Part shown: piece after piece, positions 1-64,000 of the stretch
Position numbering within the stretch: the first letter of the stretch is position 1
Layout: every line of letters starts with the position of its first letter
Source: Catellatospora coxensis
Lineage (GTDB): Bacteria; Actinomycetota; Actinomycetes; Mycobacteriales; Micromonosporaceae
Direction: 5' to 3'
Assembly (NCBI RefSeq): GCF_016862635.1
Contig: NZ_BONI01000051.1
Coordinates: 1-64,000, forward strand
Length of the DNA: 64,000 nt
The notes under the pieces: model-generated
The model's input: only the letters and a program-made list of their open reading frames with translations
Told to the model about the DNA's origin: nothing
The model's database searches: none
Position numbers and translations under genes: made by a program

Positions 1-475
1 GACGTTCACGTCGAGCAACTGGAACACCAACCAGAACGTGACCCTGGCCGCGGCCGAGGACTCCGACACCACGAACGGCACCAGGCCGTTCACGGTGGCG
101 TCGTCCGGGCTGACGTCGGTGACGGTCAACGCGACCGAGGCCGACAACGACGGCACCACGACCCAGTCGCTGGTGGTCTCGTCGACCAGCGTCAGCGTGC
201 CCGAGGGCGGCACCTCGAGCTACACGGTGCGCCTGGCCGCGCAGCCGTCGGGCAACGTGACCGTGACCAACACGGCCGGCTCCGGTGACACCAACATCAC
301 CGTGTCGTCGGGTGCGAGCCTGACGTTCACCACGAGCAACTGGAACACCGCTCAGACGGTGACCCTGGCCGCGGCCGAGGACTCCGACAGCACCGCCGGC
401 ACCCGGCCGATCACGGTCGCCTCCAGCGGCCTGACCTCGGTGACGGTCACCGCGACCGAGGCCGACAACGACGGC
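1..475 (+). repeat. Calx-beta-like coding repeats, 321-bp period
   Basis: The DNA from about 1-150 recurs almost base for base from 322, a period of 321 bp or 107 codons. The unit carries a beta-sandwich pattern ending in ATEADND(G). Only one full unit and the tail of another lie in the window, so more copies may lie upstream. Confidence 0.8.
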
Positions 476-1780
476 GGTCCGGTCGGCCCGCGGGCCGACA
501 ACCCGTACGCCAACGCCGGCGTCTACGTGAACCCGCAGTGGCGCTCGAAGGCGCTCGCCGAGCCGGGCGGCAGCCGGATCGCCAACCAGCCCACCGGTGT
601 GTGGTTCGACCGGATCAGCGCGCTGACCGGCAACGGCAGCCCGACCACGGGCACCATGGGCCTGGCCGACCACCTCGACCAGGCGGTCACCCAGGACGCG
701 GCCAACGGCTCCGCGCCGATGGTGATCCAGATCGTCGTCTACAACCTGCCCGGCCGCGACTGCGCCGCACTGGCCTCCAACGGCGAGCTGGGCCCGACCG
801 AGCTGGCCCGGTACAAGTCCGAGTACATCGACGTGATGGCGGGGATCCTGGCCCGCCCGGCGTACGCGAACCTGCGCATCGTCGCGATCATCGAGATCGA
901 CTCGCTGCCGAACCTGGTGACCAACGTCGGCGGCCGCGCGACCGCGACCGCGATGTGCGACACCATGCTGGCCAACCGCGGCTACGTCGACGGCGTCGGC
1001 TACGCGCTGAACAAGCTCGGCGCGATCCCGAACGTCTACAACTACATCGACGCGGCGCACCACGGCTGGGTCGGCTGGGACGACAACTTCGGGGCGACCG
1101 CGAACATGATGTTCACGGCCGCGACCGCGTCCGGCAGCACCGCCGCCAACGTGCACGGCTTCATCACCAACACCGCGAACACCTCGGCGCTGACCGAGCC
1201 GTACGTGGGCTCGGTGACCGAGCAGCTGCGCCAGACCACCTGGATCGACTGGAACCGGTACAACGACGAGCTGACCTTCGCGCAGGCGTTCCGGTCCCGG
1301 CTCATCCAGTCCGGGTTCTCGTCGAGCATCGGCATGCTGATCGACACCTCCCGCAACGGCTGGGGCAGCTGTGTCCAGACGCCGTGCCAGCCGACGCAGG
1401 CCACCCGGCCCACGGCGGCGAGCACGTCGACCGACCCGAACACGTTCGTGAACCAGTCGCGTATCGACCGTCGTATCCACAAGGGCAACTGGTGCAACCA
1501 GGCCGGCGCCGGCCTCGGCGAGCGCCCGCGCTCCGCGCCCGCGACGGGCATCGACGCGTACGTCTGGATCAAGCCGCCGGGCGAGTCCGACGGCTCCAGC
1601 AGCCTGATCCCGAACGACGAGGGCAAGGGCTTCGACCGGATGTGCGACCCGACGTACACGGGCAACGCCCGTAACGGCAACAGCATGTCCGGCGCGCTGC
1701 CCGGCGCCCCCGTGTCGGGGCACTGGTTCTCCGCTCAGTTCCAGCAGCTGATGGCGAACGCGTACCCGCCGTTGAGCTGA
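2..1780 (+). CDS. GH6 exocellulase (cellobiohydrolase), 3' part of gene
   Basis: The gene enters from the left edge, so its start, signal peptide and any N-terminal cellulose-binding module are outside the window. About 155 residues of Calx-beta-like repeats (motifs TSNWNT, AAAEDSD, VPEGGTSSYTVRLAAQPSGN; period about 107 residues) lead into a family-6 glycoside hydrolase of about 420 residues. GH6 marks are VVYNLPGRDCAA (its Asp corresponds to the acid-assisting Asp), IIEIDSLPNLVTN (proton-donor Asp), YIDAAHHGWVGW and the C-terminal WIKPPGESDG. The IEIDSLPNL form resembles bacterial exocellulases of the Cel6B type. Family knowledge: release of cellobiose from cellulose chain ends, outside the cell. 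The protein ends just after the catalytic domain. A strong hairpin follows the stop. Confidence 0.93.
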   Translation, partial: TFTSSNWNTNQNVTLAAAEDSDTTNGTRPFTVASSGLTSVTVNATEADNDGTTTQSLVVSSTSVSVPEGGTSSYTVRLAAQPSGNVTVTNTAGSGDTNITVSSGASLTFTTSNWNTAQTVTLAAAEDSDSTAGTRPITVASSGLTSVTVTATEADNDGGPVGPRADNPYANAGVYVNPQWRSKALAEPGGSRIANQPTGVWFDRISALTGNGSPTTGTMGLADHLDQAVTQDAANGSAPMVIQIVVYNLPGRDCAALASNGELGPTELARYKSEYIDVMAGILARPAYANLRIVAIIEIDSLPNLVTNVGGRATATAMCDTMLANRGYVDGVGYALNKLGAIPNVYNYIDAAHHGWVGWDDNFGATANMMFTAATASGSTAANVHGFITNTANTSALTEPYVGSVTEQLRQTTWIDWNRYNDELTFAQAFRSRLIQSGFSSSIGMLIDTSRNGWGSCVQTPCQPTQATRPTAASTSTDPNTFVNQSRIDRRIHKGNWCNQAGAGLGERPRSAPATGIDAYVWIKPPGESDGSSSLIPNDEGKGFDRMCDPTYTGNARNGNSMSGALPGAPVSGHWFSAQFQQLMANAYPPLS

Positions 1781-1792
1781 CCGCTACCGAGC

Positions 1793-1834
1793 GACGGTCC
1801 CGCATCCGCGTGGGTGCTCAGGATCGGGACCGTC
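1793..1834 (+). terminator. Terminator of the GH6 gene
   Basis: A perfect 10-bp inverted repeat (gacggtcccg / cgggaccgtc) with a 22-nt loop starts 12 nt after the cellulase stop. There is no T tract, as is common in actinobacteria. Confidence 0.65.
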
Positions 1835-2046
1835 CTCGCGCCGGCCGAGGTCCGCCGTTCTGGCTGCCCCGGCCGGCGGGAACCCCGCCGGCCGGGCGCA
1901 CCGGCGCGGCGGGTCTGTAGGGAGTGCCGCTGGGGCGGAAACTTGGGCCCCGCCGGCAGCGGCACGGCCGCCGGCGTCGTGAGAGCGACGCCGGCGGTCC
2001 GCGCTTTTCGCCCCGGTACGCCGCGAATCTTTTTCCGCGAAACCGC

Positions 2047-2072
2047 GTTTAGCCGCGCACCCGGTGGGGTAA
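2047..2072 (+). promoter_or_regulatory. Candidate sigma-B-type stress promoter
   Basis: GTTT at 2047-2050 and GGGTAA at 2067-2072 are separated by 16 nt. This fits the GTTT-N15/16-GGGTA pattern of actinobacterial general-stress sigma factors. It lies 92 nt before the start of an RsbA-type stress regulator, which is a sensible target. The rest of 1835-2163 shows no gene. Confidence 0.45.
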
Positions 2073-2163
2073 CGCCCCCGCTATGGCATGGCAAGAGGTG
2101 CCCCCATGGTTCGTGCCCCGCGCCGGCACGCCCATCGCACCACCGCTCCCGGCCGCGTGACGC

Positions 2164-3072
2164 ATGTCCGAACCTGCACCACGCGAGCACGTCGGCTTCC
2201 CCTACCGCGGGGTCGCCGAGTACGTCAGCGGCACGCTGGCCTTCATCCACACCGCCCTCGACGCCGGGCACCCGGTGCTGGTCGCCGTGCCCAGCGCGAA
2301 GCTGGAGATCCTGCGGGACTGCCTCGGCTCGCACGCCGAGCGGGTGCGTTTCACCGACCTGACCGTCGCCGGCCGCAACCCCGGCCGCATCCTGCCCGGG
2401 GTGCTGCTGGCCTTCGCCGACGAGTTCCCCGGCCGCCGCACGGCGATCGTCGCCGAGCCGCTGTGGCCGGGCCGCAGCGCGCTGGAGTATCCGGCCTGCG
2501 TCGCGCACGAGGCGATGGTCAACCTCGCGTTCGCCGGGCGCGACGTGGCGCTGCTGTGCCCGTGCGACGCGGCCAATCTGGACCCGCACATGGTCTCCGA
2601 CGCCCACCGCACCCACCCCGAGCTGCTGCTGCGCGGCGAGCGCCGGCCGAGCCCCGCCTACGGCGACCCGCGCCAGACGGCGGCCTCGCTGCATCCGCCG
2701 CTGCCCGCTCCCCCGCCGCACGCGGCGACGATGCGGTACGACGCCGTGCACGACCTGGCCGGGCTGCGCTCCTTCGTGACCGGGCACGCGGCCACCGCCG
2801 GGCTGAAGCCGGAACGGCGCGACCTGCTCGCCGACCTGATCGCGGAACTGGCCGCCGGCACCCTCGCCCGCACCGACGGACCCGGCGCGGTGAGCGTCTG
2901 GCCCGAACACGACCTCGTGGTGTGCCAGCTGCGCGACCACGGCCAGCTCACCGACCCGCTGGCCGCCCCCGGGGACGCCCTGCTGACCGCCCACCTGCAC
3001 TGCGACCTGGTACGCGTACACGCCCGCCCCGGCACGACCACCATCCGCCTGCACATGACCGCCCACGAGTGA
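2164..3072 (+). CDS. MEDS-domain / RsbA-type anti-sigma regulatory protein
   Basis: This 302-residue protein has an N-terminal MEDS (DcmR-like sensory) domain of about 180 residues, opening HVGFPYRGVAEYVSGTLAFI, with pieces such as VLVAVPSAKLEIL and AEPLWPGRSALEYPACVAHEAMVN. The C-terminal half resembles the degenerate histidine-kinase-like ATPase fold of RsbA/RsbW relatives. In actinobacteria such proteins act in partner-switching control of stress sigma factors; that role is inferred. A sigma-B-like promoter lies upstream. The gene stands alone and converges on the LacI gene. ATG at 2164 was chosen because homologous sequence begins within ten residues. Confidence 0.75.
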   Translation: MSEPAPREHVGFPYRGVAEYVSGTLAFIHTALDAGHPVLVAVPSAKLEILRDCLGSHAERVRFTDLTVAGRNPGRILPGVLLAFADEFPGRRTAIVAEPLWPGRSALEYPACVAHEAMVNLAFAGRDVALLCPCDAANLDPHMVSDAHRTHPELLLRGERRPSPAYGDPRQTAASLHPPLPAPPPHAATMRYDAVHDLAGLRSFVTGHAATAGLKPERRDLLADLIAELAAGTLARTDGPGAVSVWPEHDLVVCQLRDHGQLTDPLAAPGDALLTAHLHCDLVRVHARPGTTTIRLHMTAHE

Positions 3073-3142
3073 CCCGCCACCCACGCCGCGCCTTTGTCGA
3101 AATCGGGCGGGCGGGACGGGCTGGGTGGAGGTCAGGTGGAGG

Positions 3143-4174
3143 TCAGGCGGAGTCGCGGATGACGAGTTCGGTGGGCAGGACGGTGGCGAACTCGCCGGGC
3201 GGGTCCCCCGCGGCGGCCGAGAGCAGGCTCCGCACGCAGGTGGCGCCCATCAGCTCGACCGGCTGGCGCACCGTGGTCAGCGCCGGGCGCACCTGGGCGG
3301 CCAGCGCGTGGTCGTCGAACCCGACCACGGCGACGTCGTCGGGGATGCGCCGGCCGGCCTGGCGCAGGTAGCGCACCGCGCCCGCGGCCATCACGTCGGA
3401 GGCGGCGAACACCGCGTCGAGCTGCGGCCGCTGTTCGAGCAGCCGCTGCATGGCGTGCGCGGCCGAGGCCTGGCTCCAGTCCCCGTACGCGACGGGCAGG
3501 TCGGTCAGCCCCGATGCCTGGAGCGCGTCGCGGTATCCGGCCAGCCGGTCCGCCCCGGGGCCGGTGTCCGGCGGCGCGGCGATGTGCCCGATCGACCGGT
3601 ACCCCTTGCCCAGCAGGTGCTCGACCGCCGCCCGCGCGCCGCCGCGGTTGTCGGCGTCCACGTAGGGCAGCTGGTAGGGGTGCAGCGGCCGGCCGACCAC
3701 GGTGATCGGCAGCCCGAGCGCGGCCAGCGAGCCGGACAGCGGCAGCGGGCCGTGATCCGACACGATGATCACTCCGGCCACGTTGCCGGCCCGCAGGTAG
3801 CGCCCGACGGTCTCGGCCAGCGTGCCGGACACGTTCGTCACCAGCAGCGGCAGGTCGTAGCGGGCCAGCTCGGTCTCCACCGCGCCCAGGAAGCGGGCGA
3901 AGAACGGCTCGGTGAACACCAGCCGGTGCCCGGCGTGCACCACCGCCGCGACGGCCCGCGCCCCGGCGGACGAGCGCCCCCAGGCGGCGCGCCGGCGGCG
4001 GTAGCCGAGCCGGCTCGCCGCGTCGCAGACCCGCTGGTACGCCTCGGCGCTGACCTGGCTGGAGTTGTTGAGCACCCGCGAGGCGGTCGCGATGGAGACC
4101 CCGGCCGCGCGGGCCACCTCGGCCAGCGTGGCCGGCCCGCCCGAGTGCGGCGTGGAAGCGCTCCCGTCCGTCAT
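3143..4174 (-). CDS. LacI family transcriptional regulator
   Basis: This 343-residue protein has the LacI plan. An N-terminal helix-turn-helix and hinge helix occupy about residues 14-65 (ATLAEVARAAGVSIATASRV, then LNNSSQVSAEAYQRV). A periplasmic-binding-protein-like effector domain follows (GVIIVSDHGPLPLSG, AVFAASDVMAAGAVRYLRQ, DVAVVGFDDHALAAQVRPAL). Such proteins repress sugar-use genes and are released by a sugar ligand. The cellulase at the left edge and a CelR-like palindrome within codons 3-7 make control of polysaccharide breakdown plausible. A TATGGT -10 box sits 6 nt before the ATG, so the mRNA may be leaderless. Confidence 0.92.
   Translation of the reverse strand: MTDGSASTPHSGGPATLAEVARAAGVSIATASRVLNNSSQVSAEAYQRVCDAASRLGYRRRRAAWGRSSAGARAVAAVVHAGHRLVFTEPFFARFLGAVETELARYDLPLLVTNVSGTLAETVGRYLRAGNVAGVIIVSDHGPLPLSGSLAALGLPITVVGRPLHPYQLPYVDADNRGGARAAVEHLLGKGYRSIGHIAAPPDTGPGADRLAGYRDALQASGLTDLPVAYGDWSQASAAHAMQRLLEQRPQLDAVFAASDVMAAGAVRYLRQAGRRIPDDVAVVGFDDHALAAQVRPALTTVRQPVELMGATCVRSLLSAAAGDPPGEFATVLPTELVIRDSA
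4153..4166 (-). promoter_or_regulatory. Candidate CelR-like operator in the start of the LacI gene
   Basis: tggaagcgctcccg matches 12 of 14 positions of the TGGGAGCGCTCCCA operator known for the cellulase repressor CelR of Thermobifida. It lies within the first codons of the regulator gene, close to its probable leaderless start, where it could act in autoregulation. A chance match in coding sequence is possible. Confidence 0.3.
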
Positions 4175-4180
4175 TGGTGC

Positions 4181-4186
4181 ACCATA
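4181..4186 (-). promoter_or_regulatory. -10 box of the LacI gene (leaderless)
   Basis: On the minus strand TATGGT is followed by 6 nt and then the ATG, matching the TAnnnT spacing of leaderless actinobacterial transcripts. Confidence 0.45.
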
Positions 4187-4253
4187 ACCCGCAGTTCCGG
4201 GCGGCGGTAGGGTTCCCGCGGGCCATCGTCGGCAGTGGCCGGACGCGGCCGGC

Positions 4254-4754
4254 TCAGCCCGCGTAGACCAGGTCCATCGTGTCGGTGTGCCCGGGCCAGC
4301 TCAGGTACAGCCGCCAGCAGCCCGCCTGCGGCAGGTCGATGATGGACGGTCCCGGGCCGCCCGCGACCTCGCGGAGCACCGGCTCGCCCGTGCCCTCCAG
4401 CCGCGCCTTGATCGTCAGCGTGCCCGTCTCGTACTTCTCCCGGCCCACCCACAGGATCTTGTTGCTCGCGCCGTCCTTGCGGTCGTAGGTCAGCGGGTGC
4501 CCGAACAGCACGGCGGCGATCTCACCCTGCACACCGAGCACGTGCACGGCCCGCGCGTCCCCGCTGAACCCGGCACGCGCCCACTCCGGCAGCGGCCCGT
4601 TCTCGACCTTGGTGGCGGAGCAGCCCGGCGCGAGCGAGGGGGCTGCCGGCGACGGGCTCGGCGCGGCGGACGGCGAACTCTGCTCCGTGCACCCGGCGGC
4701 GAGCACGGCGCAGGCGGCCAGCACGGCGGCGGAACGCCTCAACAAAACGGTCAT
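4254..4754 (-). CDS. Small secreted lipoprotein of unknown function
   Basis: This 166-residue protein opens with a type-II signal peptide (RRSAAVLAACAVLAAGC, lipobox LAAGC, lipidated Cys near residue 22). A Ser/Pro/Ala linker and a domain of about 120 residues containing WVGREKYETGTLTIKARLEG and GCWRLYLSWPGHTDTM follow. No family was recognised. The Gly-Cys-Trp-Arg-Leu pattern near the end is typical of secreted beta-sandwich domains of actinobacteria. GGGAG lies 6 nt before the ATG. It is divergent from the MFS gene. Confidence 0.75.
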   Translation of the reverse strand: MTVLLRRSAAVLAACAVLAAGCTEQSSPSAAPSPSPAAPSLAPGCSATKVENGPLPEWARAGFSGDARAVHVLGVQGEIAAVLFGHPLTYDRKDGASNKILWVGREKYETGTLTIKARLEGTGEPVLREVAGGPGPSIIDLPQAGCWRLYLSWPGHTDTMDLVYAG

Positions 4755-4835
4755 GGAAGTCTCCCGGGTCCGGGGCGGCGGTCACCGGGACGAGTCACGA
4801 CACCCCCGCACGGTTCCGGCACGACTCTGCCCACC

Positions 4836-4866
4836 TTGACCTCAAGCCCGGTTTAACTGGCAGGCT
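4836..4866 (+). promoter_or_regulatory. MerR-type promoter of the MFS gene
   Basis: TTGACC (4836-4841) and CAGGCT (4861-4866) are spaced by 19 nt, longer than the usual 17. The spacer holds an imperfect dyad (cctcaagc ... ggtttaac). Nineteen-bp spacers with a central dyad are the mark of promoters activated by MerR-family proteins. No merR gene is adjacent. Confidence 0.45.
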
Positions 4867-4872
4867 GTGCCG

Positions 4873-6132
4873 ATGCGTGTGACGAAACGCCTGGTCCCGG
4901 TCGCCTACCGGGACGTACTGCGGGTGACCGGGTTCCGCCGGCTGCTGTCCGGCGAGGCCGTCTCCTACCTCGGCGACGGCCTGAGCGTGGTCACCATCTC
5001 GCTGCTCGCCATCCGCATCGCCGCCCCGGAGCAGGCGGCGCTGGTCGTCGGCGCGGCCGTCGCCGCGTACACGCTGCCCGCCGCGCTCGGCGCGCTGGCG
5101 CTGGCCCCCTGGCTGCGCCGGGTCGACGCCCGCACCCTGGTCACCGCCAACGCGCTGCTGCGGGCCGGCGGGCTGGGCGCGGCCGCCGTGCTGCACCTGC
5201 TCGGGCTGCTGTCCCCCGCGGGGTACGTCGCCCTGCTGGCGGTGTCGTCCCTGCTCGTCGCGTGGGGCTCGGCCGGCACCTACACCCTGGTCAGCCGGCT
5301 CGTGCCGGACGAGCACCGGCTGCCCGCCAACACCCTGCTCGGCACCAGCCAGACCACCGCCATCATCGTCGGGCCGCCGCTGGCCGGGCTCCTGGTCGCC
5401 GCCACCGGCCCCGGCGTCGCCCTCGTCATCGACGCGCTGACCTACCTCGTACTGGCCGCGCAGCTGCGCCGCATCCCCGCCGCGGCCGCGCCCGCCGAGC
5501 CCGACGCCGCGGGCACCACCGGCGGCTTCCGCCTGCTGGCCCGGCGGCCCGAGCTGCTCGGCCTGCTCGCCCTCACCGCGGTCTTCTTCTTCCTGTACGG
5601 CCCCGTCGAGGTGGCGCTACCGCTGTTCATCGTCGACACGCTGGGCCGCTCGGCGGGTTTCCTCGGCGTCTACTGGGCCGTGTTCGGGGTCGGCGCGCTG
5701 CTCGGCGGCCTGCTCGCGGGCGCGCTGCGGCGGGTGGCGCCGTGGCCGTTCACCATCGCGGTCATCGCGGGCTGGGGTGCGGCCCTGCTGCCGTTCGGCT
5801 TCACCACCTCGACCTGGATCACCCTGGTCGGGCTGGCCGCCGGCGGGCTCATCTACGGCCCGTTCCCCGCGTTCAACATCACCCTGTTCCAGTCGGCGGC
5901 CGGACCCGCCGACCTGCCCGCGGTGCTGGCCGCCCGGGGTTCGATCACCGTGGCGGCGGCCCCGATCGGGGCCGCGTTCGGCGGGCCGCTGGTGCACTGG
6001 CTCGGGCCGGGCGGCACGCTGCTGGCCTCGGGCGCGGCCACGGTCGCGCTGGCCGTGGTCGCGGGCGGCCTGCGCCTGGCGGGCACAGCCCGGCGGCGGG
6101 CCGTGCCGGTGCCCGCCGCGACCGCCGGCTGA
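4873..6132 (+). CDS. MFS transporter, multidrug-efflux type
   Basis: This protein of about 419 residues has roughly 12 hydrophobic segments, beginning RDVLRVTGFRRLLSGEAVSY and with the conserved loop SRLVPDEHRLPANTLLGTSQ, as in the MefE / enterobactin-exporter-like branch of the major facilitator superfamily. It sits in the cell membrane and probably exports a small molecule by proton antiport; the substrate is unknown. ATG at 4873 is preferred over GTG at 4867 because it lies 6 nt after the CAGGCT -10 box, the usual leaderless distance. The MerR-type promoter suggests drug-inducible expression. Confidence 0.85.
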   Translation: MRVTKRLVPVAYRDVLRVTGFRRLLSGEAVSYLGDGLSVVTISLLAIRIAAPEQAALVVGAAVAAYTLPAALGALALAPWLRRVDARTLVTANALLRAGGLGAAAVLHLLGLLSPAGYVALLAVSSLLVAWGSAGTYTLVSRLVPDEHRLPANTLLGTSQTTAIIVGPPLAGLLVAATGPGVALVIDALTYLVLAAQLRRIPAAAAPAEPDAAGTTGGFRLLARRPELLGLLALTAVFFFLYGPVEVALPLFIVDTLGRSAGFLGVYWAVFGVGALLGGLLAGALRRVAPWPFTIAVIAGWGAALLPFGFTTSTWITLVGLAAGGLIYGPFPAFNITLFQSAAGPADLPAVLAARGSITVAAAPIGAAFGGPLVHWLGPGGTLLASGAATVALAVVAGGLRLAGTARRRAVPVPAATAG

Positions 6133-6206
6133 CACGGTCCGCCGCTCGGCGCGGGATTTTCCGGGAACAGGCCGTATGCGGCACGGCGACGGATCAGAGT
6201 CGAATC

Positions 6207-6506
6207 ATGGAGAACCAAGCCTGGCTGCAGATGCAGCAAGCACTGCGCGACATAGACTTTCCGGCTGATAAGCACGCAATCTTCGCACACGTCATCGAAT
6301 ACACCAGTGACGGCGACGTGCTGAAGCTCGCCCGGACCCTGCCGCCCGAGGTCTACCGGAACATGTCCGAGGTGCGCAGCTCCGTCCGGCTCGACCCGTC
6401 GGTCGAGGAGGGCACCACGGTCACGCAGAAGGCGGCGCAGGCGCGCTCGCACAACAAGAAGGTCGCCTCGTACCTGCGCGAGGTCCCGAACACCGAGCTC
6501 AGCTGA
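6207..6506 (+). CDS. DUF2795 protein
   Basis: This 99-residue soluble protein contains a DUF2795 unit at about residues 8-55 (LRDIDFPADKHAIFAHVIEY, then LARTLPPEVYRNMSEV). The charged tail includes RLDPSVEEGTTVTQKAAQ. The family is small, common in actinobacteria and of unknown function. It is probably monocistronic, 74 nt after the MFS gene and followed by a hairpin. No strong ribosome-binding site precedes the ATG at 6207; the start is set by the onset of family similarity. Confidence 0.75.
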   Translation: MENQAWLQMQQALRDIDFPADKHAIFAHVIEYTSDGDVLKLARTLPPEVYRNMSEVRSSVRLDPSVEEGTTVTQKAAQARSHNKKVASYLREVPNTELS

Positions 6507-6513
6507 CCGGTGG

Positions 6514-6541
6514 GGCCGGGACGGGCGAACCCGCCCCGGCC
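6514..6541. terminator. Bidirectional terminator
   Basis: ggccggg-a-cggg / cccg-c-cccggcc forms an 11-bp stem with one mismatch and a cgaa loop, between two convergent genes. Confidence 0.6.
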
Positions 6542-6547
6542 GAGCCG

Positions 6548-8581
6548 TCATCGGGTGACGTTCACCGTCAGGGTGCCCGTCGCGGGGATGCTCACCGAGG
6601 TGGCGGTGGCGAAGTCGGCGCCGCCGTACCAGAAGTCCTCCTCGCTGCCCCAGATCTTGAAGCGCACCTTCTGCGGGCCGAGCACCAGCATCTCGCAGGT
6701 CATGGCCGGCCAGGCGCCGCAGCGGCCGCTGGTCTCACCGGTCGCCGCATGGTAGGCCACGAACGCGCCGCTCTGCGGCGAGTTGACCGTGACCTTGGTG
6801 CCCTTGAGCAGCTGGATGTCGTACACGACGGTCTTGCCCGCGCGCACCTTGACTTTCGTCGCGCCCGAGCGGCCGCCCGAGTTGCCGCTCCACTGCGGGG
6901 CGTGGTCGGCGGCGTAGAAGTGCAGCGGCCACAGGTACGGCCCGAGGAAGTCCACGGTGTAGGCGCCGTCGGCGGCGGCCGGGAAGGTGATGCCGCCGTC
7001 GCCGCTGTGGTAGTGGAAGTTGCCGAAGCTGACGTAGGCGTTCTTGGCCGGCGTGCCGTCGGCGGCACGGATCGTGCCCGTGAGCACACCCCGCCGGTCC
7101 AGCTTGACGGTCGGCGCGGCGACGGTCTGCCCGGCCACGGCGGTGATGACCGCGGCCAGCGTCTGGGTGCCGGTGCCGCCGTCGGCGGTGACCCACTGCG
7201 CGCCGTACGGCGACGTGTCCTGCGTGTACCGCGGCGCGTAGGCGAACAGCTGGTAGGCGCCGGCCCGCAGCCCGTCGATGGACACCTTGCCCTCGCTGTC
7301 GCTCCGCGAGCAGCCTTCCCCGAGGTACAGGTCGGTCGGCACGACCGGCTGCACGCAGAAGCCCGCGACGGGCGCTCCGGTGCGCGCGTCGACGACCGTC
7401 GTGGTGACCGTCGCGACCGGCGTGAGCGCCACCACCGCCTCGGTGGTGGCCCCGTCGGTGACCGTCACCGTGGCGTGCCCGCCGAGGTAGCCGTCCGCAC
7501 TCACGAACACGTGCTGCTGGCCGACGGTGACACCGGCGAGCGTGGCCTGACCGTCGGTGCCGCTCGTGTTGACCATTCCGGCCTCGGCGTAGAACGCGGG
7601 GATCGGCGCACCGGTCAGCGCGTCGGTGACGGTGAAGTGCACCGTCCCGGTCGGCAGCAGGGTGTCGTCGACCCGGGTGACCGCGTCCGCGGTGACCGCG
7701 AACTCGGTCGCGTCAGCGCTGTCGATCTTGCCGTAGGCGTGCTGGCTGAACTGCCGTTCCCAGCTGTGGAACGCGACCGTGTAGTCGTCGCTGACGAACA
7801 CGTCGTCGATGCGGTAGTCGCCCGCGCCGTCGGTCGTCGCGGAGTAGGACGGACCGGACTGGCTGGACACCTGCACCTGCACGTCGCCGATGCCCGTGCC
7901 GTCGCGGTCGGTGAACCGGCCCGCGATCGAGCCGGTGGGCAGCTTCGTGTCGTCCACGGTCACGGTCTGGCCGACGGCCACCGGGTACACGACGGCGCCG
8001 TCGTAGCCGATCGCACCGGGGGCGTACTGGTAGACGCCGGACGCGATCTCGAAACTCAGCCGGTAGGAGCCGGGCAGCACCCGCAGCGTGTAGTGGCCGT
8101 CGGCATCGGCGTAGCCGCTCGCGCCCTCGCCGTCGGCGCTGTCGGCCCGCACGGAGACGGCCATGCCGTTGCCCGCGCGGTCCCGGAACGTGCCGGTGAT
8201 GGTGCCGGTCGGCAGCAGCGCGTCGTCGACGGTCGCCTGACCGCCGGCGGGCACCGTGATCAGCGCCGCCGAGGTGTAGTTCACCTGGCCGAACGCATAC
8301 TGGCCCGGGCGCCCGTCCACATCGAACCGGACCCGGTACGCGCCGGCCGGCAGGTCGGTGAGCTGGTAGTGGCCGCCGGCGTCGGTGCTGGCGTAGCCCC
8401 AGCCGTCGCCGTCCACCGCGGTGGCCTGGACGGACGCGCCGTTGACGGGCTGCCCGCCGTCGGTGAGCTGCCCGACGATGCTTCCGGTGTCGGCGGCCTG
8501 GGCCGGCGCGGCCAGCCCCAGGGTGCCGATGGCGAGCGCGAGGGCGAGCACGCCCAGTCGTCTCGCTGAGGTTTTCAACAT
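6548..8581 (-). CDS. Secreted protein with tandem carboxypeptidase-regulatory-like domains
   Basis: This 677-residue protein starts with a Sec signal peptide (LGVLALALAIGTLGLAAPAQA, cleaved near residue 27). Tandem CarboxypepD_reg/CnaB-like beta-sandwich units of about 80-90 residues follow, recognisable by GSIVGQLTDGGQPVNGASV, GTITGTFRDRAGNGMAVSV and GSIAGRFTDRDGTGIGDVQV, each with a TDAGGHYQL-type turn. It has no catalytic motif, sortase signal or membrane anchor, so it is probably an extracellular structural or adhesive protein. GAGG lies 5 nt before ATG 8581, and the signal peptide begins there, so upstream in-frame codons are excluded. Confidence 0.82.
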   Translation of the reverse strand: MLKTSARRLGVLALALAIGTLGLAAPAQAADTGSIVGQLTDGGQPVNGASVQATAVDGDGWGYASTDAGGHYQLTDLPAGAYRVRFDVDGRPGQYAFGQVNYTSAALITVPAGGQATVDDALLPTGTITGTFRDRAGNGMAVSVRADSADGEGASGYADADGHYTLRVLPGSYRLSFEIASGVYQYAPGAIGYDGAVVYPVAVGQTVTVDDTKLPTGSIAGRFTDRDGTGIGDVQVQVSSQSGPSYSATTDGAGDYRIDDVFVSDDYTVAFHSWERQFSQHAYGKIDSADATEFAVTADAVTRVDDTLLPTGTVHFTVTDALTGAPIPAFYAEAGMVNTSGTDGQATLAGVTVGQQHVFVSADGYLGGHATVTVTDGATTEAVVALTPVATVTTTVVDARTGAPVAGFCVQPVVPTDLYLGEGCSRSDSEGKVSIDGLRAGAYQLFAYAPRYTQDTSPYGAQWVTADGGTGTQTLAAVITAVAGQTVAAPTVKLDRRGVLTGTIRAADGTPAKNAYVSFGNFHYHSGDGGITFPAAADGAYTVDFLGPYLWPLHFYAADHAPQWSGNSGGRSGATKVKVRAGKTVVYDIQLLKGTKVTVNSPQSGAFVAYHAATGETSGRCGAWPAMTCEMLVLGPQKVRFKIWGSEEDFWYGGADFATATSVSIPATGTLTVNVTR

Positions 8582-8798
8582 GACGTCCTCGAGGGGTACG
8601 CGAAGCGTCGCCGCGATTCGCAGTGATGGAGCCGCCCCGTGATCAAATGCGGCGTATGCGATTGTCCACCATGGACGCATTCCATGCGCGCCCCCCGAAC
8701 GTCGCCGAGCACCACCCGAACGACCATCCGCGCAGCTCGTAGCACTGCCACCGGCAGCCGATCCCGGCACCCGGCAGACGGGCCGGGTGGCGGCTCGC

Positions 8799-8804
8799 TA
8801 CCGT
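8799..8804 (+). promoter_or_regulatory. -10 box of thpR (leaderless)
   Basis: TACCGT lies 8 nt before the GTG start, and no ribosome-binding site is present. Confidence 0.35.
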
Positions 8805-8812
8805 GTTCTGCC

Positions 8813-9397
8813 GTGCCACCTACGCAGCGCCTGTTCATCGCGGTCTACCCGCCCGCACCGGCGATCACCGACCTGGCCGGGCTGGTCTCCCGCCTGGCCT
8901 TCACCCGGCCGCACCCCGCCGGCCTGTCGCTGCGGCCCGTGCCGCCCGAGCAGTGGCACGTCACCGTGGCCTTCCTCGGCGAGCTCGACCCCGCCCAGCT
9001 CGACGCGACGATCGCGGCGATGCGCGCTACCGCCGCGGCGACCCCGCGCGCCCCGCGGCTGCGCCTGTCCGGCGGCGGCCGCTTCCCGAACGGGCGGGCG
9101 GCGGCGATCTGGGCGGGACTGCACGGCGACCTCGACGACCTGCACGAACTCGCGGGCCGGCTGCGCGGGGCGCTGGCCGACGCGCGCGTGCCCTTCGACC
9201 CGCGCCCCTACCAACCGCACCTGACCCTGGCCCGGCCCGGCGACCGGCTCGGCCCCGACGAGCTGCGCGAGGTCCTGGAGCAGCTCGGCGCGTACGCCGG
9301 ACCGGCCTGGGACACCCCCGCTCTCGTGCTCATGCGCAGCGACCACCCGGTGAGCAACCACTACACCGAGGTCTTCAGCGCACCCCTGCCCGCCTGA
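8813..9397 (+). CDS. thpR: RNA 2',3'-cyclic phosphodiesterase
   Basis: This 194-residue member of the 2H phosphoesterase (LigT) family has both catalytic HxTx motifs: HVTVAFLG near residue 46 and HLTLAR near residue 140. The fold begins QRLFIAVYPP. These enzymes open 2',3'-cyclic phosphate ends of RNA and were first described as tRNA ligases. The length fits the family. GTG at 8813 starts four residues before QRLFIAV. A methyltransferase gene follows 15 nt later, probably in the same operon. Confidence 0.9.
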   Translation: MPPTQRLFIAVYPPAPAITDLAGLVSRLAFTRPHPAGLSLRPVPPEQWHVTVAFLGELDPAQLDATIAAMRATAAATPRAPRLRLSGGGRFPNGRAAAIWAGLHGDLDDLHELAGRLRGALADARVPFDPRPYQPHLTLARPGDRLGPDELREVLEQLGAYAGPAWDTPALVLMRSDHPVSNHYTEVFSAPLPA

Positions 9398-9412
9398 CCC
9401 GAGGAGACCCGC

Positions 9413-10147
9413 ATGGAACGCGACATCCGCACCATCGACGACGTGCTGCGGCTCATGGACACCCTGTTCGCGCCGGAGGCCGACCGGTGGACCGCCGGCG
9501 GCGGCGCGACCTGGTGGGACGGCTTCTACGCGGACCGCTCCCGCGAGGTGCCGTTCTTCGTCGCGAAGCCGGACGAGAATCTGGCCTCGTACCTGGATCG
9601 GGGCCTGCTCAAGCCCGGCCGCGCCCTCGACCTGGGCTGCGGGCCCGGCCGCAACGCCGTGCACCTGGCCGCGCTGGGATTCGAGGTCGACGCGGTCGAC
9701 CTGTCCCCCGCCGCGATCGCGTGGGCGCAGGAGCGCGCCCGGGAGGCCGCGGTGGACGTGCGCTTCCTGTGCGGCGACGCCTTCGCGCTGGACCTGACCG
9801 GCCCGTACGACCTGATCTACGACTCGGGCTGCTTCCACCACCTGCCGCCGCACCGCCGCATCAGCTACCTGCGGCTGCTCGACCGGGCGCTGGCACCGGG
9901 CGGGCACTTCGGCCTGAGCTGCTTCGCCGACGGCGGTATGGGTTCCGAGGAGTCCGACATGGACCTGTATCGGCACGGGCGGCTGCACGGCGGCCTCGCG
10001 TACACCCCGGAGTCGCTGCGCGGGATCTTCGCCGACCTGATCGAGGTCGAGTTGCGCCGCATGCACGACGAGCCGGCGGATTCCGCGCTGTTCGGCGAGC
10101 CGTTCCTGTGGACCGCCCTGTTCCGTCGCGAGGTCCAGCACGTCTGA
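9413..10147 (+). CDS. Class I SAM-dependent methyltransferase
   Basis: This 244-residue cytosolic protein has the Rossmann motif I ALDLGCGPGRNAVHLAALGF (residues about 65-84), acidic residue EVDAVDLSP, motif YDLIYDSGCFHHLPPHRR and the motif LAPGGHFGLSCF. It most resembles small-molecule methyltransferases; the substrate is unknown. A clear gaggag site precedes the ATG. It follows thpR closely and ends at a strong bidirectional terminator. Confidence 0.85.
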   Translation: MERDIRTIDDVLRLMDTLFAPEADRWTAGGGATWWDGFYADRSREVPFFVAKPDENLASYLDRGLLKPGRALDLGCGPGRNAVHLAALGFEVDAVDLSPAAIAWAQERAREAAVDVRFLCGDAFALDLTGPYDLIYDSGCFHHLPPHRRISYLRLLDRALAPGGHFGLSCFADGGMGSEESDMDLYRHGRLHGGLAYTPESLRGIFADLIEVELRRMHDEPADSALFGEPFLWTALFRREVQHV

Positions 10148-10156
10148 CCTGGCGAA

Positions 10157-10195
10157 CACTGCGGGCCGGGACCGAATCGGTCCCGGCCCGCAGTG
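10157..10195. terminator. Strong bidirectional terminator
   Basis: A perfect 19-bp inverted repeat with a 1-nt centre (arms begin cactgcgggc and end gcccgcagtg) separates the convergent methyltransferase and phosphoesterase genes. Confidence 0.85.
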
Positions 10196-10206
10196 CTGGC
10201 GACCCG

Positions 10207-13200
10207 CTACTTGATGAGCTTCCAGGGGCTGCCGGAGCCGGTGCCGGGCGCCTGGTTGCGGGTGTACCACTTGGCCTCGTAGACGTGGCCCTGGTACGAC
10301 ACCCGGTCGCCGGCGTGGTACACCGTCGTGGGCGTCCAGGCGGCCGGGCTGCCGTCGGGTGACGGCGGGGCCTGCTCCTCCCAGGGACCGTTCGGGTCAC
10401 CGGGAGCCTGATTGCGGGTGTACCAGCGGGCGCGGAACTTCTTGTCCTGGTGGACGACGACGTCGCCGCCGTTGAAGATCCGCGACGCGGTCCAGATCGC
10501 GACGCCGTCCTCGGTCATGGCGAGTTCCTGCCACGGACCCTTCGGGTCGCCCGGCTTCTGGTTCTGCGCGTACCAGGAGGCCAGGTAGACCCTGCCCTGG
10601 TAGGAGACACGATCGCCCTCCTTGTACGCCTTCGACGCGACCCAGGCGGACGGCAGGTTCACCGTCACCGTCCCGCCGCCCTGGGCGGGTTCGAGCTGGT
10701 CGCTGCCCGCGTAGGACGCGGTCAGCGGGTGGCTGCCCGCGGCGAGGCCCACGGGCAGGGTGAACGTCGCGGTGCCGTCGGTCGTGTCGACCGAGCCGCG
10801 CACCTTGTCGCCCTCGCGCAGCTCGACGGTGCCCGCCACGGGCAGGCCGCCCGCGGCGACCTTGACCGTCACCTTCGCCGCCGTGCCCCAGTCCGTCGCG
10901 GTCGAGGTCACCGTCACGGCCGGCTTGCCCTTGCCGGTGCGGAACACGGCCGGCTGTGCCACGGCCACGCCGTCGTCGGCGCTGCGCGCCGTGACGATCC
11001 AGGCGTACGACGTCACGGGCTTGAGCCCCGGCCAGGTCACCGTGGCGGTGCCGTTGGCGGCCACTTCGTCGGAGCCGATGACACCCGTCGGCACGTACAC
11101 GGCCAGGGAGTCGGTGGAGAACGACGTCTTGCGGCTGGTCAGGTCGACGGGCAGGGTCAGGTTGTCCTCCGCGCCGTTGTAGCGCGGCTTGGTCTGGCTG
11201 CCGTCGGCGCGGATGTCGAACTCGGTCGCCCCGAAGGTGTCGAGGAACGGCGAGTACGTGTCGATGTGCATCTCGGCGTTCTTGACGTCGAACTGCATCA
11301 GCCGCAGGAAGCTCGCCCCGAACTGGAGCCGGTCGGCGGCCTTGTGGTCGGTGACCCCGTCGCCGTTGAGGTCGATGTTGCCGCCGGCGTCGACCTTGTC
11401 GGGCCACAGGTCGCTCGCGGGCACCGTGTAGAACTGGTAGTCCGCGAGCAGCTCGACGACGTCGTGCGACACCGTCACGCCGACCTTCGACTTCAGGTTG
11501 ATGCCCACGCCGTGCTCGTGGCCGGCGAGGATCAGGAACACGTTCGGGTTGTTCTCGACGACACCCTTGTACAGGGCGGAGCCGTCCGGGTCGGAGAACG
11601 CCGCCCCGCGGCCGTCGGGGTTGACGGACGGCTTGAGGTAGTCGTGCGACAGCAGGATCCCGTTGCGGTCCTTGTACCGCTTGAAGATCGAGTCAGCCCA
11701 GCGGGCCTCGGCCGGGGTGACGCCGTACGACAGGCCGACCGCGACGAAGTCCAGGCCACCCGCGCTGAACAGCACGTAGTTGTTCTGGTTGTCCTTACCC
11801 GGGGTGACCGTGCCGTCGGCGTTCACGACCTCGTCCCACGCGTGGTACGACGCGCCCGCCGGCCACGACTTCGCCACCCCGTAGTAGCGGTCGGCGCTGA
11901 ACGTCCGGCTGAACCGGGAACCCGGCCCGGTCTCGGCGCCGAGCTGGTTGTCGTGGTTGCCGGCGATGACCTGGTTGACGACCCTGCCGTCGTCCAGGAT
12001 CCTCTGGTACTCCGACGAGACCGCGAACTCCTTCTCCACCTGCTCGTGCAGGCCCGGCCGCACCAGCGAGCCGTCCGGATTCCTCGCGAGCGGGTCGTAG
12101 TAGTCGTTCTCGATGACGTCGCCGGTGTGCGCCGAGTACGCGATCTTGCGGGTGGCCGCGTTGTCCGCGATCCACTGCGTCTGCGCCCGGTACGCCGCCT
12201 GCCAGATCGCCTGCTCCGCCGCCGCCATCACGTCCGACGGCTCGGTCTTGCCGTCCCAGTCGTCATACGTGCCGCCCGCCGCACCCTCGGTGATGTACTG
12301 CGTGTCGGTGAAATGCGAGATCGCGAAGTCGTACGTGCCCGGCTGCTCGAAGTGGTTCTTGTCGGCGGCCGCGGACGCGTCGCGCGGCGACAGGTCGTCG
12401 GCGAACGGGTCCTCACCGGTGACCAGCACGTGCACGGTCGTGCCGTCCCGGTAGCCGGCGGCCAGCGGCGCGGTCAGCACCGTGCTGCGCCCGACCTGCC
12501 CGCGCGAGCTGGTGAGCACCGTCCACTGCCCGGCCGCCTTGTCCCACACCCGCAGCGCCACCAGGCGCTTCGGGTCGATGGTGCCCTCCCACCGCAGCGT
12601 CGGCGACGCGGCGGTCTCGGCAAGCGTCAGGTCGTAGCGCTGGAACACCACGTCCCGGCCGGACGGCGTGTCGACCGTCTGCCCGTCGAGCGGCCGCAGC
12701 GACTCGACCTTGACGTTCGTGTCGTGCGCGACGTCGAGAGTGGTCGGCACCGCCAGCGCCTCGCCCTGGTAACCCGAGGTCGGCGTCACCACGTCGGCCT
12801 TGGTGAACGTGGCCGTCAGCGGCACGCCCTCCTCGCCGGGGATCCGCGCCGACAGCCGCGCCGACGGCGCGTTCGGGTCCGACACCGTCGAAGTCAGCTC
12901 GGTCGGGACGTCCGGGATGCTCGCGCTGGTGAAGCGGATCTCCCGCGTGCCGGTGTTGCCGAGCGTGTCGGTCGCGGTGACCGCGATCGTGTGCGCCCCG
13001 GCCGGCAGGCCGTGGCCGATCTGGTCACCCTGCTGCACCGGCTTGCCGTCCAGCGTCATCACCGGCGTGCCCACGACGCCCGAGGCGTCCTTGACCTTGA
13101 CGTTCAGCGCCACGGTCGCGACGAGCTTCTGCCCCTGCGCCGGCACGCTGCCGTCGATCTCCGGCGCGGTGTTGTCGACGGTGAACCGCCGGGTGGCGGT

Positions 13201-15192
13201 CTTGCCGCCGACCACGGCCGTGATGGTGTGCGCCCCGTCGGCGAGCTTCGTCGTGTCGACGTCGGCCCGCGTGCCGAGCACCGGCAGCGCCGCGCCGTCC
13301 GCCGCGGTGACGTCGAACAGCAGCGCCTTGACCAGCGCGCTGTTGAAGCTGCTGCCGCAGGTGCCGTCGCCCATGTGCACGGTCACCGGCGAACCCGCCG
13401 GGTAGCTCGCCGACCCGATGGTCACCGTGGTCTGCGCGAGCTGCCTGGTCAGCTGCGTCGCCTTCGCGCCCGCCGGGCGCAGCTCGAAGTCGCGCAGCGT
13501 GAAGTCGTCGAAGTTGTCGCAGCCGCCGGGCTTGGCGCTGCCGTGGTCGCTGCCCGCGACGAACTCCAGCACGTTGACGCCCGGCACCAGCCACTCGTTC
13601 GGGAACGCGACGTCCGCGGTCTCCTTCTCCCACACCCCGAGGTCCAGCGGGATGCCGTTGATCAGGACCTTGTTGTCGTACCCGTTGTCGGTGCCGTTGC
13701 CGCCGATGAACATCCGCAGATGCGCGTCGCCGCCGCTGCCGAGCGTGCCGACGGCGCGGGCCGTCGGCGCGCCCGCGATGTCGAAGTGGAACTCGGCATC
13801 CTTGTTCGGGCCGCAGGTCCCGTCACCGAGCGCGAGCGAGGCCGCCGTCGTCTCGGCCTTCGTCTCGGTCGTGCCCGTCGTCGTCACCAGGTACGTCGTG
13901 CCCGCCGTCACGGTGCCCGGCAGGCTCAGCGCCAGCTTCGCCGAAGCCAGGGTGACCTTGAAGTCGTCGTGGTTGGCGCAGGTCGCACTGTTGGCCGTGC
14001 CGTTGTAGTCACCGGTCCGGACCTGGACCACGTTGTCACCGGAGCGCAGGAACCGGGTCGGGAAGCGCAGGCCGACGTCCTCCGCGCCCAGCGCGCCGTA
14101 GTCGCCGCCGAGGTCGACCCGGTTGCCGTTCACCAGCACGAAGTTGTGGTACTTCGCCTCGGCCGAGTTGCCCGCCTCGACGGTGAACCCGAACGTCGCG
14201 GTCCCTGACGCGAGCGTCTCCGCGTTCGCGGCCGGGGCGCCGTCGATCGCCAGCGACTCCACCGCGTCACCGCTGCCGGTCGGCAGCGCCGCGATGACCA
14301 GCTGCGTACCGCGCGCGAGCGCGCCGTCGGCCGGCGTCACCTTCGCCGCCCCCGCCGGGGCGTTGTTGACCTCGACGGTGACGCTGGTCCGCGCCCCCGA
14401 CTCCGTCGTCGCGGCGACCGTGTGCGAGCCGTTGGACAGCTTCGTGGTGTCCAGGTCGGCCCGCAGACCGGCGGTGCTGCCCGGCTCGCCGGAGACGACG
14501 AACGTCAGCGGCTGGCTCAGCAGGCGCTTCGAGCTGCCGCAGGTGCCGTCGCCGAAGCTGTAGCTGAACGCGTTCTGCTCGCCGTCGGCCACCACCCCGA
14601 GCAGGCCCAGGCCGATGCTGCTCAGCGCGAAGTCGTCATAGTTCGGGCAGCGCAGGCCCTCCCCGTACGGCAGCGTCTCCACGCCGACCGCGGTGGCGTT
14701 CGTGGTGTCGACCCAGTTCGCGCCCGCCTTGACGGTGACCGTGTTGGCGCCCGCCTGCAGCCACGAGCCCGGGAACTCCAGCGTGCCGCGCGTGCCGCCG
14801 ACGACGTCAGGAAAGAAGATCCGCTCGGCGTCCGCGGTGTGCCCGTTGACGACGACGTAGTTGTGGTAGCGGGCCTCGGTGCCGTTGCCGCCCATGTCGA
14901 AGCTGAGGCGCGCGGTGCCCGCGGTCTTGCCCGCGTCGACCGTCACGCCGTCGACGGTGATCGAGACGACCGAGTCGTCCTCCACGGTCGGCCCCGCGTT
15001 GACCGGCACGGTGCCTTCGAGGGTCTGGCCCGCCCGCAGGTCGAGGGTCGGTCCGTTGCCCGACGCCGCGGCCGGCGAACCGTCCGCGGCGACCGAGACG
15101 ATCGCGGTGCCCGCACCGGCGACCAGCGCCAGCGCGAGCACCGGCCCGAGTATGCGCGGGTGCAGCCGTTGCAGGCGTAAACGGTGGATCAT
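10207..15192 (-). CDS. Large secreted metallophosphoesterase with carbohydrate-binding modules
   Basis: This protein of 1,661 residues has an N-terminal signal segment (PRILGPVLALALVAGAGTAI). Three long repeats follow, with YHN(Y/F)V(V/L)VNG, an N(Y/H/F)DDF motif (about 184, 409, 559) and GDGTCG (about 216, 459, 609). A bacterial Ig-like stretch lies at about 690-760. The calcineurin-like phosphoesterase core is at about 955-1,230 (HFTDTQY, HTGDVIEND, IAGNHDNQ, LLSHDYL, LAGHEHGVG, all the usual metal ligands). An Ig-like domain is at about 1,430-1,505. Three C-terminal CBM5/12-type modules end in WYxxNQxPG...PW. It probably acts on a phosphate ester bound to an insoluble polymer such as chitin or cell wall; the substrate is unknown. 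AGGAG lies 9 nt before ATG 15192. Confidence 0.88.
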   Translation of the reverse strand: MIHRLRLQRLHPRILGPVLALALVAGAGTAIVSVAADGSPAAASGNGPTLDLRAGQTLEGTVPVNAGPTVEDDSVVSITVDGVTVDAGKTAGTARLSFDMGGNGTEARYHNYVVVNGHTADAERIFFPDVVGGTRGTLEFPGSWLQAGANTVTVKAGANWVDTTNATAVGVETLPYGEGLRCPNYDDFALSSIGLGLLGVVADGEQNAFSYSFGDGTCGSSKRLLSQPLTFVVSGEPGSTAGLRADLDTTKLSNGSHTVAATTESGARTSVTVEVNNAPAGAAKVTPADGALARGTQLVIAALPTGSGDAVESLAIDGAPAANAETLASGTATFGFTVEAGNSAEAKYHNFVLVNGNRVDLGGDYGALGAEDVGLRFPTRFLRSGDNVVQVRTGDYNGTANSATCANHDDFKVTLASAKLALSLPGTVTAGTTYLVTTTGTTETKAETTAASLALGDGTCGPNKDAEFHFDIAGAPTARAVGTLGSGGDAHLRMFIGGNGTDNGYDNKVLINGIPLDLGVWEKETADVAFPNEWLVPGVNVLEFVAGSDHGSAKPGGCDNFDDFTLRDFELRPAGAKATQLTRQLAQTTVTIGSASYPAGSPVTVHMGDGTCGSSFNSALVKALLFDVTAADGAALPVLGTRADVDTTKLADGAHTITAVVGGKTATRRFTVDNTAPEIDGSVPAQGQKLVATVALNVKVKDASGVVGTPVMTLDGKPVQQGDQIGHGLPAGAHTIAVTATDTLGNTGTREIRFTSASIPDVPTELTSTVSDPNAPSARLSARIPGEEGVPLTATFTKADVVTPTSGYQGEALAVPTTLDVAHDTNVKVESLRPLDGQTVDTPSGRDVVFQRYDLTLAETAASPTLRWEGTIDPKRLVALRVWDKAAGQWTVLTSSRGQVGRSTVLTAPLAAGYRDGTTVHVLVTGEDPFADDLSPRDASAAADKNHFEQPGTYDFAISHFTDTQYITEGAAGGTYDDWDGKTEPSDVMAAAEQAIWQAAYRAQTQWIADNAATRKIAYSAHTGDVIENDYYDPLARNPDGSLVRPGLHEQVEKEFAVSSEYQRILDDGRVVNQVIAGNHDNQLGAETGPGSRFSRTFSADRYYGVAKSWPAGASYHAWDEVVNADGTVTPGKDNQNNYVLFSAGGLDFVAVGLSYGVTPAEARWADSIFKRYKDRNGILLSHDYLKPSVNPDGRGAAFSDPDGSALYKGVVENNPNVFLILAGHEHGVGINLKSKVGVTVSHDVVELLADYQFYTVPASDLWPDKVDAGGNIDLNGDGVTDHKAADRLQFGASFLRLMQFDVKNAEMHIDTYSPFLDTFGATEFDIRADGSQTKPRYNGAEDNLTLPVDLTSRKTSFSTDSLAVYVPTGVIGSDEVAANGTATVTWPGLKPVTSYAWIVTARSADDGVAVAQPAVFRTGKGKPAVTVTSTATDWGTAAKVTVKVAAGGLPVAGTVELREGDKVRGSVDTTDGTATFTLPVGLAAGSHPLTASYAGSDQLEPAQGGGTVTVNLPSAWVASKAYKEGDRVSYQGRVYLASWYAQNQKPGDPKGPWQELAMTEDGVAIWTASRIFNGGDVVVHQDKKFRARWYTRNQAPGDPNGPWEEQAPPSPDGSPAAWTPTTVYHAGDRVSYQGHVYEAKWYTRNQAPGTGSGSPWKLIK

Positions 15193-15205
15193 GAGGGGTG
15201 TCTCC

Positions 15206-16090
15206 TTAGCTGACATTCGTGAGCTGCACCGCTGCGACAGCGGTGACACCGGCGCCGAACAACGTGATGCCGGCGGCGGCGAGAACAGGGGCCACCCGGG
15301 TGGCCAGGCGCAGGACACCGCTCGACCGGGCTCCGCGTACGACGACGGACCCGCCCGCGATGGCCAGCAGGCCGACGCCGAACAGCACCACGGCCATCCC
15401 GACGCCGAACGTCATCACCAGCAGCAGCGCGAACCCGGGCCGCCCGATGAACAGCCCGGTCACCAGCACGAGGAACGCGGCCGGAGACGGGGTCAGCCCA
15501 CCGGACACCCCGAGCAGCACCAACCCGGGCCGCCTGCCGGGGCCATGGTCATGGGCGGTGGCGTGAGCCTCCGGGTGACCGGAGCTGTGAGCAGGATCGG
15601 AGCCATGGTCGTGCGCATGACCGGCTTCGGAACCGTGGTCGTGCGCGTGGTCGTGGCCATCGCCGTGCGGATGACTGTGGCCGTGCGAATGACTGTGGCC
15701 GTGTGAGTGACTGTGGCCGCGAAGGTGACGCCGTGCCAGGGCGAGGCCGGTGGCCAGGACGAGCAGGCCCGCGAGCAGTTGCAGCCAGCCGGTCAGCTCC
15801 TCCATCCGCATCACGTCCGAGAGGGAGAGGAACGTCCAGGCCAGGCCGATGACGAGCACGGAGACGGTGTGCATGACGGCGACCGAACCGCCGAGCCAGG
15901 CGGCGTCGCGGATCCGGCCGCGCGACCCGATGAGGTACGCCGCCGCGAGGCTCTTGCCGTGCCCCGGGCCGACCGCGTGCGCCGCGCCCGCGACGAACGC
16001 GAGCCCGAACGCCAGCGGCGGCACCCCCGGCGAGTGGATGACGCTCTGCAGCTGGTCGGCCAGCGACGCGGCAGGCATGAAGGCGGTCAT
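15206..16090 (-). CDS. NicO-family nickel/cobalt transporter with His-rich loop
   Basis: This 294-residue membrane protein of the NicO/RcnA family has about six membrane segments, the signature HAVGPGHGKSLAAAYLIG near residue 36 and SGGLTPSPAAFLVLVTGLF later. A cytosolic loop at about 125-190 is extremely rich in His (repeated HSHGHSH and HDHGS). Relatives export or import Ni2+ or Co2+; the loop would bind metal. Its start overlaps the stop of the upstream gene by ATGA, so the two are translationally coupled. No metal-responsive operator was found upstream of the pair. Confidence 0.87.
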   Translation of the reverse strand: MTAFMPAASLADQLQSVIHSPGVPPLAFGLAFVAGAAHAVGPGHGKSLAAAYLIGSRGRIRDAAWLGGSVAVMHTVSVLVIGLAWTFLSLSDVMRMEELTGWLQLLAGLLVLATGLALARRHLRGHSHSHGHSHSHGHSHPHGDGHDHAHDHGSEAGHAHDHGSDPAHSSGHPEAHATAHDHGPGRRPGLVLLGVSGGLTPSPAAFLVLVTGLFIGRPGFALLLVMTFGVGMAVVLFGVGLLAIAGGSVVVRGARSSGVLRLATRVAPVLAAAGITLFGAGVTAVAAVQLTNVS

Positions 16091-16800
16091 TGGGCGACCC
16101 GCTGCCGGCGACGACCCGCCCTGCGCCACAGCACCACCACGGCGACGGCGATGAGCAGCACGCCGCCGACCACGGCGGAGATCTGGACGGCGGCGCTGCG
16201 CCCCAGGTCCGGAGCCGCCTGCGGCGGTGCGTTGCCGAGCACCCAGTCGTGGGTGGGCTGATCTGACGCGTACACCGCCCGCGCGCCCTCCGGCCCGGTG
16301 GCCAGCGTGCGGTACGCGGGGTTGAGGTCGGTCAGGGTCCGCACCCCGACCGCGACGACGCCGACCGGCCCCGGGCACGTGTAGTCGATGGTCACACCGG
16401 TCCGCGCCAGGTCGCCCGGTGGCGCGACGACCCCGCCGCACCCCTGGCCGCCGCTGGTCACCGTGATCTGCTTCAGCAGGTACGCGGCGAACTCGGCGGA
16501 CGGGCCGATCGCGGCCGCGTCCGAGTCCTGGTAGAAGACAGCGCCGTCGAGCATGACCCGGTCCTGCGGCAGCAGGCCGAGGGCGACCCCGAGCAGGGTC
16601 AGGTCGTCCACACCGCCGACCTTCCAGCGGACGTGTACGACCTCGGGGCGCTCGGCGTCGGGCGCGATGGCGACGGTCTGCGGATCGCCGAACGGATGGG
16701 CCTGCGCCGGGGTGGCGGTGGCGAGCAGAGCCGCGGCGACCGTCAGCAGTACGAAGGCGGTCGTCGCGCCGCGGCGCGGCCGATGTGCGTGTGTGGACAA
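16087..16800 (-). CDS. Secreted, membrane-anchored partner of the NicO transporter
   Basis: This 237-residue protein has a Sec signal peptide (FVLLTVAAALLATATPAQA), an extracytoplasmic domain of about 160 residues starting HPFGDPQTVAIAPDAERPEV, and one C-terminal membrane helix (AVQISAVVGGVLLIAVAVVV) followed by RRAGRRRQR. Two Cys pairs could form disulfides. The mature N-terminus begins with His, as in some metal-binding periplasmic domains. Its four-base overlap with the NicO gene suggests a shared role in metal transport. No named family was recognised. Confidence 0.75.
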   Translation of the reverse strand: MSTHAHRPRRGATTAFVLLTVAAALLATATPAQAHPFGDPQTVAIAPDAERPEVVHVRWKVGGVDDLTLLGVALGLLPQDRVMLDGAVFYQDSDAAAIGPSAEFAAYLLKQITVTSGGQGCGGVVAPPGDLARTGVTIDYTCPGPVGVVAVGVRTLTDLNPAYRTLATGPEGARAVYASDQPTHDWVLGNAPPQAAPDLGRSAAVQISAVVGGVLLIAVAVVVLWRRAGRRRQRVAQ

Positions 16801-16970
16801 GGACGAAGCTCCGGATCCCTTGGTGCCGGTGCGCGCCAGGGGCGCGACCAGCCGGGAACTCTGCCGAGCGTTCGAGAACTCACCGCGTGGGCACGATGAT
16901 CAGCAAGGGACGACCGTGTGAACAGTCAGTTGATCCGGAGTCCGCGGATGGCCACGGATCGCAGCGACGC

Positions 16971-17097
16971 GGACCGAAGGGGATTCGAACCCCCGGTGGG
17001 GCATGGCACGCCGGCGGCCCCACGCGCCTTCGAATCGCCCGTGCGTGCCCGGCATCCGACTCTGAGCGCTGCGATAACCCGGCTCTGCCACCGGTCC
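16971..17097 (-). pseudogene. Degenerate class II tRNA-like sequence (127 nt)
   Basis: Read on the minus strand, a 7-bp acceptor stem (GGACCGG with TCGGTCC), T8, a D-arm with GGCAGAGC as in tRNA-Ser, and a perfect T arm (GGGGG TTCGAAT CCCCT) are all in place. The anticodon region does not form a five-pair stem and lacks T33. The variable region is about 50 nt with a 7-bp hairpin (ggcacgc / gcgtgcc). No CCA is encoded. It looks like a decayed serine- or leucine-type tRNA or a tRNA-derived site rather than a working tRNA. The rest of 16801-17213 shows no gene. Confidence 0.6.
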
Positions 17098-17213
17098 AGC
17101 CGCAGTATGGCCCGACAACGCCACCCGCGCAGCCCGGTTGTCTCACACGCCGTTGACGGCGGCTCACCTGCAGCGCGGGGTCCACATCGTACGCACGGAC
17201 TGACCATCGCTGA

Positions 17214-18953
17214 TCAGGTGAGAAGCTCCGCGGCCAGTGCCGGGTTGGCGATGTCGACCGCCATGGCGCGGGCCCGGACCAGATGTCGCGCGCCTTCGAC
17301 CCGGCTGCGATGGATCAGCGCCCGGACGGTGAGTTCACGCATGGTTCCGGCGCCGGCGATGCGCTCCAGTTCGTCGAGCAGGTCGGCGCCTTCTCGGGTG
17401 CCGAGAGTGAGGCGGGCGGCCAGCTCGATGAGCCGGGCGCGCGGCCACAGATACCAGGGCGCCGCGGCGAGGCCGGTGCGGCACCAGGTCAGCGCGTCGC
17501 GCTTCTCGTGCAGCGCGAGGACCGCCTGCGCGTGGGCGACGACGGCGACCCAGCACTGGTCGCCGGACTCGACGGTCTGCACCCAGGCGTAGTCGAGCAG
17601 TTCACGCGCCGTCGGGCCGTCGCCCAGGGCCACCGCCGCCTCGGCCCGCAGCGCCTGCGGGAAGGGGGTGAACGCGGTCCAGCGGTCGGCGCGGATGTGG
17701 TGCAGCGCCTCGTCGAGGACCAGGGCCGCCTGGGAAGCCTCGCCCCGCAGCAGCCGCACCCGCCCAATCATGGCCTGCGACCAGGCGAGCTGTCGCCGGT
17801 TGCCGCACCGGCGAGCCGTGTCCACGGACGCGCCGAGGGCGTCGAGGGCTTCGTCGTACGCGCCGGCGTCGCTGAGGTTCATGCCGCGTACGCCCAGGAT
17901 CCGCGCGTTCTCGGCCTCGGTCGGGCCCCAGCCTTCGGCCTGGCCGAGCCAGTGCTCAACCTCGACGCGATGTCCTGCCTGGACGGCGAGGAAGGCCAGC
18001 TCCCGGCACGCCGCGGCGCCGATGGCGGCGTCGCCGCCGCGTCGGGCGTGCACGAGTGCCTGGTGCAGCAGCGTGGTGACGTCGCCGCCGCGGCCGCCGT
18101 CGGCGTGGATGAGCGCGGAGGCCAGGGCGAGCCGGGCCCGGCCGGACAGCTGCTCATCGGTGTCCGCGACGCCCGCGACGGCCCGGCGCAGCTGGCTGAG
18201 CCCGGCCGCCACGGTGCCCGCGGACAGGGACGCGTCGGCGAGGTCGAGCAGCGACCGGACGGCGGCGCCACTGGCTGCGGGCTCGGCAGGAGCACGCACG
18301 GCAGCGGCGGCGACGGCCGGGGGCAGCCCGGCTCCCAGCTCGCGGCGATACAGGTCGGCGCACCGGGCGAGATGCGCGTTCGCCCCCGCCTGGTCCCCGG
18401 CCCGTGTCAGGCCGGCGACCAGGACCGCGTGCAGCTCGTCGTTGAGCCGATCGCTTTCGAGCGCCCGCACCGCGACGCGGGCCGCCTCCTCGGGCCGCCC
18501 GCCGGTCAGCAGCTCGACCGACCGGCGGTAGGCCAGCGCCCGGCAGTCCGCGACGAGCCGCTGCCGCTCGACGCCGAGCCACGTGTCGAAGGCGGGCGAG
18601 TCGTCGAAGCTGAGGCCTTCGAGCAGCTCGCCCTGGAGTACGCCGGTCGTGCGGGCCAGGCCCATGACGTCGATGGACACGTCGGGTTCGGCGGTGAAGG
18701 TCAGCGGATCGCGGCCGACCGCCACCCGCCCGCCGAGCGCACGGCGCATCTCGGCCAGGTTCCACCGCAGGGCGCCACGCGGATCGTCGGCGCGCTCGAA
18801 GAGCATCGACACCAGCCGCTGCCGGCTCGGCGGGCGCTCGGCCAGCGCCAGGAACGCCAGCAGCCCCCACGCCTTGTGACCGCGGGGGCCGGCGACCGCC
18901 AGCCCGTCCCTGGCGATCCCCGGCGGCCCCAGCAGGCGTACCACAGTGGTCAT
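17214..18953 (-). CDS. SARP/AfsR-type transcriptional regulator with TPR region
   Basis: This 579-residue protein has an N-terminal OmpR-like winged helix (VVRLLGPPGIARDGLAVAGP, then HKAWGLLAFLALAERPPSRQ, RWNLAEMRRALGG), a bacterial activator domain at about 95-240 (WLGVERQRLVADCRALAYRR, ADLYRRELGAGLPPAV), and a helical repeat region to the end. SARP proteins activate pathway genes, often for secondary metabolism. Its start overlaps the stop of the methyltransferase-AhpD gene by 4 nt, so the two are one operon. The NB-ARC ATPase of large AfsR proteins is absent. Confidence 0.88.
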   Translation of the reverse strand: MTTVVRLLGPPGIARDGLAVAGPRGHKAWGLLAFLALAERPPSRQRLVSMLFERADDPRGALRWNLAEMRRALGGRVAVGRDPLTFTAEPDVSIDVMGLARTTGVLQGELLEGLSFDDSPAFDTWLGVERQRLVADCRALAYRRSVELLTGGRPEEAARVAVRALESDRLNDELHAVLVAGLTRAGDQAGANAHLARCADLYRRELGAGLPPAVAAAAVRAPAEPAASGAAVRSLLDLADASLSAGTVAAGLSQLRRAVAGVADTDEQLSGRARLALASALIHADGGRGGDVTTLLHQALVHARRGGDAAIGAAACRELAFLAVQAGHRVEVEHWLGQAEGWGPTEAENARILGVRGMNLSDAGAYDEALDALGASVDTARRCGNRRQLAWSQAMIGRVRLLRGEASQAALVLDEALHHIRADRWTAFTPFPQALRAEAAVALGDGPTARELLDYAWVQTVESGDQCWVAVVAHAQAVLALHEKRDALTWCRTGLAAAPWYLWPRARLIELAARLTLGTREGADLLDELERIAGAGTMRELTVRALIHRSRVEGARHLVRARAMAVDIANPALAAELLT

Positions 18954-20407
18954 GAACTGCCCGGTCCCGCCGCCGGAGCCCGGCCGAAGGTCACCGCCGC
19001 CAGCACCGCCTCCGGCGTGCCGGCGCGCAGCTGCCAGTCCGGAACCGCCCCCAGCGCGTCGTTGACGGACGAGAACGCCACCCGCAGCGCGACATACGCC
19101 GTGATCGCCAGGATCTGCGCCTCGCTGAAACCCGCCTCGCGCAGCGGCTCCACGTCCGCGGCGGTGGTGGCGTTCGGATCGGCGGCGGCTCGCCGCGCCC
19201 AGCGGGACAGCGCCCGCTCCCGGTCGTCCAGCAGGCTGTCGTCGCCGCTGAGGACCCCGGCGCTCAGCTGCGCGGACGCCGCCGTCGCCAGCTTGCCGCC
19301 CCAGGCCAGCGAGCAGTACGAGTCACCCAGCGTCGACGCGGCGGCGGTGACCAGGATGCCGCGGTCGCGGATGCTCAGGCCGGCGGTCCGGGAGACCCGG
19401 CCGAGGGCCTTGAACAGCAGCTCCAGCGCCTCGGTGTCGTGAGCCCACAGCCGCGTGGCATTCATGACGTACCCTAACTCGGCGCTGTCGTCCGCGTAGG
19501 ACGCGGCGGCCGCGGGCGTCAGTTCCACCGGCTCGGCGAGGAACGACGAACCGGTCCCGGCCGGCGCGGGAGCCCGGCCGATGAACCCGACGAGGTTGAT
19601 CTCCGCGCGCAACGGCAGCCCGTCCCGGGCGTGCTCGGCCGCCAGCTGCGCCGCATCGTGCAGAAAGCGCTCCTCGCCGATGGCCTGGATCGCCTCGTAC
19701 CCCGGCCCGGTGCAGGCGACAGCCCGCGCGTACGACTCGGGATCGGCGAACTCCCACACGAACGGCACCACGACCCGCCTGACCGCCTCGAACCCGTGCT
19801 CGGTCAGCAGCCGCTCACCGACATCGGGCTTGCCCAGGCTGTTCATCGCCGCCTGGTGGGCGACCTGCGACGCCTGCGCCCACAGCAGCGGCCGGAGCGC
19901 CCACGCCCCGGGCGAGGCCTTCACGTGGCCCCAGACCGTGAGCCCCAGCAGCCCGCCCGGCCGCAGCACCCGCCGCACCTCGTCGAGCACCTCCGGGGTG
20001 GTGCCCCAGATCCCGCGGAAGCTGGTCACCACGTCGAAGGCGTGGTCGGCCCAGGGCAGCGCCCGCATGTCGCCGACCCTCAGGTCGGCCTCGGGGCTGC
20101 GGTCGCGGGCGACGGCGACCAGCCGTGCGGACGCGTCGATGCCGGCCGCCGTCGCTCCCCGGGCGGCGGCGAGCTCGACGGCCAGCCCGGCGCCGCAGGC
20201 GACGTCGAGCAGGCGGGTGCCGCCGCCGACCTTGAGGTGCTGGTGCATCGCGACGTACTCGCGGATGTTCTGCGGCTCGTGCAGGGTCGCGGCGTCGGCG
20301 GCCTTGCGGCCCCAGCCCGCGTCCGGCAGCCTCCACTGCGGCTGCCCGTCGCCCGGGGCGCCGATGTCCGACCCGCTTGTTGGCACTGCCACGGCACTCA
20401 TCGCCAC
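18950..20407 (-). CDS. SAM methyltransferase fused to an AhpD-like domain
   Basis: Residues about 1-265 are a class I methyltransferase (LLDVACGAGLAVELAAARG, ALPWADHAFDVVTSFRGIWG, RPGGLLGLTVWG). Residues about 295-480 resemble the all-helical AhpD / carboxymuconolactone decarboxylase fold (RVSRTAGLSIRDRGILVTAA, then SQ-poor helices and EAGFSEAQILAITAYVALRV). The usual AhpD ExxCxxH active site appears here as GDSYCSLAWG near residue 362: one Cys, no His partner, so peroxidase chemistry is doubtful. The gene is translationally coupled to the SARP gene. ATG at 20401 is an alternative start. Confidence 0.82.
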   Translation of the reverse strand: MAMSAVAVPTSGSDIGAPGDGQPQWRLPDAGWGRKAADAATLHEPQNIREYVAMHQHLKVGGGTRLLDVACGAGLAVELAAARGATAAGIDASARLVAVARDRSPEADLRVGDMRALPWADHAFDVVTSFRGIWGTTPEVLDEVRRVLRPGGLLGLTVWGHVKASPGAWALRPLLWAQASQVAHQAAMNSLGKPDVGERLLTEHGFEAVRRVVVPFVWEFADPESYARAVACTGPGYEAIQAIGEERFLHDAAQLAAEHARDGLPLRAEINLVGFIGRAPAPAGTGSSFLAEPVELTPAAAASYADDSAELGYVMNATRLWAHDTEALELLFKALGRVSRTAGLSIRDRGILVTAAASTLGDSYCSLAWGGKLATAASAQLSAGVLSGDDSLLDDRERALSRWARRAAADPNATTAADVEPLREAGFSEAQILAITAYVALRVAFSSVNDALGAVPDWQLRAGTPEAVLAAVTFGRAPAAGPGSS

Positions 20408-20644
20408 ACTCCGCCTCGTTCGATCCCGTCAGCGGGATCCACGATCGAGCGACACCGTGTGACGGAACGTGTGACGCGGACGGGGTTGTCGTGCACATGC
20501 CAAAACGCCCGGCGTCGTGCCGACGTGACCGGCTCCCCACCCCAGCGGGATTGAATAGAGGAACCGGGCAAGGCGATCCATCGAGCCGTTGCCCGGTCCC
20601 TCCGACCTGACCGGCCATGGGAGATGCGGCCAGGAGTCGTTCGC

Positions 20645-20824
20645 TCAGGTGCTCAGCCGCTGCGTGTACGGCCGCACCAGCGAGTACGTCGGCAGCAGGA
20701 TCGTGTATCCGCACACCCAGCATTGGCAGGCCAGACCGTGCAGCGGCTTGGTGGCCGGCACGGCTGTGGGCGCGCCGGCCGTCGCGTCACGGCGTCGCCG
20801 TAGACGCAATTTCAGCAATCTCAC
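20645..20824 (-). CDS. Orphan 59-residue peptide with CxCxxC motif
   Basis: A GTG at 20824 preceded by GGGGGAAAC opens a short frame: a basic N-terminus (KLRLRRRRD), a linker, and an end containing LACQCWVCGYTILLPTYSL. Its third codon positions are strongly G/C-rich across the last 40 codons, unlike the surrounding intergenic DNA, which supports coding. The clustered Cys could bind zinc or be modified. No homologue was recognised, so it is called with low confidence. The remainder of 20408-21072 holds a promoter but no other gene. Confidence 0.35.
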   Translation of the reverse strand: MRLLKLRLRRRRDATAGAPTAVPATKPLHGLACQCWVCGYTILLPTYSLVRPYTQRLST

Positions 20825-20939
20825 GTTTCCCCCTCGCCTTGCCTTCACGTTGTGTAGATCGCCCGCCGACTCCGCCATCGGAAGGAAGGTCGCGGCGCAT
20901 TCTCGGCACCGTGCCGAATTCGGATCTTGCAGTACGGAC

Positions 20940-20968
20940 CTGACATTCGGCACGAATACGCGTATGTT
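20940..20968 (+). promoter_or_regulatory. Housekeeping-type promoter of the HTH-TPR gene
   Basis: CTGACA (20940-20945) and TATGTT (20963-20968) are spaced by 17 nt, close to the principal sigma factor consensus, about 100 nt upstream of the regulator start. Confidence 0.5.
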
Positions 20969-21072
20969 TACTTTGGACACTACGAGCGAACCATGGCTTA
21001 CGGCCTGTGGGCAGGTAATCAATGGCTCCGCTCCAGTGAAAGCCGTGAAAGATCACCGAAGGCGGGAACCTC

Positions 21073-22470
21073 ATGGGACAGCCACGCACCCCCAATGCCA
21101 GGCTCGCCGCAGCGATCACCGAAGCGAGGTGGTCGCACGGCCAGGTGGCGGCCGTGTTCGTGCGTGTGGCGTCCGAGGCCGGGGCACATGACTTCCTCGC
21201 CGTCGGGCGCTCTCACGTGTCCAAGTGGGTCGCCGGCTACCACCCCTCGGGGCAAGCGCCTGAGCTGCTGGCCGAGACGTTCTCGCGTCGATTGGGCCGG
21301 ATCGTCAGCGTTGACGACCTCGGCCTCACACCATCGGCCGAACTCGCCGACCGTTCGATGCTCGGCTGGGATGCCGATACGCTGATGGCGTTGAATGAAG
21401 TGGGGAAGGCGGACGTGGACGAAAATCGCAGGCGCGTCCTGGGGACTGCGGCCTTCTCGCTGGCCGGGCTTGCGCTGCCTCCTGAACAGTGGTGGCCCGC
21501 CATGGCCGAACGGGGCACGAGCCGCGCACGCCCCGGTGCCCGGACCATCGGCCGAGCCGACCTGGAGATGGTCAGGGAAACGGCCCAGGTCTTCTCGAAG
21601 CTCGACCAGCGGCGCGGCGGCGGTCACGCCCGCGCGGCCGTGGTGACCTACCTACGCACCGAGGTCGCGGGCCTGCTCGCCGGGAAGTACGCCGACGAGA
21701 GAGTCCGCCGCGCGGTCTTCTCCACCGCTGGAGAGCTGGCATACCTCGCCGGGTGGATGGCGTTCGACAACGCCGAGCACGCCACCGCTCAGCACTACTT
21801 CAGTGTGGCGCTCAAGCTCGCCGCCGAAGCCGACGATCCCCCGTTGGCCGGGCACATCATCCGCGCGATGGCTCACCAGGCGATCGACCTCGGGCACCTC
21901 CAACAAGGCCTGCGCCTCGCCGAGGCGTCCATGGAGGGTCCGAGATACACGGAGGCCAGCCCGCGTGAGCGCTCGCTGCTCGGCGTCGTCTACGCACGCG
22001 GGCTGTCCTCCACCGGGAACAAGCAGGCAGCTGCGGCGGCCCTACTACGTGCTGAGGGCGACCTTGCCGCCGCCTCATCGGACGACGACGAACCGTCACG
22101 CGTGTTCTTCTTCGGCGAAGCGAGCCTCGCCCATGAAACCGCATGCGCGCTCCGTGATACCGGTGACCTGGCCGGATCCGTCCGGGAGTTCCGCCGCAGC
22201 GTCCGGACCCGCAAGGCCGCCACGTTCACACGTACCCATGCCGTGACGCTGGGCTACCTGGGTGCGGTCCAGGCCCGGCAGGGCGCCATCGACGAGGCGT
22301 GCGCGACGTGGTCACGAGCACTGGACGCCATGGAAGGTGTTCACTCCGCTCGTGCGCGTCAGACCGTGGTGGAGATGCGACGGGCGTTGTCGCCCTTCCG
22401 GAGGCGCACCAACAGCACTACCAGCGAGGTCGACTCCAGGGCTGCGGCCTACCTTGCAGCAGCCGCGTAG
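21073..22470 (+). CDS. HTH regulator with tetratricopeptide-like region
   Basis: This 465-residue protein begins with an HTH-like segment (NARLAAAITEARWSHGQVAA, then VGRSHVSKWVAGYHPSG), a linker with a hydrophobic patch (RRVLGTAAFSLAGLALPPEQ), and about 300 residues of TPR-like helices (AELAYLAGWMAFDNAEHATAQ, LGYLGAVQARQGAIDEACAT). Such proteins are abundant in streptomycetes and relatives as presumed regulators and are often paired with a small metabolic gene. The next gene starts 14 nt downstream, so they form an operon. Base composition is slightly less GC-rich than neighbouring housekeeping genes. Confidence 0.75.
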   Translation: MGQPRTPNARLAAAITEARWSHGQVAAVFVRVASEAGAHDFLAVGRSHVSKWVAGYHPSGQAPELLAETFSRRLGRIVSVDDLGLTPSAELADRSMLGWDADTLMALNEVGKADVDENRRRVLGTAAFSLAGLALPPEQWWPAMAERGTSRARPGARTIGRADLEMVRETAQVFSKLDQRRGGGHARAAVVTYLRTEVAGLLAGKYADERVRRAVFSTAGELAYLAGWMAFDNAEHATAQHYFSVALKLAAEADDPPLAGHIIRAMAHQAIDLGHLQQGLRLAEASMEGPRYTEASPRERSLLGVVYARGLSSTGNKQAAAAALLRAEGDLAAASSDDDEPSRVFFFGEASLAHETACALRDTGDLAGSVREFRRSVRTRKAATFTRTHAVTLGYLGAVQARQGAIDEACATWSRALDAMEGVHSARARQTVVEMRRALSPFRRRTNSTTSEVDSRAAAYLAAAA

Positions 22471-22484
22471 CGGAAGGGAAGGTC

Positions 22485-22970
22485 ATGCAGGAGCAGCCGT
22501 TTGAGGTGGTGCCGGTCGCGTATGTCGTCGGTGGCCGGACCGAGCCCACCGATGATTACTGGGGCGGCACCCGTTCGATCATCCGAATCGACGCCAACCG
22601 TTTCGGCCCTGACTCGACCAAGAGCCTGGAGGACTTCTCGCACCTTGAGGTCGTGTTCCGGTTCCATCTGACCGACGTGACGGACCTCAACCCTGGCGCT
22701 CGACGCCCCCGCGATAACGCCGTGTGGCCCGAGGTGGGTATCTTTGGCCACCGCAACATGAGGCGGCTGAACTGGCTGGGCGTCTCGCGCTGTCGACTGG
22801 CTAAGGTCGACGGGCTAGATCTGCACGTGGAGGATCTTGACGCCGTCGACGGTACGCCGATCCTCGACATCAAGCCCTGGTTCATCGAATTCGGCCCTCG
22901 GGGAGAGGTCCACCAGGCTGACTGGACGACGGAGATGCTGAGCGACTACTTCGCGCCGCGCCACCGCTAA
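22485..22970 (+). CDS. TrmO/TsaA-family SAM-dependent methyltransferase
   Basis: This 161-residue protein matches the TrmO (UPF0066) beta-barrel family: LEVVFRFHLTDV, RPRDNAVWPEVGIFGHRNMR (family pattern R(G)NPxWPxVGIFAxR), RLNWLGVSRCRLAKVDGLDL and DAVDGTPILDIKPW. TrmO methylates N6-threonylcarbamoyl-adenosine 37 in tRNA. The family pattern N(P/R)xG is here NWLGVS, a modest change. A purine-rich site (ggaagggaagg) precedes the ATG. It is coupled with the HTH-TPR gene, an arrangement that suggests a regulated paralogue rather than the housekeeping copy. Confidence 0.72.
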   Translation: MQEQPFEVVPVAYVVGGRTEPTDDYWGGTRSIIRIDANRFGPDSTKSLEDFSHLEVVFRFHLTDVTDLNPGARRPRDNAVWPEVGIFGHRNMRRLNWLGVSRCRLAKVDGLDLHVEDLDAVDGTPILDIKPWFIEFGPRGEVHQADWTTEMLSDYFAPRHR

Positions 22971-23532
22971 CGATCAAGGCCATAATCGCCTGGTCTCGGA
23001 ACAACCACACGGTTCTAGAACACGACTGGAACAGCCCTAACGGCTCGGACGTGTCACTGCTGGTACAAGCAGACGGTCCGATCCCGACGTGCGGATTAAG
23101 AGGGCTCCCTACCAGTCACGGTCGGACGCCCTGGCCTCGGACCGGCTCGCTGAGCGGGGATGCTGACTGCGCTGGTTTGCGGTCAGTTGGGGTCGCATGG
23201 GGGTCAGACCTCGACTCGATCGCCGTCCCGCCCTTTGGAGGGACAGGTCACCCAGGAGTGGGCAAGGTGGAGCCCCAGCCGCAGAAGTCTCACGTTGTAA
23301 GCGGGGCAGCCGTGGCAGCGGCTCCCGTCCTTGACCCCCAGGCAACGATCTTGGTCTAACATGCACGACAATCACCACGCTTCACCTGCGGATATCGTTC
23401 GCGAAGGTCCCAGCGGAGATGCTGCCGTGCGTTGTTGTTGACACTCAGTTTGACACCCAGAACTTGCGCCGGGTTGATCTTCAGCTCGCAGGCGTCAAGT
23501 CTGCTGCACCGCCAGACTCCGTCAAGTCCAGT
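22971..23532. other. Gene-poor accessory stretch
   Basis: No convincing gene is seen. The stretch is poorer in GC than its surroundings and lacks third-position G/C bias. Short direct repeats (gttgacactc / gtttgacacc near 23440-23457), the tRNA-Lys-like fragment and a T8 run at about 23549 suggest remnants of integrated DNA. Confidence 0.4.
23076..23127 (-). repeat. tRNA-Lys-like fragment, possible old attachment site
   Basis: The 12-mer gcggattaagag (23091-23102) is identical, in the same orientation, to the anticodon arm of tRNA-Lys at 25844-25855. Flanking D-arm-like sequence (ACTGGTAGGGAGC on the minus strand) is also similar. The fragment is bounded by a perfect 6-bp pair GTCCGA / TCGGAC. 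It could be an attachment-site duplicate or a decayed tRNA. Confidence 0.4.
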
Positions 23533-23814
23533 TCAATGGTTGAAGATTTTTTTTAAACCCTCACGCGTCGTCCATGCCGCGACGAGGACGGATGCAACGA
23601 CCGCCGTGGCGAGGAAGCCGAACTGGAAGCCGCGCGCCACCCCGCCGATGCCAATCGCGGCTTTCGCGGCCTCGTTCACGCCGTTAAGGGTCACGAAATA
23701 CACGGCGGACCAAGGCGCCCACCGCGCCACTTGATCGCAACTCCGCTTCCGCCCCATCCTGGCCATCATCACGAGGGTACGGAACAGAGTCAATGTCACC
23801 TTGACGGCGGTCAT
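23533..23814 (-). CDS. Small putative membrane protein
   Basis: This 93-residue ORF has one clear C-terminal hydrophobic helix (FGFLATAVVASVLVAAW) and a moderately hydrophobic middle (WAPWSAVYFVTLNGV), with a positively charged N-terminal half. It lies divergent to the next ORF. No family was recognised. Weak G/C bias at third positions fits imported or fast-evolving DNA. The gggcagg site precedes the ATG by 9 nt. Confidence 0.4.
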   Translation of the reverse strand: MTAVKVTLTLFRTLVMMARMGRKRSCDQVARWAPWSAVYFVTLNGVNEAAKAAIGIGGVARGFQFGFLATAVVASVLVAAWTTREGLKKIFNH

Positions 23815-23845
23815 CGGTTCGCCTGCCCTGTGGCCGCCCTCGGTC

Positions 23846-23851
23846 TAACCT
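23846..23851 (+). promoter_or_regulatory. -10 box of the 62-residue ORF (leaderless)
   Basis: TAACCT lies 6 nt before the ATG and no ribosome-binding site is present. Confidence 0.4.
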
Positions 23852-23857
23852 AAGCGC

Positions 23858-24046
23858 ATGAACCTCCTGGTCCCGATCGTGGTGCAAGGCGGACCGCAGG
23901 ACGGCAAGACCGTCCAAGTGGACGCTGCAGCACTCGATGAGCCTTCAGTCATTGTTGATGAATCGGCGTACGAAGTCGCTCGCGACAACACGGGAAAACC
24001 CGTCGCGCTTGTCTGGCGGGACTCTGGTTCCCACCAGCATCTATAA
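23858..24046 (+). CDS. Small hypothetical protein (62 residues)
   Basis: This short acidic protein contains VVQGGPQDGKTVQVDAAALD and YEVARDNTGKPVALVWRD. Its pattern of short beta strands resembles small phage or actinomycete accessory proteins that open with GGPxDGxTV. No function can be named. A TAACCT box 6 nt upstream of the ATG suggests a leaderless transcript, which supports the start. Confidence 0.5.
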   Translation: MNLLVPIVVQGGPQDGKTVQVDAAALDEPSVIVDESAYEVARDNTGKPVALVWRDSGSHQHL

Positions 24047-24150
24047 GTCTGTTCTCCACAGTGTCTGGTGGAGGCTCTCCTCGGCAGGGCAGGCTTCAGA
24101 CCGTCCCGAGGTTCTCGGTCGGTCTCTGACCACCAGCGCCGCGCGGGGCG

Positions 24151-24455
24151 TCATGCGATCTGCCGCAGGTCATCGCCGTAGTCGAAGATGATGCGCATGC
24201 GCGCGGGCATAGCGGCTGAGGGTTGCCACCTCGTTGACGTCGAGGTCACCGTTCTCGATCTGGCTCACCCGGGCCGGGGGTGACGTTCATCAGGCGAGCC
24301 ACGTCGCGTTGGGTCAGCCCGAGCCGGCGACGCTCCTCGGCAAGGTGATACGCGTGCGTCCAAGCGAGGGTGCGGGCGCGCTCGGTCTCCAGCGCGGCGT
24401 CGTCGCCATCGTGCAGCTCAGCTCGCACGTCTTCCCAGTCGTGGAAGTCGGTCAC
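24151..24455 (-). pseudogene. Decayed HigA-type antitoxin (XRE HTH)
   Basis: From GTG 24455 the frame reads a charged N-terminus and the HTH piece LAEERRRLGLTQRDVARLMN. It then shifts: the continuation VSQIENGDLDVNEVATLSRY is in another frame (extra base in the run near 24280). A second shift near 24200 precedes MRIIFDYGDDLRQIA. Restored, it is a protein of about 100 residues of the HigA/XRE antitoxin type. Its start overlaps the toxin stop (GTGA), as in intact operons. Two frameshifts make it non-functional as read. Confidence 0.75.
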
Positions 24456-24829
24456 AGCATCTGCCTCCTCTTCTGCTCGAACTCAAGCCACGCTTGGTAA
24501 CCAGTCTCAGCCCTGGTAATCGCTTGCTGGTACCAGCCCTCCCAGTTCCGGCTTGTTCCCGGCGACCAGCAGGACCGCCTGGAACCACGGGTCGAAGACG
24601 AACAGGATGCGAATCGACACGTCGCGCCCTGATCTCGGCCGGAGTTCCTTGAGGTTGGCCAGGAGGAGCCTTTGAGCGTGTCGACGAGCGGTCTGCCGAG
24701 CGCCGGTCCCGTCTAGGCCAGCATGTCGATCGCGAGGTTGACGCTGCAATAGAAATCGGGATCGTCCTTGCGCAACTCCCGCAGCCACTCACGCATGGTC
24801 CCGGCGTGGGCGCTGGGACCACCCTCCAT
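24452..24829 (-). pseudogene. Decayed HigB/RelE-type toxin
   Basis: Three reading frames together rebuild a HigB-like (Gp49-like) toxin. The first piece is EWLRELRKDDPDFYCSVNLA up to IDMLA, ended by TAG at about 24715. After the stop come TGPALGRPLVDTLKGS in the same frame, NLKELRPRSGRDVSIRILFV in a second frame, and WYQQAITRAETGYQAWLEFE to a TGA at 24452 in the third. One in-frame stop and two single-base shifts therefore inactivate it. Intact relatives cut mRNA at ribosomes and are neutralised by the adjacent antitoxin. Confidence 0.78.
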
Positions 24830-24890
24830 CACCTCGGTAACCTCGCCGCCAGCAGGCGGCCCAGCGAAGGAGCAGATCCTGAATCCGCGC

Positions 24891-25676
24891 GTGTCATGGC
24901 AAGACCTTCCCGCCGACCTACGTCGCCTGATCGAGGCCGAGGCGGGGGTCTTCGTCGGCGCCGAGCAGGTCGGCACCGGGCACAACTGCCTGCTCGGCAT
25001 GGTCATGCATACGACGCACGACCGCTTCTTCCTCAAGGGCGTCCCCGCCGACCACAAGCGGGCCGTCTGGACCCAGAGCAACGAGGCAGCTATCAACCCC
25101 CACATCCGGCACGTGTCGGCACCACTCGCCTTCCACGTGGCCGCCGACGGCTGGGACGTGCTCGGCTTCCGATACCTCGACGCTCAACACGCCGACCTGA
25201 GCCCCGGCTCATTGGACCTGCCGAAGATCACAGCGAGCCTGCGGGACCTCACCGCCACCCCCGCCCCTGACGGGCTCATGCTGCGCACCGCCGAAGACCG
25301 CTGGCGCGACTACGCAGGCGACCACGCGCACCTGCTCGCTGGGACGACCGTCGCGCACACGGATCTGCACCGCCACAACATCCTGATCGACGACGCCGCA
25401 AAGTTCATCGACTGGGCGTGGCCGACCCTCGCCGCACCCTGGTTCGACACCGCCTGCGTGGGACTACAGCTCATCCACGCAGGCCACACGCCTAAGGAAG
25501 CCGAGCTGTGGTGCCAGGACTCCCCCGCCTTCGCCGATGCCTCCGAGCTGGCGGTGACGACCTTCGTCAGCGCCGCCCACGGCCTGTGGGCGGAAATTGC
25601 CACCGCTGATCCCCAACCGTGGAAGATCGAAGTCGCTTGGGCCGCGCGTACCTGGGCGGAGTACCGGAACGGGTAG
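24891..25676 (+). CDS. Aminoglycoside-phosphotransferase-like kinase
   Basis: This protein of about 261 residues has the APH-type kinase core: VAHTDLHRHNILID (catalytic Asp and metal-binding Asn), FIDWAWPTLAAPWFDTACVG (metal-binding Asp), an upstream RFFLKGVPAD lysine strand and NEAAINPHI. These proteins phosphorylate small alcohols or antibiotics, but many are of unknown substrate. It borders the broken toxin-antitoxin pair and ends at the tRNA-Lys terminator, in the accessory stretch. GTG at 24891 (VSWQDLPADLRR) is the likely start. A gaagga site lies rather far upstream, so the start is uncertain by a few codons. Confidence 0.72.
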   Translation: MSWQDLPADLRRLIEAEAGVFVGAEQVGTGHNCLLGMVMHTTHDRFFLKGVPADHKRAVWTQSNEAAINPHIRHVSAPLAFHVAADGWDVLGFRYLDAQHADLSPGSLDLPKITASLRDLTATPAPDGLMLRTAEDRWRDYAGDHAHLLAGTTVAHTDLHRHNILIDDAAKFIDWAWPTLAAPWFDTACVGLQLIHAGHTPKEAELWCQDSPAFADASELAVTTFVSAAHGLWAEIATADPQPWKIEVAWAARTWAEYRNG

Positions 25677-25777
25677 CGGCCGACCAGCTGCGCATCTCAC
25701 GCCGAATCGGCCTAGTTAGCAGTCGTCCCGGACTCCGCTTGGACCGATCACGGCTCAACCATCCCCGGAATGCCAGA

Positions 25778-25806
25778 AGCCCCGTCTGACTAGGTCAGAC
25801 GGGGCT
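25778..25806. terminator. Bidirectional terminator beside tRNA-Lys
   Basis: A perfect 13-bp stem (agccccgtctgac / gtcagacggggct) with a tag loop is followed by ttt on the plus strand. It can end both the phosphotransferase gene and the leftward tRNA-Lys transcript. Confidence 0.85.
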
Positions 25807-25813
25807 TTCGCTG

Positions 25814-25886
25814 TGCGCCGCCAGGGACTCGAACCCCGAACCCGCGGATTAAGAGTCCGCTGCTCTGCCAGTTGAGCTAGCGGCGC
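25814..25886 (-). tRNA. tRNA-Lys (CTT)
   Basis: The 73-nt cloverleaf has acceptor GCGCCGC / GCGGCGC, D-arm GCTCAACTGGCAGAGC, anticodon stem-loop GCGGA-CTCTTAA-TCCGC and T loop TTCGAGT. The anticodon is CTT. CCA is not encoded. It may have served as an integration target for the island to its left. Confidence 0.97.
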
Positions 25887-26200
25887 TCGTTGGCAACGGA
25901 GAGAACCTTAGCATGACGATCCGGGGGTTCTCCAATCGGTTAACGGACTCGCGGTGCGCGTCCCCAAACCACCCCAAACCACCCGAGCGAACAAGGCATA
26001 CCACCCGATAAGGGCGCGCACGTCGGCCCCGACCACCTCACCACGGAGCGTCACCAAGCCGCCCTGTGAGCACGCTCACTCAAAGATCATCCGTGTCGCC
26101 GCGCCGATTCCCGAGATTCCGTCAGAACCGCCCACACGCCCCACCCGCCTGCGGCAATATGTGAACCGGGACATAACGGTGGTAACAGGTAGGTGGCGTC

Positions 26201-27475
26201 ATGGGTGCACTCCGCAGGTTCGGCCTCGCCGCGGCAACGGCCGTGGTCCTCGTACCACTCACCTCCTGCGACACCGGCGACCCCGCCGGCTTCAAGCAGA
26301 ACGCGGCCCCCCAACCGGCCCCGCCCGCCCAGACCCTCGAACTCACCCCGGCCGCCGAGCAGAAGGACCTGCCGGTCAGCACCGAGATCGGCATCACCGT
26401 CGCGAACGCCTCGGTCCGCTCGGTCGCCCTGGCCGACGCCAAGGGCCGGCTCCTGTCGGGCCAGATGCGCCCGGACAACAGCGCCTGGATCCCGGACAAG
26501 CCCCTGGACTACAAGGGCCGCTACTCGGTCACCGTGACGGCCACCGACGGCCGGCGGGCGATCACGAAGTCGACCTCGTTCACCACGATGGCGGAGCCGC
26601 AGCGGCAGGTCGGCACGGGCATGTACCTGTTCGACGACCACACCTACGGCGTCGCGATGCCGGTGGTGGTGGAGTTCTCGGAGCAGATCCCGGAGAAGTC
26701 GCGGGCGCAGGTGGAGTCGCGGCTGTTCGTGACGACGACGCCGGCCCAGCCGGGGGTGTGGCACTGGATGAGCGGGCGGCAGGTGACCTACCGGGCGCCG
26801 GAGTACTGGAAGCCGGGAACGGTGCTCAGCGTGCGGGCGGCGCTGAAGGGCTTGCCGATGGGCGAGGGCCGGTACGGCGACGACGACCGCAAGGCGACCG
26901 CGAAGATCGCGGGCGAGAAGCTGGAGCTGGTCGTCAAGAACTCGAACAAGCACATCGACGTCTTCCGCAACGGCAAGAAGGTCAGGTCGATGCCGGTGAG
27001 CCTGGGCAAGGCGAGCACCCCGTCGTCCTCCGGCACCATGGTGATCATGGACAAGCAGGAGTCCACCATCTTCGACACCACCGGCGAGCCGGGCGACCAG
27101 TACCGGGTGCAGATCCAGTACGCGCAGCGGCTGACCTGGGGTGGGGAGTTCATCCACTCGGCGCCGTGGAGCGTCGGCGATCAGGGCAACCGCAACGTGT
27201 CGCACGGCTGCCTGAACGTCTCGCCTAGCAACGCGGTGTGGCTGTTCCAGAACACGCACGTCGGCGACCCGGTGACGGTCAAGGGCACGGGGGTGAAGCT
27301 GGAGCGCGGCAACGGCTTCACCGCGTGGGACCTGAGCTGGAAGGAGTTCGTGAAGGGCAGCGCGCTGCCGGTGCCGCAGGAGCTGCTGGAGCCGGTGCCC
27401 GCAGTGGCCCCCTCACCGTCGGTGAGCGCGACGCCCTCGGTGGCCGTCCCATCCCCGACAGATTCGATCAACTAG
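26201..27475 (+). CDS. L,D-transpeptidase lipoprotein (first of a tandem pair)
   Basis: This 424-residue protein has a lipoprotein signal (lipobox PLTSC, Cys near residue 24), Ig-like domains at about 45-240 (LTPAAEQKDLPVSTEIGI, TSTSFTTMAEP, the last with GRYGDDD) and a YkuD catalytic domain at about 245-380. The active-site motif is HSAPWSVGDQGNRNVSHGCL, with catalytic Cys and the upstream His of GGEFIHSAPW. A Pro/Ser tail ends it. Relatives (LdtMt2 type) make 3-3 cross-links in peptidoglycan on the outer face of the membrane. Its neighbour is a close paralogue. Confidence 0.93.
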   Translation: MGALRRFGLAAATAVVLVPLTSCDTGDPAGFKQNAAPQPAPPAQTLELTPAAEQKDLPVSTEIGITVANASVRSVALADAKGRLLSGQMRPDNSAWIPDKPLDYKGRYSVTVTATDGRRAITKSTSFTTMAEPQRQVGTGMYLFDDHTYGVAMPVVVEFSEQIPEKSRAQVESRLFVTTTPAQPGVWHWMSGRQVTYRAPEYWKPGTVLSVRAALKGLPMGEGRYGDDDRKATAKIAGEKLELVVKNSNKHIDVFRNGKKVRSMPVSLGKASTPSSSGTMVIMDKQESTIFDTTGEPGDQYRVQIQYAQRLTWGGEFIHSAPWSVGDQGNRNVSHGCLNVSPSNAVWLFQNTHVGDPVTVKGTGVKLERGNGFTAWDLSWKEFVKGSALPVPQELLEPVPAVAPSPSVSATPSVAVPSPTDSIN

Positions 27476-27603
27476 TCCGTTTTATCACTAGATGCGTCGG
27501 TGGTCGTCCTCACTGGATGCAACGCGTAACCTTGATCGAGCGTCTTTGAGGCAGTATTGACAAGCGCCTCGCGCGTACACCCCTCGATCTTGGTGAGGAG
27601 CCT

Positions 27604-28938
27604 ATGCCCACCCCCGATCTCCCCGCCCCCATGTCCATGACCCGGCGGCGCGCGCTCACCGCGCTCGGCCTGGCCGGCGCGGGTGTCGCCGGAGTGGCCG
27701 GCCTGGCTGCCTGCACCGGCGACAAGTCCCCGATCTGGAACGGCTCGACCGGTGACGGCGACAAGCCCGCGGAGACGCCGCCCAAGGCGACCGTCACCAT
27801 CAGCGGCCCGGCCGCCGACACCAAGGACGTCCCGGCCAGCGCGGAGATCGTGTTCGCCGCGACCGAGGCCGTGCAGACCACGGTCTCGCTGAAGGACGCC
27901 AACGGTGCCGAGGTGCCGGGCGCCATGCACCCGGACGGCGCCGGCTGGCTGCCGGAGAAGGCGCTGGCCTTCGGCGCGACGTACACGGCGACGGTGACCG
28001 CGACCGGCGACGACGGCAAGGCCGTCACCGCCACGAGCACGTTCACCACCATGGCCAAGCCGACGAAGCTGGTCGGCATCAGCAGCTTCCTCGCCGACAA
28101 CGCCGTGATCGGCGTCGGCATGGTGCTGATCTTCAAGACCAGCCGGGACATCGCCAAGGCCGACCGGGCCGCGGTGCAGCGGCGGCTGATGGTGGAGACC
28201 CAGCCACTCCAGGAAGGCATCTGGACCTGGTACACCGCCCGCGAGCTGCACTGGCGGCCGAAGACGTTCTGGCAGGCCGGCACGCAGATCAACGTGACGG
28301 TACGGGCCGGCGGCCTGCCGATGGGCGGCGGCTACTACGGCCGCCGGGACTCGACGCTGGTCTGCAAGGTCGGGCCGGACCTGCAGCTGCGGGTCGACGA
28401 CAAGACGCACAAGATGACGGTGCACAAGGACGGCAAGGTGATCAAGACGATCCCGGTCAGCCTGGGCCGTCCCACCATGCCGTCGTCCAGCGGCACGATG
28501 ATCATCATCGAGAAGAAGCGGAACACCGTCTTCGACACGATGGACGCCCCGAACCCGGCCAACCGCTACCGCACCCCGGTGGAGTACGCGCAGCGGATGA
28601 CCTGGGGCGGCGAGTTCATCCACGCCGCGCCGTGGTCGGTGCAGCACCAGGGCCGCCGCAACGTGTCCCACGGCTGCGTGAACGTGTCCATGGCCAACGC
28701 GGCCTGGCTGTTCGCCAACACGCTGGTCGGCACCCCGATCACGACCAAGGGCACGCCCCGCGAGCTGGACTACGGCAACGGCTGGACCGACTGGGACAAG
28801 ACCTGGGAGCAGTACGTGAAGGGCAGCGCCATCCCGTACGTCCCCCCGGCCGACCCCACCCCGGACCCGTCGACGGCCCCGTCCACCGACCCGTCCGCCA
28901 CCCCGTCCCCGGCCGTCTCGGGCACCCCGAGCGCCTGA
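27604..28938 (+). CDS. L,D-transpeptidase, Tat-type lipoprotein (second of pair)
   Basis: This 444-residue paralogue of the preceding gene has the same Ig-Ig-YkuD layout and active site (GGEFIHAAPWSVQHQGRRNV, then SHGCVNVS). Its signal differs: MTRRRALTALGLAGAGVAG with twin arginines, ending in lipobox GLAAC, so export is probably by the Tat route with lipidation. A Thr/Ser/Pro tail follows the catalytic domain. The two genes are 128 nt apart. A good gtgagga site precedes ATG 27604. The pair probably arose by tandem duplication followed by signal-peptide divergence. Confidence 0.93.
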   Translation: MPTPDLPAPMSMTRRRALTALGLAGAGVAGVAGLAACTGDKSPIWNGSTGDGDKPAETPPKATVTISGPAADTKDVPASAEIVFAATEAVQTTVSLKDANGAEVPGAMHPDGAGWLPEKALAFGATYTATVTATGDDGKAVTATSTFTTMAKPTKLVGISSFLADNAVIGVGMVLIFKTSRDIAKADRAAVQRRLMVETQPLQEGIWTWYTARELHWRPKTFWQAGTQINVTVRAGGLPMGGGYYGRRDSTLVCKVGPDLQLRVDDKTHKMTVHKDGKVIKTIPVSLGRPTMPSSSGTMIIIEKKRNTVFDTMDAPNPANRYRTPVEYAQRMTWGGEFIHAAPWSVQHQGRRNVSHGCVNVSMANAAWLFANTLVGTPITTKGTPRELDYGNGWTDWDKTWEQYVKGSAIPYVPPADPTPDPSTAPSTDPSATPSPAVSGTPSA

Positions 28939-28992
28939 CCCCGGCCACCACCTGGCGCAACTCTTAACGAGTCGCGCCTTCAGACCGCCTCT

Positions 28993-29023
28993 CGGGCCGC
29001 GACTCTTCAAGAGTCGCGGCCCG
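28993..29023 (+). terminator. Terminator after the L,D-transpeptidase pair
   Basis: A perfect 15-bp inverted repeat (cgggccgcgactctt / aagagtcgcggcccg) lies about 55 nt after the stop. Confidence 0.75.
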
Positions 29024-29069
29024 AAGCGCGTCCGGGCCGAAGGCCCACCGAGGCGGGGGCGGGCAGCGA

Positions 29070-29099
29070 AAAGCCCCGGCGGAATTCCGCCGGGGCTTT
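29070..29099. terminator. Terminator of tRNA-His
   Basis: A perfect 30-nt palindrome (aaagccccggcggaa and its complement) sits just past the 3' end of the leftward tRNA. Confidence 0.8.
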
Positions 29100-29107
29100 C
29101 GATATGG

Positions 29108-29181
29108 GGTGATCGACGGGACTCGAACCCGCGACCCCCGGGACCACAACCCGGTGCTCTACCAGCTGAGCTACGACCACC
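29108..29181 (-). tRNA. tRNA-His (GTG)
   Basis: The 74-nt cloverleaf has the extra G at position -1 paired with C73, as expected for histidine. The acceptor is GGTGGTCG / CGATCACC, the anticodon stem-loop CCGGG-TTGTGGT-CCCGG (anticodon GTG) and the T loop TTCGAGT. CCA follows directly in the genome. Confidence 0.97.
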
Positions 29182-29278
29182 ATCACACCGCCGCTGACCT
29201 CACGGCCGCGGCGACTGACCAATGATAGCCATACCCCCCGGCGTCACGTCGAGCGGGTATCGCTGTGTCTCCCGCTAC

Positions 29279-29899
29279 TCAGGGAAGGATCATCGTCGCG
29301 GCGATGCGCTTGGCCTCGTCGACGTCCGGGCCGGGCTGCGGGACGAAGATCGCCTCGCGGTAGTAGCGCAGTTCGCGGATGCTCTCGCGGATGTCGGCCA
29401 GGGCCCGGTGGGCCAGCCCCTTCTCCGGCTGGCCGAAGTACACCCGGGGGTACCAGCGGCGGCACAGCTCCTTCACCGACGACACGTCGATCATGCGGTA
29501 GTGCAGGTGCGTGTCGAGGCGGGGCATGTCCCGGACGATGAAGCCGCGGTCGGTGGCGATCGAGTTGCCGCACAGCGGCGCGGTGCGCGGCTCGGTGACG
29601 TACTTGGTGACGTACTCCAGCACCATGTCCTCGGCCTGCTCGACGGTGACCGTGGAGCGGCGCACCGCCTCGGTCAGGCCCGATTTCTCGTGCATCTGCT
29701 TCACCACGTCGACCATGCCGTCGAGGGCGGCGTCATCGGTGTGGATCACGACGTCCACCCCGTCGCCCAGCACGTTCAGGTCGGCATCGGTGACCAGGGC
29801 CGCTACCTCGATCAAGGCGTCGCTGCCCAGGTTCAGGCCGGTCATCTCACAGTCGATCCATACCAGATGGTCGGCGCTTCGCAGATCTCCCACCGGCAC
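29279..29899 (-). CDS. orn: Oligoribonuclease
   Basis: This 206-residue DEDDh 3'-5' exonuclease has Exo [21 protein letters not shown] (acidic pair D, E), Exo [21 protein letters not shown], and Exo [21 protein letters not shown] with the catalytic His and Asp. The enzyme removes two- to five-nucleotide RNAs and pGpG-type products, and is essential in many bacteria. The length is typical. The start is GTG 29899. A second GTG two codons later lies 6 nt after a TACGCT box and could be the true leaderless start. Confidence 0.95.
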
Positions 29900-29976
29900 A
29901 GCGTACGCCGTATGGGCGCACTGTCAGTGCCGCCACTGTCGGCCCCGGGGGCGTGCCCCGCCGACCGCCCGGCGGA

Positions 29977-29982
29977 TAGGGT
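29977..29982 (+). promoter_or_regulatory. -10 box of the GT87 gene (leaderless)
   Basis: TAGGGT lies 7 nt before the ATG. The same box and spacing precede the bcp gene. Confidence 0.45.
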
Positions 29983-29989
29983 GGCGACC

Positions 29990-31201
29990 ATGTCTCAGGT
30001 CCGCACCCGCGACCCGCTCGTGCGGGTGCTCACCGTGATCGCCGTGCTCGCGCTGGCCGCCGTGGCGTTCTGGCGGCTGCGGGTGGAGCACGGCTTCTTC
30101 GACCTGAAGATCTACATGTCGGCCGTGAACTGGTGGGGCGACGGGCACGACCTCTACGACTACGCCCAGCCCGACCGGGTGCAGGGCGCGCTGTACTTCA
30201 CGTACCCGCCGTTCGCGGCGCTGCTGCTGTTCCCGTTCGGGCTGCTGCCGCTGGGCGTGACCCAGGCGCTGTTCACGCTGGGCACCGTCGCCGCGGTGGT
30301 GGTGACGACCTACTGGCTGGTCGCGCCGCTGGCCCGGCGGCAGGGCTGGCCGGCCTGGTATGCCGTGGGCATCGCGGCACCGCTGGTGCTGGTGATCGAG
30401 CCGCTGCGCGAGACGATCACGTTCGGCCAGATCAACATGCTGCTGATCCTGCTGATCATGATGGACCTGCTGGTGCTGGGGCCGCGCGGCTCGAAGTGGA
30501 CCGGCGTCGGCATCGGCGTGGCCACCGCCCTGAAACTGATCCCCGGCCTGTTCATCGTGTACCTGCTGGTCACCAGGCAGTGGCGAGCGGCGTTCACGGC
30601 GATGGGCGCGGCCGCGGGCGTGACCCTGCTGGCCGCCGCGATCGCGCCGCGCGCCTCGTGGGACTTCTGGACCTCGGCCCTCTGGGACACCGCCCGGGTG
30701 GGCCGCCTGGACTACACCGGCAACCAGTCGCTGCAGGGCCTGCTGGCCCGCCTGGTCGCGCCGGAGCAGCCCGCGAAGTGGCTCTGGCTGCTGCTGGCGC
30801 TGGCGGCGCTCGGCTTCGGCATGTGGCGCGCGGCGCGGGCGGGGCTGGCCGGCGACGCGGTCACCGGGCTGGCGCTGACCGGCCTCGTGTCGGGCTTGAT
30901 CAGCCCGATCACCTGGCCGCACCACCTGTACTGGTTCGTGCCCGCGATCGTGACCCTGCTCGCCGCGGCGCAGCGGGCGCAGGCCGGTCGCCGGTGGGGC
31001 TGGCTGGCCTTCGCAGCGGGCGTGTACGCCGTGTGCGTGATCGGCGTCGTCTCACTGGTGGACTGGGGCGTGGCCGCGGTGCCCACGGACACCGTGGGGC
31101 TTTTCCTGGCCCGCAACGCCTACGTTCTGCTCAGCCTGGTGCTGCTGGCGTTCTTGCCGATCAATCGACCAGGGGATTATCCCACGTCAAGGGCCGTATA
31201 G
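29990..31201 (+). CDS. GT87-family polyprenyl-phosphate mannosyltransferase
   Basis: This 403-residue integral membrane protein has about 10-11 helices. The family-87 pattern is FFDLKIYMSAVNWWGDGHDL near residue 35 (catalytic Asp in the first loop), YFTYPPFAALLLFPFGLLPL, ETITFGQINMLLILL and WPHHLYWFVP. Relatives are alpha-1,2-mannosyltransferases that use polyprenyl-phosphomannose to build mycobacterial-type lipomannan and PIMs on the outer leaflet. The exact acceptor here is unknown. The ATG at 29990 follows a TAGGGT box by 7 nt. It is divergent from orn. Confidence 0.88.
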   Translation: MSQVRTRDPLVRVLTVIAVLALAAVAFWRLRVEHGFFDLKIYMSAVNWWGDGHDLYDYAQPDRVQGALYFTYPPFAALLLFPFGLLPLGVTQALFTLGTVAAVVVTTYWLVAPLARRQGWPAWYAVGIAAPLVLVIEPLRETITFGQINMLLILLIMMDLLVLGPRGSKWTGVGIGVATALKLIPGLFIVYLLVTRQWRAAFTAMGAAAGVTLLAAAIAPRASWDFWTSALWDTARVGRLDYTGNQSLQGLLARLVAPEQPAKWLWLLLALAALGFGMWRAARAGLAGDAVTGLALTGLVSGLISPITWPHHLYWFVPAIVTLLAAAQRAQAGRRWGWLAFAAGVYAVCVIGVVSLVDWGVAAVPTDTVGLFLARNAYVLLSLVLLAFLPINRPGDYPTSRAV

Positions 31202-31301
31202 CCAGTCTTGTCCGTTCTGACGGTTTTGCCGTAACGTGAACGGCAGGGACAACGTCTCCCCCGGGACAGGTCCCCAAGTGGTGACACCGTTCCCCCGGTG
31301 A

Positions 31302-31335
31302 GAGCGGCCCGTACGCCGGTACGTGCGGGCCGCTC
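31302..31335. terminator. Bidirectional terminator
   Basis: gagcggcccg / cgggccgctc forms a perfect 10-bp stem between the convergent GT87 and membrane-protein genes. Confidence 0.7.
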
Positions 31336-31344
31336 GACTTGTGC

Positions 31345-32562
31345 TCAGACCCGCTGCCGCGGGCGGTCCAGCCGCAGCTCGCAGCCCGGCCGGGGCAGCC
31401 ACACCCGCAGGAACTCCTCGGTGATCACTTCCCGGACCGGTTCGGTCGCGGGCAGCGTGCCGCGCAGCGGCGGCCACGGCAGCTCGGGCGCGGCGACGGT
31501 CCGCATCGCGGGCACGGCGGGCGCGGCGAATTCGGCCGTCATGACCGAGGGCACCGTGTCGGCGAGCCGGGGGTCCGGCAGCGTGTCGGCGGCCTGCAGA
31601 CAGGTCACCATCGGCGTGGCGGCGGGGCCCGTGTAGGGCGCGCCCGCCCACGGGACCGTCAGCGCCGGGCGGGCGCCGGACTCGAAGCCCTGCGGCGAGG
31701 GTGCGCCCGGCTCGCGTTCCTGCGGGCCGCGTACGCCCGGCTCGGCTTTTGTGGTCGGCGGAGCCTGCGGCGCGCGCTGCTCCGGCGCGGGCGGCAGGGT
31801 CAGCGCCTCGGGGTCGCCGGGCAGCACCGGCCGGGTGTAGTCGGCCAGCAGCGCGGTCAGCGCGCCGTCGCCGGTCGCGTCCGGCAGCGGCTCGCGTGGC
31901 CCGGCCGGCCAGGACAGGGTCACGAACGCCAGGATCAGCAGCACCATGCCGAGGATGAGCAGGCCCCAGGGGGCCGAGCCGAGCCAGCTCGCGCTGAGCG
32001 CGACGTCCAGGGTGGGGGCGTCCGACGGCAGCGCGGGCTCGCCAGCCGGGGTGTCCCGCAGCACCACGACCAGGGCCAGGTGCTGTCCCCGGTCCTGTTG
32101 CGGGTTCCAGGACAGCGAGCCCAGCCCCTGCCGCAGCCAGAACCCCTGGGCCAGCGGGTCGCGCGGGTCGCGGCCGGGCGCGTCCATCCGGTTGGTACGC
32201 AGCACCACCGGCCCGGATCCGAGCACCGTCTGCGCCACCTCGGTGTAGCGGATGCCCGCCAGGTACGCGGCGACCTCGTCGGGCGCGGCGACGCCGATGA
32301 ACGCGGGCGTGTTCGCCGAGCTCGCGGACAGCCGCAGTGTGGTCGTGCCGACCCGCACGTACGGGACGTCGCGCTGCAGCAGCGCGTCGAGGTCGGGCAC
32401 GACCAGCACCCGGTTCGGGTCCTTCGGCGGGGCGATCGTGGCGTGGAACGCCCCGTCGGGGCTGTCGTGGCCGGACAGCCAGGCGGCGCCGCCACCCGCC
32501 GCGAGCGCGGGCACCGCGACGAGCAGGGCCAGCAGACCGACGACAACACGAACAGCGCGCAT
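31345..32562 (-). CDS. Membrane-anchored hypothetical protein of the copper locus
   Basis: This 405-residue protein has an N-terminal signal or anchor (VVVGLLALLVAVPALAAGGG), an extracytoplasmic domain of about 180 residues, a helix (APWGLLILGMVLLILAFVTL) near residue 195, and a long Pro/Ala-rich cytosolic tail. No conserved catalytic motif was recognised. It lies 133 nt downstream of the YcnI gene in the same direction and may share its transcript, which would tie it to copper or envelope functions; that link is only positional. Confidence 0.65.
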   Translation of the reverse strand: MRAVRVVVGLLALLVAVPALAAGGGAAWLSGHDSPDGAFHATIAPPKDPNRVLVVPDLDALLQRDVPYVRVGTTTLRLSASSANTPAFIGVAAPDEVAAYLAGIRYTEVAQTVLGSGPVVLRTNRMDAPGRDPRDPLAQGFWLRQGLGSLSWNPQQDRGQHLALVVVLRDTPAGEPALPSDAPTLDVALSASWLGSAPWGLLILGMVLLILAFVTLSWPAGPREPLPDATGDGALTALLADYTRPVLPGDPEALTLPPAPEQRAPQAPPTTKAEPGVRGPQEREPGAPSPQGFESGARPALTVPWAGAPYTGPAATPMVTCLQAADTLPDPRLADTVPSVMTAEFAAPAVPAMRTVAAPELPWPPLRGTLPATEPVREVITEEFLRVWLPRPGCELRLDRPRQRV

Positions 32563-32695
32563 CGGGTGTCCTCCCAGGGCTCGCCGGTGGGGCGGCGAGG
32601 CTCTCCGCGCGCCGGCGATCGAGGCGCGCTCTCCCGGGACAACGCGGCCGGGCGCCCGGCAGATGCGGGCACCCGGCCGATGACGACCGTGCGGA

Positions 32696-33400
32696 TTACT
32701 GGCGCACCGGCTCCTTGCGGGTACGCGCGAACGCCAGACCGGCGAGGATCAGCGCCAGCACGCCGACGACCAGGCCCGCCACCCCGAGCCAGTCCGTGCC
32801 GCCGCCCTTGGTGTCGCCGACGGCGAGCGTGTTGTCCGTCGCCGGGGTCGCCGCCGCGCCGGCCGCCGCGGGCACCAGCTTCAGCACCGGGGCGGGGCTC
32901 TCCGGCTCGCCGCCGTCGTTGGCCGGCGGGTCGATCCAGCGCACCACCGTGCCGTCGGAGTAGGTCTGCAGCGCTTTGAAGACCATCTGGTCGACCTTGG
33001 GCAGCGGGCCCAGCGACACCGGGAACTCCTGGAACTGGCCGGGCTTGACCCCCGCGTCGGTCGAGGTCGCGGTCCAGGTCAGCGTGGAGACGACCTCGCT
33101 GATCGGGCTGCCGTGCACCTCGATCGGGGTGGCCAGCTTGCGCTTGGCCACGGCCACCGTCCAGCCGGGCACCGGCATCGTGGTGACCGACGCGACCGGG
33201 GCGTCCTCCGGCAGGTACACCTCGACCTTGGTGGTGTTCGTGTCGTCGGACTCGTTCGGCACCCGAAACGCCACGCGGGCGTAGCCGCCCTGCACGGCCT
33301 CCGACGGGTTGACCGTGACGTGGGCCGATGCGGGCACGGCGACGGCCAGCAGGCCGAGCACCGTCATCGCGACCACACCGAACCGGCGCGTCATCTTCAT
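32696..33400 (-). CDS. YcnI-family copper-associated membrane protein
   Basis: This 234-residue protein has a Sec signal (VVAMTVLGLLAVAVPASA) cut before His, then a YcnI (DUF1775) domain: HVTVNPSEAVQGGYARVAFR, PNESDDTNTTKVEVYLP, WTATSTDAGVKPGQFQEF, DGTVVRWIDPPANDGGEPES. A C-terminal helix (LGVAGLVVGVLALILAGLAF) anchors it. YcnI binds Cu(II) through the mature N-terminal His and a conserved Trp, both present here. It starts 34 nt after the CopCD gene, so the two are co-transcribed. Confidence 0.92.
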   Translation of the reverse strand: MKMTRRFGVVAMTVLGLLAVAVPASAHVTVNPSEAVQGGYARVAFRVPNESDDTNTTKVEVYLPEDAPVASVTTMPVPGWTVAVAKRKLATPIEVHGSPISEVVSTLTWTATSTDAGVKPGQFQEFPVSLGPLPKVDQMVFKALQTYSDGTVVRWIDPPANDGGEPESPAPVLKLVPAAAGAAATPATDNTLAVGDTKGGGTDWLGVAGLVVGVLALILAGLAFARTRKEPVRQ

Positions 33401-33434
33401 GCCTGGACCTTTCGTACGGCTCGGAATCCGAGCG

Positions 33435-35072
33435 CTATGAGATCGGCACCGTCGCGGTGACCGAATCCTGGTCGATCTCGGAGAGGCGAAGGGTGAAGCG
33501 CAGCTGCCAGTCTCCGGGCGTGGGCAGGGTGACCTGCCCGCTGGCGTGGTTGTCGGTGAGCTTGAGCAGCGGGAACGTGATCGGTTCGAGGCCCGCCGAG
33601 GGCAGCGCCGCGGTGGCCTTCCACTCGACCACCGGCAGCGGCGAGCCGTCGGCCTTGTACGCGTACAGGTGCACCGCGTTGTCGCCGAGCTTGGCCGGGT
33701 CGACCTCCACCTGCAGCGTGTACAGCGAGCTGGTCAGGGTCGAGGAGTAGATGACCGGCTGGGCGGGCAGCTGCGCGGTCTCCTGCGCGGTGCGGGCCGG
33801 GGTGGTCTGCGTCAGCGCGCCGGTCACCGCCAGCACCACGGCCGCGATGGCCAGCTCCGTGGTGACGACCCGGCGCAGCGGGCGCGGGTTGTCGGCGGCC
33901 CCGTTGTTGGTCCACCGCCGGGCGAAGAACGCGGCGACGAGGATCAGGCCCACCAGCACGATCTTCGCGATCATGAGCTGCCCGTACGTCGTGTCGACCA
34001 GCGCCTGCGGGGTGCCGATCTGGATCAGCCCGGACACGACGCCGGCCAGCAGCACGGTCGACACGGCCAGCGCCGCCCAGCGCGACCAGATCGGCAGGAT
34101 CGCGCCCAGCTCGCGGTTGTCGGCCTGGCGCAGCAGGAAGCAGGCGAGCATGAGCAGGCCGCCGAGCCATACCGCCGCCCCGGCCAGGTGCAGCGCGTCG
34201 ACGACCACGGACACGGCGGGCACCGGCGACGCGGCCGGGTGCCCGGCCAGCGGCCAGGTCAGCGCGGCCCCGGCGGCGACGGCGAGCAGCAGCACCCGGT
34301 CCACGATGCCGTCGCGCCCGGCCAGCAGCGGGCGCACCAGGATCGCGGCGACCGCCAGCAGCGCCAGCCGCACCAGCAGCGCGATGCCGTACTGGCTGCC
34401 CAGCACGTCGGCGAGGTCGCCGCCGGTGACCCCGGTCAGGCTGCTGCCGGACGTGTACGGGGCCTGCAGGTAAAGGCCCGCGAGGGTGACCAGCGCTACG
34501 ACGCCGAAGCCGGTCCACATGACCCGGCGCGGCCCGCGCTGGCTGAGCCGGGCCGGCCACAGCAGCGCCAGCACCAGCACCGGCCCGACCAGCAGCACGA
34601 GTCCGCCGTACCCGATGGCTTTGGCGATCGCGATCAGGTTGCGGATCGTGGTGTCGACCTTCTCCTCGGGCAGCGCCGTGGGGGTCGCCGAGGGCGCGCC
34701 GACCGAGAACGTGAACCCGCCCGGGATCGGGTGGCTGTCCGCCGAGATCACCCGGTAGCTGACCAGGTAGGTGCCCTTGGGGGCGTCCTCGCGCAGCCCG
34801 ATGCTCAGCACGTTGCCGTCGACCGTGGGCTTGCCGCGGTCGGCCCGCTGCCCGTCCGGCCCGATGATCCGGATCTTGTCGGCGACCGGGGACACCGGCT
34901 CGCTGAACGTCAGCGTCACGTCCCGGGGCGCCTCGGGCACCACCGACCCGGCGGGCGGGCTGGTGCGCAGCAGCGCCGCGTGGGCGTACGCCGGGGACGC
35001 GGGCAGCAGCGTCAGCGCCAGGAACGCCACCGCCGCGAGCAGCGCCCGCACCCGCCGCCCGCCCTTGATCAT
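33435..35072 (-). CDS. CopC-CopD fusion copper protein
   Basis: This 545-residue protein has a signal peptide ending SPAYA and a mature CopC domain starting HAALLRTSPPAGSVVPEAPR (N-terminal His is a copper ligand). DSHPIPGGFTFSV closes the CopC domain. A CopD domain of eight helices follows (VVVDALHLAGAAVWLGGLLM, YGQLMIAKIVLVGLILVAAF) and an extra C-terminal beta domain (LEPITFPLLKLTDNHASGQV) ends it. CopC binds copper outside the cell and CopD passes it through the membrane. ATG 35072 fits the signal peptide; an in-frame ATG at 35111 would add 13 residues. Confidence 0.92.
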   Translation of the reverse strand: MIKGGRRVRALLAAVAFLALTLLPASPAYAHAALLRTSPPAGSVVPEAPRDVTLTFSEPVSPVADKIRIIGPDGQRADRGKPTVDGNVLSIGLREDAPKGTYLVSYRVISADSHPIPGGFTFSVGAPSATPTALPEEKVDTTIRNLIAIAKAIGYGGLVLLVGPVLVLALLWPARLSQRGPRRVMWTGFGVVALVTLAGLYLQAPYTSGSSLTGVTGGDLADVLGSQYGIALLVRLALLAVAAILVRPLLAGRDGIVDRVLLLAVAAGAALTWPLAGHPAASPVPAVSVVVDALHLAGAAVWLGGLLMLACFLLRQADNRELGAILPIWSRWAALAVSTVLLAGVVSGLIQIGTPQALVDTTYGQLMIAKIVLVGLILVAAFFARRWTNNGAADNPRPLRRVVTTELAIAAVVLAVTGALTQTTPARTAQETAQLPAQPVIYSSTLTSSLYTLQVEVDPAKLGDNAVHLYAYKADGSPLPVVEWKATAALPSAGLEPITFPLLKLTDNHASGQVTLPTPGDWQLRFTLRLSEIDQDSVTATVPIS

Positions 35073-35142
35073 CGGACTTGCCTGGCACACGTGCGTATCT
35101 TGACCACTCATTCGCACACCTGCCGGGCAAGTCGAGTGATCA
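35066..35142 (-). promoter_or_regulatory. Inverted repeat over the copCD start region
   Basis: tgatcatcggacttgcc and its near-complement ggcaagtcgagtgatca (15 of 17 positions by eye) bracket 43 nt. One arm covers the ATG at 35072. The structure could fold in the mRNA and hide the start, or be a protein-binding site. Confidence 0.4.
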
Positions 35143-35179
35143 TGGGGCGCGGGGGCGCGGAGGGGCGCAGTCATGTGAC

Positions 35180-35830
35180 TCACGGGGCGACCGTAACGGG
35201 GCGGGCGGGTTCGCGCGAGACGGTCGTCGTGCGGCTGAGCGCCCACAGGAGTCCGGCCTGCACCAGCGCGGCGGCGTGGCCGATCTCGTGAGCCAGCGCG
35301 GTCACGCCCTCGGCGACATCGAAGGCGCTGGTCATGATCAGGCAGGCGGCCAGCACGAAGGCGACCGGCACGAACGCGCGGGCCCGGTCCGGCCGCCACG
35401 CGGCCAGCGCGAAACCGACCGCGAGCGCGATGTCGAACGAGGCCGCCTCCCGGCCGGTGTGCAGGTCGCCGCCGCCCGCGAACAGCACCGGCAGCGCCAG
35501 CAGCACCTGCACCACGGCGGTCGCCCCGAGCGCGATCCGCAGGATCTGCCGCCGCCCCTCGGCCTGCCGCCGGGCGGCCCGCTCCGCGCCGTGCCGCTCG
35601 GCCGCGACCGCGGCGAGGATCGGGACGGTCAGGTCGGGCACCGCGACCGCCTGCACCCGCACCGCCCGGGTGAGCTGCTCGGCGGCCCGTGACCAGGCGC
35701 GGCAGTCCGCGCACCCGGCCAGGTGCCGATCGAGCGCGTCCGCCGCGAGTCCGGCCTGCGCGGCCCAGGCGCCGGCCTCGCCGTCCAGCCGCGCGGACAG
35801 CCCGACGCGCATCTCGTCGCAGTTCGTCAT
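35180..35830 (-). CDS. Zinc-finger (HC2) anti-sigma factor with membrane domain
   Basis: This 216-residue protein has an N-terminal zf-HC2 anti-sigma domain with H-x3-C-x2-C (LDRHLAGCADCRAW), then about five membrane helices (ILRIALGATAVVQVLLALPV, AFVPVAFVLAACLIMTSAF). HC2 proteins bind and hold ECF sigma factors at the membrane, often in response to thiol or metal stress. It is divergent from the sigma factor gene, with 106 nt between starts. Most such pairs are co-directional, so this layout is uncommon. It is followed by copCD on the same strand. Confidence 0.82.
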   Translation of the reverse strand: MTNCDEMRVGLSARLDGEAGAWAAQAGLAADALDRHLAGCADCRAWSRAAEQLTRAVRVQAVAVPDLTVPILAAVAAERHGAERAARRQAEGRRQILRIALGATAVVQVLLALPVLFAGGGDLHTGREAASFDIALAVGFALAAWRPDRARAFVPVAFVLAACLIMTSAFDVAEGVTALAHEIGHAAALVQAGLLWALSRTTTVSREPARPVTVAP

Positions 35831-35922
35831 GGGCGGGTAGTCGCCGCGCGGGGCCGTTCAGTTCCCGCCGGTGTCCCAGGACACGCGTGCCGTCACCGCC
35901 CGGTGTGAGCCGGACCGGCGGT

Positions 35923-35928
35923 TAGGCT
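35923..35928 (+). promoter_or_regulatory. -10 box of the ECF sigma gene (leaderless)
   Basis: TAGGCT lies 8 nt before GTG 35937, and no ribosome-binding site is present. Confidence 0.4.
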
Positions 35929-35936
35929 TGCTCCCC

Positions 35937-36665
35937 GTGCCCCCCGTGCCACGAGACGACACGCTCCCGGACGACGGTGTCCCCGTCGCCCGCGGTGGCG
36001 GGCGCGCGGAGCCGGTCCCGGCCACGGTTGTCCCCCAGCCGCCGGGCGGCCGGCCGGCCGGCGACGGGCGAGCCGTCCAGCGCGGGCAGGATTCGCGGAC
36101 GGCTGCCCCCCGCCAGGCCGAGCCGCTCGACGGTGCGCCGGACCCGGCCACCGAATGGGCGCTGGCGGCCCGCACCGGGGACCCGGTGGCGCAGGCCGCG
36201 TTCGTCCGGTCCACCCAGGCCGAGGTGTGGCGCTTCGTGGCCGCCCTGGTCGACCCGGGCAGCGCGGACGACCTCACCCAGGAGACGTACCTGCGGGCGT
36301 TCCGGGCGCTGCCCGCGTTCGAGGGCCGTTCCACGGTGCGCACCTGGCTGCTCGGCATCGCCCGCCGCACCTGCGCCGACCATCTGCGTACGGTGGTAAG
36401 GCAGCGCCGGCTGGGCGTCCGCCTGGCCGCACAGGTGCTGGTCAGCGGGCCGCACCCGGACCCGGCGGGCCAGGTCGGGGCGGCGCAGCTGCTCGACCGG
36501 CTGTCCCCGGAGCGCCGGGAGGCGTTCGTGCTGACCCAGCTGCTGGGGCTGTCGTACGAGCAGGCGGCCGCGGTGCAGGAGGTGCCGGTCGGCACGATCC
36601 GGTCCCGGGTCGCGCGTGCCCGCGCCGAACTGGTGGACGACGTCGTTAGCGCCTTAGCCGCCTGA
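35937..36665 (+). CDS. ECF RNA polymerase sigma factor (SigC-like)
   Basis: This 242-residue protein has a disordered N-terminus of about 70 residues, sigma-70 region 2 (RFVAALVDPGSADDLTQETY, LRAFRALPAFEGRSTVRTWL) and region 4 (RREAFVLTQLLGLSYEQAAA, VPVGTIRSRVARARAEL). Region pattern and neighbours resemble mycobacterial SigC, which is tied to copper. The downstream MauE-like and DsbA-like genes probably share its transcript (31 nt gap). GTG at 35946 is an alternative start. Confidence 0.88.
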   Translation: MPPVPRDDTLPDDGVPVARGGGRAEPVPATVVPQPPGGRPAGDGRAVQRGQDSRTAAPRQAEPLDGAPDPATEWALAARTGDPVAQAAFVRSTQAEVWRFVAALVDPGSADDLTQETYLRAFRALPAFEGRSTVRTWLLGIARRTCADHLRTVVRQRRLGVRLAAQVLVSGPHPDPAGQVGAAQLLDRLSPERREAFVLTQLLGLSYEQAAAVQEVPVGTIRSRVARARAELVDDVVSALAA

Positions 36666-36696
36666 GGCGGTCGCGCGGGGGCGAAGGAGGAGAACG

Positions 36697-37266
36697 ATGG
36701 ACGAGCGCACCGGCTGGAGCAGGGCCCAGCCGTGGGTGAGCCTGGTGGTCAGGCTCGGTCTGGCCGGGATCTTCCTGGTCGCGGGCGGGCTCAAGGTCAC
36801 CGACCTGGCCGCCAACGGCCGCGCCGTGAACGCGTACCAGATCATGTCGTATGACGCCGCGATGGTCGTCGGCGCGATCCAGCCCTTCGTGGAGATCGTC
36901 GTCGGCCTGCTGCTCCTGCTCGGCCTCGCCACCCGGCTGGCGGCGTGGCTGTCGGCGGGCATGATGGTCGCCTTCATCGCGGGCATCAGCTCGGCCTGGG
37001 CCCGCGGCCTGAACATCGACTGCGGGTGCTTCAGCAAGGGCGGCCAGCTGCCGCCCGGGGTGACGCCCAACTATCTTCCGGAGATCTTCCGGGATGTGGC
37101 CTTCCTCGCGATGGCCATCTTTTTGATCATCTACCCGGTCAGCCGTTTCTCCCTCGACGCACGACTGGACCGACCGTTCTCCGCCGGGCTCCCGGCGGAT
37201 GACGACGTGCTGGAGGAAGAAAGTGAATCGAGCGAGCACACCGCACCGCGCCGCGAGCGCGCCTGA
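36697..37266 (+). CDS. MauE/DoxX-family membrane protein
   Basis: This 189-residue protein has four membrane helices: VVRLGLAGIFLVAGGLKVTD, VVGAIQPFVEIVVGLLLLLG, AAWLSAGMMVAFIAGI and FRDVAFLAMAIFLIIYPVS. Between helices 3 and 4 is the loop NIDCGCFSKGG, with the CxC pair of MauE proteins. MauE-like proteins support disulfide formation or electron transfer to a partner thioredoxin-like protein, and the DsbA-like gene follows 18 nt later. A gaaggagg site precedes the ATG. The short charged tail is cytosolic. Confidence 0.88.
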   Translation: MDERTGWSRAQPWVSLVVRLGLAGIFLVAGGLKVTDLAANGRAVNAYQIMSYDAAMVVGAIQPFVEIVVGLLLLLGLATRLAAWLSAGMMVAFIAGISSAWARGLNIDCGCFSKGGQLPPGVTPNYLPEIFRDVAFLAMAIFLIIYPVSRFSLDARLDRPFSAGLPADDDVLEEESESSEHTAPRRERA

Positions 37267-37284
37267 CCGCGGTGCGGTGCAGGC

Positions 37285-38013
37285 ATGAGCAGCAGGAAGG
37301 ACCAGAACGCGGCGGCCCGGATGGTGCGGGACCAGATCGCCAAGGAGCAGCGGCGCAAGCGCACCATGTGGATCTCCATCGCCGCGGTGTCGGCACTGGT
37401 CATCGCGGGCCTGATCGGCTGGGGCATCTACGCGGGCTCCAAGACGACGGACTTCACCGCCCCGCGGGGCGCGAACGCCGCCGGCAACGGCATCGTCACC
37501 GGCAGCGGGCCGGTCGTCGTCGACGAGTACGTCGACTACCTCTGCCCGCACTGCAAGAGCTTCCACGACGAGGCCGCCGCCTCGATCGCGCAGCTCGCCG
37601 CCGATGGCAAGATCACCCTGGTGACGCACCCGGTGGCGTACCTCGACGGCGCGTCCACCAACCGGTACTCGACCCGCTCGTCGGCCGCCGCGGGCTGCGC
37701 CGCCGAGTACGGCAAGTTCACCGAGTTCTCGGACGTGCTGTTCGACAACCAGCCCGCCGAGGGCGGCGCCGGACCCACCGACGACGATCTGATCGTGCTC
37801 GGCCGGCAGGCCGGGCTCGGCGACGACTTCGCCCAGTGCGTACGCGACAAGCGCTTCCTCACCTGGACCAACCACGTCAGTGAGGAAGCCGGCCGGGCCG
37901 GGGTCACCGGCACCCCGACCGTCCTGGTCAACGGCAAGCCCACCCAGGCGAGCGCGGCGCAGATCGCCGCCGCGGTCGCCGCCGCCGGCGGAGCCACCCC
38001 GTCGGCGAGCTGA
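37285..38013 (+). CDS. Membrane-anchored DsbA-like thiol oxidoreductase
   Basis: This 242-residue protein has a basic N-terminus, one helix (MWISIAAVSALVIAGLIGWG) and an extracytoplasmic thioredoxin-fold domain with active site DYLCPHCKSFHDEAA near residue 85. The cis-Pro loop is GVTGTPTVLVNGKPT. A further Cys pair (GCAAEYG, FAQCVRDK) could form a structural disulfide. DsbA-type proteins form or exchange disulfides in exported proteins. With the MauE-like protein just upstream as likely electron partner, it makes a small oxidative-folding module. Confidence 0.92.
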   Translation: MSSRKDQNAAARMVRDQIAKEQRRKRTMWISIAAVSALVIAGLIGWGIYAGSKTTDFTAPRGANAAGNGIVTGSGPVVVDEYVDYLCPHCKSFHDEAAASIAQLAADGKITLVTHPVAYLDGASTNRYSTRSSAAAGCAAEYGKFTEFSDVLFDNQPAEGGAGPTDDDLIVLGRQAGLGDDFAQCVRDKRFLTWTNHVSEEAGRAGVTGTPTVLVNGKPTQASAAQIAAAVAAAGGATPSAS

Positions 38014-38028
38014 CCTGAGCAGGAGCAG

Positions 38029-39159
38029 ATGACACCCCTCACGGCACGGCGGGTGGGCGCGGTCCTCGGGACCGCGCTCACCCTGCTGTTCACCCTCGCC
38101 TCCCCCGCGGCCGCGCACGGGGCCGACGCCCCCGACGCCACGAACTACCGCACCGCCATCACGGGAACACCCGATCTGCCCGGCCTCGAAGTGATCACGA
38201 TCGAGGCCGGCGCGCGGCTGCAGCTGAGCAACCACAGCGGCAAGCCGGTCGAGGTCCTGGGCTACAGCAACGAGCCTTACCTGGAGGTACGCCCCGACGG
38301 GGTGTACGAGAACATCCACTCCCCCGCCACGTACCTCAACATCACCATCGCGCACGTGGACCCGCCCGCGCACGCCGACCCGACGGTGCCCCCGGAGTGG
38401 CGCAAGGTCAGCGACGAGCCGGTGTACCGCTGGCACGACCAGCGCGCCATCTGGACCGAACCGGCCGAGCCGCCCGCCGTGGCCGCCGCGCCGGGCCAGC
38501 CACACCGCATCCGCGAGTGGACCGTGCCGATGCGCACCGAGGTGACCCCGTTGCAGGTCACCGGCACTCTCGACTGGGTGCCGCCACCGAATCCGGTGAC
38601 CTGGTGGATCGCCGCCGTCGCCGGTGCTCTCGCCGTCGCCCTGCTCGGCCTGGTCCGCGGCCGCTCCCGCGCGATCACCGTCGTGTTGTCCGTCGCCGCC
38701 ATCGCCGCCGGGGTGCTCGCGCTCGCGTACGCGGTCGGGCGCGAGATCGACGCCGGCAACCACGCGCTCGGGCCGATCCTGCTGGAACTGCTCACGGTGC
38801 AGCTGTGGGCCGTGGTCAGCGCCCTGGCCGCGATCGCCGCGGGGGCGTACTCGCTGTCCCGCCGTGCCGCGGGCGACTTCGCGCTGGCGCTGGGCGCGGC
38901 CGCGGTCGGGCTGTTCGCGGGCATGGTCAACGCGGCGGTGTTCCATCGCTCGATCGCCCCGATCCCGTGGGGCGACACCACGGCCCGGGTCATCGTCGCC
39001 ACCGTCATCGCCCTCGGCGTGGGCGTCGCCGCGGCCGGCATGCTCCGCCTGCGCGGCACCACCTCCGGCAGCGCGGCAGACCCGGCTCACGGCACTGTGC
39101 CGACCCCGCAGGACGTCAGCCCGCCGGCGGCCGACACCAACCCGGCAGCGCCCGCCTGA
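38029..39159 (+). CDS. Secreted-domain membrane protein of the redox operon
   Basis: This 376-residue protein has a signal peptide (TALTLLFTLASPAAA) cut before HGADAPDATN, a beta-rich extracytoplasmic domain of about 150 residues (IEAGARLQLSNHSGKPVEVL, YLEVRPDGVYENIHSPATYL), and a C-terminal block of about six helices (WWIAAVAGALAVALLGLV to RVIVATVIALGVGVAAAGML). The mature N-terminal His and the His-rich stretch IAHVDPPAHADP suggest a metal role, but no named family was recognised. It begins 15 nt after the DsbA-like gene and closes the operon. Confidence 0.75.
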   Translation: MTPLTARRVGAVLGTALTLLFTLASPAAAHGADAPDATNYRTAITGTPDLPGLEVITIEAGARLQLSNHSGKPVEVLGYSNEPYLEVRPDGVYENIHSPATYLNITIAHVDPPAHADPTVPPEWRKVSDEPVYRWHDQRAIWTEPAEPPAVAAAPGQPHRIREWTVPMRTEVTPLQVTGTLDWVPPPNPVTWWIAAVAGALAVALLGLVRGRSRAITVVLSVAAIAAGVLALAYAVGREIDAGNHALGPILLELLTVQLWAVVSALAAIAAGAYSLSRRAAGDFALALGAAAVGLFAGMVNAAVFHRSIAPIPWGDTTARVIVATVIALGVGVAAAGMLRLRGTTSGSAADPAHGTVPTPQDVSPPAADTNPAAPA

Positions 39160-39324
39160 CCCCCGGGTGGCGGATCGCCGCCTGATCCCCGGTCGAACTG
39201 GTCCGCGCGTCTGGTCTGAGGTCAGCTTTTCGGTCGGCTATCCCCCCGAACAGGAATCGGGGACAGCGACAGCGTGGCGAGCGCGCTAAGTTGCGCCCTC
39301 AGCAGTCGACCTGGGGGTAGTTGC

Positions 39325-41205
39325 ATGCAGCTCATGCTGTGCTGGTTTGCCCATGGCGCGGTGTCCGATGAGGCGCATTCGCAGCGTGCGGCCCGGTTCA
39401 CGCAGGCGCTCGACGGGCTCGTGCCGGCATCATGGACGCGGCACGACCTCGGTGGCGAGGACTGGGGCGTCACCGTCCTGCACCCTGCCGACCAGGGAGC
39501 GTTCCGGTGGCCGACGGTGGAGACCGCCGGTCCGGTCACCGCGGTCTCCCTCGGCATCCCCGTCGGGGTCGACGCCGACGGCGGCCCGGCGGCGCTGGCC
39601 GAGCGGCTGCTGGCCGCCGAGGACGTGCACCGTGCCGTGGTGCCGCCGTTCGGCCTGCTGGCGCTCGACACCGACCGGTTCAGCCTGCAGCAGGACTGGC
39701 TCGGCATGGCCCGGGTGTTCACCGGCACCGCCGACGGGGTCACCGCCTACTGCACCCGGCCCGGACTGCTCGCCACGTTCCTGCACGGGAAGCCGCAGCC
39801 TGACCTGGCCGGCTGGACCTCGTACACCGTCTGCGGGCACTTCGGCGGGGACCTGTCCCCGGTGGCCGGGACCCGGCAGCTGCGCCCGGGCGAGCGGGCG
39901 ACCGGTCGACGCCTCCCCGGCGGTGGCTGGCATCTCGACAGCGAGCTCCGGTACGCGGTCGACGACGTGGTCGCCGAAGGGCTCGCCGGCCAGGGCCGCC
40001 CCGTCGCGGAGCAGCTCGACCGGGCCGCCGACGCGCTCACCCGCGTCGCCGCCGGCGTGCCCCGGCTCTACGCCGACCAGATCACCCTCGGCCTGTCCGG
40101 CGGCAAGGACTCCCGCCTGATCGCCGCCACGCTGGTCGCGGCCGATCGCCTTCCCCGCTTCCTCACCTACCAGGACACCGCGGCCGAGGGGCGGGTGGCG
40201 CAGCAGCTGGTGCAGCTGCTGCGCGACCGGCGCGGCCTCGATCCCGAACACGTGCTCCGGCTTGCCGGGGCCCCCGCGAAGGTGCTGAACACCGGCCTGC
40301 GCGAGCGCGCCCGATACCTGCGCGACCGCTACGACCACCAGTTTCCGTCCAGCTACCTGACCCGCCCGGCCGACTCGCCGCTGCCGCCCGAGCGGATGAG
40401 CCCCGCCACGTACACCGGCGCGGCCGGCGAACTGGCCGTCGGCTACTGGTATCCGGCGGCCGCCGGCCCGACGGTCACGCCCCGCCAGGCGGGCATGGGC
40501 AAGCTGCTCGCCGGCGCACCCGCGGCGGCCATAGCGCCGGCCGTGTTCGCCGCCGAACGGGACCGGATCGAAGGCATCTTCCAGCACGCCGAGGCGATGG
40601 GCGTACGCGGGCTGCACCTGCTCGACTACCTCTACCTCGTGGAACGGATGCGCCGCTGGTCCACCTCCGCGTACACCACCGGCATGATCACTCCATTCCT
40701 GGCGCCGGGCTTCGTCGCCACCACGTTCGCGCTGACCCCGGAACAGAAGCGCGAGCGGCTGCTGCACACCGGCATCATCGCCCGGCTGGTGCCGGAGTGG
40801 GCGGACATCCCCTTCGTCAGCCTCCACACCGGGCGGTCCACGGCCACCCGTGTCTGGGAGGGCGACGGCGTGGCGGCGGTGAGCGACCTCCTGGACACCG
40901 CAGGCGGCACGCTCGCCGGGCTCATGCACAAACCGGCAGTCGAGAAGGCGCTGCGCAGCTTGCGGCTGGGTGGTCGCCCGGACGCGCGCATCCTGCAGCA
41001 GTTCACCTCGCTGGCGGTCGCCGCCGAAGCCCTGGAGCCGGAGACCATGCTCCCGGCCACCGGCAGCACCTACGCCCGGGTCACCGCGCGGCCGGCGCCG
41101 TTCGGACCCGAGAGCGCCCCGGTGCGCCTGCTGCGCCGGATCCGGCACACCAGGTTCGGCAACCGCGTCTGGACCACGGTCCGCCAGCAGGTGCGCGGGC
41201 ACTGA
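39325..41205 (+). CDS. Asparagine-synthase-like protein without glutaminase Cys
   Basis: This 626-residue protein has an N-terminal Ntn-like domain whose Met is not followed by Cys (MQLMLCWFAHG), so glutamine hydrolysis is not expected. A PP-loop ATP pyrophosphatase domain follows with LGLSGGKDSRLIAATL near residue 255 and the later helices GLHLLDYLYLVERMRRW and TTGMITPFLAPGF. Proteins of this type include amide- or peptide-bond-forming enzymes of natural product and lasso-peptide pathways. No precursor peptide or peptidase lies next to it. A ctgggggtag site supports ATG 39325. Confidence 0.82.
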   Translation: MQLMLCWFAHGAVSDEAHSQRAARFTQALDGLVPASWTRHDLGGEDWGVTVLHPADQGAFRWPTVETAGPVTAVSLGIPVGVDADGGPAALAERLLAAEDVHRAVVPPFGLLALDTDRFSLQQDWLGMARVFTGTADGVTAYCTRPGLLATFLHGKPQPDLAGWTSYTVCGHFGGDLSPVAGTRQLRPGERATGRRLPGGGWHLDSELRYAVDDVVAEGLAGQGRPVAEQLDRAADALTRVAAGVPRLYADQITLGLSGGKDSRLIAATLVAADRLPRFLTYQDTAAEGRVAQQLVQLLRDRRGLDPEHVLRLAGAPAKVLNTGLRERARYLRDRYDHQFPSSYLTRPADSPLPPERMSPATYTGAAGELAVGYWYPAAAGPTVTPRQAGMGKLLAGAPAAAIAPAVFAAERDRIEGIFQHAEAMGVRGLHLLDYLYLVERMRRWSTSAYTTGMITPFLAPGFVATTFALTPEQKRERLLHTGIIARLVPEWADIPFVSLHTGRSTATRVWEGDGVAAVSDLLDTAGGTLAGLMHKPAVEKALRSLRLGGRPDARILQQFTSLAVAAEALEPETMLPATGSTYARVTARPAPFGPESAPVRLLRRIRHTRFGNRVWTTVRQQVRGH

Positions 41206-41217
41206 CGCCCGGCGGCG

Positions 41218-41246
41218 GGTCCCGGTGGCGTCAGGCCACCGGGACC
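41218..41246. terminator. Bidirectional terminator
   Basis: ggtcccggtgg / ccaccgggacc forms an 11-bp perfect stem. It overlaps the last codons of the ATPase gene and serves both convergent units. Confidence 0.75.
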
Positions 41247-41989
41247 GCGAATCCGTACGGCAGTTCCAGCCGGTGCCGGGCCAGCAGTTCGGTGTCGGAC
41301 AGCAGCTCGCGGGTCGGCCCGTCCGCCACGATCCGGCCGCCGTCCAGGATCACCGAGCGCGGGCACAGCTGCAGCGCGTACGGCAGGTCGTGGGTGACCA
41401 TCAGCAGCGTCACGTCCAGCCCCAGCACGATCTCGGCCAGCTCGCGCCGCGCCTGCGGGTCCAGGTTGGACGACGGCTCGTCCATGACCAGCAGGTCGGG
41501 TCGCATCGCGAGCACCGTGGCGACGGCGACCCGGCGGCGCTGGCCCAGCGACAGGTGGTGCGGGGCGCGGTCCTTGACGTCGCCCATGCCGACCGCGGCC
41601 AGCGCCTCGTCGACCCGCGCCGACAGCTCCGCGCCACGCAGGCCCAGGTTCGCCGGGCCGAACGCCACGTCCTCGCCGACCGTCGGCAGGAACAGCTGGT
41701 CGTCCGGGTCCTGGAAGACCAGGCCGACGCGGCGGCGGATCTCGGCCAGGCCGGGCCGGTCCTTCGGGTCGACGGTGCGGTCGCCGACCGACACCGAGCC
41801 GGACGAGCCGGTCAGGCCGGACGCGGGCAGGATGCCGTTGAGGTGCAGCACCAGCGTCGTCTTGCCGGCGCCGTTCGGGCCGAGCAGGGCGACCCGCTCA
41901 CCCGGCTCGATGCGCAGGCTGACGCCGTGCAGCGCCTGGTGGCCGTCGGGGTAGGCGTATCGCACGTCGTCGAGCAGCAGCGCGGTCAT
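41231..41989 (-). CDS. cbiO: ECF transporter ATPase (CbiO/NikO)
   Basis: This 252-residue ABC ATPase has Walker A LLGPNGAGKTTLVLHLNG, Q-loop VGLVFQDPDDQLFLPTVGED, signature HHLSLGQRRRVAVATVLAMR, Walker B LLVMDEPSSNLDP and switch MVTHDLPYALQ. It powers the metal transporter encoded just upstream; its start overlaps the CbiQ stop by 4 nt. The order CbiMN-CbiQ-CbiO is that of group I ECF transporters for Co2+ or Ni2+. The Nur-like site before the operon favours nickel. Confidence 0.93.
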   Translation of the reverse strand: MTALLLDDVRYAYPDGHQALHGVSLRIEPGERVALLGPNGAGKTTLVLHLNGILPASGLTGSSGSVSVGDRTVDPKDRPGLAEIRRRVGLVFQDPDDQLFLPTVGEDVAFGPANLGLRGAELSARVDEALAAVGMGDVKDRAPHHLSLGQRRRVAVATVLAMRPDLLVMDEPSSNLDPQARRELAEIVLGLDVTLLMVTHDLPYALQLCPRSVILDGGRIVADGPTRELLSDTELLARHRLELPYGFAVPVA

Positions 41990-42756
41990 ACCAGGAACCT
42001 ATCCGCCAGCAGGACCACGACGGCGAGCGCGGGCACCACGGCCCCGATCGCCCACTGCCGCGCGGTGGCCACGCTGCCCTCGTGCAGGGCCGCGGGCAGC
42101 CGCCCGGTGTACCCGCGCGAGCGCATGGCCAGGAACACCCGCTCGCCGCGTTCGAACGCGCGCAGGAACAGCGTGCCGAGCCCGGCGGCGAAGCCGCGCA
42201 CCTGCCACAGGAAACGCGGGTCGTCGAGCCGGGACAGCCGGGCGATGCGCATCCGCCGCGCCTCGTCGGCGAGCACGTCCAGGTAACGCAGCATGAACAG
42301 GGCGATCTGGGTGATCGCCTGCGGGGTGCGCAGCCGGTCCAGGCCGACCAGCACGTCGCGGGCCGGGGTCGTGCCGGCCAGCAGCAGCGCGATGAGCACG
42401 CCGAGCGTGCCCTTGACCAGGATGTTCCAGCCGGCCCACAGGCCCTCGACGGCCACCGACAGCCCGAGCACGTCGGTGCGGGGCCCGGCGGCGAAGAACG
42501 GCAGCAGCACCGCGGTCGCCACGAACGGCAGCTCGATGAGGCTGCGCCGGGCCAGCCACCCGGCGGGGATCCGGGCCAGCACCGCGAGCGCCGCGACGAT
42601 CAGCGCGTACGCCCCGAAGGCGGGCAGCAGCTCGCGCGGCGTCGCCACCACCACGACGGTGAACAGCACCGACGCGGCGATCTTGACCTCGGGCGCGAAG
42701 TGGTGCACGGACGAGTGCCCGTGCACGTACATCGGATGGGTGTGCCCCGCGCCCAC
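41986..42756 (-). CDS. cbiQ: ECF transporter membrane component (CbiQ/NikQ)
   Basis: This 256-residue T-component begins with metal-rich GHTHPMYVHGHSSVHHFAPE, has about five membrane helices, and carries the two coupling motifs: RLSRLDDPRF region helix ARRMRIARLSRL and FERGERVFLAMRSRGYTG (A-R-G family pattern). It joins CbiO to the substrate-binding CbiMN. The start is set as GTG 42756, two bases after the cbiM stop; ATG at about 42733 is an alternative. Confidence 0.88.
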   Translation of the reverse strand: MGAGHTHPMYVHGHSSVHHFAPEVKIAASVLFTVVVVATPRELLPAFGAYALIVAALAVLARIPAGWLARRSLIELPFVATAVLLPFFAAGPRTDVLGLSVAVEGLWAGWNILVKGTLGVLIALLLAGTTPARDVLVGLDRLRTPQAITQIALFMLRYLDVLADEARRMRIARLSRLDDPRFLWQVRGFAAGLGTLFLRAFERGERVFLAMRSRGYTGRLPAALHEGSVATARQWAIGAVVPALAVVVLLADRFLV

Positions 42757-42758
42757 GG

Positions 42759-43808
42759 CTACTTCTCCGCGGCCACGGGGGCGGGGGCCTGCTCCGCCGC
42801 GGCTGCCGCGTGCCGGCGGCGGCGCGCGGCCCAGAAGATCGCCAGGCCGACCGCGAAGGTCAGCGCGACGCCGATCAGGCCGGCCAGGCCGGTCGCGTTG
42901 TCGATCCCCTTGATGCCGTAGTCGGCCAGGAACGAGCCGCCCAGCTCGTGGTCGGTCGCCTGCTGCGCGATGCAGCTGCCGCCGGTGATCACGCCGTCGG
43001 CGTCGACGGTGCAGCCCGCCAGGGTGGTCGCGTCCAGGCCGTCCGGGGACCCCGACGCCAGGTAGCTGACCCCGCCGGCCAGCGCCGCGGCGACGGCCAG
43101 GCCGCCGAGCAGGAAGACCTTGGTGGGTACGCCGCCCGGCGCGGGCCGCTCCAGGCGGGAACCGCGCAGCGCGTACACCAGGTCGGGGCGCACCTTCGCC
43201 ACCGTGGTGACCGCGGCGGCCGCGATGAGGCCCTCGCCGACGCCGATCAGCGCGTGCACGCCGGCCATGGTGGCCGAGATCTGCCCGTAGCCGATGGTCA
43301 GCGGCACGTCGCCGCCGAGCACGAACTGCAGCACGAAGCCCTGCGAGGCGAGCACGACGGAGACGATCGAGGCTCCGAAGACGGCCAGGCCGACGCCCGC
43401 CGCGGTACGCGGGAGCAGCTTCAGCAGCGCGACCAGCGCCAGGTAGCCGACGGCGGTGCCGAGCAGCGCCATGTTGGAGATGTTGAGGCCGAGCGCGCTG
43501 ATGCCGCCGTCGGCGAAGACCAGCGCCTGCACGATCAGGACCACCGAGACGCACAGCGCGCCGACCCACGGGCCGACCAGCGCCGCGGCCAGCGCGCCGC
43601 CGAGCAGGTGCCCGCTGACGCCGGGCAGCACCGGGAAGTTGAGCATCTGCACCGCGAAGATGAACGCGGCGACCAGGCCGGCCATGGGGGCCAGCCGCTC
43701 GTTGAGGTCCTGGCGAGCGCGGCCCAGGCAGAGGGCCAGCAGCCCCACGGCGACCACGCCGTACGCCAGCGAGACGGGCCCGCCGATGATGCCGTTGGAG
43801 ATGTGCAT
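42759..43808 (-). CDS. cbiM: ECF transporter substrate component, CbiM-CbiN fusion
   Basis: This 349-residue protein has a CbiM/NikM domain of about 220 residues with six or seven helices (MHISNGIIGGPVSLAYGVVA, PVLPGVSGHLLGGALAAALV, HALIGVGEGLIAAAAV). A CbiN-like part follows: one helix, an extracytoplasmic loop (SGSPDGLDATTLAGC, FLADYGIKGID) and a final helix (GLIGVALTFAVGLAIFWAA). In this family the N-terminal Met-His-Ile places His2 as a metal ligand, so ATG 43808 is preferred over the GTG at 43820. Separate cbiM and cbiN genes are common elsewhere; here they are fused. Confidence 0.9.
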   Translation of the reverse strand: MHISNGIIGGPVSLAYGVVAVGLLALCLGRARQDLNERLAPMAGLVAAFIFAVQMLNFPVLPGVSGHLLGGALAAALVGPWVGALCVSVVLIVQALVFADGGISALGLNISNMALLGTAVGYLALVALLKLLPRTAAGVGLAVFGASIVSVVLASQGFVLQFVLGGDVPLTIGYGQISATMAGVHALIGVGEGLIAAAAVTTVAKVRPDLVYALRGSRLERPAPGGVPTKVFLLGGLAVAAALAGGVSYLASGSPDGLDATTLAGCTVDADGVITGGSCIAQQATDHELGGSFLADYGIKGIDNATGLAGLIGVALTFAVGLAIFWAARRRRHAAAAAEQAPAPVAAEK

Positions 43809-43838
43809 CGCGATATTCACTCAGCCAGCCTAGGGTTG

Positions 43839-43855
43839 TTGCAAAAGACTTGCAA
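43839..43855 (-). promoter_or_regulatory. Nur-box-like operator (TTGCAA-N5-TTGCAA)
   Basis: ttgcaa-aagac-ttgcaa is a perfect match to the tTGCaa-N5-ttGCAA pattern recognised by Nur, the nickel-responsive Fur-family regulator of streptomycetes. It lies 31 nt upstream of the cbiM start. It predicts repression of the transporter when nickel is plentiful. Confidence 0.75.
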
Positions 43856-43903
43856 TAAGGTTGCGTCGGTCCTGCCCTCACCTGCGCAGGCAGACGGCAC
43901 GGA

Positions 43904-43909
43904 TAGGGT
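43904..43909 (+). promoter_or_regulatory. -10 box of bcp (leaderless)
   Basis: TAGGGT lies 7 nt before GTG 43917. Box and spacing are identical to those of the GT87 gene. Confidence 0.45.
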
Positions 43910-43916
43910 GGCCGGT

Positions 43917-44393
43917 GTGACGGAGAACGTACGACTCTCGCCCGGCGACGCCGCCCCCGACTTCAGCCTGCCCACCGCCGACGGCGGCACGCTCCACCTG
44001 TCCGGCCTGCGCGGCAAGAAGGTCGTCCTGTACGCCTACCCGGCCGCGATGACCCCCGGCTGCACCACCCAGGCCTGCGACTTCCGCGACTCGCTCGCCT
44101 CGCTCACCGCCAAGGGCTACGCCGTCGTCGGCATCTCCCCCGACGCGCCCGCGAAGCTGGCCAAGTTCGTCGAGCGCGACGCGATCACCTTCCCGCTCGT
44201 CAGCGACCAGGACAAGGCCGTGCTCACCAGCTACGGCGCGTTCGGCGAGAAGAAGAACTACGGCAAGGTCGTGCAGGGCGTCATCCGGTCCACCTTCGTC
44301 ATCGACGAGAAGGGCCACATCGAGCACGCCTTCTACAACGTCAAGGCCACCGGCCACGTCGCCAAACTCCGCCGGGATCTCAAACTCGACTGA
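43917..44393 (+). CDS. bcp: Thioredoxin-dependent thiol peroxidase (peroxiredoxin Q)
   Basis: This 158-residue peroxiredoxin of the PrxQ/Bcp class has FSLPTADGGTLHLSGLRGKK and the active site YPAAMTPGCTTQACDFRDS, with peroxidatic Cys and resolving Cys five residues apart. GKVVQGVIRSTFVIDEKG and the end VAKLRRDL follow. It reduces hydrogen peroxide and organic peroxides using thioredoxin. GTG 43917 gives the usual length and follows a TAGGGT box by 7 nt. It is divergent from the nickel-type transporter. Confidence 0.94.
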   Translation: MTENVRLSPGDAAPDFSLPTADGGTLHLSGLRGKKVVLYAYPAAMTPGCTTQACDFRDSLASLTAKGYAVVGISPDAPAKLAKFVERDAITFPLVSDQDKAVLTSYGAFGEKKNYGKVVQGVIRSTFVIDEKGHIEHAFYNVKATGHVAKLRRDLKLD

Positions 44394-44397
44394 CGGG

Positions 44398-44421
44398 CCG
44401 AACCGCTACACTGCGGTTCGG
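44398..44421 (+). terminator. Terminator of bcp
   Basis: ccgaaccgc / gcggttcgg is a perfect 9-bp stem with a 6-nt loop, directly after the stop and 4 nt before tRNA-Leu. Confidence 0.75.
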
Positions 44422-44425
44422 TTCA

Positions 44426-44511
44426 GCGGGAGTGGCGTAACGGCAGCCGCGCCAGGTTTAGGTCCTGGTGTCCGAGAGGACGTGGGGGTTCGAGTCCCCC
44501 CTCCCGCACCA
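44426..44511 (+). tRNA. tRNA-Leu (TAG)
   Basis: This class II tRNA has acceptor GCGGGAG / CTCCCGC, anticodon stem-loop CCAGG-TTTAGGT-CCTGG (anticodon TAG), variable arm TGTCCGAGAGGACG and T loop TTCGAGT. CCA is encoded at 44509-44511. Confidence 0.97.
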
Positions 44512-44515
44512 TCGT

Positions 44516-44866
44516 TCAGAGGCCGAGCATGCGCAGGTGGTCGGCGGCGACGCGCTTCGGGACGCACATGCGCCAGGCGTCGGTGATCAGCTCGTGCAGT
44601 TCGTCCTCGTCGAGGGCGGCCATCCTCGCCTGCACCCAGTGGTAGCGCAGGTCGGACTCGCGGGGCAGGAAGAACTTGTCCGGCTCGGCGGCCACCAGCG
44701 CGTCGCGGGCCTCCTTCGGATAGCCGAAGCCGAGTTCCGTCTCGTCGGCGGACAGCGCCGCGAACACGATCCGCCCCACCCGGAACTTGACCCGGTCGCG
44801 CACCAGTGCCTCGTACGCCCGGGGTAGCGACAGCGCGACCTGCCGCACCTGTTCCACCGTGACCAT
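44516..44866 (-). CDS. MmcQ/YjbR-family DNA-binding-like protein
   Basis: This 116-residue protein has the CyaY-like MmcQ/YjbR fold: VEQVRQVALSLPRAYEALVR, KFRVGRIVFAALSADETELG, PKEARDALVAAEPDKFFLP, RYHWVQARMAALDEDELHEL and a C-terminal AWRMCVPKRV. The family's function is poorly known; structures suggest double-wing DNA binding. GGGAGG lies 5 nt before ATG 44866; the longer upstream frame is not supported. Confidence 0.85.
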   Translation of the reverse strand: MVTVEQVRQVALSLPRAYEALVRDRVKFRVGRIVFAALSADETELGFGYPKEARDALVAAEPDKFFLPRESDLRYHWVQARMAALDEDELHELITDAWRMCVPKRVAADHLRMLGL

Positions 44867-45047
44867 TCGCGCCTCCCGTGCCGCCGGCCGCGACGCCTTT
44901 AGCGTTGGCCCGACGCCGCGTCCACCAGTCTGCCCCTCACCGGTGACATTCCCGACCACACGGCCGGGAACGGGCGTGTTCTATTGACACATTTAACGGT
45001 GTTCCGAAAGGCTCCTTGCGCGAGTCCTTCGACACCCTGGAGGGGCA

Positions 45048-48000
45048 GTGAGGAAACTTCGAGTCATGGCGGTGTGCCTCGGCATGGTCGGCGCGATCGC
45101 GCTGGTCGTGCCGGCGAGCGCGAAACCCGTTGGTGACGGCGATCGGGCCAGGAACCCGCTCGACGTGTATGTCGGCGAGCTCGATCAGAGCCAGCTGGAA
45201 CAGTTCCGCAGGCTCGGCATCGACAACGAGGAGTTGCGGACCGCGCAGTTGCCCGGCGGCAAGGTGAAGGTCGAGGCGGTGCTCTCCGAAGTGGAGGCGT
45301 CGCGGCTGGCCGGTCGCGGTGTGCCGCTGTCGGTGAAGATGATCCGCGGCCAGAAGGCCTCGGACGCGCTGCGCAAGCAGGCGCTGGCGGGCAACGTGGT
45401 GTACCGGCCGTACAGCGGGCCGGGCGGCCTGCGCGAGGAGCTGGAGAAGATCGCGGCGGAGCACCCGTCGATCACCAAGCTGCTGACGATCGGGCACACG
45501 GTGCAGGGCAAGCCCATCCGGGGCATCAAGCTGAGCCTGGGCGCCCGGGTGCTGCCCGACGGGCTCAAGCCGTCGGTGGTCTACGGCGCGGCGCAGCACG
45601 CCCGCGAGTGGATCACGCCGGAGATGGTGCGCCGGCTGCTGCACCACTACCTCGACGGCTACGGCACGAACGCCGAGCTGACCAACCTGATCAAGACCCG
45701 TGAGCTGTACTTCTTCCCCGTGGTGAACCCGGACGGCTACGACTTCACGTTCACCGAGGGCAACCGGTTGTGGCGCAAGAACCTCCGGGACAACAACGGC
45801 GACGGGCAGATCACGGCGGGCGACGGCGTCGACCCGAACCGCAACTACGCCTTCAAGTGGGGTTACGACAACGAGGGTTCCTCACCTGACCCGTCCAGTG
45901 AGACCTACCGGGGCAGCGGCCCGAACTCGGAGCCGGAGAGCAAGGCGCTCGACTCGTTCTTCAAGCGGGTGCGCCCGGACTACTACATCAACTACCACTC
46001 GGCCGCGGAGCTGCTGCTCTACGGCACGGGCTGGCAGGTCAGCACGCCGACCCCGGACGACACCATCTACACGGCGCTGGCCGGTGACGACGCGAACCCG
46101 GCGGTGCCCGGCTACGACCCGGACATCTCGGCCGAGCTGTACACCACCAACGGCGACGTCGACTCGCACATGCAGGCCAGGTACGGCACGCTGGGCTTCA
46201 CGCCCGAGATGACCACCTGCGAGACGGTGTCGAACTCCATTCCGGACGACGAGTGGCTGGCCGAGGACTGCGCGAGCGGCTTCAACTTCCCGGACGACGA
46301 GGAGCTGATCCAGGCCGAGTTCGCCAAGAACATCCCGTTCGCGCTGTCGCTGGCCAAGTCGGCGGCGCGGCCGGACGACCCGGTGTCCGTGCTGGGCCAC
46401 GTCACCCCGCACTTCGTGACCGATAACTTCGACGTGTCGTACGGCCGCAGCCAGGCCGTCGCCGCGACGATCCGCCGGTCGCTGAAGAACGTGAAGGTGC
46501 ACTGGAAGATCAACGGCGGGGCGACGAAGTCCGGCTCGGTGAAGGAGTGGAAGGGCGGCGAGCGCTACGGCGCCGAGAACGACGACTACTACGCCGAGTT
46601 CCGCGGCACGGTGACCGGGCAGAAGCCCGGTGACCAGGTCGAGGTGTGGTTCAGCGGGTTCTCCGTGACGCCGGGGCGCACCGGTGCGGTGACCAGCGAC
46701 CACTTCACCTACCGGGTGCACGACGACATCGGCGGCAAGGTGCTGATCCTCGCCGCGGAGGACGTGACGGGCGTCAGCCCGGCCCAGGGTGTGACCACGG
46801 CGAAGTACGCCGCGGACTACGCCGCGTCGCTGACCGCGGCCGGCTACTCCAGCGACGTGTACGACTTCGACGTGATGGGCCGCAAGGCTCCGCACCACCT
46901 GGGTGTGCTGTCGCACTACAAGGCGATCGTGTGGGAGACCGGCGACGACATCATCCTGCGGTCCACCGGGCAGCCCGGCGGCACCGCCGCGAAGGCCGCG
47001 CTCGACATCGAGCTGGCCGTGCGCGACTACCTGAACGAGGGCGGCAAGCTGCTGCTCACGGGCCAGAACGCGCTGTTCGCGCAGTCGGCCGACGGGTCGT
47101 ACTTCTACCACCCGGACGCGCCGGCGCAGCCGGAGTGCACCGTGCGGGCGTACCCGTGCCTGCCGCTGCTGAACGACTTCATGCAGTACTACCTCGGCGC
47201 GTACACCTACGTCAGCGACGGCGGCACCGACCCGGACGGCGAGCCGTACGACGTCGGCGGCAACGCGGGCGCGTTCAGCGGGTTCTCGGGCACGCTCAAC
47301 GAGGCCGGCTCGGCGGGCAACCAGACACACAGCGCGTCGTTCCTGACCACGTCGAGCTTCCTGCCCCCGGCGCAGTTCCCGCAGTTCAACAGCTCGTCCC
47401 CGGTGGACTGGCTGCGCCCGGGAGCGGCCCCGTTCGACCCGCGCACCGGTGACTGGTACCTCTACAGCGACCGGGCTGACGTGTCGTACAAGCGGCTGAC
47501 CCGGACCGTGGACCTGACCGGGAAGACCTCGGGCGAGCTGCGGTTCTGGTCGTCGTACGACACCGAGCCGAACTGGGACTTCATGTTCGTGGAGGCGCAC
47601 CCGGTCGGGTCGGACGAATGGACCACGCTGCCCGACACCACCGGGCACACCACCCAGGTGACGGGTGACAGCTGCGCGAGCGGCTGGTCCGACCTGCACC
47701 CGTTCGTGGCCCACTACCAGGGCGCGGACTGCTCGCCGACGGGCACCTCGGGCGCCTGGCACGCACTGACCGGTCCCTCCGGGGGCTGGACGGAGCTGGC
47801 CTTCGACCTGACCGCGTACGCGGGCAAGCAGGTGGAGATCTCGATCTCGTACGCGTCCGACTGGGGCACGCAGGGCCTCGGCGTGTTCCTCGACGACGTG
47901 ACGGTCAGCGCCGACGGCGCGCCGCTCGCGACGACCTCGTTCGAGGACGGCCTGGGCGGTTTCACCGTCGCCGCCGCGCCGGACGGCTCGCCGGCCGGCA

Positions 48001-48155
48001 GCAACACCTGGGTGCGCAGCCAGCAGGCGTTCGAGGAGGGGTCGATCGTGGTCACCCGTGACACGGTCTTCACCGGCTTCGGCGCCGAGGGCCTGACCCC
48101 GGCGGAGCGCGACGACCTGGTCAAGCGCTCGATGAAGCACCTGCTCGGGTACTGA
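45048..48155 (+). CDS. Large secreted M14 zinc carboxypeptidase
   Basis: This 1,035-residue protein has a signal peptide (AVCLGMVGAIALVVPASA) and a propeptide region. The M14 domain lies at about 120-430 with zinc motif AAQHAREWITPE (HxxE), NPDGYDFTFTEG, DPNRNYAF, zinc His in YYINYHSAAELLLYG and catalytic Glu in GFTPEMTTCETV. The rest holds a beta domain, an alpha/beta domain (KVLILAAEDVTGVSPAQG), and a jelly-roll end (DLTAYAGKQVEISISYASDW) like those of M6 immune-inhibitor-A proteases. It would trim C-terminal residues from extracellular peptides. GGAGGGG precedes GTG 45048. A repeat-type hairpin follows. Confidence 0.93.
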   Translation: MRKLRVMAVCLGMVGAIALVVPASAKPVGDGDRARNPLDVYVGELDQSQLEQFRRLGIDNEELRTAQLPGGKVKVEAVLSEVEASRLAGRGVPLSVKMIRGQKASDALRKQALAGNVVYRPYSGPGGLREELEKIAAEHPSITKLLTIGHTVQGKPIRGIKLSLGARVLPDGLKPSVVYGAAQHAREWITPEMVRRLLHHYLDGYGTNAELTNLIKTRELYFFPVVNPDGYDFTFTEGNRLWRKNLRDNNGDGQITAGDGVDPNRNYAFKWGYDNEGSSPDPSSETYRGSGPNSEPESKALDSFFKRVRPDYYINYHSAAELLLYGTGWQVSTPTPDDTIYTALAGDDANPAVPGYDPDISAELYTTNGDVDSHMQARYGTLGFTPEMTTCETVSNSIPDDEWLAEDCASGFNFPDDEELIQAEFAKNIPFALSLAKSAARPDDPVSVLGHVTPHFVTDNFDVSYGRSQAVAATIRRSLKNVKVHWKINGGATKSGSVKEWKGGERYGAENDDYYAEFRGTVTGQKPGDQVEVWFSGFSVTPGRTGAVTSDHFTYRVHDDIGGKVLILAAEDVTGVSPAQGVTTAKYAADYAASLTAAGYSSDVYDFDVMGRKAPHHLGVLSHYKAIVWETGDDIILRSTGQPGGTAAKAALDIELAVRDYLNEGGKLLLTGQNALFAQSADGSYFYHPDAPAQPECTVRAYPCLPLLNDFMQYYLGAYTYVSDGGTDPDGEPYDVGGNAGAFSGFSGTLNEAGSAGNQTHSASFLTTSSFLPPAQFPQFNSSSPVDWLRPGAAPFDPRTGDWYLYSDRADVSYKRLTRTVDLTGKTSGELRFWSSYDTEPNWDFMFVEAHPVGSDEWTTLPDTTGHTTQVTGDSCASGWSDLHPFVAHYQGADCSPTGTSGAWHALTGPSGGWTELAFDLTAYAGKQVEISISYASDWGTQGLGVFLDDVTVSADGAPLATTSFEDGLGGFTVAAAPDGSPAGSNTWVRSQQAFEEGSIVVTRDTVFTGFGAEGLTPAERDDLVKRSMKHLLGY

Positions 48156-48175
48156 TCCCGCAGGCGCGGAGTTAA

Positions 48176-48219
48176 GAAGGGCACCTTCTACAACGCATAG
48201 CGTTGTGAAGGTGCCCTTC
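48176..48219 (+). repeat. Dispersed palindromic repeat, family 2 copy 1, acting as terminator
   Basis: gaagggcaccttc and its exact complement gaaggtgcccttc flank an inner palindrome (acaacgc...gcgttgt), giving a long cruciform. The same sequence with flanking gttaa and cctt occurs at 56945-56995 inside hutI. Position after the carboxypeptidase stop suggests use as a terminator. Confidence 0.8.
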
Positions 48220-48241
48220 CTTTGCTCGGGGGTGGGCTTCA

Positions 48242-48247
48242 TAAGAT
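48242..48247 (+). promoter_or_regulatory. -10 box of the GNAT gene (leaderless)
   Basis: TAAGAT lies 7 nt before ATG 48255. Confidence 0.45.
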
Positions 48248-48254
48248 CGGGATC

Positions 48255-48770
48255 ATGCGCTTCGAGCTGGACCCCGAGCTGACCGACGCCGTACGCGAGC
48301 AGATCGTCACGCTGTGGACCGACGCGTCGAACGCGGGCGGGTCGATCGGCTTCGTGGGACAGGTGACCCGCGGCGACGTCGAGCCGGTCGCGCGGGCGGC
48401 GTTCGACGGGATCGCGGCCGGGATCGACCGGCTGCTGGTCGGCTACGACGAGGACGGTGCCGTCGCGGCCATGCTGATCCTGGTGAGCCAGCGCTTCGCG
48501 CTGTCCGAGCACTGGCGCACCGTGGGCCGGGTGATGGTGCACCCGCGCCGCCAGGGCCGGGGCGAGGGCGCGGCCCTGATGCGCGAGGGCGAGCGGATCG
48601 GCCGCGCGATGGGCCTGGCGGGCCTGCAGATCACGGTGCGCGGCGGCATGGGCCTGGAGCGCTTCTACGGACCGCTCGGTTACCGGGAGGTCGGCCGCCT
48701 GCCGGGCGCGCTGCGGGTGGCCCCGGGCGACGACCGCGACGAGGTCCTGATGTGGCTGGACCTCAGCTGA
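48255..48770 (+). CDS. GNAT-family N-acetyltransferase
   Basis: This 171-residue GNAT protein has the acetyl-CoA-binding motif A region VGRVMVHPRRQGRGEGAALM (R/Q-x-x-G-x-G/A), followed by GLAGLQITVRGGMGLERFYG and PLGYREVGRLPGAL. The acceptor substrate is unknown. ATG 48255 lies 7 nt after a TAAGAT box and starts the fold at the expected place; the longer frame from 48222 overlaps the terminator repeat. It converges with the MOSC gene and overlaps it by 8 nt. Confidence 0.85.
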   Translation: MRFELDPELTDAVREQIVTLWTDASNAGGSIGFVGQVTRGDVEPVARAAFDGIAAGIDRLLVGYDEDGAVAAMLILVSQRFALSEHWRTVGRVMVHPRRQGRGEGAALMREGERIGRAMGLAGLQITVRGGMGLERFYGPLGYREVGRLPGALRVAPGDDRDEVLMWLDLS

Positions 48771-49602
48771 GCTCGGCGCGGAAGCGGTCCAGCACCTCGA
48801 CCTCGTCGCCGACGGCGATCTCGCCGAGCGTGTCGGGGATCAGGTTGGCACCGAAGAGCAGGTGCTGGTCGACGTTGCGGTAGCGGGCCAGGGTGCGCAG
48901 CGGTTCGCGGCCGCGTTCGCCGGTCTCCTGGTCGGTGGTGGTGACCACGCAGCGGCCGCACGGCTTGGCGACCCGGAACACCAGCGCGCCGAGGCGCAGC
49001 CGCCGGCCCAGCCACTCGTCCTCGGCGAACGGCGGCGCGCCGTCGACGACCACGTTGGGCCGGAACCGGGCCATCGGCAGCGGGCCCTCGTCGGAGCCCG
49101 ACTCGGCGATCCAGTCGTTGAGCCGGTCCAGCGAGGCGGTGCTTGCCAGCAGCAGCGGGTAGCCGTCGGCGAAGGAGACCCGGTCGGTGGGCAGCGAGTA
49201 CTCGGGTTCGACCGGGCGGCGGCTCGCCGGGTCGTCCATCCAGACCAGCCGCACGTCACGGCCGAGTTCCTTGCTGAGCAGCGCGTCGGCGTCCGGCCCG
49301 GCCGGGGTCGCGGCCATGGTGATGCGGCCCCACAGCACGGAGGTCACCGCCGGGTCGGGCGCGGGCTGCGGGACGAGCAGCGGCACCGAGCCGGGGAAGG
49401 ACAGCTCCAGGCCGGTGCCGGCGGGCGTCGCGCGCAGCAGCGCGAGGCGGGCGACGTCGCGCTGGGTGATCTGGTCGCCGTCCGCGTCGATGATCATCCA
49501 GCGCCGGTCGCCGGCCAGGCCCCAGGGCTCGACGACGGCCCGGTCGTGGTCGATCCGGCGGCAACCCTTGATCGGGTACGTGTGCAGCGCGCTCACTCGC
49601 AT
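48763..49602 (-). CDS. MOSC-domain protein (mARC/YcbX type)
   Basis: This 279-residue protein has an N-terminal MOSC beta-barrel (VSALHTYPIKGCRRIDHDRA, EPWGLAGDRRWMIIDADG) and a C-terminal MOSC domain (MARFRPNVVVDGAPPFAEDE, RVAKPCGRCVVTTTDQETG). The Cys of KPCGRC corresponds to the molybdenum-binding Cys of mARC/YcbX N-hydroxylate reductases. It probably reduces N-hydroxylated bases with a molybdenum cofactor; the electron donor is not encoded nearby. Confidence 0.9.
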   Translation of the reverse strand: MRVSALHTYPIKGCRRIDHDRAVVEPWGLAGDRRWMIIDADGDQITQRDVARLALLRATPAGTGLELSFPGSVPLLVPQPAPDPAVTSVLWGRITMAATPAGPDADALLSKELGRDVRLVWMDDPASRRPVEPEYSLPTDRVSFADGYPLLLASTASLDRLNDWIAESGSDEGPLPMARFRPNVVVDGAPPFAEDEWLGRRLRLGALVFRVAKPCGRCVVTTTDQETGERGREPLRTLARYRNVDQHLLFGANLIPDTLGEIAVGDEVEVLDRFRAELS

Positions 49603-49671
49603 GACGCGACGCTATCAGCGCGTCCGGCGACCGGGCGGTCCTCTGTCGCGAGCGCGTCCGGCGCCGCCCCG

Positions 49672-50514
49672 TCAGCGCCAGGCCGCCCCGATGCCGTCGC
49701 CCGGATACCAGTGCTCCTTCGGCTGCTCGCGGAAGGCCAGGAAGCGGCGGCCGGTCTTCTCCGCGTGCTTGAGCAGCACGGTGGTGATGGTGACGTTGTC
49801 GGTGAGCAGCAGCGCCCGCTCGGACAGGTGCGGCTCGACGGCGCTGAACTCGCGCTGCTCATGCCCGGCGCTGTGGTCGCTGTCGTGCAGGAACATGTCG
49901 ACCGGGCGGTCCATGGCGTTCAGCGTCGCGATGGAGTCGCCGATGACCAGGTCCACCACGCTCGCCCAGGGCTCGGCCTTGGCCAGGTAGCCGGCCTCGG
50001 GGTTGATGTCCAGGGAGGTGACCCGGCCCGGGTGGCCCTCGGCGACGTTGCGCAGCAGGGCGGCGGCCAGCACGCAGGTGCCCAGGCCCTTGTCCACGCC
50101 GGTCTCCACCACGTGCCGCGGCTTGCGCGCCCGGACCAGGGCATACCAGCCGACCCGGCGGGCGTAGCGGACCTGCTTGTCGGCCAGGCCCCGGCGGGCG
50201 GAGCGGGCGGTGGTCTGCTCGATGTGCGTACGCAGCACCGTGTCGGACTCGATCTCGGCCATCCAGCCGCGCACGTCGGCGACGGGCGCCTCGGCGACGA
50301 TGCTGACGAACCAGGCGAGGTGCTCGCGGTTCAGCGGAGTCAGGTCGTAGGTGTAGTTGTGGTGCTCGCGGGAGGTCACCAGCCAGCGCGCGGACTGCCG
50401 GATCACCTTGGCGTCGTGCCGGGCGACCCGGGCCAGCCGCTTGGGCAGGGCGGCGAGCGGGGCCAGCGCGGTGCGCGACACGGCACGCCTGAGCCGAGTC
50501 TTGCGGTCGGTCAT
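49672..50514 (-). CDS. Class I SAM-dependent methyltransferase (Methyltransf_24 type)
   Basis: This 280-residue protein has a basic helical N-terminus of about 110 residues and a Rossmann methyltransferase core: PRHVVETGVDKGLGTCVLAA, GRVTSLDINPEAGYLA, VIGDSIATLNAMDRPVDMFL, HDSDHSAGHEQREFSAVEPH and LLTDNVTITTVLLKHAEKTG. The HDSDHS motif is typical of O-methyltransferase- and cephalosporin-hydroxylase-like proteins. The substrate is unknown. ggaagg lies 7 nt before ATG 50514; the upstream in-frame ATG at about 50562 is less likely. It is divergent from the hut regulator. Confidence 0.82.
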   Translation of the reverse strand: MTDRKTRLRRAVSRTALAPLAALPKRLARVARHDAKVIRQSARWLVTSREHHNYTYDLTPLNREHLAWFVSIVAEAPVADVRGWMAEIESDTVLRTHIEQTTARSARRGLADKQVRYARRVGWYALVRARKPRHVVETGVDKGLGTCVLAAALLRNVAEGHPGRVTSLDINPEAGYLAKAEPWASVVDLVIGDSIATLNAMDRPVDMFLHDSDHSAGHEQREFSAVEPHLSERALLLTDNVTITTVLLKHAEKTGRRFLAFREQPKEHWYPGDGIGAAWR

Positions 50515-50601
50515 GGGCGCACCTTCCACGGCGAACATGAATGCGTGTGCGAGTTCTATCATGTCCGGCCGCCCCGCGGACAGACCCGAGATTGTCTCTG
50601 A

Positions 50602-50620
50602 ATGAAATTTTGCATACAGT
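50602..50620 (+). promoter_or_regulatory. Promoter and candidate operator of the hut regulator
   Basis: An AT-rich partial palindrome atgaaattttgcat (50602-50615) runs into a TACAGT -10 box (50615-50620) that lies 6 nt before GTG 50627. The arrangement suggests autoregulation of a leaderless transcript by the RpiR-type protein. Confidence 0.4.
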
Positions 50621-50626
50621 GTCGCT

Positions 50627-51493
50627 GTGAATGTGGTGCCAACAACCGATGCGCCGACCGGGGCCGCCGCTGACGTGCGCTCGCTCGTGCAGGGCGCCCG
50701 CCTGACGCCCACCCAGCGCCGCATCGCCCGCGAACTCGTGCACCACGCCGACACCGTCGCCTACCTGTCCGCCGCCGAGGTCGCCGAGCTGGCCCAGGTG
50801 AGCCAGCCGTCGGTGACCCGGTTCGCGATGGCGCTCGGCTTCGACGGCTACCCGGCGCTGCGCCGCCGCCTGCGGGAACTCACCGCCGGGCCGCGCGCCG
50901 GCAGCGCCGCCGACGGCGACAACGACCTGCAGCGCGCCGTACGCGACGAGATGGCCAACCTGAACCGGCTCGCCGACCACCTCGCCGACCCGGCCGCCGT
51001 GCACGCCGCCGCGGGGCTGCTGGCCGCCAGCCGCCCGCTGCCCGTGGTCGGCCTGCGCGCCGCCGCCCCGCTCGCGGGCTACTTCGGCTACTTCGCCGCA
51101 AAGATCCACCCCGAGGTGCGGGTGCTGGACACCGGCGGCAGCCTGCTCGCCGAACGGCTCGAGCAGGCCGCCGACTCCGGCGCGCGGGCCGTGCTCGCGT
51201 ACGCGCTGCCGCGATACCCCCGGGAGTTGCGCGACGCGCTCGCCGAGGCCCGCGCCCTGGGCCTGAAGATCGTCGTGGTGACCGACTCCCCGGTCAGCCC
51301 GGCCACCGACCTCGCCGACGTGACGCTCACCGCCGCGGTCGGCTCCCAGCTCGTGTTCGACCTGCACACCGCCCCCATGGTGCTGACCATGGTGCTGCTG
51401 CAGGCCATCAGCGACGTCGACCCGGCCGCCACCCAGCGCCGGCTCGAACACTTCGAGAGCTCGGCCACCCGCCGCAGCGTCTTCATGGAATAG
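50627..51493 (+). CDS. RpiR-family regulator of histidine utilisation
   Basis: This 288-residue protein has an N-terminal HTH_6 ([40 protein letters not shown]) and a C-terminal SIS domain ([40 protein letters not shown]). RpiR proteins bind small phosphorylated or acidic ligands. It lies 8 nt before hutU in the same direction, so it is the first gene of the hut operon and probably controls it, in place of the GntR-type HutC of other bacteria. Confidence 0.88.
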
Positions 51494-51501
51494 GGGAAGC
51501 G

Positions 51502-53151
51502 ATGGAGCAGATCATCCGTGCCGCGACCGGCGCCACCCGCACCGCGTTGGGCTGGCAGCAGGAGGCGGCGATCCGCATGCTGTGCAACAACCTCGACCCG
51601 GACGTCGCCGAGCGCCCCCAGGACCTGGTGGTGTACGGCGGCACCGGCAAGGCGGCCCGCGACTGGCCCAGCTTCCACGCGCTGATCCGCACCCTGACCA
51701 CGCTCAAGGACGACGAGACCATGCTCGTCCAGTCCGGCCGCCCGGTCGGCGTGTTCCGCACCCACGAGTGGGCCCCGCGCGTGCTGCTGGCCAACTCCAA
51801 CCTGGTCGGCGACTGGGCCACCTGGCCCGAGTTCCGCCGCCTGGAGCAGCTCGGCCTGACCATGTACGGCCAGATGACCGCCGGCTCCTGGATCTACATC
51901 GGCACCCAGGGCATCCTGCAGGGCACCTACGAGACCTTCGCGGCCGTCGCCGCCAAGAAGTTCGGCGACACGCTCGCCGGCACGCTGACGCTGACCGGCG
52001 GCTGCGGCGGCATGGGCGGCGCGCAGCCGCTCGCCGTCACCATGAACGGCGGCGCCTGCCTGATCGTCGACGTCGACAAGACCCGCCTGGACCGCCGGGT
52101 GCAGACCCGCTACCTCGACGTGGTCGCCGACTCCCTCGACCACGGCATCGAGCTGGCCCTGGCCGCCAAGCGCGACCGCACGCCGCTGTCCGTCGGCGTC
52201 GTCGGCAACGCCGCGACCATCTTCCCGGAGCTGCTGCGCCGCGGGGTCGCGGTCGACATCGTGACCGACCAGACCAGCGCCCACGACCCGCTGTCGTACC
52301 TGCCCGAGGGCGTGTCGATGGAGCAGTGGCAGACCTTCGCGGCCGACAAGCCGGAGGAGTTCACCGAGCGGGCCCGCGCCAGCATGGCCAAGCACGTCGA
52401 GGCCATGGTCGGCTTCCTGGACGCGGGCGCCGAGGTGTTCGACTACGGCAACTCGATCCGCGGCGAGGCCCAGCTCGGCGGGTACGACCGGGCGTTCGCG
52501 TTCCCCGGCTTCGTGCCCGCGTACATCCGGCCGCTGTTCGAGGAGGGCAAGGGGCCCTTCCGCTGGGCCGCGCTGTCCGGCGACCCGGCCGACATCGCCG
52601 CCACCGACCGGGCCGTGCTCGACCTGTTCCCCGAGAACGAGTCGCTGTCGCGCTGGATCAAGATGGCGCAGGAGAAGGTCGCCTTCCAGGGCCTGCCCGC
52701 CCGGATCTGCTGGCTCGGCTACGGCGAGCGGGACAAGGCCGGCGTCCGGTTCAACGAGATGGTCGCCGACGGCACCCTGAAGGCCCCGATCGTCATCGGC
52801 CGCGACCACCTCGACTGCGGCAGCGTCGCCTCGCCGTACCGGGAGACCGAGGCGATGCTCGACGGCTCCGACGCGATCGCCGACTGGCCGCTGCTCAACG
52901 CCCTGGTCAACACCGCCTCCGGCGCGTCGTGGGTGTCCATCCACCACGGCGGCGGCGTCGGCATCGGCCGCTCCATCCACGCCGGCCAGGTCACCGTCGC
53001 CGACGGCACCGCCCTGGCCGCCCAGAAGATCGAGCGCGTCCTGACCAACGACCCCGGCATGGGTGTCATCCGCCACGTCGACGCCGGCTACGACCACGCC
53101 GCCTCCGTCGCCACCGAACGCGGCGTCCGCATCCCGATGCGTGAGTCATGA
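51502..53151 (+). CDS. hutU: Urocanate hydratase
   Basis: This 549-residue enzyme is full length and matches urocanase throughout: [40 protein letters not shown], the NAD-binding [20 protein letters not shown], and [20 protein letters not shown] with the conserved active-site Cys. It converts urocanate to imidazolone propionate with tightly bound NAD+, the second step of histidine breakdown. It begins 8 nt after the regulator. A palindromic 100-bp gap follows before the M20 gene. Confidence 0.97.
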
Positions 53152-53159
53152 GCGAGCTC

Positions 53160-53226
53160 TGCACTTTCGCGGAAACCGCGCGAATGCCGCACTCGATTCG
53201 CGCAGTTTCCCCGAAACTGCACTTCG
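53160..53226. repeat. Palindromic intergenic element between hutU and the M20 gene
   Basis: Two nested inverted repeats are present: gcgcgaa / ttcgcgc, and gcagtttc / gaaactgc with a 3-nt loop. A direct repeat of tgcactt lies at both ends. It may weaken transcription into the downstream genes or protect the hutU message. Confidence 0.5.
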
Positions 53227-53254
53227 GGGTGCGGGTCGGCGTGGGGGTGGCGGG

Positions 53255-54454
53255 ATGAGTGCGTTCGCGGAGTTGTGGGCGCAGCTGGCGCCGGTGGGGC
53301 GGGACGCGGGGAGTGGCGGGTATCTGCGGTACGCGTTCGGGGCGGCGGAGATGGCGCTACGGGGCTGGTTCGTGGAGCAGGCCAAGGCGCGGGATCTGGT
53401 GATCGAGGAGGACGGGAACGGCAACATCTTCGCGTGGTGGGGCGATCCCGCCACGGGGAACGCCGTCCTGACCGGCTCGCATCTGGACTCGGTGCCGCAC
53501 GGCGGGGCGTACGACGGGCCGCTCGGTGTGGTCAGCGCCCTGCTCGCGATCGACGAGCTGCGGGCGCGGGGCGTCACCCCGGCCCGGCCGATCGGCGTCG
53601 CGGTGTTCGCCGAGGAGGAGGGCTCCCGGTTCGGGCTGGCCTGCCTCGGCTCGCGCCTGCTCGCCGGGCTCGTCGACCCGGCCGCCGCGGCGGCGCTGAC
53701 CGACCGCGACGGCGTCACCCTGGACACGGCCATGCGTTCCACGCTGGGCGCGGGCCCGGCCGGGGCGCGCCCCGACCTGCTGGGCCGGATCGGCTGCTAC
53801 ATCGAGCTGCACGTCGAGCAGGGCCGCGCCCTGGTCGACCTGGACCGCCCCGTCGCCGTGGCCAGCGCGATCTGGCCGCACGGCCGCTGGCGGCTGGACT
53901 TCACCGGCGAGGCCAACCACGCCGGCACCACGCTGATGGCCGATCGCCGCGACCCGATGCTGACCTTCGCCGCGACCGTCCTGGCCGCCAACGACGAGGC
54001 CAGAAGGCTCGGCGCGCACGCCACCATCGGCCGCGTCCAGGTCTACCCGAACGCCACCAACGCCATCCCCGGCAAGGTCAGCGCCTGGCTCGACGCCCGC
54101 GCCGACTCCCCCGACACGATGGAACAGGTCGTCGCCGGCGTACACCTGCAGGCCCAGAATCGTGCCCTGGCCGACAGCACCAAGGTCACCCTGACCGCCG
54201 AGTCCGTCTCCCCGGAGACGGAGTTCCACCTCGGCCTGCGCGACCGCCTGGCGAAACTGCTCGACGACGCGCCGGTCCTGCCCACCGGAGCGGGCCACGA
54301 CGCGGGCGTCCTGAGCGCCTTCGTCCCCACCGCCATGCTCTTCGTCCGCAACCCGACCGGCATCTCCCACTCCCCCGCCGAACACGCGCCCGATGCCGAC
54401 TGCGAATCCGGCATCCAGGCCCTCGCCACCGCCCTCCAGGACCTCGCGTGCTGA
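53255..54454 (+). CDS. M20-family amidohydrolase (allantoate/N-carbamoyl type) of the hut operon
   Basis: This 399-residue protein matches the AllC / N-carbamoyl-L-amino-acid hydrolase branch of M20: NAVLTGSHLDSVPHGGAYDG (metal His and Asp), VAVFAEEEGSRFGLACLGSR (metal Glu pair), CYIELHVEQGRAL, DFTGEANHAGTTLMADRRDP and PTGAGHDAGVLSAFVPTAML. In the hut context the likely substrate is N-formyl-L-glutamate, the product of HutF action, because no hutG is present in the operon. That role is inferred. Its stop overlaps the hutF GTG. Confidence 0.88.
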   Translation: MSAFAELWAQLAPVGRDAGSGGYLRYAFGAAEMALRGWFVEQAKARDLVIEEDGNGNIFAWWGDPATGNAVLTGSHLDSVPHGGAYDGPLGVVSALLAIDELRARGVTPARPIGVAVFAEEEGSRFGLACLGSRLLAGLVDPAAAAALTDRDGVTLDTAMRSTLGAGPAGARPDLLGRIGCYIELHVEQGRALVDLDRPVAVASAIWPHGRWRLDFTGEANHAGTTLMADRRDPMLTFAATVLAANDEARRLGAHATIGRVQVYPNATNAIPGKVSAWLDARADSPDTMEQVVAGVHLQAQNRALADSTKVTLTAESVSPETEFHLGLRDRLAKLLDDAPVLPTGAGHDAGVLSAFVPTAMLFVRNPTGISHSPAEHAPDADCESGIQALATALQDLAC

Positions 54455-55842
54455 TCCACTGCCAGTACGCCTGGCTCCCCGACGGCATCTACCCCGACGT
54501 GGTCCTGGAGATCCACGAATCCCGCCTGACCCGCATCACCCGCCCCCAAGATCGCGACGATCTTGCGCGAACTGTTGCCGAGATACCCGATTCGGGCGTG
54601 TCGTCCCCACAGTCCGCGCAAGATCGCCGCCGCGAGGCGGGGACGGGCCGCGGGGGCGGGGTGGTTTATCGGGCTGGGTTGACCATGCCGGGGTTCGCCG
54701 ATGCGCACTCGCACGCGTTTCACCGGGCGTTGCGGGGGCGGACCCACGGGGACCGGGGGTCGTTCTGGACCTGGCGGGAGCAGATGTACCGGGTTGCGGC
54801 GGCGCTGGATCCGGACTCGTACTACCGGCTGGCGCGGGGTGTTTACGGGGAGATGGCGCTGGGCGGCGTCACGTCCGTGGGTGAGTTCCACTACCTGCAT
54901 CACGGGCCGGGTGGGACGCCTTACGCCGACCCGAACGCGATGAGTCACGCGTTGATCTCCGCTGCTCAGGACGCGGGGTTGCGGATCACGTTGCTGGACA
55001 CGCTCTACCTGACCGCGTCCGTGGACGGTAAGCCGCTCGAAGGGCCTCAGTTGCGGTTCGGGGACGGGGATGCGCTGCGGTGGGCGGATCGGGTGGATGC
55101 GCTGCCCGATGCGCCGCACCTGGTGGTCGGGGCGGCGATCCATTCGGTGCGGGCGGTGCCGTTGCCGCAGATGGCGACCGTGGCGGCGTGGGCGGCCGGG
55201 CGGCCGCTGCACGCGCACGTGTCCGAGCAGCGGGCCGAGAACGAGGCGTGCCTGGCCGAGCACGGGCGTACGCCGACGGAGGTGCTGGCGGACTTCGGGG
55301 CGGTGCACGAGACGTTCACGGCGGTGCACGCCACGCATCTGACGCACCGGGACATGGCGCTGCTGTCGGACTCGTACGCCTGCTTCTGCCCGACGACCGA
55401 GCGCGATCTCGGCGACGGCATCGGGCCGGCGCGCGCCCTGGCCGACGCGGGCACCCGGCTGACCTTGGGCAGCGACAGCCACGCGGTCATAGACTTCTTC
55501 GAGGAGTCACGGGCCCTGGAGCTGCACGAACGCCTCGCCACCGAGCAGCGCGGCCACTTCACGGCGGCCGAGCTGCGGGCCGCGGCGACGGCGGCGGGGC
55601 ACACCAGCCTGGGTTGGCCGGATGCCGGGCGCATCGAGGTCGGGGCGCGGGCCGACCTGGTGACCGTGGCCCTGGACAGCCCGCGCACCGCGGGGATCGA
55701 CCCCGAGGGCGTGCTGTTCGCGGCGAGCGCCGCCGACGTCACCCACGTGCTGGCCGACGGCCGGGAGATCGTCCGGGACGGGCGGCACGTCGCCGTCGAC
55801 GTGGCCCGCGAGCTGCAGGAGGCGATCACGTGTCTCTTCTGA
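54448..55842 (+). CDS. hutF: Formimidoylglutamate deiminase with in-frame repeat insertion
   Basis: This 464-residue amidohydrolase has [20 protein letters not shown] (metal HxH), [53 protein letters not shown] and [20 protein letters not shown], the metal and catalytic set of HutF. It deiminates N-formimidoyl-L-glutamate to N-formylglutamate. Residues about 34-61 (with [15 protein letters not shown]) are encoded by a copy of an 85-bp dispersed repeat and replace the usual short strand-to-strand link, so the N-terminal beta domain is longer than normal. GTG 54448 overlaps the upstream stop; the gene overlaps hutI by 13 nt. Confidence 0.92.
54548..54630 (+). repeat. Dispersed palindromic repeat, family 1 copy A (inside hutF)
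   Basis: It starts aagatcgcgacgatcttgcg and ends with cgcgcaagatcgccgc. The ends form an inverted repeat (cgatcttgcg / cgcaagatcg). The core carries gattcgggcgtgtcgt. It is read through in frame as part of hutF. Confidence 0.85.
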
Positions 55843-57047
55843 TCACCAACATCGGCGAGCTGACCACGAACGATCCTGAGCTGGGCCTGCTGCGCGACGC
55901 GGCGATCGTGGTCGGCGAGCGGGTCGAGTGGGTCGGCCCGGCTTCGGCCGCGCCGGCCGCCGACGAGCGCCTCGACGTACGCGGGGCGGCGGTGCTGCCC
56001 GGCTTCGTGGACAGCCACAGCCATCTGGTGTTCGCCGGGGACCGCGCACCGGAGTTCGCGGCCCGGATGGCCGGGGAGCCGTACACCGGGGGCGGTATCC
56101 GCACCACGGTCGCCGCGACCCGTGCCGCCACCGACGACGAGCTGCGCGCCAACGTGGCCCGCCTGGTCGGCGAGGCGCTGCGGCAGGGCACCACCACCAT
56201 CGAGATCAAGAGTGGGTACGGCCTCAGCACGCCCGACGAGGCCCGCTCGGTGCGCATCGCCCGCGAGTTCACCGACGAGGTCACCTTCCTCGGCGCGCAC
56301 GTGAAACCCGCCGACACCCCCGACGGCTACGTGGACCTGGTCACCGGCCCGATGCTGGACGCCTGCGCGCCGTACGCGGGCTGGGTCGACGTCTTCTGCG
56401 AACGCGGCGCGTTCGACGTCGAGGAGTCACGCCGGGTCCTCAAGGCGGGCATCGCCGCCGGGCTGCGCCCCCGCATCCACGCCAACCAGCTCACCATGGG
56501 CGGCGGCGTACAGCTCGCCGTCGAACTCGACTGCGCCAGCGCCGACCACTGCACCCACCTGTCCGAGGCGGACGTCGACGCCCTCGCGAACTCGAACACC
56601 GTCGCGACCCTGCTCCCCGGTGCGGAGTTCTCCACCCGCGCACCCTGGCCCGACGCGCGCCGCCTGCTCGCCGCCGGAGTCACCGTCGCACTCGCCTCGG
56701 ACTGCAACCCCGGCTCCTCGTACACCTCCTCCATGCCCTTCTGCATCGCCCTCGCGGTCCGGGACATGAAGATGACCCCCACCGAGGCCGTCTGGGCCGC
56801 GACGGCAGGCGGCGCCCGCGCCCTGCGCCGCCCCGACCTCGGCCACCTCGCCCCCGGCGCGTCCGCGGACCTGATCGTCCTCGACGCCCCCTCTCACCTG
56901 CACCTGGCCTACCGGCCCGGCGTGCCGTTGATCAGCTCCGTAGCAAGGAAGGGCACCCTCCAATCGCTTTGCGTAGCGGAAGGGCACCTTCTTAACGCCT
57001 CGGGGCCGCACCATCCGGAATCTCCGCACAAGGGAGTGCTCTCATGA
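55830..57047 (+). CDS. hutI: Imidazolonepropionase with repeat-derived C-terminus
   Basis: This 405-residue amidohydrolase has [20 protein letters not shown] (metal HxH), [75 protein letters not shown] and [20 protein letters not shown]. It opens imidazolone propionate to formimidoylglutamate. The normal end would come soon after [14 protein letters not shown]. Here about 35 further residues are read from a dispersed repeat ([20 protein letters not shown]) and the hutH leader. ggagg lies 7 nt before GTG 55830. The stop overlaps the hutH ATG. Confidence 0.93.
56945..56995 (-). repeat. Dispersed repeat, family 2 copy 2 (inside the 3' end of hutI)
   Basis: aaggaagggcacc and aagggcaccttcttaac bracket a loop (caatcgctttgcgtagcg). 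It matches the reverse complement of the hairpin at 48172-48222. It is translated as the tail of HutI. Confidence 0.8.
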
Positions 57048-58579
57048 CCGTCATCGTCGAACCCACCGGCATCGCCCCCGGCGACGTCGCCGCGGTGGCC
57101 CGCGCCGACGCGCAGGTGTCCATCAGCGACGCCGCCATCGCCGCGATGCAGGCCAGCCGCGCCATCGTCGATGACATCGAGCGCGACGGCCGCCCCGTGT
57201 ACGGCGTCTCCACCGGCTTCGGGGCGCTCGCCAACACGTTCATCGCCCCCGAGCGCCGCGCCGAGCTGCAGCACGCGCTGATCCGCTCGCACGCCGCCGG
57301 CGTCGGCGCGCCCATGCCCCGCGAGGTGGTGCGGGCCATGATGCTGCTGCGGGTGCGCTCGCTGGCACTGGGCCACTCCGGCGTACGCCCGCTCGTCGCC
57401 CAGGCGCTCGTCGACCTGCTCAACCACGACATCACCCCGTGGGTGCCCGAGCACGGCTCGCTCGGCGCGTCCGGCGACCTCGCCCCGCTCGCCCACTGCG
57501 CGCTGGTGCTGATGGGCGAAGGCTGGGTGCTCGGCAAGGACGGCGCGCGCGTCGCCGCCGAGGACGCCCTGCACGCCGCCGGGCTCACCGGGATCTCGCT
57601 GTCCTCCAAGGAGGGCCTGGCGCTGATCAACGGCACCGACGGCATGCTCGCCATGCTGCTGCTGGCCTGCGACGACCTGGGCCACCTGTGCACCATCGCC
57701 GACGTGACCGCGGCCCTGTCGATCGAGGCCATGCTCGGCACCGACCGGCCGTTCCACCCGTCGATCCACGAGATCCGCCCGCACCCGGGCCAGGGCGCGA
57801 GCGCCGCCAACATGTACAAGCTGCTCCAGCAGTCCTCGATCATGGACAGCCACCGGGACGACCTGGAGCACGCGGTCCAGGACGCGTACTCGATGCGCTG
57901 CGCCCCGCAGGTCGCCGGCGCGGCCCGGGACACCCTCGACTTCGCCCGCACCGTCGCCGCCCGGGAGCTGGTCAGCCTCGCCGACAACCCGGTCGTGCTG
58001 CCCGACGGCCGGGTCGAGTCGACCGGCAACTTCCACGGCGCGCCGCTCGGCTTCGCCGCCGACTTCCTCGCCATCGCCGCCGCCGAGATCGGCTCGATCA
58101 GCGAGCGCCGCGTCGACCGGCTGCTCGACATGACCCGCTCGCGGGACCTGCCGCCGTTCCTGAGCCCCGACGCGGGCGTCAACTCCGGCCTGATGATCGC
58201 GCAGTACACCGCGGCCGGCATCGTCGCCGAGAACCGGCGGCTCGCCTCACCGGCCAGCGTCGACACCATCCCGACCTCGGGTATGCAGGAGGACCACGTC
58301 AGCATGGGCTGGGCCGCGGCGAAGAAGCTGCGGGTCGTCCTGGACAACCTGACCAGCCTGCTCGCGGTGGAACTGCTGGCAGCGGTACGCGGCCTGCAGC
58401 TGCGCGCCCCGCTGACCCCGTCCCCGGCCGGCCGGGTCGCCATCGAGCAGCTGACCCCGCTCATCGGCACCCCCGGCCCCGACGTCTTCATGGCCCCGAT
58501 CCTGGAACAGGTCCGCGCCGCCGTCTCCGGCCCCGACCTCCTCACCGCCATCAAAGCCGAGGTAGGCCCCCTCGCCTAA
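57044..58579 (+). CDS. hutH: Histidine ammonia-lyase
   Basis: This 511-residue enzyme carries [20 protein letters not shown], whose Ala-Ser-Gly cyclises to the MIO cofactor. Other marks are [75 protein letters not shown] and [19 protein letters not shown]. It removes ammonia from L-histidine to give urocanate, the first step of the pathway. The ATG overlaps the hutI stop. It is the last gene of the operon. Its full length (about 510 residues) and all motifs are normal. Confidence 0.98.
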
Positions 58580-58603
58580 CACCCCACCCCGCCCCACCCC
58601 GCC

Positions 58604-58644
58604 CCGCGCGGCGCGCGCGGCGCGGCGCGGCGCGGCGCGGCGGC
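58604..58644. repeat. GC-only low-complexity tract
   Basis: About 40 bases consist only of G and C in a cgcgg-type tandem pattern. It directly precedes copy B of the family 1 repeat. Confidence 0.7.
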
Positions 58645-58722
58645 GATCTTGCGTGAACTGTGGGTACGACACGCCCGAATCGGGCAAGTCGACCCCCGTT
58701 CGCGCAAGATCGTCGCGATCAT
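58641..58722 (-). repeat. Dispersed palindromic repeat, family 1 copy B
   Basis: In inverted orientation relative to copies A and C: starts ggcgatcttgcgtgaactgt and ends cgcgcaagatcgtcgcgatc. The core cacgcccgaatcgggc is shared. It lies in the gap after hutH. Confidence 0.85.
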
Positions 58723-58737
58723 GGAGCCGGTGGGGGT

Positions 58738-58779
58738 GATGATCGCTGGTTAAGGTCCTGCCCCGAAACAGCGATCATC
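58738..58779. terminator. Hairpin after the hut operon
   Basis: gatgatcgctg and cagcgatcatc are perfect 11-bp complements around a 20-nt loop. It probably ends the hut transcript. Confidence 0.5.
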
Positions 58780-58807
58780 AACCGCGCCAGGATCCACACC
58801 ACGCTGC

Positions 58808-58868
58808 GCCGAGCCATGCCCGCCGAGCGGAGCCGAGCCATGCCCGCGGAGCCGAGCCATGCCGCGCG
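58808..58868. repeat. Short tandem repeat
   Basis: gccgagccatgcccgc recurs at about 24-nt then 19-nt spacing, with a third partial copy. The stretch 58580-58917 holds this, the GC tract, copy B and the hairpin, but no gene. Confidence 0.55.
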
Positions 58869-58917
58869 ATGCCGCGCCGACCCGAGCTGTGGCCCGGAAC
58901 CGCCGGGGCCGTGCTGG

Positions 58918-60132
58918 TCAGGAGATGTGTTCGGGGCGGATGCCGCGGCCGACCAGGCGGGCCGGGAGGGCTTGTAGGGCCGGGAAGCGCTGGAAGAGTT
59001 TCAGCGCGCCGGGGGCCTTGATCGGGGCGTCGGCGCGGAGCACGGCGCCGACCAGGCGGCTCTGGGCGATCCGCTGGGCGCGCTGGGTCACCCGGGTCGG
59101 GAACATGCGGCGCTTGCGGACCAGGTCCAAGTCCTCCGTACGCAACCGGCCGGCTCTGAGTCTCGACCCGAGCAGCCGGGCCGTGGCCACAGCGTCCTGC
59201 ACCGCGAGATTGACCCCGACCCCGCCCACGGGGCTCATCGCATGGGCCGCGTCGCCGATGCACAGCGCGCCGGGCACATGCCACGTCTCCAACCGATTTA
59301 CCTGCACGGTGAGCAGGTGCAGCTGGTCCCACGAACTGATCTCGCCGACCCGGTGCGCCACCATCGGCGCGAGCCCGGCCACCCGCCGGCGGAACCCGTC
59401 CAGCCCTTCGGCCTGCAGCCGCGCGTACCCGCCCTTCGGGATGACGTACCCGCACTGGTAGTAGTCGTGCCGGTCGATCATGATGAGGATCGCGCCCGGC
59501 CCGACCCGCCCGAGCAGCCCTTCCGGATCGCCCGGCTCCCGGGACATCCGGAACCACAGCACGTCCATCGGCGCACCGAAGTCCACCGGCACCAGCCCCA
59601 GCTTCTCCCGGATCACCGAGGAGCGCCCGTCGCAGGCCACCGTCAGCTCCGCGTACACCCGCACCGCGCCTCCGTCCGGACCGACCGCCGCGACACCGGT
59701 CACCCGCCCGTTGGAATCCCGCAGCACGTCCACCGCCTCGGTCGAACGCAGCAACGTGAACCCGGGCAGCTTCGCGGCCTCGGCGGCGAGCAGGTCCAGA
59801 AAGTCCCACTGCGGCAGGATCAGCAGGTAGTTGTGCGGCTTCGGCAACCGGGTGAAGTCGCCGACCCGGTACGTGCCGTCGTCGAACGACACGGCCACCC
59901 CCGGCTCACGCCGCCCCGGCAGCGAGGCGATCGCCTCCCCGAGCCCCAGCTCATCCAGCACGTCCAGCGTGGACGGATGAATCGTGTCGCCCCGGAAGTC
60001 CCGAAAGAAGTCGGCGTGCTTCTCCAACAGCACGACCTCGACCCCTTGCCGAGCCAGCAGAAACGCCAGCATCAACCCCGCCGGCCCACTCCCCACGACA
60101 CAAACCCGCGCCCTCAACTCCCGCTCCGCCAC
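58918..60132 (-). CDS. FAD-dependent aromatic monooxygenase
   Basis: This 404-residue flavoprotein has the dinucleotide fold RVCVVGSGPAGLMLAFLLAR (GxGxxG) at the N-terminus, an acidic LLEKHADFFRDFRGD, the DG motif LTVACDGRSSVIREKLGLVP, and GALCIGDAAHAMSPVGGVGV (GD motif) followed by NLAVQDAVATARLL. It belongs to the p-hydroxybenzoate-hydroxylase-like FAD_binding_3 group. The substrate is unknown. The start is GTG 60132, preceded by gaggag at 6 nt. The longer frame to 60207 reads through the dispersed repeat and is unlikely. Confidence 0.9.
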   Translation of the reverse strand: MAERELRARVCVVGSGPAGLMLAFLLARQGVEVVLLEKHADFFRDFRGDTIHPSTLDVLDELGLGEAIASLPGRREPGVAVSFDDGTYRVGDFTRLPKPHNYLLILPQWDFLDLLAAEAAKLPGFTLLRSTEAVDVLRDSNGRVTGVAAVGPDGGAVRVYAELTVACDGRSSVIREKLGLVPVDFGAPMDVLWFRMSREPGDPEGLLGRVGPGAILIMIDRHDYYQCGYVIPKGGYARLQAEGLDGFRRRVAGLAPMVAHRVGEISSWDQLHLLTVQVNRLETWHVPGALCIGDAAHAMSPVGGVGVNLAVQDAVATARLLGSRLRAGRLRTEDLDLVRKRRMFPTRVTQRAQRIAQSRLVGAVLRADAPIKAPGALKLFQRFPALQALPARLVGRGIRPEHIS

Positions 60133-60143
60133 ACCCCGCTCCT

Positions 60144-60230
60144 CATGATCACGACGATCTTGCACGAACTGTTGGGGATATGCCCGGTTCGAGTGTGTCG
60201 TACCCACACTCCACGCAAGATCGCCGCTTC
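60144..60230 (+). repeat. Dispersed palindromic repeat, family 1 copy C
   Basis: Starts catgatcacgacgatcttgc and ends ccacgcaagatcgccgc, in the orientation of copy A. It fills the gap between rdgB and the monooxygenase, touching the latter's ribosome-binding site. Confidence 0.85.
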
Positions 60231-60247
60231 GAAGGGGGTGGGCGGGG

Positions 60248-60874
60248 TCAGGAGAGGTTTTTGGCGATTACGGCGGCGAGGGCTCGGAAGGCTTTGCCGC
60301 GGTGGCTGATGGCGTCCTTTTCGGCGGGTGCCAGTTCGGCGTTGGTGCGGGTGTTGCCGTCGGCGACGAAGATCGGGTCGTAGCCGAAGCCGCCCTCACC
60401 GCGGGGGGCGCGCAGCAGGCGGCCTGTCATCTTGCCGCTGACCAGGTGCTCGCGGCCGTTCGGGGAGGTGCCGCCGCCGCCGGGGAGCACCAGGGCTGCC
60501 GCGCAGACGAAGGCCGCGCCGCGGTGCTCGTCGGGCACGTCGCCGATCTGCGCCAGCACCAGGTCCAGGTTGGCCCGGTCGTCACCGTGCTTGCCGGACC
60601 AGCGGGCGCTGAACACCCCGGGCATGCCGCTGAGCGCGTCCACGGCCAGGCCGGAGTCGTCGGCGACGGTCGGCAGGCCGGTGTGCTTGACGCCCTCGCG
60701 CGCCTTCAGCAGCGCGTTCTCCGCGAAGGTCAGCCCGGTCTCGGGGACCTCGACGTACGGCGGGACGTCGTCGAGCCCGACCAGCTCGACCTTCAGCAGC
60801 TCCGGCGAGCCGGCCAGGATGCGGCGCAGCTCGTCGAGCTTCTTCACGTTGCGGGTGGCGAGCAGCAGCTTCAC
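60248..60874 (-). CDS. rdgB: Non-canonical purine NTP pyrophosphatase
   Basis: This 208-residue Ham1/RdgB-family enzyme has [18 protein letters not shown], the catalytic [53 protein letters not shown] and the end [13 protein letters not shown]. It hydrolyses dITP, dXTP and ITP to keep them out of nucleic acids. GTG 60874 overlaps the rph stop by 4 nt, so the two are translationally coupled. It is the last gene of the conserved murI cluster. Confidence 0.96.
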
Positions 60875-61647
60875 CGGCGGAACACCTCCAGCAGGCCGGC
60901 CGCGTCCAGCGTGGGCAGGCCCAGCGTCTGGCGCTGCAGCGTGGTCAGCGTCTCGCAGCCGGCCACGCCCAGGTCGAGCAGGGCGTTGAGCTGCTTGCGG
61001 TCGAAGACGCCGTCCTCGCCCGTGCCCTGCACCTCGACGAAGTCGCCGGTGCCGGTGCAGACCACGTTCATGTCGACGACGGCCGTCACGTCCTCTTCGT
61101 AGCACAGGTCCAGGCGCGGCTCACCGGCGATGATGCCGACGCTGACCGCCGCGACCGAGCGGTGCAGCGTGGTCTCCACGGTCTGCTTGCGGGTCAGCAT
61201 GTTCTTGGCGGCCAGCCAGCTCACCGCGTCGTGCAGGGCCACGTACGAGCCGGTGATCGCGGCGGTGCGGGTGCCGCCGTCGGCCTGCAGCACGTCGCAG
61301 TCGATGACGATGGAGTTCTCGCCCAGCGCCTTGAGGTTGATGCAGGCCCGCAGCGCGCGGCCGATCAGGCGGGAGATCTCGTGGGTACGCCCGCCGATCT
61401 TGCCCTTGACGCTCTCCCGGTCGGACCGGGTCGTCGTGGCGCGCGGCAGCATCGAGTACTCGGCGGTGACCCAGCCCTGGCCGGTGCCCTTGCGCCAGCG
61501 CGGCACGCCCTCGGTGACGCTCGCGGTGCACAGCACCCGCGTGTTGCCGAACTCCACCAGCACGGAGCCCTCGGGATGCATGCTCCAGTTCCGGGTCAAG
61601 GTGACCGGTCGAAGCTGGTCGGGCGCACGCCCGTCAGGTCTCGTCAT
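60871..61647 (-). CDS. rph: Ribonuclease PH
   Basis: This 258-residue phosphorolytic 3'-5' exonuclease has [79 protein letters not shown] and [20 protein letters not shown]. It trims the 3' ends of precursor tRNAs. The length and motifs are those of the full-length active enzyme. It overlaps rdgB by 4 nt and starts 85 nt after the MBL gene. Confidence 0.97.
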
Positions 61648-61732
61648 GCCCGTTCCTCGCTGCGCTCGTCACCGGCAGCCCCGGGCCCCATGATTCGCTC
61701 GCTGCGCTCGCTCATGCGCCCACCCTATGGGG
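61648..61732. repeat. Short gagcgcagcgag repeats between rph and the MBL gene
   Basis: On the minus strand gagcgagcgcagcgag and gacgagcgcagcgag recur within 60 nt. In one frame they would read SERSER and DERSEE, a pattern common in actinobacterial intergenic DNA. No gene is inferred. Confidence 0.5.
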
Positions 61733-62479
61733 TCAAACTTCGTACCGGGCACCGGGGCGGACGATCTCGACGGGTCCGGCGAACGTGGCGGCGGCGTTGT
61801 TCAGCGTCTCCGCCTCCGAGCCCCACGCGGTCACCAGATGCGTCAGCAGCAGCCGGCGTACCCCCGCCTTGGTGGCGATCTCGCCCGCCTCGCCGCCGGT
61901 CAGGTGCAGGTCCGGTGGGTTGTCGACGCCGTCGAGGTAGCTCGCCTCGCACAGGAACAGGTCGGCGCCCTGGGCCAGCCGCAGCAACGCGTCGCAGCCC
62001 GCGGTGTCGCCCGAGTACGCCAGCACCCGCCCCTCGTGCTCCAGGCGCACCCCGTACGTCTCCACGGGATGGTTGACCCGGTCCACACTGACCTGGAACG
62101 GTCCGATCGGGAAGCTGCCCGGCTGCAGCGCGTAGAACGTGTAGACGTCGTCCAGCGGACCCTCGTCCAGGCTGTACGCGGTCGCGATGCGCTCCGGCGC
62201 GCCCGCAGGCGCGTACACCGGGATCGGCGGGTACGGCCCGTCCGGGGCGTACCGGCGCACCACCACGTACGAGCAGGCGTCCAGCATGTGGTCGCAGTGC
62301 AGGTGGCTGAGCAGGATCGCGTCGACCGACTTCAGGCTCGCGTAGCGCTGCAGCGCCGACAGCGAGCCGGTGCCGAAGTCCAGCAGCAGCCGGAACCCGT
62401 CCGCCTCCACCAGGTACGCCGAACAGGCCGACTCCGGCCCAGGGAAGCTGCCCGCGCAGCCCAAGACGGTCAATCTCAT
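61733..62479 (-). CDS. MBL-fold hydrolase, homologue of mycobacterial Rv1339 (cyclic-nucleotide phosphodiesterase)
   Basis: This 248-residue metallo-beta-lactamase-fold protein has [20 protein letters not shown] (HxHxDH), [40 protein letters not shown] and a final [10 protein letters not shown] with metal ligand. Gene order murI - this gene - rph - rdgB matches mycobacteria, where the counterpart Rv1339 degrades cAMP. By position and fold it is the orthologue. Its ATG overlaps the murI stop by 4 nt, so it is translationally coupled to cell-wall precursor synthesis. Confidence 0.9.
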
Positions 62480-63270
62480 GCCCGCGCTCCCGCAGGGTCC
62501 AGCGCGGATCCGAGGAACCGCTTCGCCAGCCGGTCGAAGATCTCCTGATCACCGGTGCACAGCAGCTCGTGCGCAGGAGCCGGGGCGTCGTCCGGGCGCA
62601 CCAGGTCGCGCTCCACGAGGACACGATAGACGTCGCGTGCCGTCTCGTCCGCGCTCGACACCAGGGTCACCTGATCCCCCATCACGAGGCTGATCACACC
62701 GGTGAGCAGCGGATAGTGCGTGCAACCCAGCACCAGCGTGTCCACCTGGGCCCGCTGTAGCGGCTCCAGGTAGGCGCTGGCGAGGCCGAGCAGCGCCCGG
62801 CCGGACGTCACTCCCCGCTCCACCAGCCCGACGAACTGCGGGCAGGCCGCCGCGGTGACCGCGATGTGCGGCGCGGCGGCGAACGAGTCCTGATACGCCC
62901 CTGAGTTGATCGTAGCCGTGGTGCCGATGACTCCGACCCTGCCGTTGCGCGTGGCGGCGACGGCACGTCGCACGGCGGGGCGGATGACCTCCACGACCGG
63001 CACCCGGTAACGCTCGCGCGCGTCGTGCAGGCAGGCGGCGGAGGCGGTGTTGCAGGCGATGACCAGCATCTTCGCGCCGCGCTCGACCAGGCTGTCCAGG
63101 CAGGCCAGGGCGTACGAGCGCACGTCGGCGATGGGTTTGGGCCCGTACGGCACGTGTGCGGTGTCGGCCATGTAGACGACCCGTTCATGAGGCAACTGGT
63201 CGAGGATGGCTCGGGCGACCGTCAGCCCCCCGACCCCCGAGTCGAAGATGCCGATCGGCGCGTCCGTCAC
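62476..63270 (-). CDS. murI: Glutamate racemase
   Basis: This 264-residue cofactor-independent racemase has [31 protein letters not shown], the first catalytic Cys in [38 protein letters not shown] and the second in [19 protein letters not shown]. It makes D-glutamate for peptidoglycan. The start is GTG 63270. It heads the cluster murI - MBL hydrolase - rph - rdgB on the minus strand and is divergent from the membrane protein gene. Confidence 0.97.
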
Positions 63271-63437
63271 GCTGCGCAGCCTACTTGGCCAACCCCCCTT
63301 CCGGGGAACGGTCCGTTCCGAGATGTCGCGAACGTGACACGGTAATCAGCCTGCCGTTACGGACGGTCGCCGGAAACCGTTGCACTCAGTGCACGGCCCG
63401 ATCAACGGGCAGGTCAGGCAGAGGATTGGCGAGCACA

Positions 63438-63929
63438 GTGCGTACTGAGTCGAACTCCGAGCGCGACGCCGACGGCGTCCTCGCCACCGCGGTCCCGGCC
63501 GGCACTACCGGCAACCCCCCAGGCACGGCCAGTGACGAGCACGCCGGGATGCCGTCGGCGCGCACCGCACCCGACGACGCCGGTACCCCGGGCCGCGTGC
63601 GCACCGCCGTGACGTCGCGGTTCCGGCTGCCCGGCGAGGACGACCCCGCCCCGCGTACCGGCCGCCTGCTGGGCCTGTGCGTCTGGGCCGCCGCACTCGG
63701 CTTCCTCGGGCTGATCCCCGGCGGCCGCCTCGCCGTCGCCCTGGCCATGAACCTCGACGTGCCCAGCTGGTACGCCCCCACCGCCCTCACCATCGGCGTG
63801 CTCGGCGTGGCCGCGATCGCCGCCGGCTTCGCCGCGATCCACCGCTACCGCCTCCCCCTCATCCTCTTCACCATCTCCACCGTCCTCCTCCTGGCCAACA
63901 TCACCCTCGCCTACACCACGCTGCTCTGA
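63438..63929 (+). CDS. Small multi-helix membrane protein
   Basis: This 163-residue protein has a disordered hydrophilic N-terminus of about 75 residues rich in Ala, Thr, Asp and Pro, then three hydrophobic helices (LLGLCVWAAALGFLGLIPGG, ALTIGVLGVAAIAAGFAAI, LPLILFTISTVLLLANITLA). It is probably an actinobacterial inner-membrane protein of unknown function. The start is GTG 63438, 17 nt after a gagg-type site. A strong terminator follows the stop. Confidence 0.7.
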   Translation: MRTESNSERDADGVLATAVPAGTTGNPPGTASDEHAGMPSARTAPDDAGTPGRVRTAVTSRFRLPGEDDPAPRTGRLLGLCVWAAALGFLGLIPGGRLAVALAMNLDVPSWYAPTALTIGVLGVAAIAAGFAAIHRYRLPLILFTISTVLLLANITLAYTTLL

Positions 63930-63942
63930 GAGCACACACGCA

Positions 63943-63974
63943 AGAGCCCCGACCGGACGACCGGTCGGGGCTCT
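63943..63974 (+). terminator. Terminator
   Basis: agagccccgaccgg and ccggtcggggctct form a perfect 14-bp stem with an acga loop, 14 nt after the stop. Confidence 0.85.
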
Positions 63975-64000
63975 GCCGTTGTCCGGGCTTCACGCCCAGA

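Follow-up and report, generated by a model that had tools for sequence, protein, structure and literature searches.

The DNA that we analysed, a 64,000-nucleotide stretch of a Catellatospora coxensis contig (the window), carries three copies of a palindromic repeat, family A, and our best reading is that A is a new and lineage-specific family of a known sort of element. We hold, with about even confidence, that A is a Catellatospora-specific family of REP/RPE-like, non-autonomous interspersed palindromic elements, and that a putative protein recognises them as duplex DNA. In the portions of the literature that were available, no description of these repeats was found for Catellatospora or Micromonosporaceae.

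The initial annotation had described a three-copy palindromic repeat with one copy in frame in hutF, and both statements were borne out. Each copy has a 69-bp core with the ends CGATCTTGC / GCAAGATCG (Table 1), copy 3 reading CGATCTTGCA, and the copies are 82-85% similar in ungapped comparison over 84-100 bp. Ten further bp (AAGATCGCGA or a close variant) extend the left end, and their right counterpart is often degenerate. With up to three mismatches, the window contains nine half-site matches, whereas shuffled sequences average 1.30 and none of 100 shuffles reaches nine; six of these nine matches make up the arms of copies 1 to 3. The core of copy 3 lies 24 bp from the stop of its neighbouring gene, which we take to be rdgB-like, and the element is oriented against that gene. 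An Rfam search of the window at the gathering threshold returned tRNAs only.

Table 1. Copies of family A in the window and the genes that contain or flank them.
Feature	Position	Strand	Remarks
hutF	54448..55842	+	GTG start overlapping the upstream stop; Pfam Amidohydro_1; best PDB match 3mdu
A copy 1	54548..54636 (core 54558-54626; left extension 54548-54557)	+	Inside hutF; right extension degenerate
Gene, presumably hutH	ends at 58579		One flank of copy 2; convergent with the FAD-binding protein gene
A copy 2	58634..58722 (core 58644-58712)	- (by the asymmetric core)	Between two convergent genes
FAD-binding protein gene	ends at 58918		Other flank of copy 2; Pfam FAD_binding_3
A copy 3	60145..60233 (core 60155-60223)	+	3' end of a minus-strand gene

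The description of the repeat as short, palindromic and multi-copy also stood, and many more copies than the three were found. In the 9.35-Mb C. coxensis genome a covariance model located at least 63 clear places at 87 bits or more and at least 12 further, weaker ones at E≤0.01, both counts being lower bounds because scoring covered only 150 of the 8100 candidates. Matches to the half-site in this genome, with no more than one mismatch, numbered 57+60 versus 0+0 for a reversed-pattern control; for the outer pair of 9-mers, set at a fixed spacing and with up to three mismatches, they numbered 85 genome-wide versus 6 in the control. The complete genome of a congener, G007, holds at least 115 copies (150 candidates scored), and seven of the eleven Catellatospora genomes are A-rich, each with at least 67 scored matches. 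Three others, in which A is nearly absent, carry an unrelated palindromic family, B, and the eleventh has few of A and few of B. The repeat is restricted to the genus; beyond it, any A match was found in 2 of 26 genomes from the rest of Micromonosporaceae and in 1 of 24 from the rest of the order. Two entries of our site list, L341 and L345, are one and the same place. Along the G007 chromosome the distribution is uneven, the stretch from 4.5 to 7.5 Mb accounting for only 12 of the 115 listed copies; a replication-strand bias (best split 16.5 above expectation, shuffled 95% limit 15.6) is not claimed, because the GC skew was too noisy to locate the origin. Outside Catellatospora, in the genus of G135, a unit of ~170 bp with inverted-repeat ends of its own has a related palindrome at its centre.

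The product of hutF is an amidohydrolase and, by its best solved match, a formimidoylglutamate deiminase. Copy 1 lies in the N-terminal part, where the open reading frame runs through it and it is translated as a stretch of 30 residues. The segment had been taken for an insertion and not for a standing part of HutF, and the loop is indeed variable within the genus: among eleven Catellatospora orthologues it holds A in seven, B in two (in G005 with the open reading frame running through) and nothing in two (G001 and G008). The hutF tree fits either loss or original absence of the insert in the two empty genes. An AlphaFold model of HutF, built from nine sequences, had a mean pLDDT of 33 and was set aside.

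In-frame elements occur in unrelated proteins, namely HutF, a membrane protein (no Pfam match; we take it to be a mannosyltransferase), a carbon-nitrogen hydrolase and a DUF5682/VWA protein, and are presumably translated within them. The four convincing in-gene A loci are all in codon phase 2, while any one of the six possible phases is free of stops in 29-46 of 61 copies; this argument uses copies from the C. coxensis genome and named contigs only, and the in-gene copies L290-L307 were left out since they had been chosen by peptide and hence by phase. A fifth in-gene copy, L055, is doubtful, as is its start codon, and lies in phase 1 rather than 2. Three of the five named-contig calls (L073, L140 and L142) were dropped because the element peptide is missing from the translation, and by eye they are chance matches. 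That B also occupies the membrane-protein site in clade II was rejected, G008 and G009 having a non-palindromic linker there. The proposal that the repeat is intrusive into genes holds for occasional in-frame insertions; however, these are the exception (in the C. coxensis genome four of 62 copies were assigned to genes, three of them convincingly), and most copies sit directly after stop codons.

Taken together, A and B copies have 76 convergent, 50 codirectional, 4 divergent and 5 in-gene contexts (30, 26, 2 and 4 for the 62 A copies; 46, 24, 2 and 1 for the 73 B copies), whereas element-free gaps were 20 convergent, 68 codirectional and 76 divergent (convergent versus divergent, Fisher p=1e-25). 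The B copy in G005 hutF counts here as codirectional, although it lies in an open reading frame, because the gene finder set the start after the element. Among the 26 codirectional own-genome copies, 22 lie closer to the upstream stop and 22 are oriented against the gene (p=5e-4), as are 36 of 48 codirectional copies in other species. REP elements are located at gene ends, and this extragenic location is a trait of both A and B.

In 39 orthologous copies whose selection required an exact half-site on a single arm, columns 2-9 of the unselected arm are conserved at 0.95-1.0 and the middle columns 41, 43 and 45 at 0.97-1.0, while the free columns 11, 21, 29 and 33 go down to 0.56-0.59. Orthologue sets were found mostly through the half-site or the element peptide; of six orthologous intervals on named contigs without an exact half-site, five hold an intact element and one does not. 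A further set, with 23 of 30 intact, was set aside as biased: 11 of the 30 come from loci retrieved through a hit to the element peptide, one is the C. coxensis locus itself, and some places are listed twice. When 95 sites of other species were compared with the C. coxensis genome, requiring the element pattern in both species, 42 were common in the same orientation, one was flipped, 8 had one flank and 44 had no match. The conserved invariant columns suggest that retained copies may still bind their putative protein; gene conversion, or a function that is purely the host's, could also account for in-place conservation. General replacement of A by B at the same places was rejected, since the 65 A and the 73 B sites that were read coincide just three times (hutF; L054 with L275; L192/L007 with L238).

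An unlikely reading is that of a host transcription terminator, an RNA hairpin that would fold after the stop codon and end transcripts from one or both sides. The 3'-end location, the convergent-gene bias and the polarity against the upstream gene fit it, as do a C-rich stretch after convergent stops (C-over-G skew 0.42 with an element, n=140, versus 0.15 without, n=52) and strong predicted folding (mean -36.5 kcal/mol for A and -44.4 kcal/mol for B). However, the arms of A show no pairing covariation (score 0.024 observed versus 0.024 shuffled; across 181 copies, variation in column 11 is independent of that in column 59, p=0.47), and an RNA hairpin as the constraint on A was rejected for this reason. 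In B a weak covariation (0.087 versus 0.075; 1 of 500 shuffles as high) leaves room for hairpin pairing, but G-T and A-C mismatches are about equally common, and both the copies inside open reading frames and the sister species with no or nearly no A speak against terminators. Conservation of a duplex type, fixed spacing, the uneven distribution in G007 and the location between convergent genes would also suit a site of no mobile origin at which a host protein that organises the chromosome or controls its topology, such as gyrase or a nucleoid protein, binds; we find this quite improbable, as the families are clade-specific, some congeners nearly lack them and some copies lie in frame inside genes, all of which suggests spread of an element.

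The initial annotation had proposed a MITE or REP element, and neither term was supported in its strict sense. A classical MITE, moved by a DDE transposase and marked by terminal inverted repeats and a target duplication, would agree with the inverted-repeat ends of A, its short length and high copy number, and with the G135 unit; yet it is highly improbable, as no target-site duplication of 3-10 bp was found clearly beyond shuffled flanks, at any offset, in 62 A and 71 B copies, the best scores in A (17 versus 10.8) being matches within the element ends. Neither half-site, A or B, was matched in viral contigs, nor copy 1 in plasmids; by eye, the genes adjoining some clustered copies were unremarkable, with no linked transposase seen, and no parent transposon was met among these sequences. 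That a RAYT (Y1/HUH) protein moves A as a REP/REPIN system is scarcely credible, for all its palindrome pairs, 3'-end location and lineage-specific sequence families: a RAYT gene had been suggested as a partner, but Y1/RAYT genes do not follow A or B, and the arms of A lack hairpin covariation. Y1_Tnp (PF01797) was found in 7 of 12 genomes and in 5 of 14 controls, and was not found in two of the seven A-rich (G002, G006) and all three B-rich (G005, G008, G009) genus genomes. The genus matches are mostly open frames of 150-157 aa, by length presumably IS200-like, and the C. coxensis match has an internal stop.

On the interspersed-element reading that we prefer, a sequence-specific protein would bind the A site as double-stranded DNA, and copies would have spread through a putative trans-acting mobilisation activity, maybe since lost. 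Purging of insertions in promoters and most open reading frames would have left copies after stop codons, where they are perhaps of use at transcript ends, and a few would have entered protein loops, mostly in the codon phase that yields a hydrophilic peptide. The mobility of A rests on presence or absence at a few sites. A broader and doubtful proposal is that the palindromic sites at gene ends in Micromonosporaceae form a single functional class, in which the recognition sequence (A, B, or the CGATCTWGGAGTTRTGG family in other genera) would be swapped wholesale between lineages, presumably with its cognate DNA-binding protein, with same-place replacement even in a coding loop (hutF). If true, recognition sequences would be turning over in a system that has no known RAYT-type enzyme.

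Sites that follow gene ends by the dozen, fixed in length and nearly invariant, would imply an undescribed DNA-binding or mobilising protein in this family of soil actinobacteria. The in-frame copies offer a natural case, in free-living bacteria, of palindromic DNA turned protein sequence, otherwise best known from Rickettsia, and the A, B or empty hutF loop of eleven species lets the arrival, replacement and tolerance of elements be asked about directly.

Known systems were compared by description, from the available parts of the sources. ERIC, Correia and other bacterial MITEs are non-autonomous, with inverted-repeat ends and occasional in-frame gene fusion (PMC2229807), as A is; however, that source lists target duplications for Correia, ERIC and RUP, and none was detected in A or B. 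CIR, the CerM-associated repeat of Caulobacter, is intergenic, its mobility mechanism is unsettled and it carries a DNA-recognition (methyltransferase) motif (PMC2229807); A is likewise mainly intergenic with an unsettled mechanism, but has some copies within genes, where CIR is described as not found. REP, REPIN and BIME are high-copy extragenic palindromes whose families differ between lineages (PMC2817692, PMC3686654, PMC3733652; none of six actinobacterial terms occurs in the available part of the last), and A resembles them in these respects, unlike REP in having a 69-bp fixed-length core instead of units of 20-40 bp. Rickettsia palindromic elements (RPE), with lengths given as 105-150 bp and with relatives in Wolbachia, are short, palindromic, multi-family, lineage-specific and also in frame in unrelated protein genes (PMC10969869, PMC2229807). 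Although A belongs to a different phylum and is mostly intergenic at 3' ends with few copies in genes, it is, by description, like RPE short, palindromic, lineage-specific and in frame in unrelated genes.

The three repeats reported in the initial annotation are indeed present, each with a 69-bp core (family A; table below) bounded by CGATCTTGC and GCAAGATCG. The core is usually extended on the left, by AAGATCGCGA or ATGATCACGA for example; on the right, some copies only carry the extension TCGCGATCTT. The inverted repeats enclose an asymmetric middle, roughly TTGnnnwTwYGYCCGnnnnnnGCGTGTCGtaCCCACAG, from which the element takes its direction, and by this direction copy 2 is inverted, as had been described. 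Among the neighbors of these copies are what we take, from the look of the sequence, to be hutH and an rdgB-like gene.

Family A copies in the window and adjoining features
Feature	Positions	Strand	Remark
A copy 1, core	54558-54626	+	in hutF
A copy 2, core	58644-58712	-	
A copy 3, core	60155-60223	+	
GC-rich GGCGC-type simple repeat	58606-58641		adjoins copy 2
FAD-binding protein, longest ORF	58918-60207	-	GTG start within copy 3; would take part of copy 3 as N-terminus
FAD-binding protein, start favored by gene finder	60072	-	outside copy 3

When copies were counted genome-wide and in relatives, as had been proposed, many more were found in the host genome and its genus. With 150 of 8100 candidates scored, the host assembly (222 contigs, 9.35 Mb) holds at least 63 clear copies and at least 12 weaker ones, including at least three with other inner arms but the same middle. 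A match occurred in 12 of 61 genomes surveyed: seven of the 11 Catellatospora genomes (host included) have at least 67 matches each, G001 has 9, G008 has 1, and G005 and G009 none, while outside the genus matches were seen in 2 of 26 genomes of the family (G018, 20; G034, 1) and 1 of 24 other members of the order (G037, 1). A laxer survey gave 14 in G001, 30 in G018 and one each in G008, G034 and G037. Among the matches listed in a named-genome scan, Catellatospora accounts for 90 of 94 stretches; the other four are single matches in unrelated bacteria. The complete genome G007 has at least 115 places (150 candidates scored); a third of its chromosome (G007:C1, ~4.5-7.5 Mb) holds only 12 of the 115 listed.

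A second, unrelated family (B), a 63-bp unit TTGACGCTGGCCTATCyAGA... with its inverted copy, is plentiful in G005 (79 matches, both strands counted, 40 candidates scored per genome), G008 (73) and G009 (80), scarce in G010 (13), G001 (7), G004 (4), G003 (3) and G006 (1), and without a match in the host, G002 and G007; by these abundances, the two families nearly exclude each other by lineage. The B-like copies read, one from each of five species that are A-rich or mixed (low-copy elements L185-L189, in G004, G006, G003, G001 and G010), have altered arms (ATAGACGYTGGCCTATC...). A and B places coincide three times (65 A sites against 73 B sites), and the hutF loop that bears A elsewhere holds B in G005 and G009. 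As the A and B junctions differ by a few codons, the hutF coincidence may be due to a loop permissive for both rather than to replacement. The hutF-locus tree splits two clades with full support, leaves the insert-free members without resolved placement, and has a branch that separates the A-bearing genes from the rest in 49% of 200 bootstrap replicates. Two host A copies ~2.5 kb apart (L007 and L192, contig C8) match by flanks a single B site in G009 (L238).

In the host, A lies in frame in hutF, a carbon-nitrogen hydrolase and a membrane protein, presumably a mannosyltransferase, that had no Pfam match; it also lies within orthologues of these loci in several species and, in reverse direction, in a DUF5682/VWA protein of C. 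bangladeshensis. The frame is codon phase 2 at all four loci, where the peptide is DDLARTV...SSPQ..QDRR or its mirror; L055, a doubtful fifth locus, would be in phase 1. Since 29-46 of 61 host copies are open in any given one of the six phases, stop codons alone do not account for the shared phase, an agreement with a chance of ~1 in 27, to which we give modest weight. At the A place of the membrane protein, G008 and G009 carry another linker, which is not palindromic and marks the site as a loop of variable length. The alignment to the best solved HutF, 3mdu, starts only at residue 71 and is uninformative on the insert.

Most copies lie between genes, by the calls of a simple gene finder for which the window served as training set. 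The 62 host A sites comprise 30 convergent, 26 codirectional and 2 divergent gaps and 4 in-gene sites, and the 73 B sites 46, 24, 2 and 1, against 20 convergent, 68 codirectional and 76 divergent element-free gaps (at least 60 bp, from the window and loci L190-L289). In other named species, 99 sites gave 40, 47, 7 and 5; three of these five in-gene sites were discarded as chance. Within host codirectional gaps, A is nearer the upstream stop in 22 of 26 and directed against the gene in 22 of 26 (p = 5e-4), as are 36 of 48 in other species. For B, whose direction is hard to assign, no polarity was seen (13 same, 10 opposite).

When 95 sites of other species were compared with host sites, conditioned on the element pattern in both, flanks on both sides and direction agreed in 42, 1 was flipped, one flank matched in 8, and 44 had no match. 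Because of that conditioning, orthologous intervals were redone by flanks alone: an exact half-site was present in 43 of 49 on named contigs, and of the other six, five hold an intact element and one does not. For 39 copies chosen by one arm alone, conservation in the unselected arm is 0.95-1.0 at columns 2-9 and 0.97 at column 17; in the middle, columns 41, 43, 45 and 49 are at 0.95-1.0, against 0.56-0.59 at free columns 11, 21, 29 and 33, and some arm columns (13-16) are at 0.69-0.79. This contrast favors the view that the half-sites and part of the middle are maintained in place. In 181 distinct copies, the state of variable arm column 11 is independent of that of column 59 (odds ratio 1.4, p = 0.47), 65 copies have A-C at columns 13/57, and a formal count of covarying base pairs equals shuffles; with no arm covariation in A, the constraint is more likely on duplex sequence than on pairing. 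B has weak arm covariation, mostly one pair, with G-T and A-C mismatches about equally frequent.

A related family, CGATCTWGGAGTTRTGG...CCAYAACTCCWAGATCG (~68-72 bp), is patchy in other Micromonosporaceae, its half-site occurring in 30 of 200 genomes against 5 control matches in total, and at least 10 times on a strand in six (G113, G125, G126, G135, G149, G150). Of the 40 copies read (one place twice; 13 from an amplified G135 unit), 23 lay in convergent gaps, 13 in codirectional and 3 in divergent ones, and 1 at an edge. The family resembles A in length, in its outer GATCT and in having a TGTCCG-like middle, and common descent is plausible. In G135 the palindrome forms the middle of a recently amplified ~170-bp unit (L366-L375, L339) with ends GGAGCCTGTTGCG / CGCAACAGGCTCC, often between halves of an apparent further palindrome (CATGATC...GATCATG); right of the element at L373 lies an intact palindrome, TTTCATGATCCGGAAGACTTG...CAAAGTCTTCCGGATCATGAAA, which may represent the target around other G135 copies in uninterrupted form. 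The literature searched, with subscription papers mostly outside it, yielded no description of A, B or related families in Catellatospora or Micromonosporaceae, and we therefore claim no priority.

We give about even credence to the A repeats being non-autonomous elements that a putative protein would recognize as duplex and a putative trans-acting activity would spread, with filtering leaving them at gene ends and in permissive loops; they would be kept in place, perhaps since that protein still uses them. The gene-end position would also suit a terminator, a reading that we find unlikely beside the independence of the arms. A site for a chromosome protein would share the duplex constraint, and next to the copies within reading frames seems more doubtful still.

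The MITE or REP profile of the initial annotation holds in part: the elements are short, palindromic, multi-copy and in frame in hutF, but no conspicuous target-site duplication of 3-10 bp was seen in A or B and the context is mostly gene ends. A classical MITE is improbable, and a REP/RAYT system very improbable. These comparisons with MITEs, and those with the Rickettsia palindromic elements, draw on parts of two sources (PMC10969869, PMC2229807).
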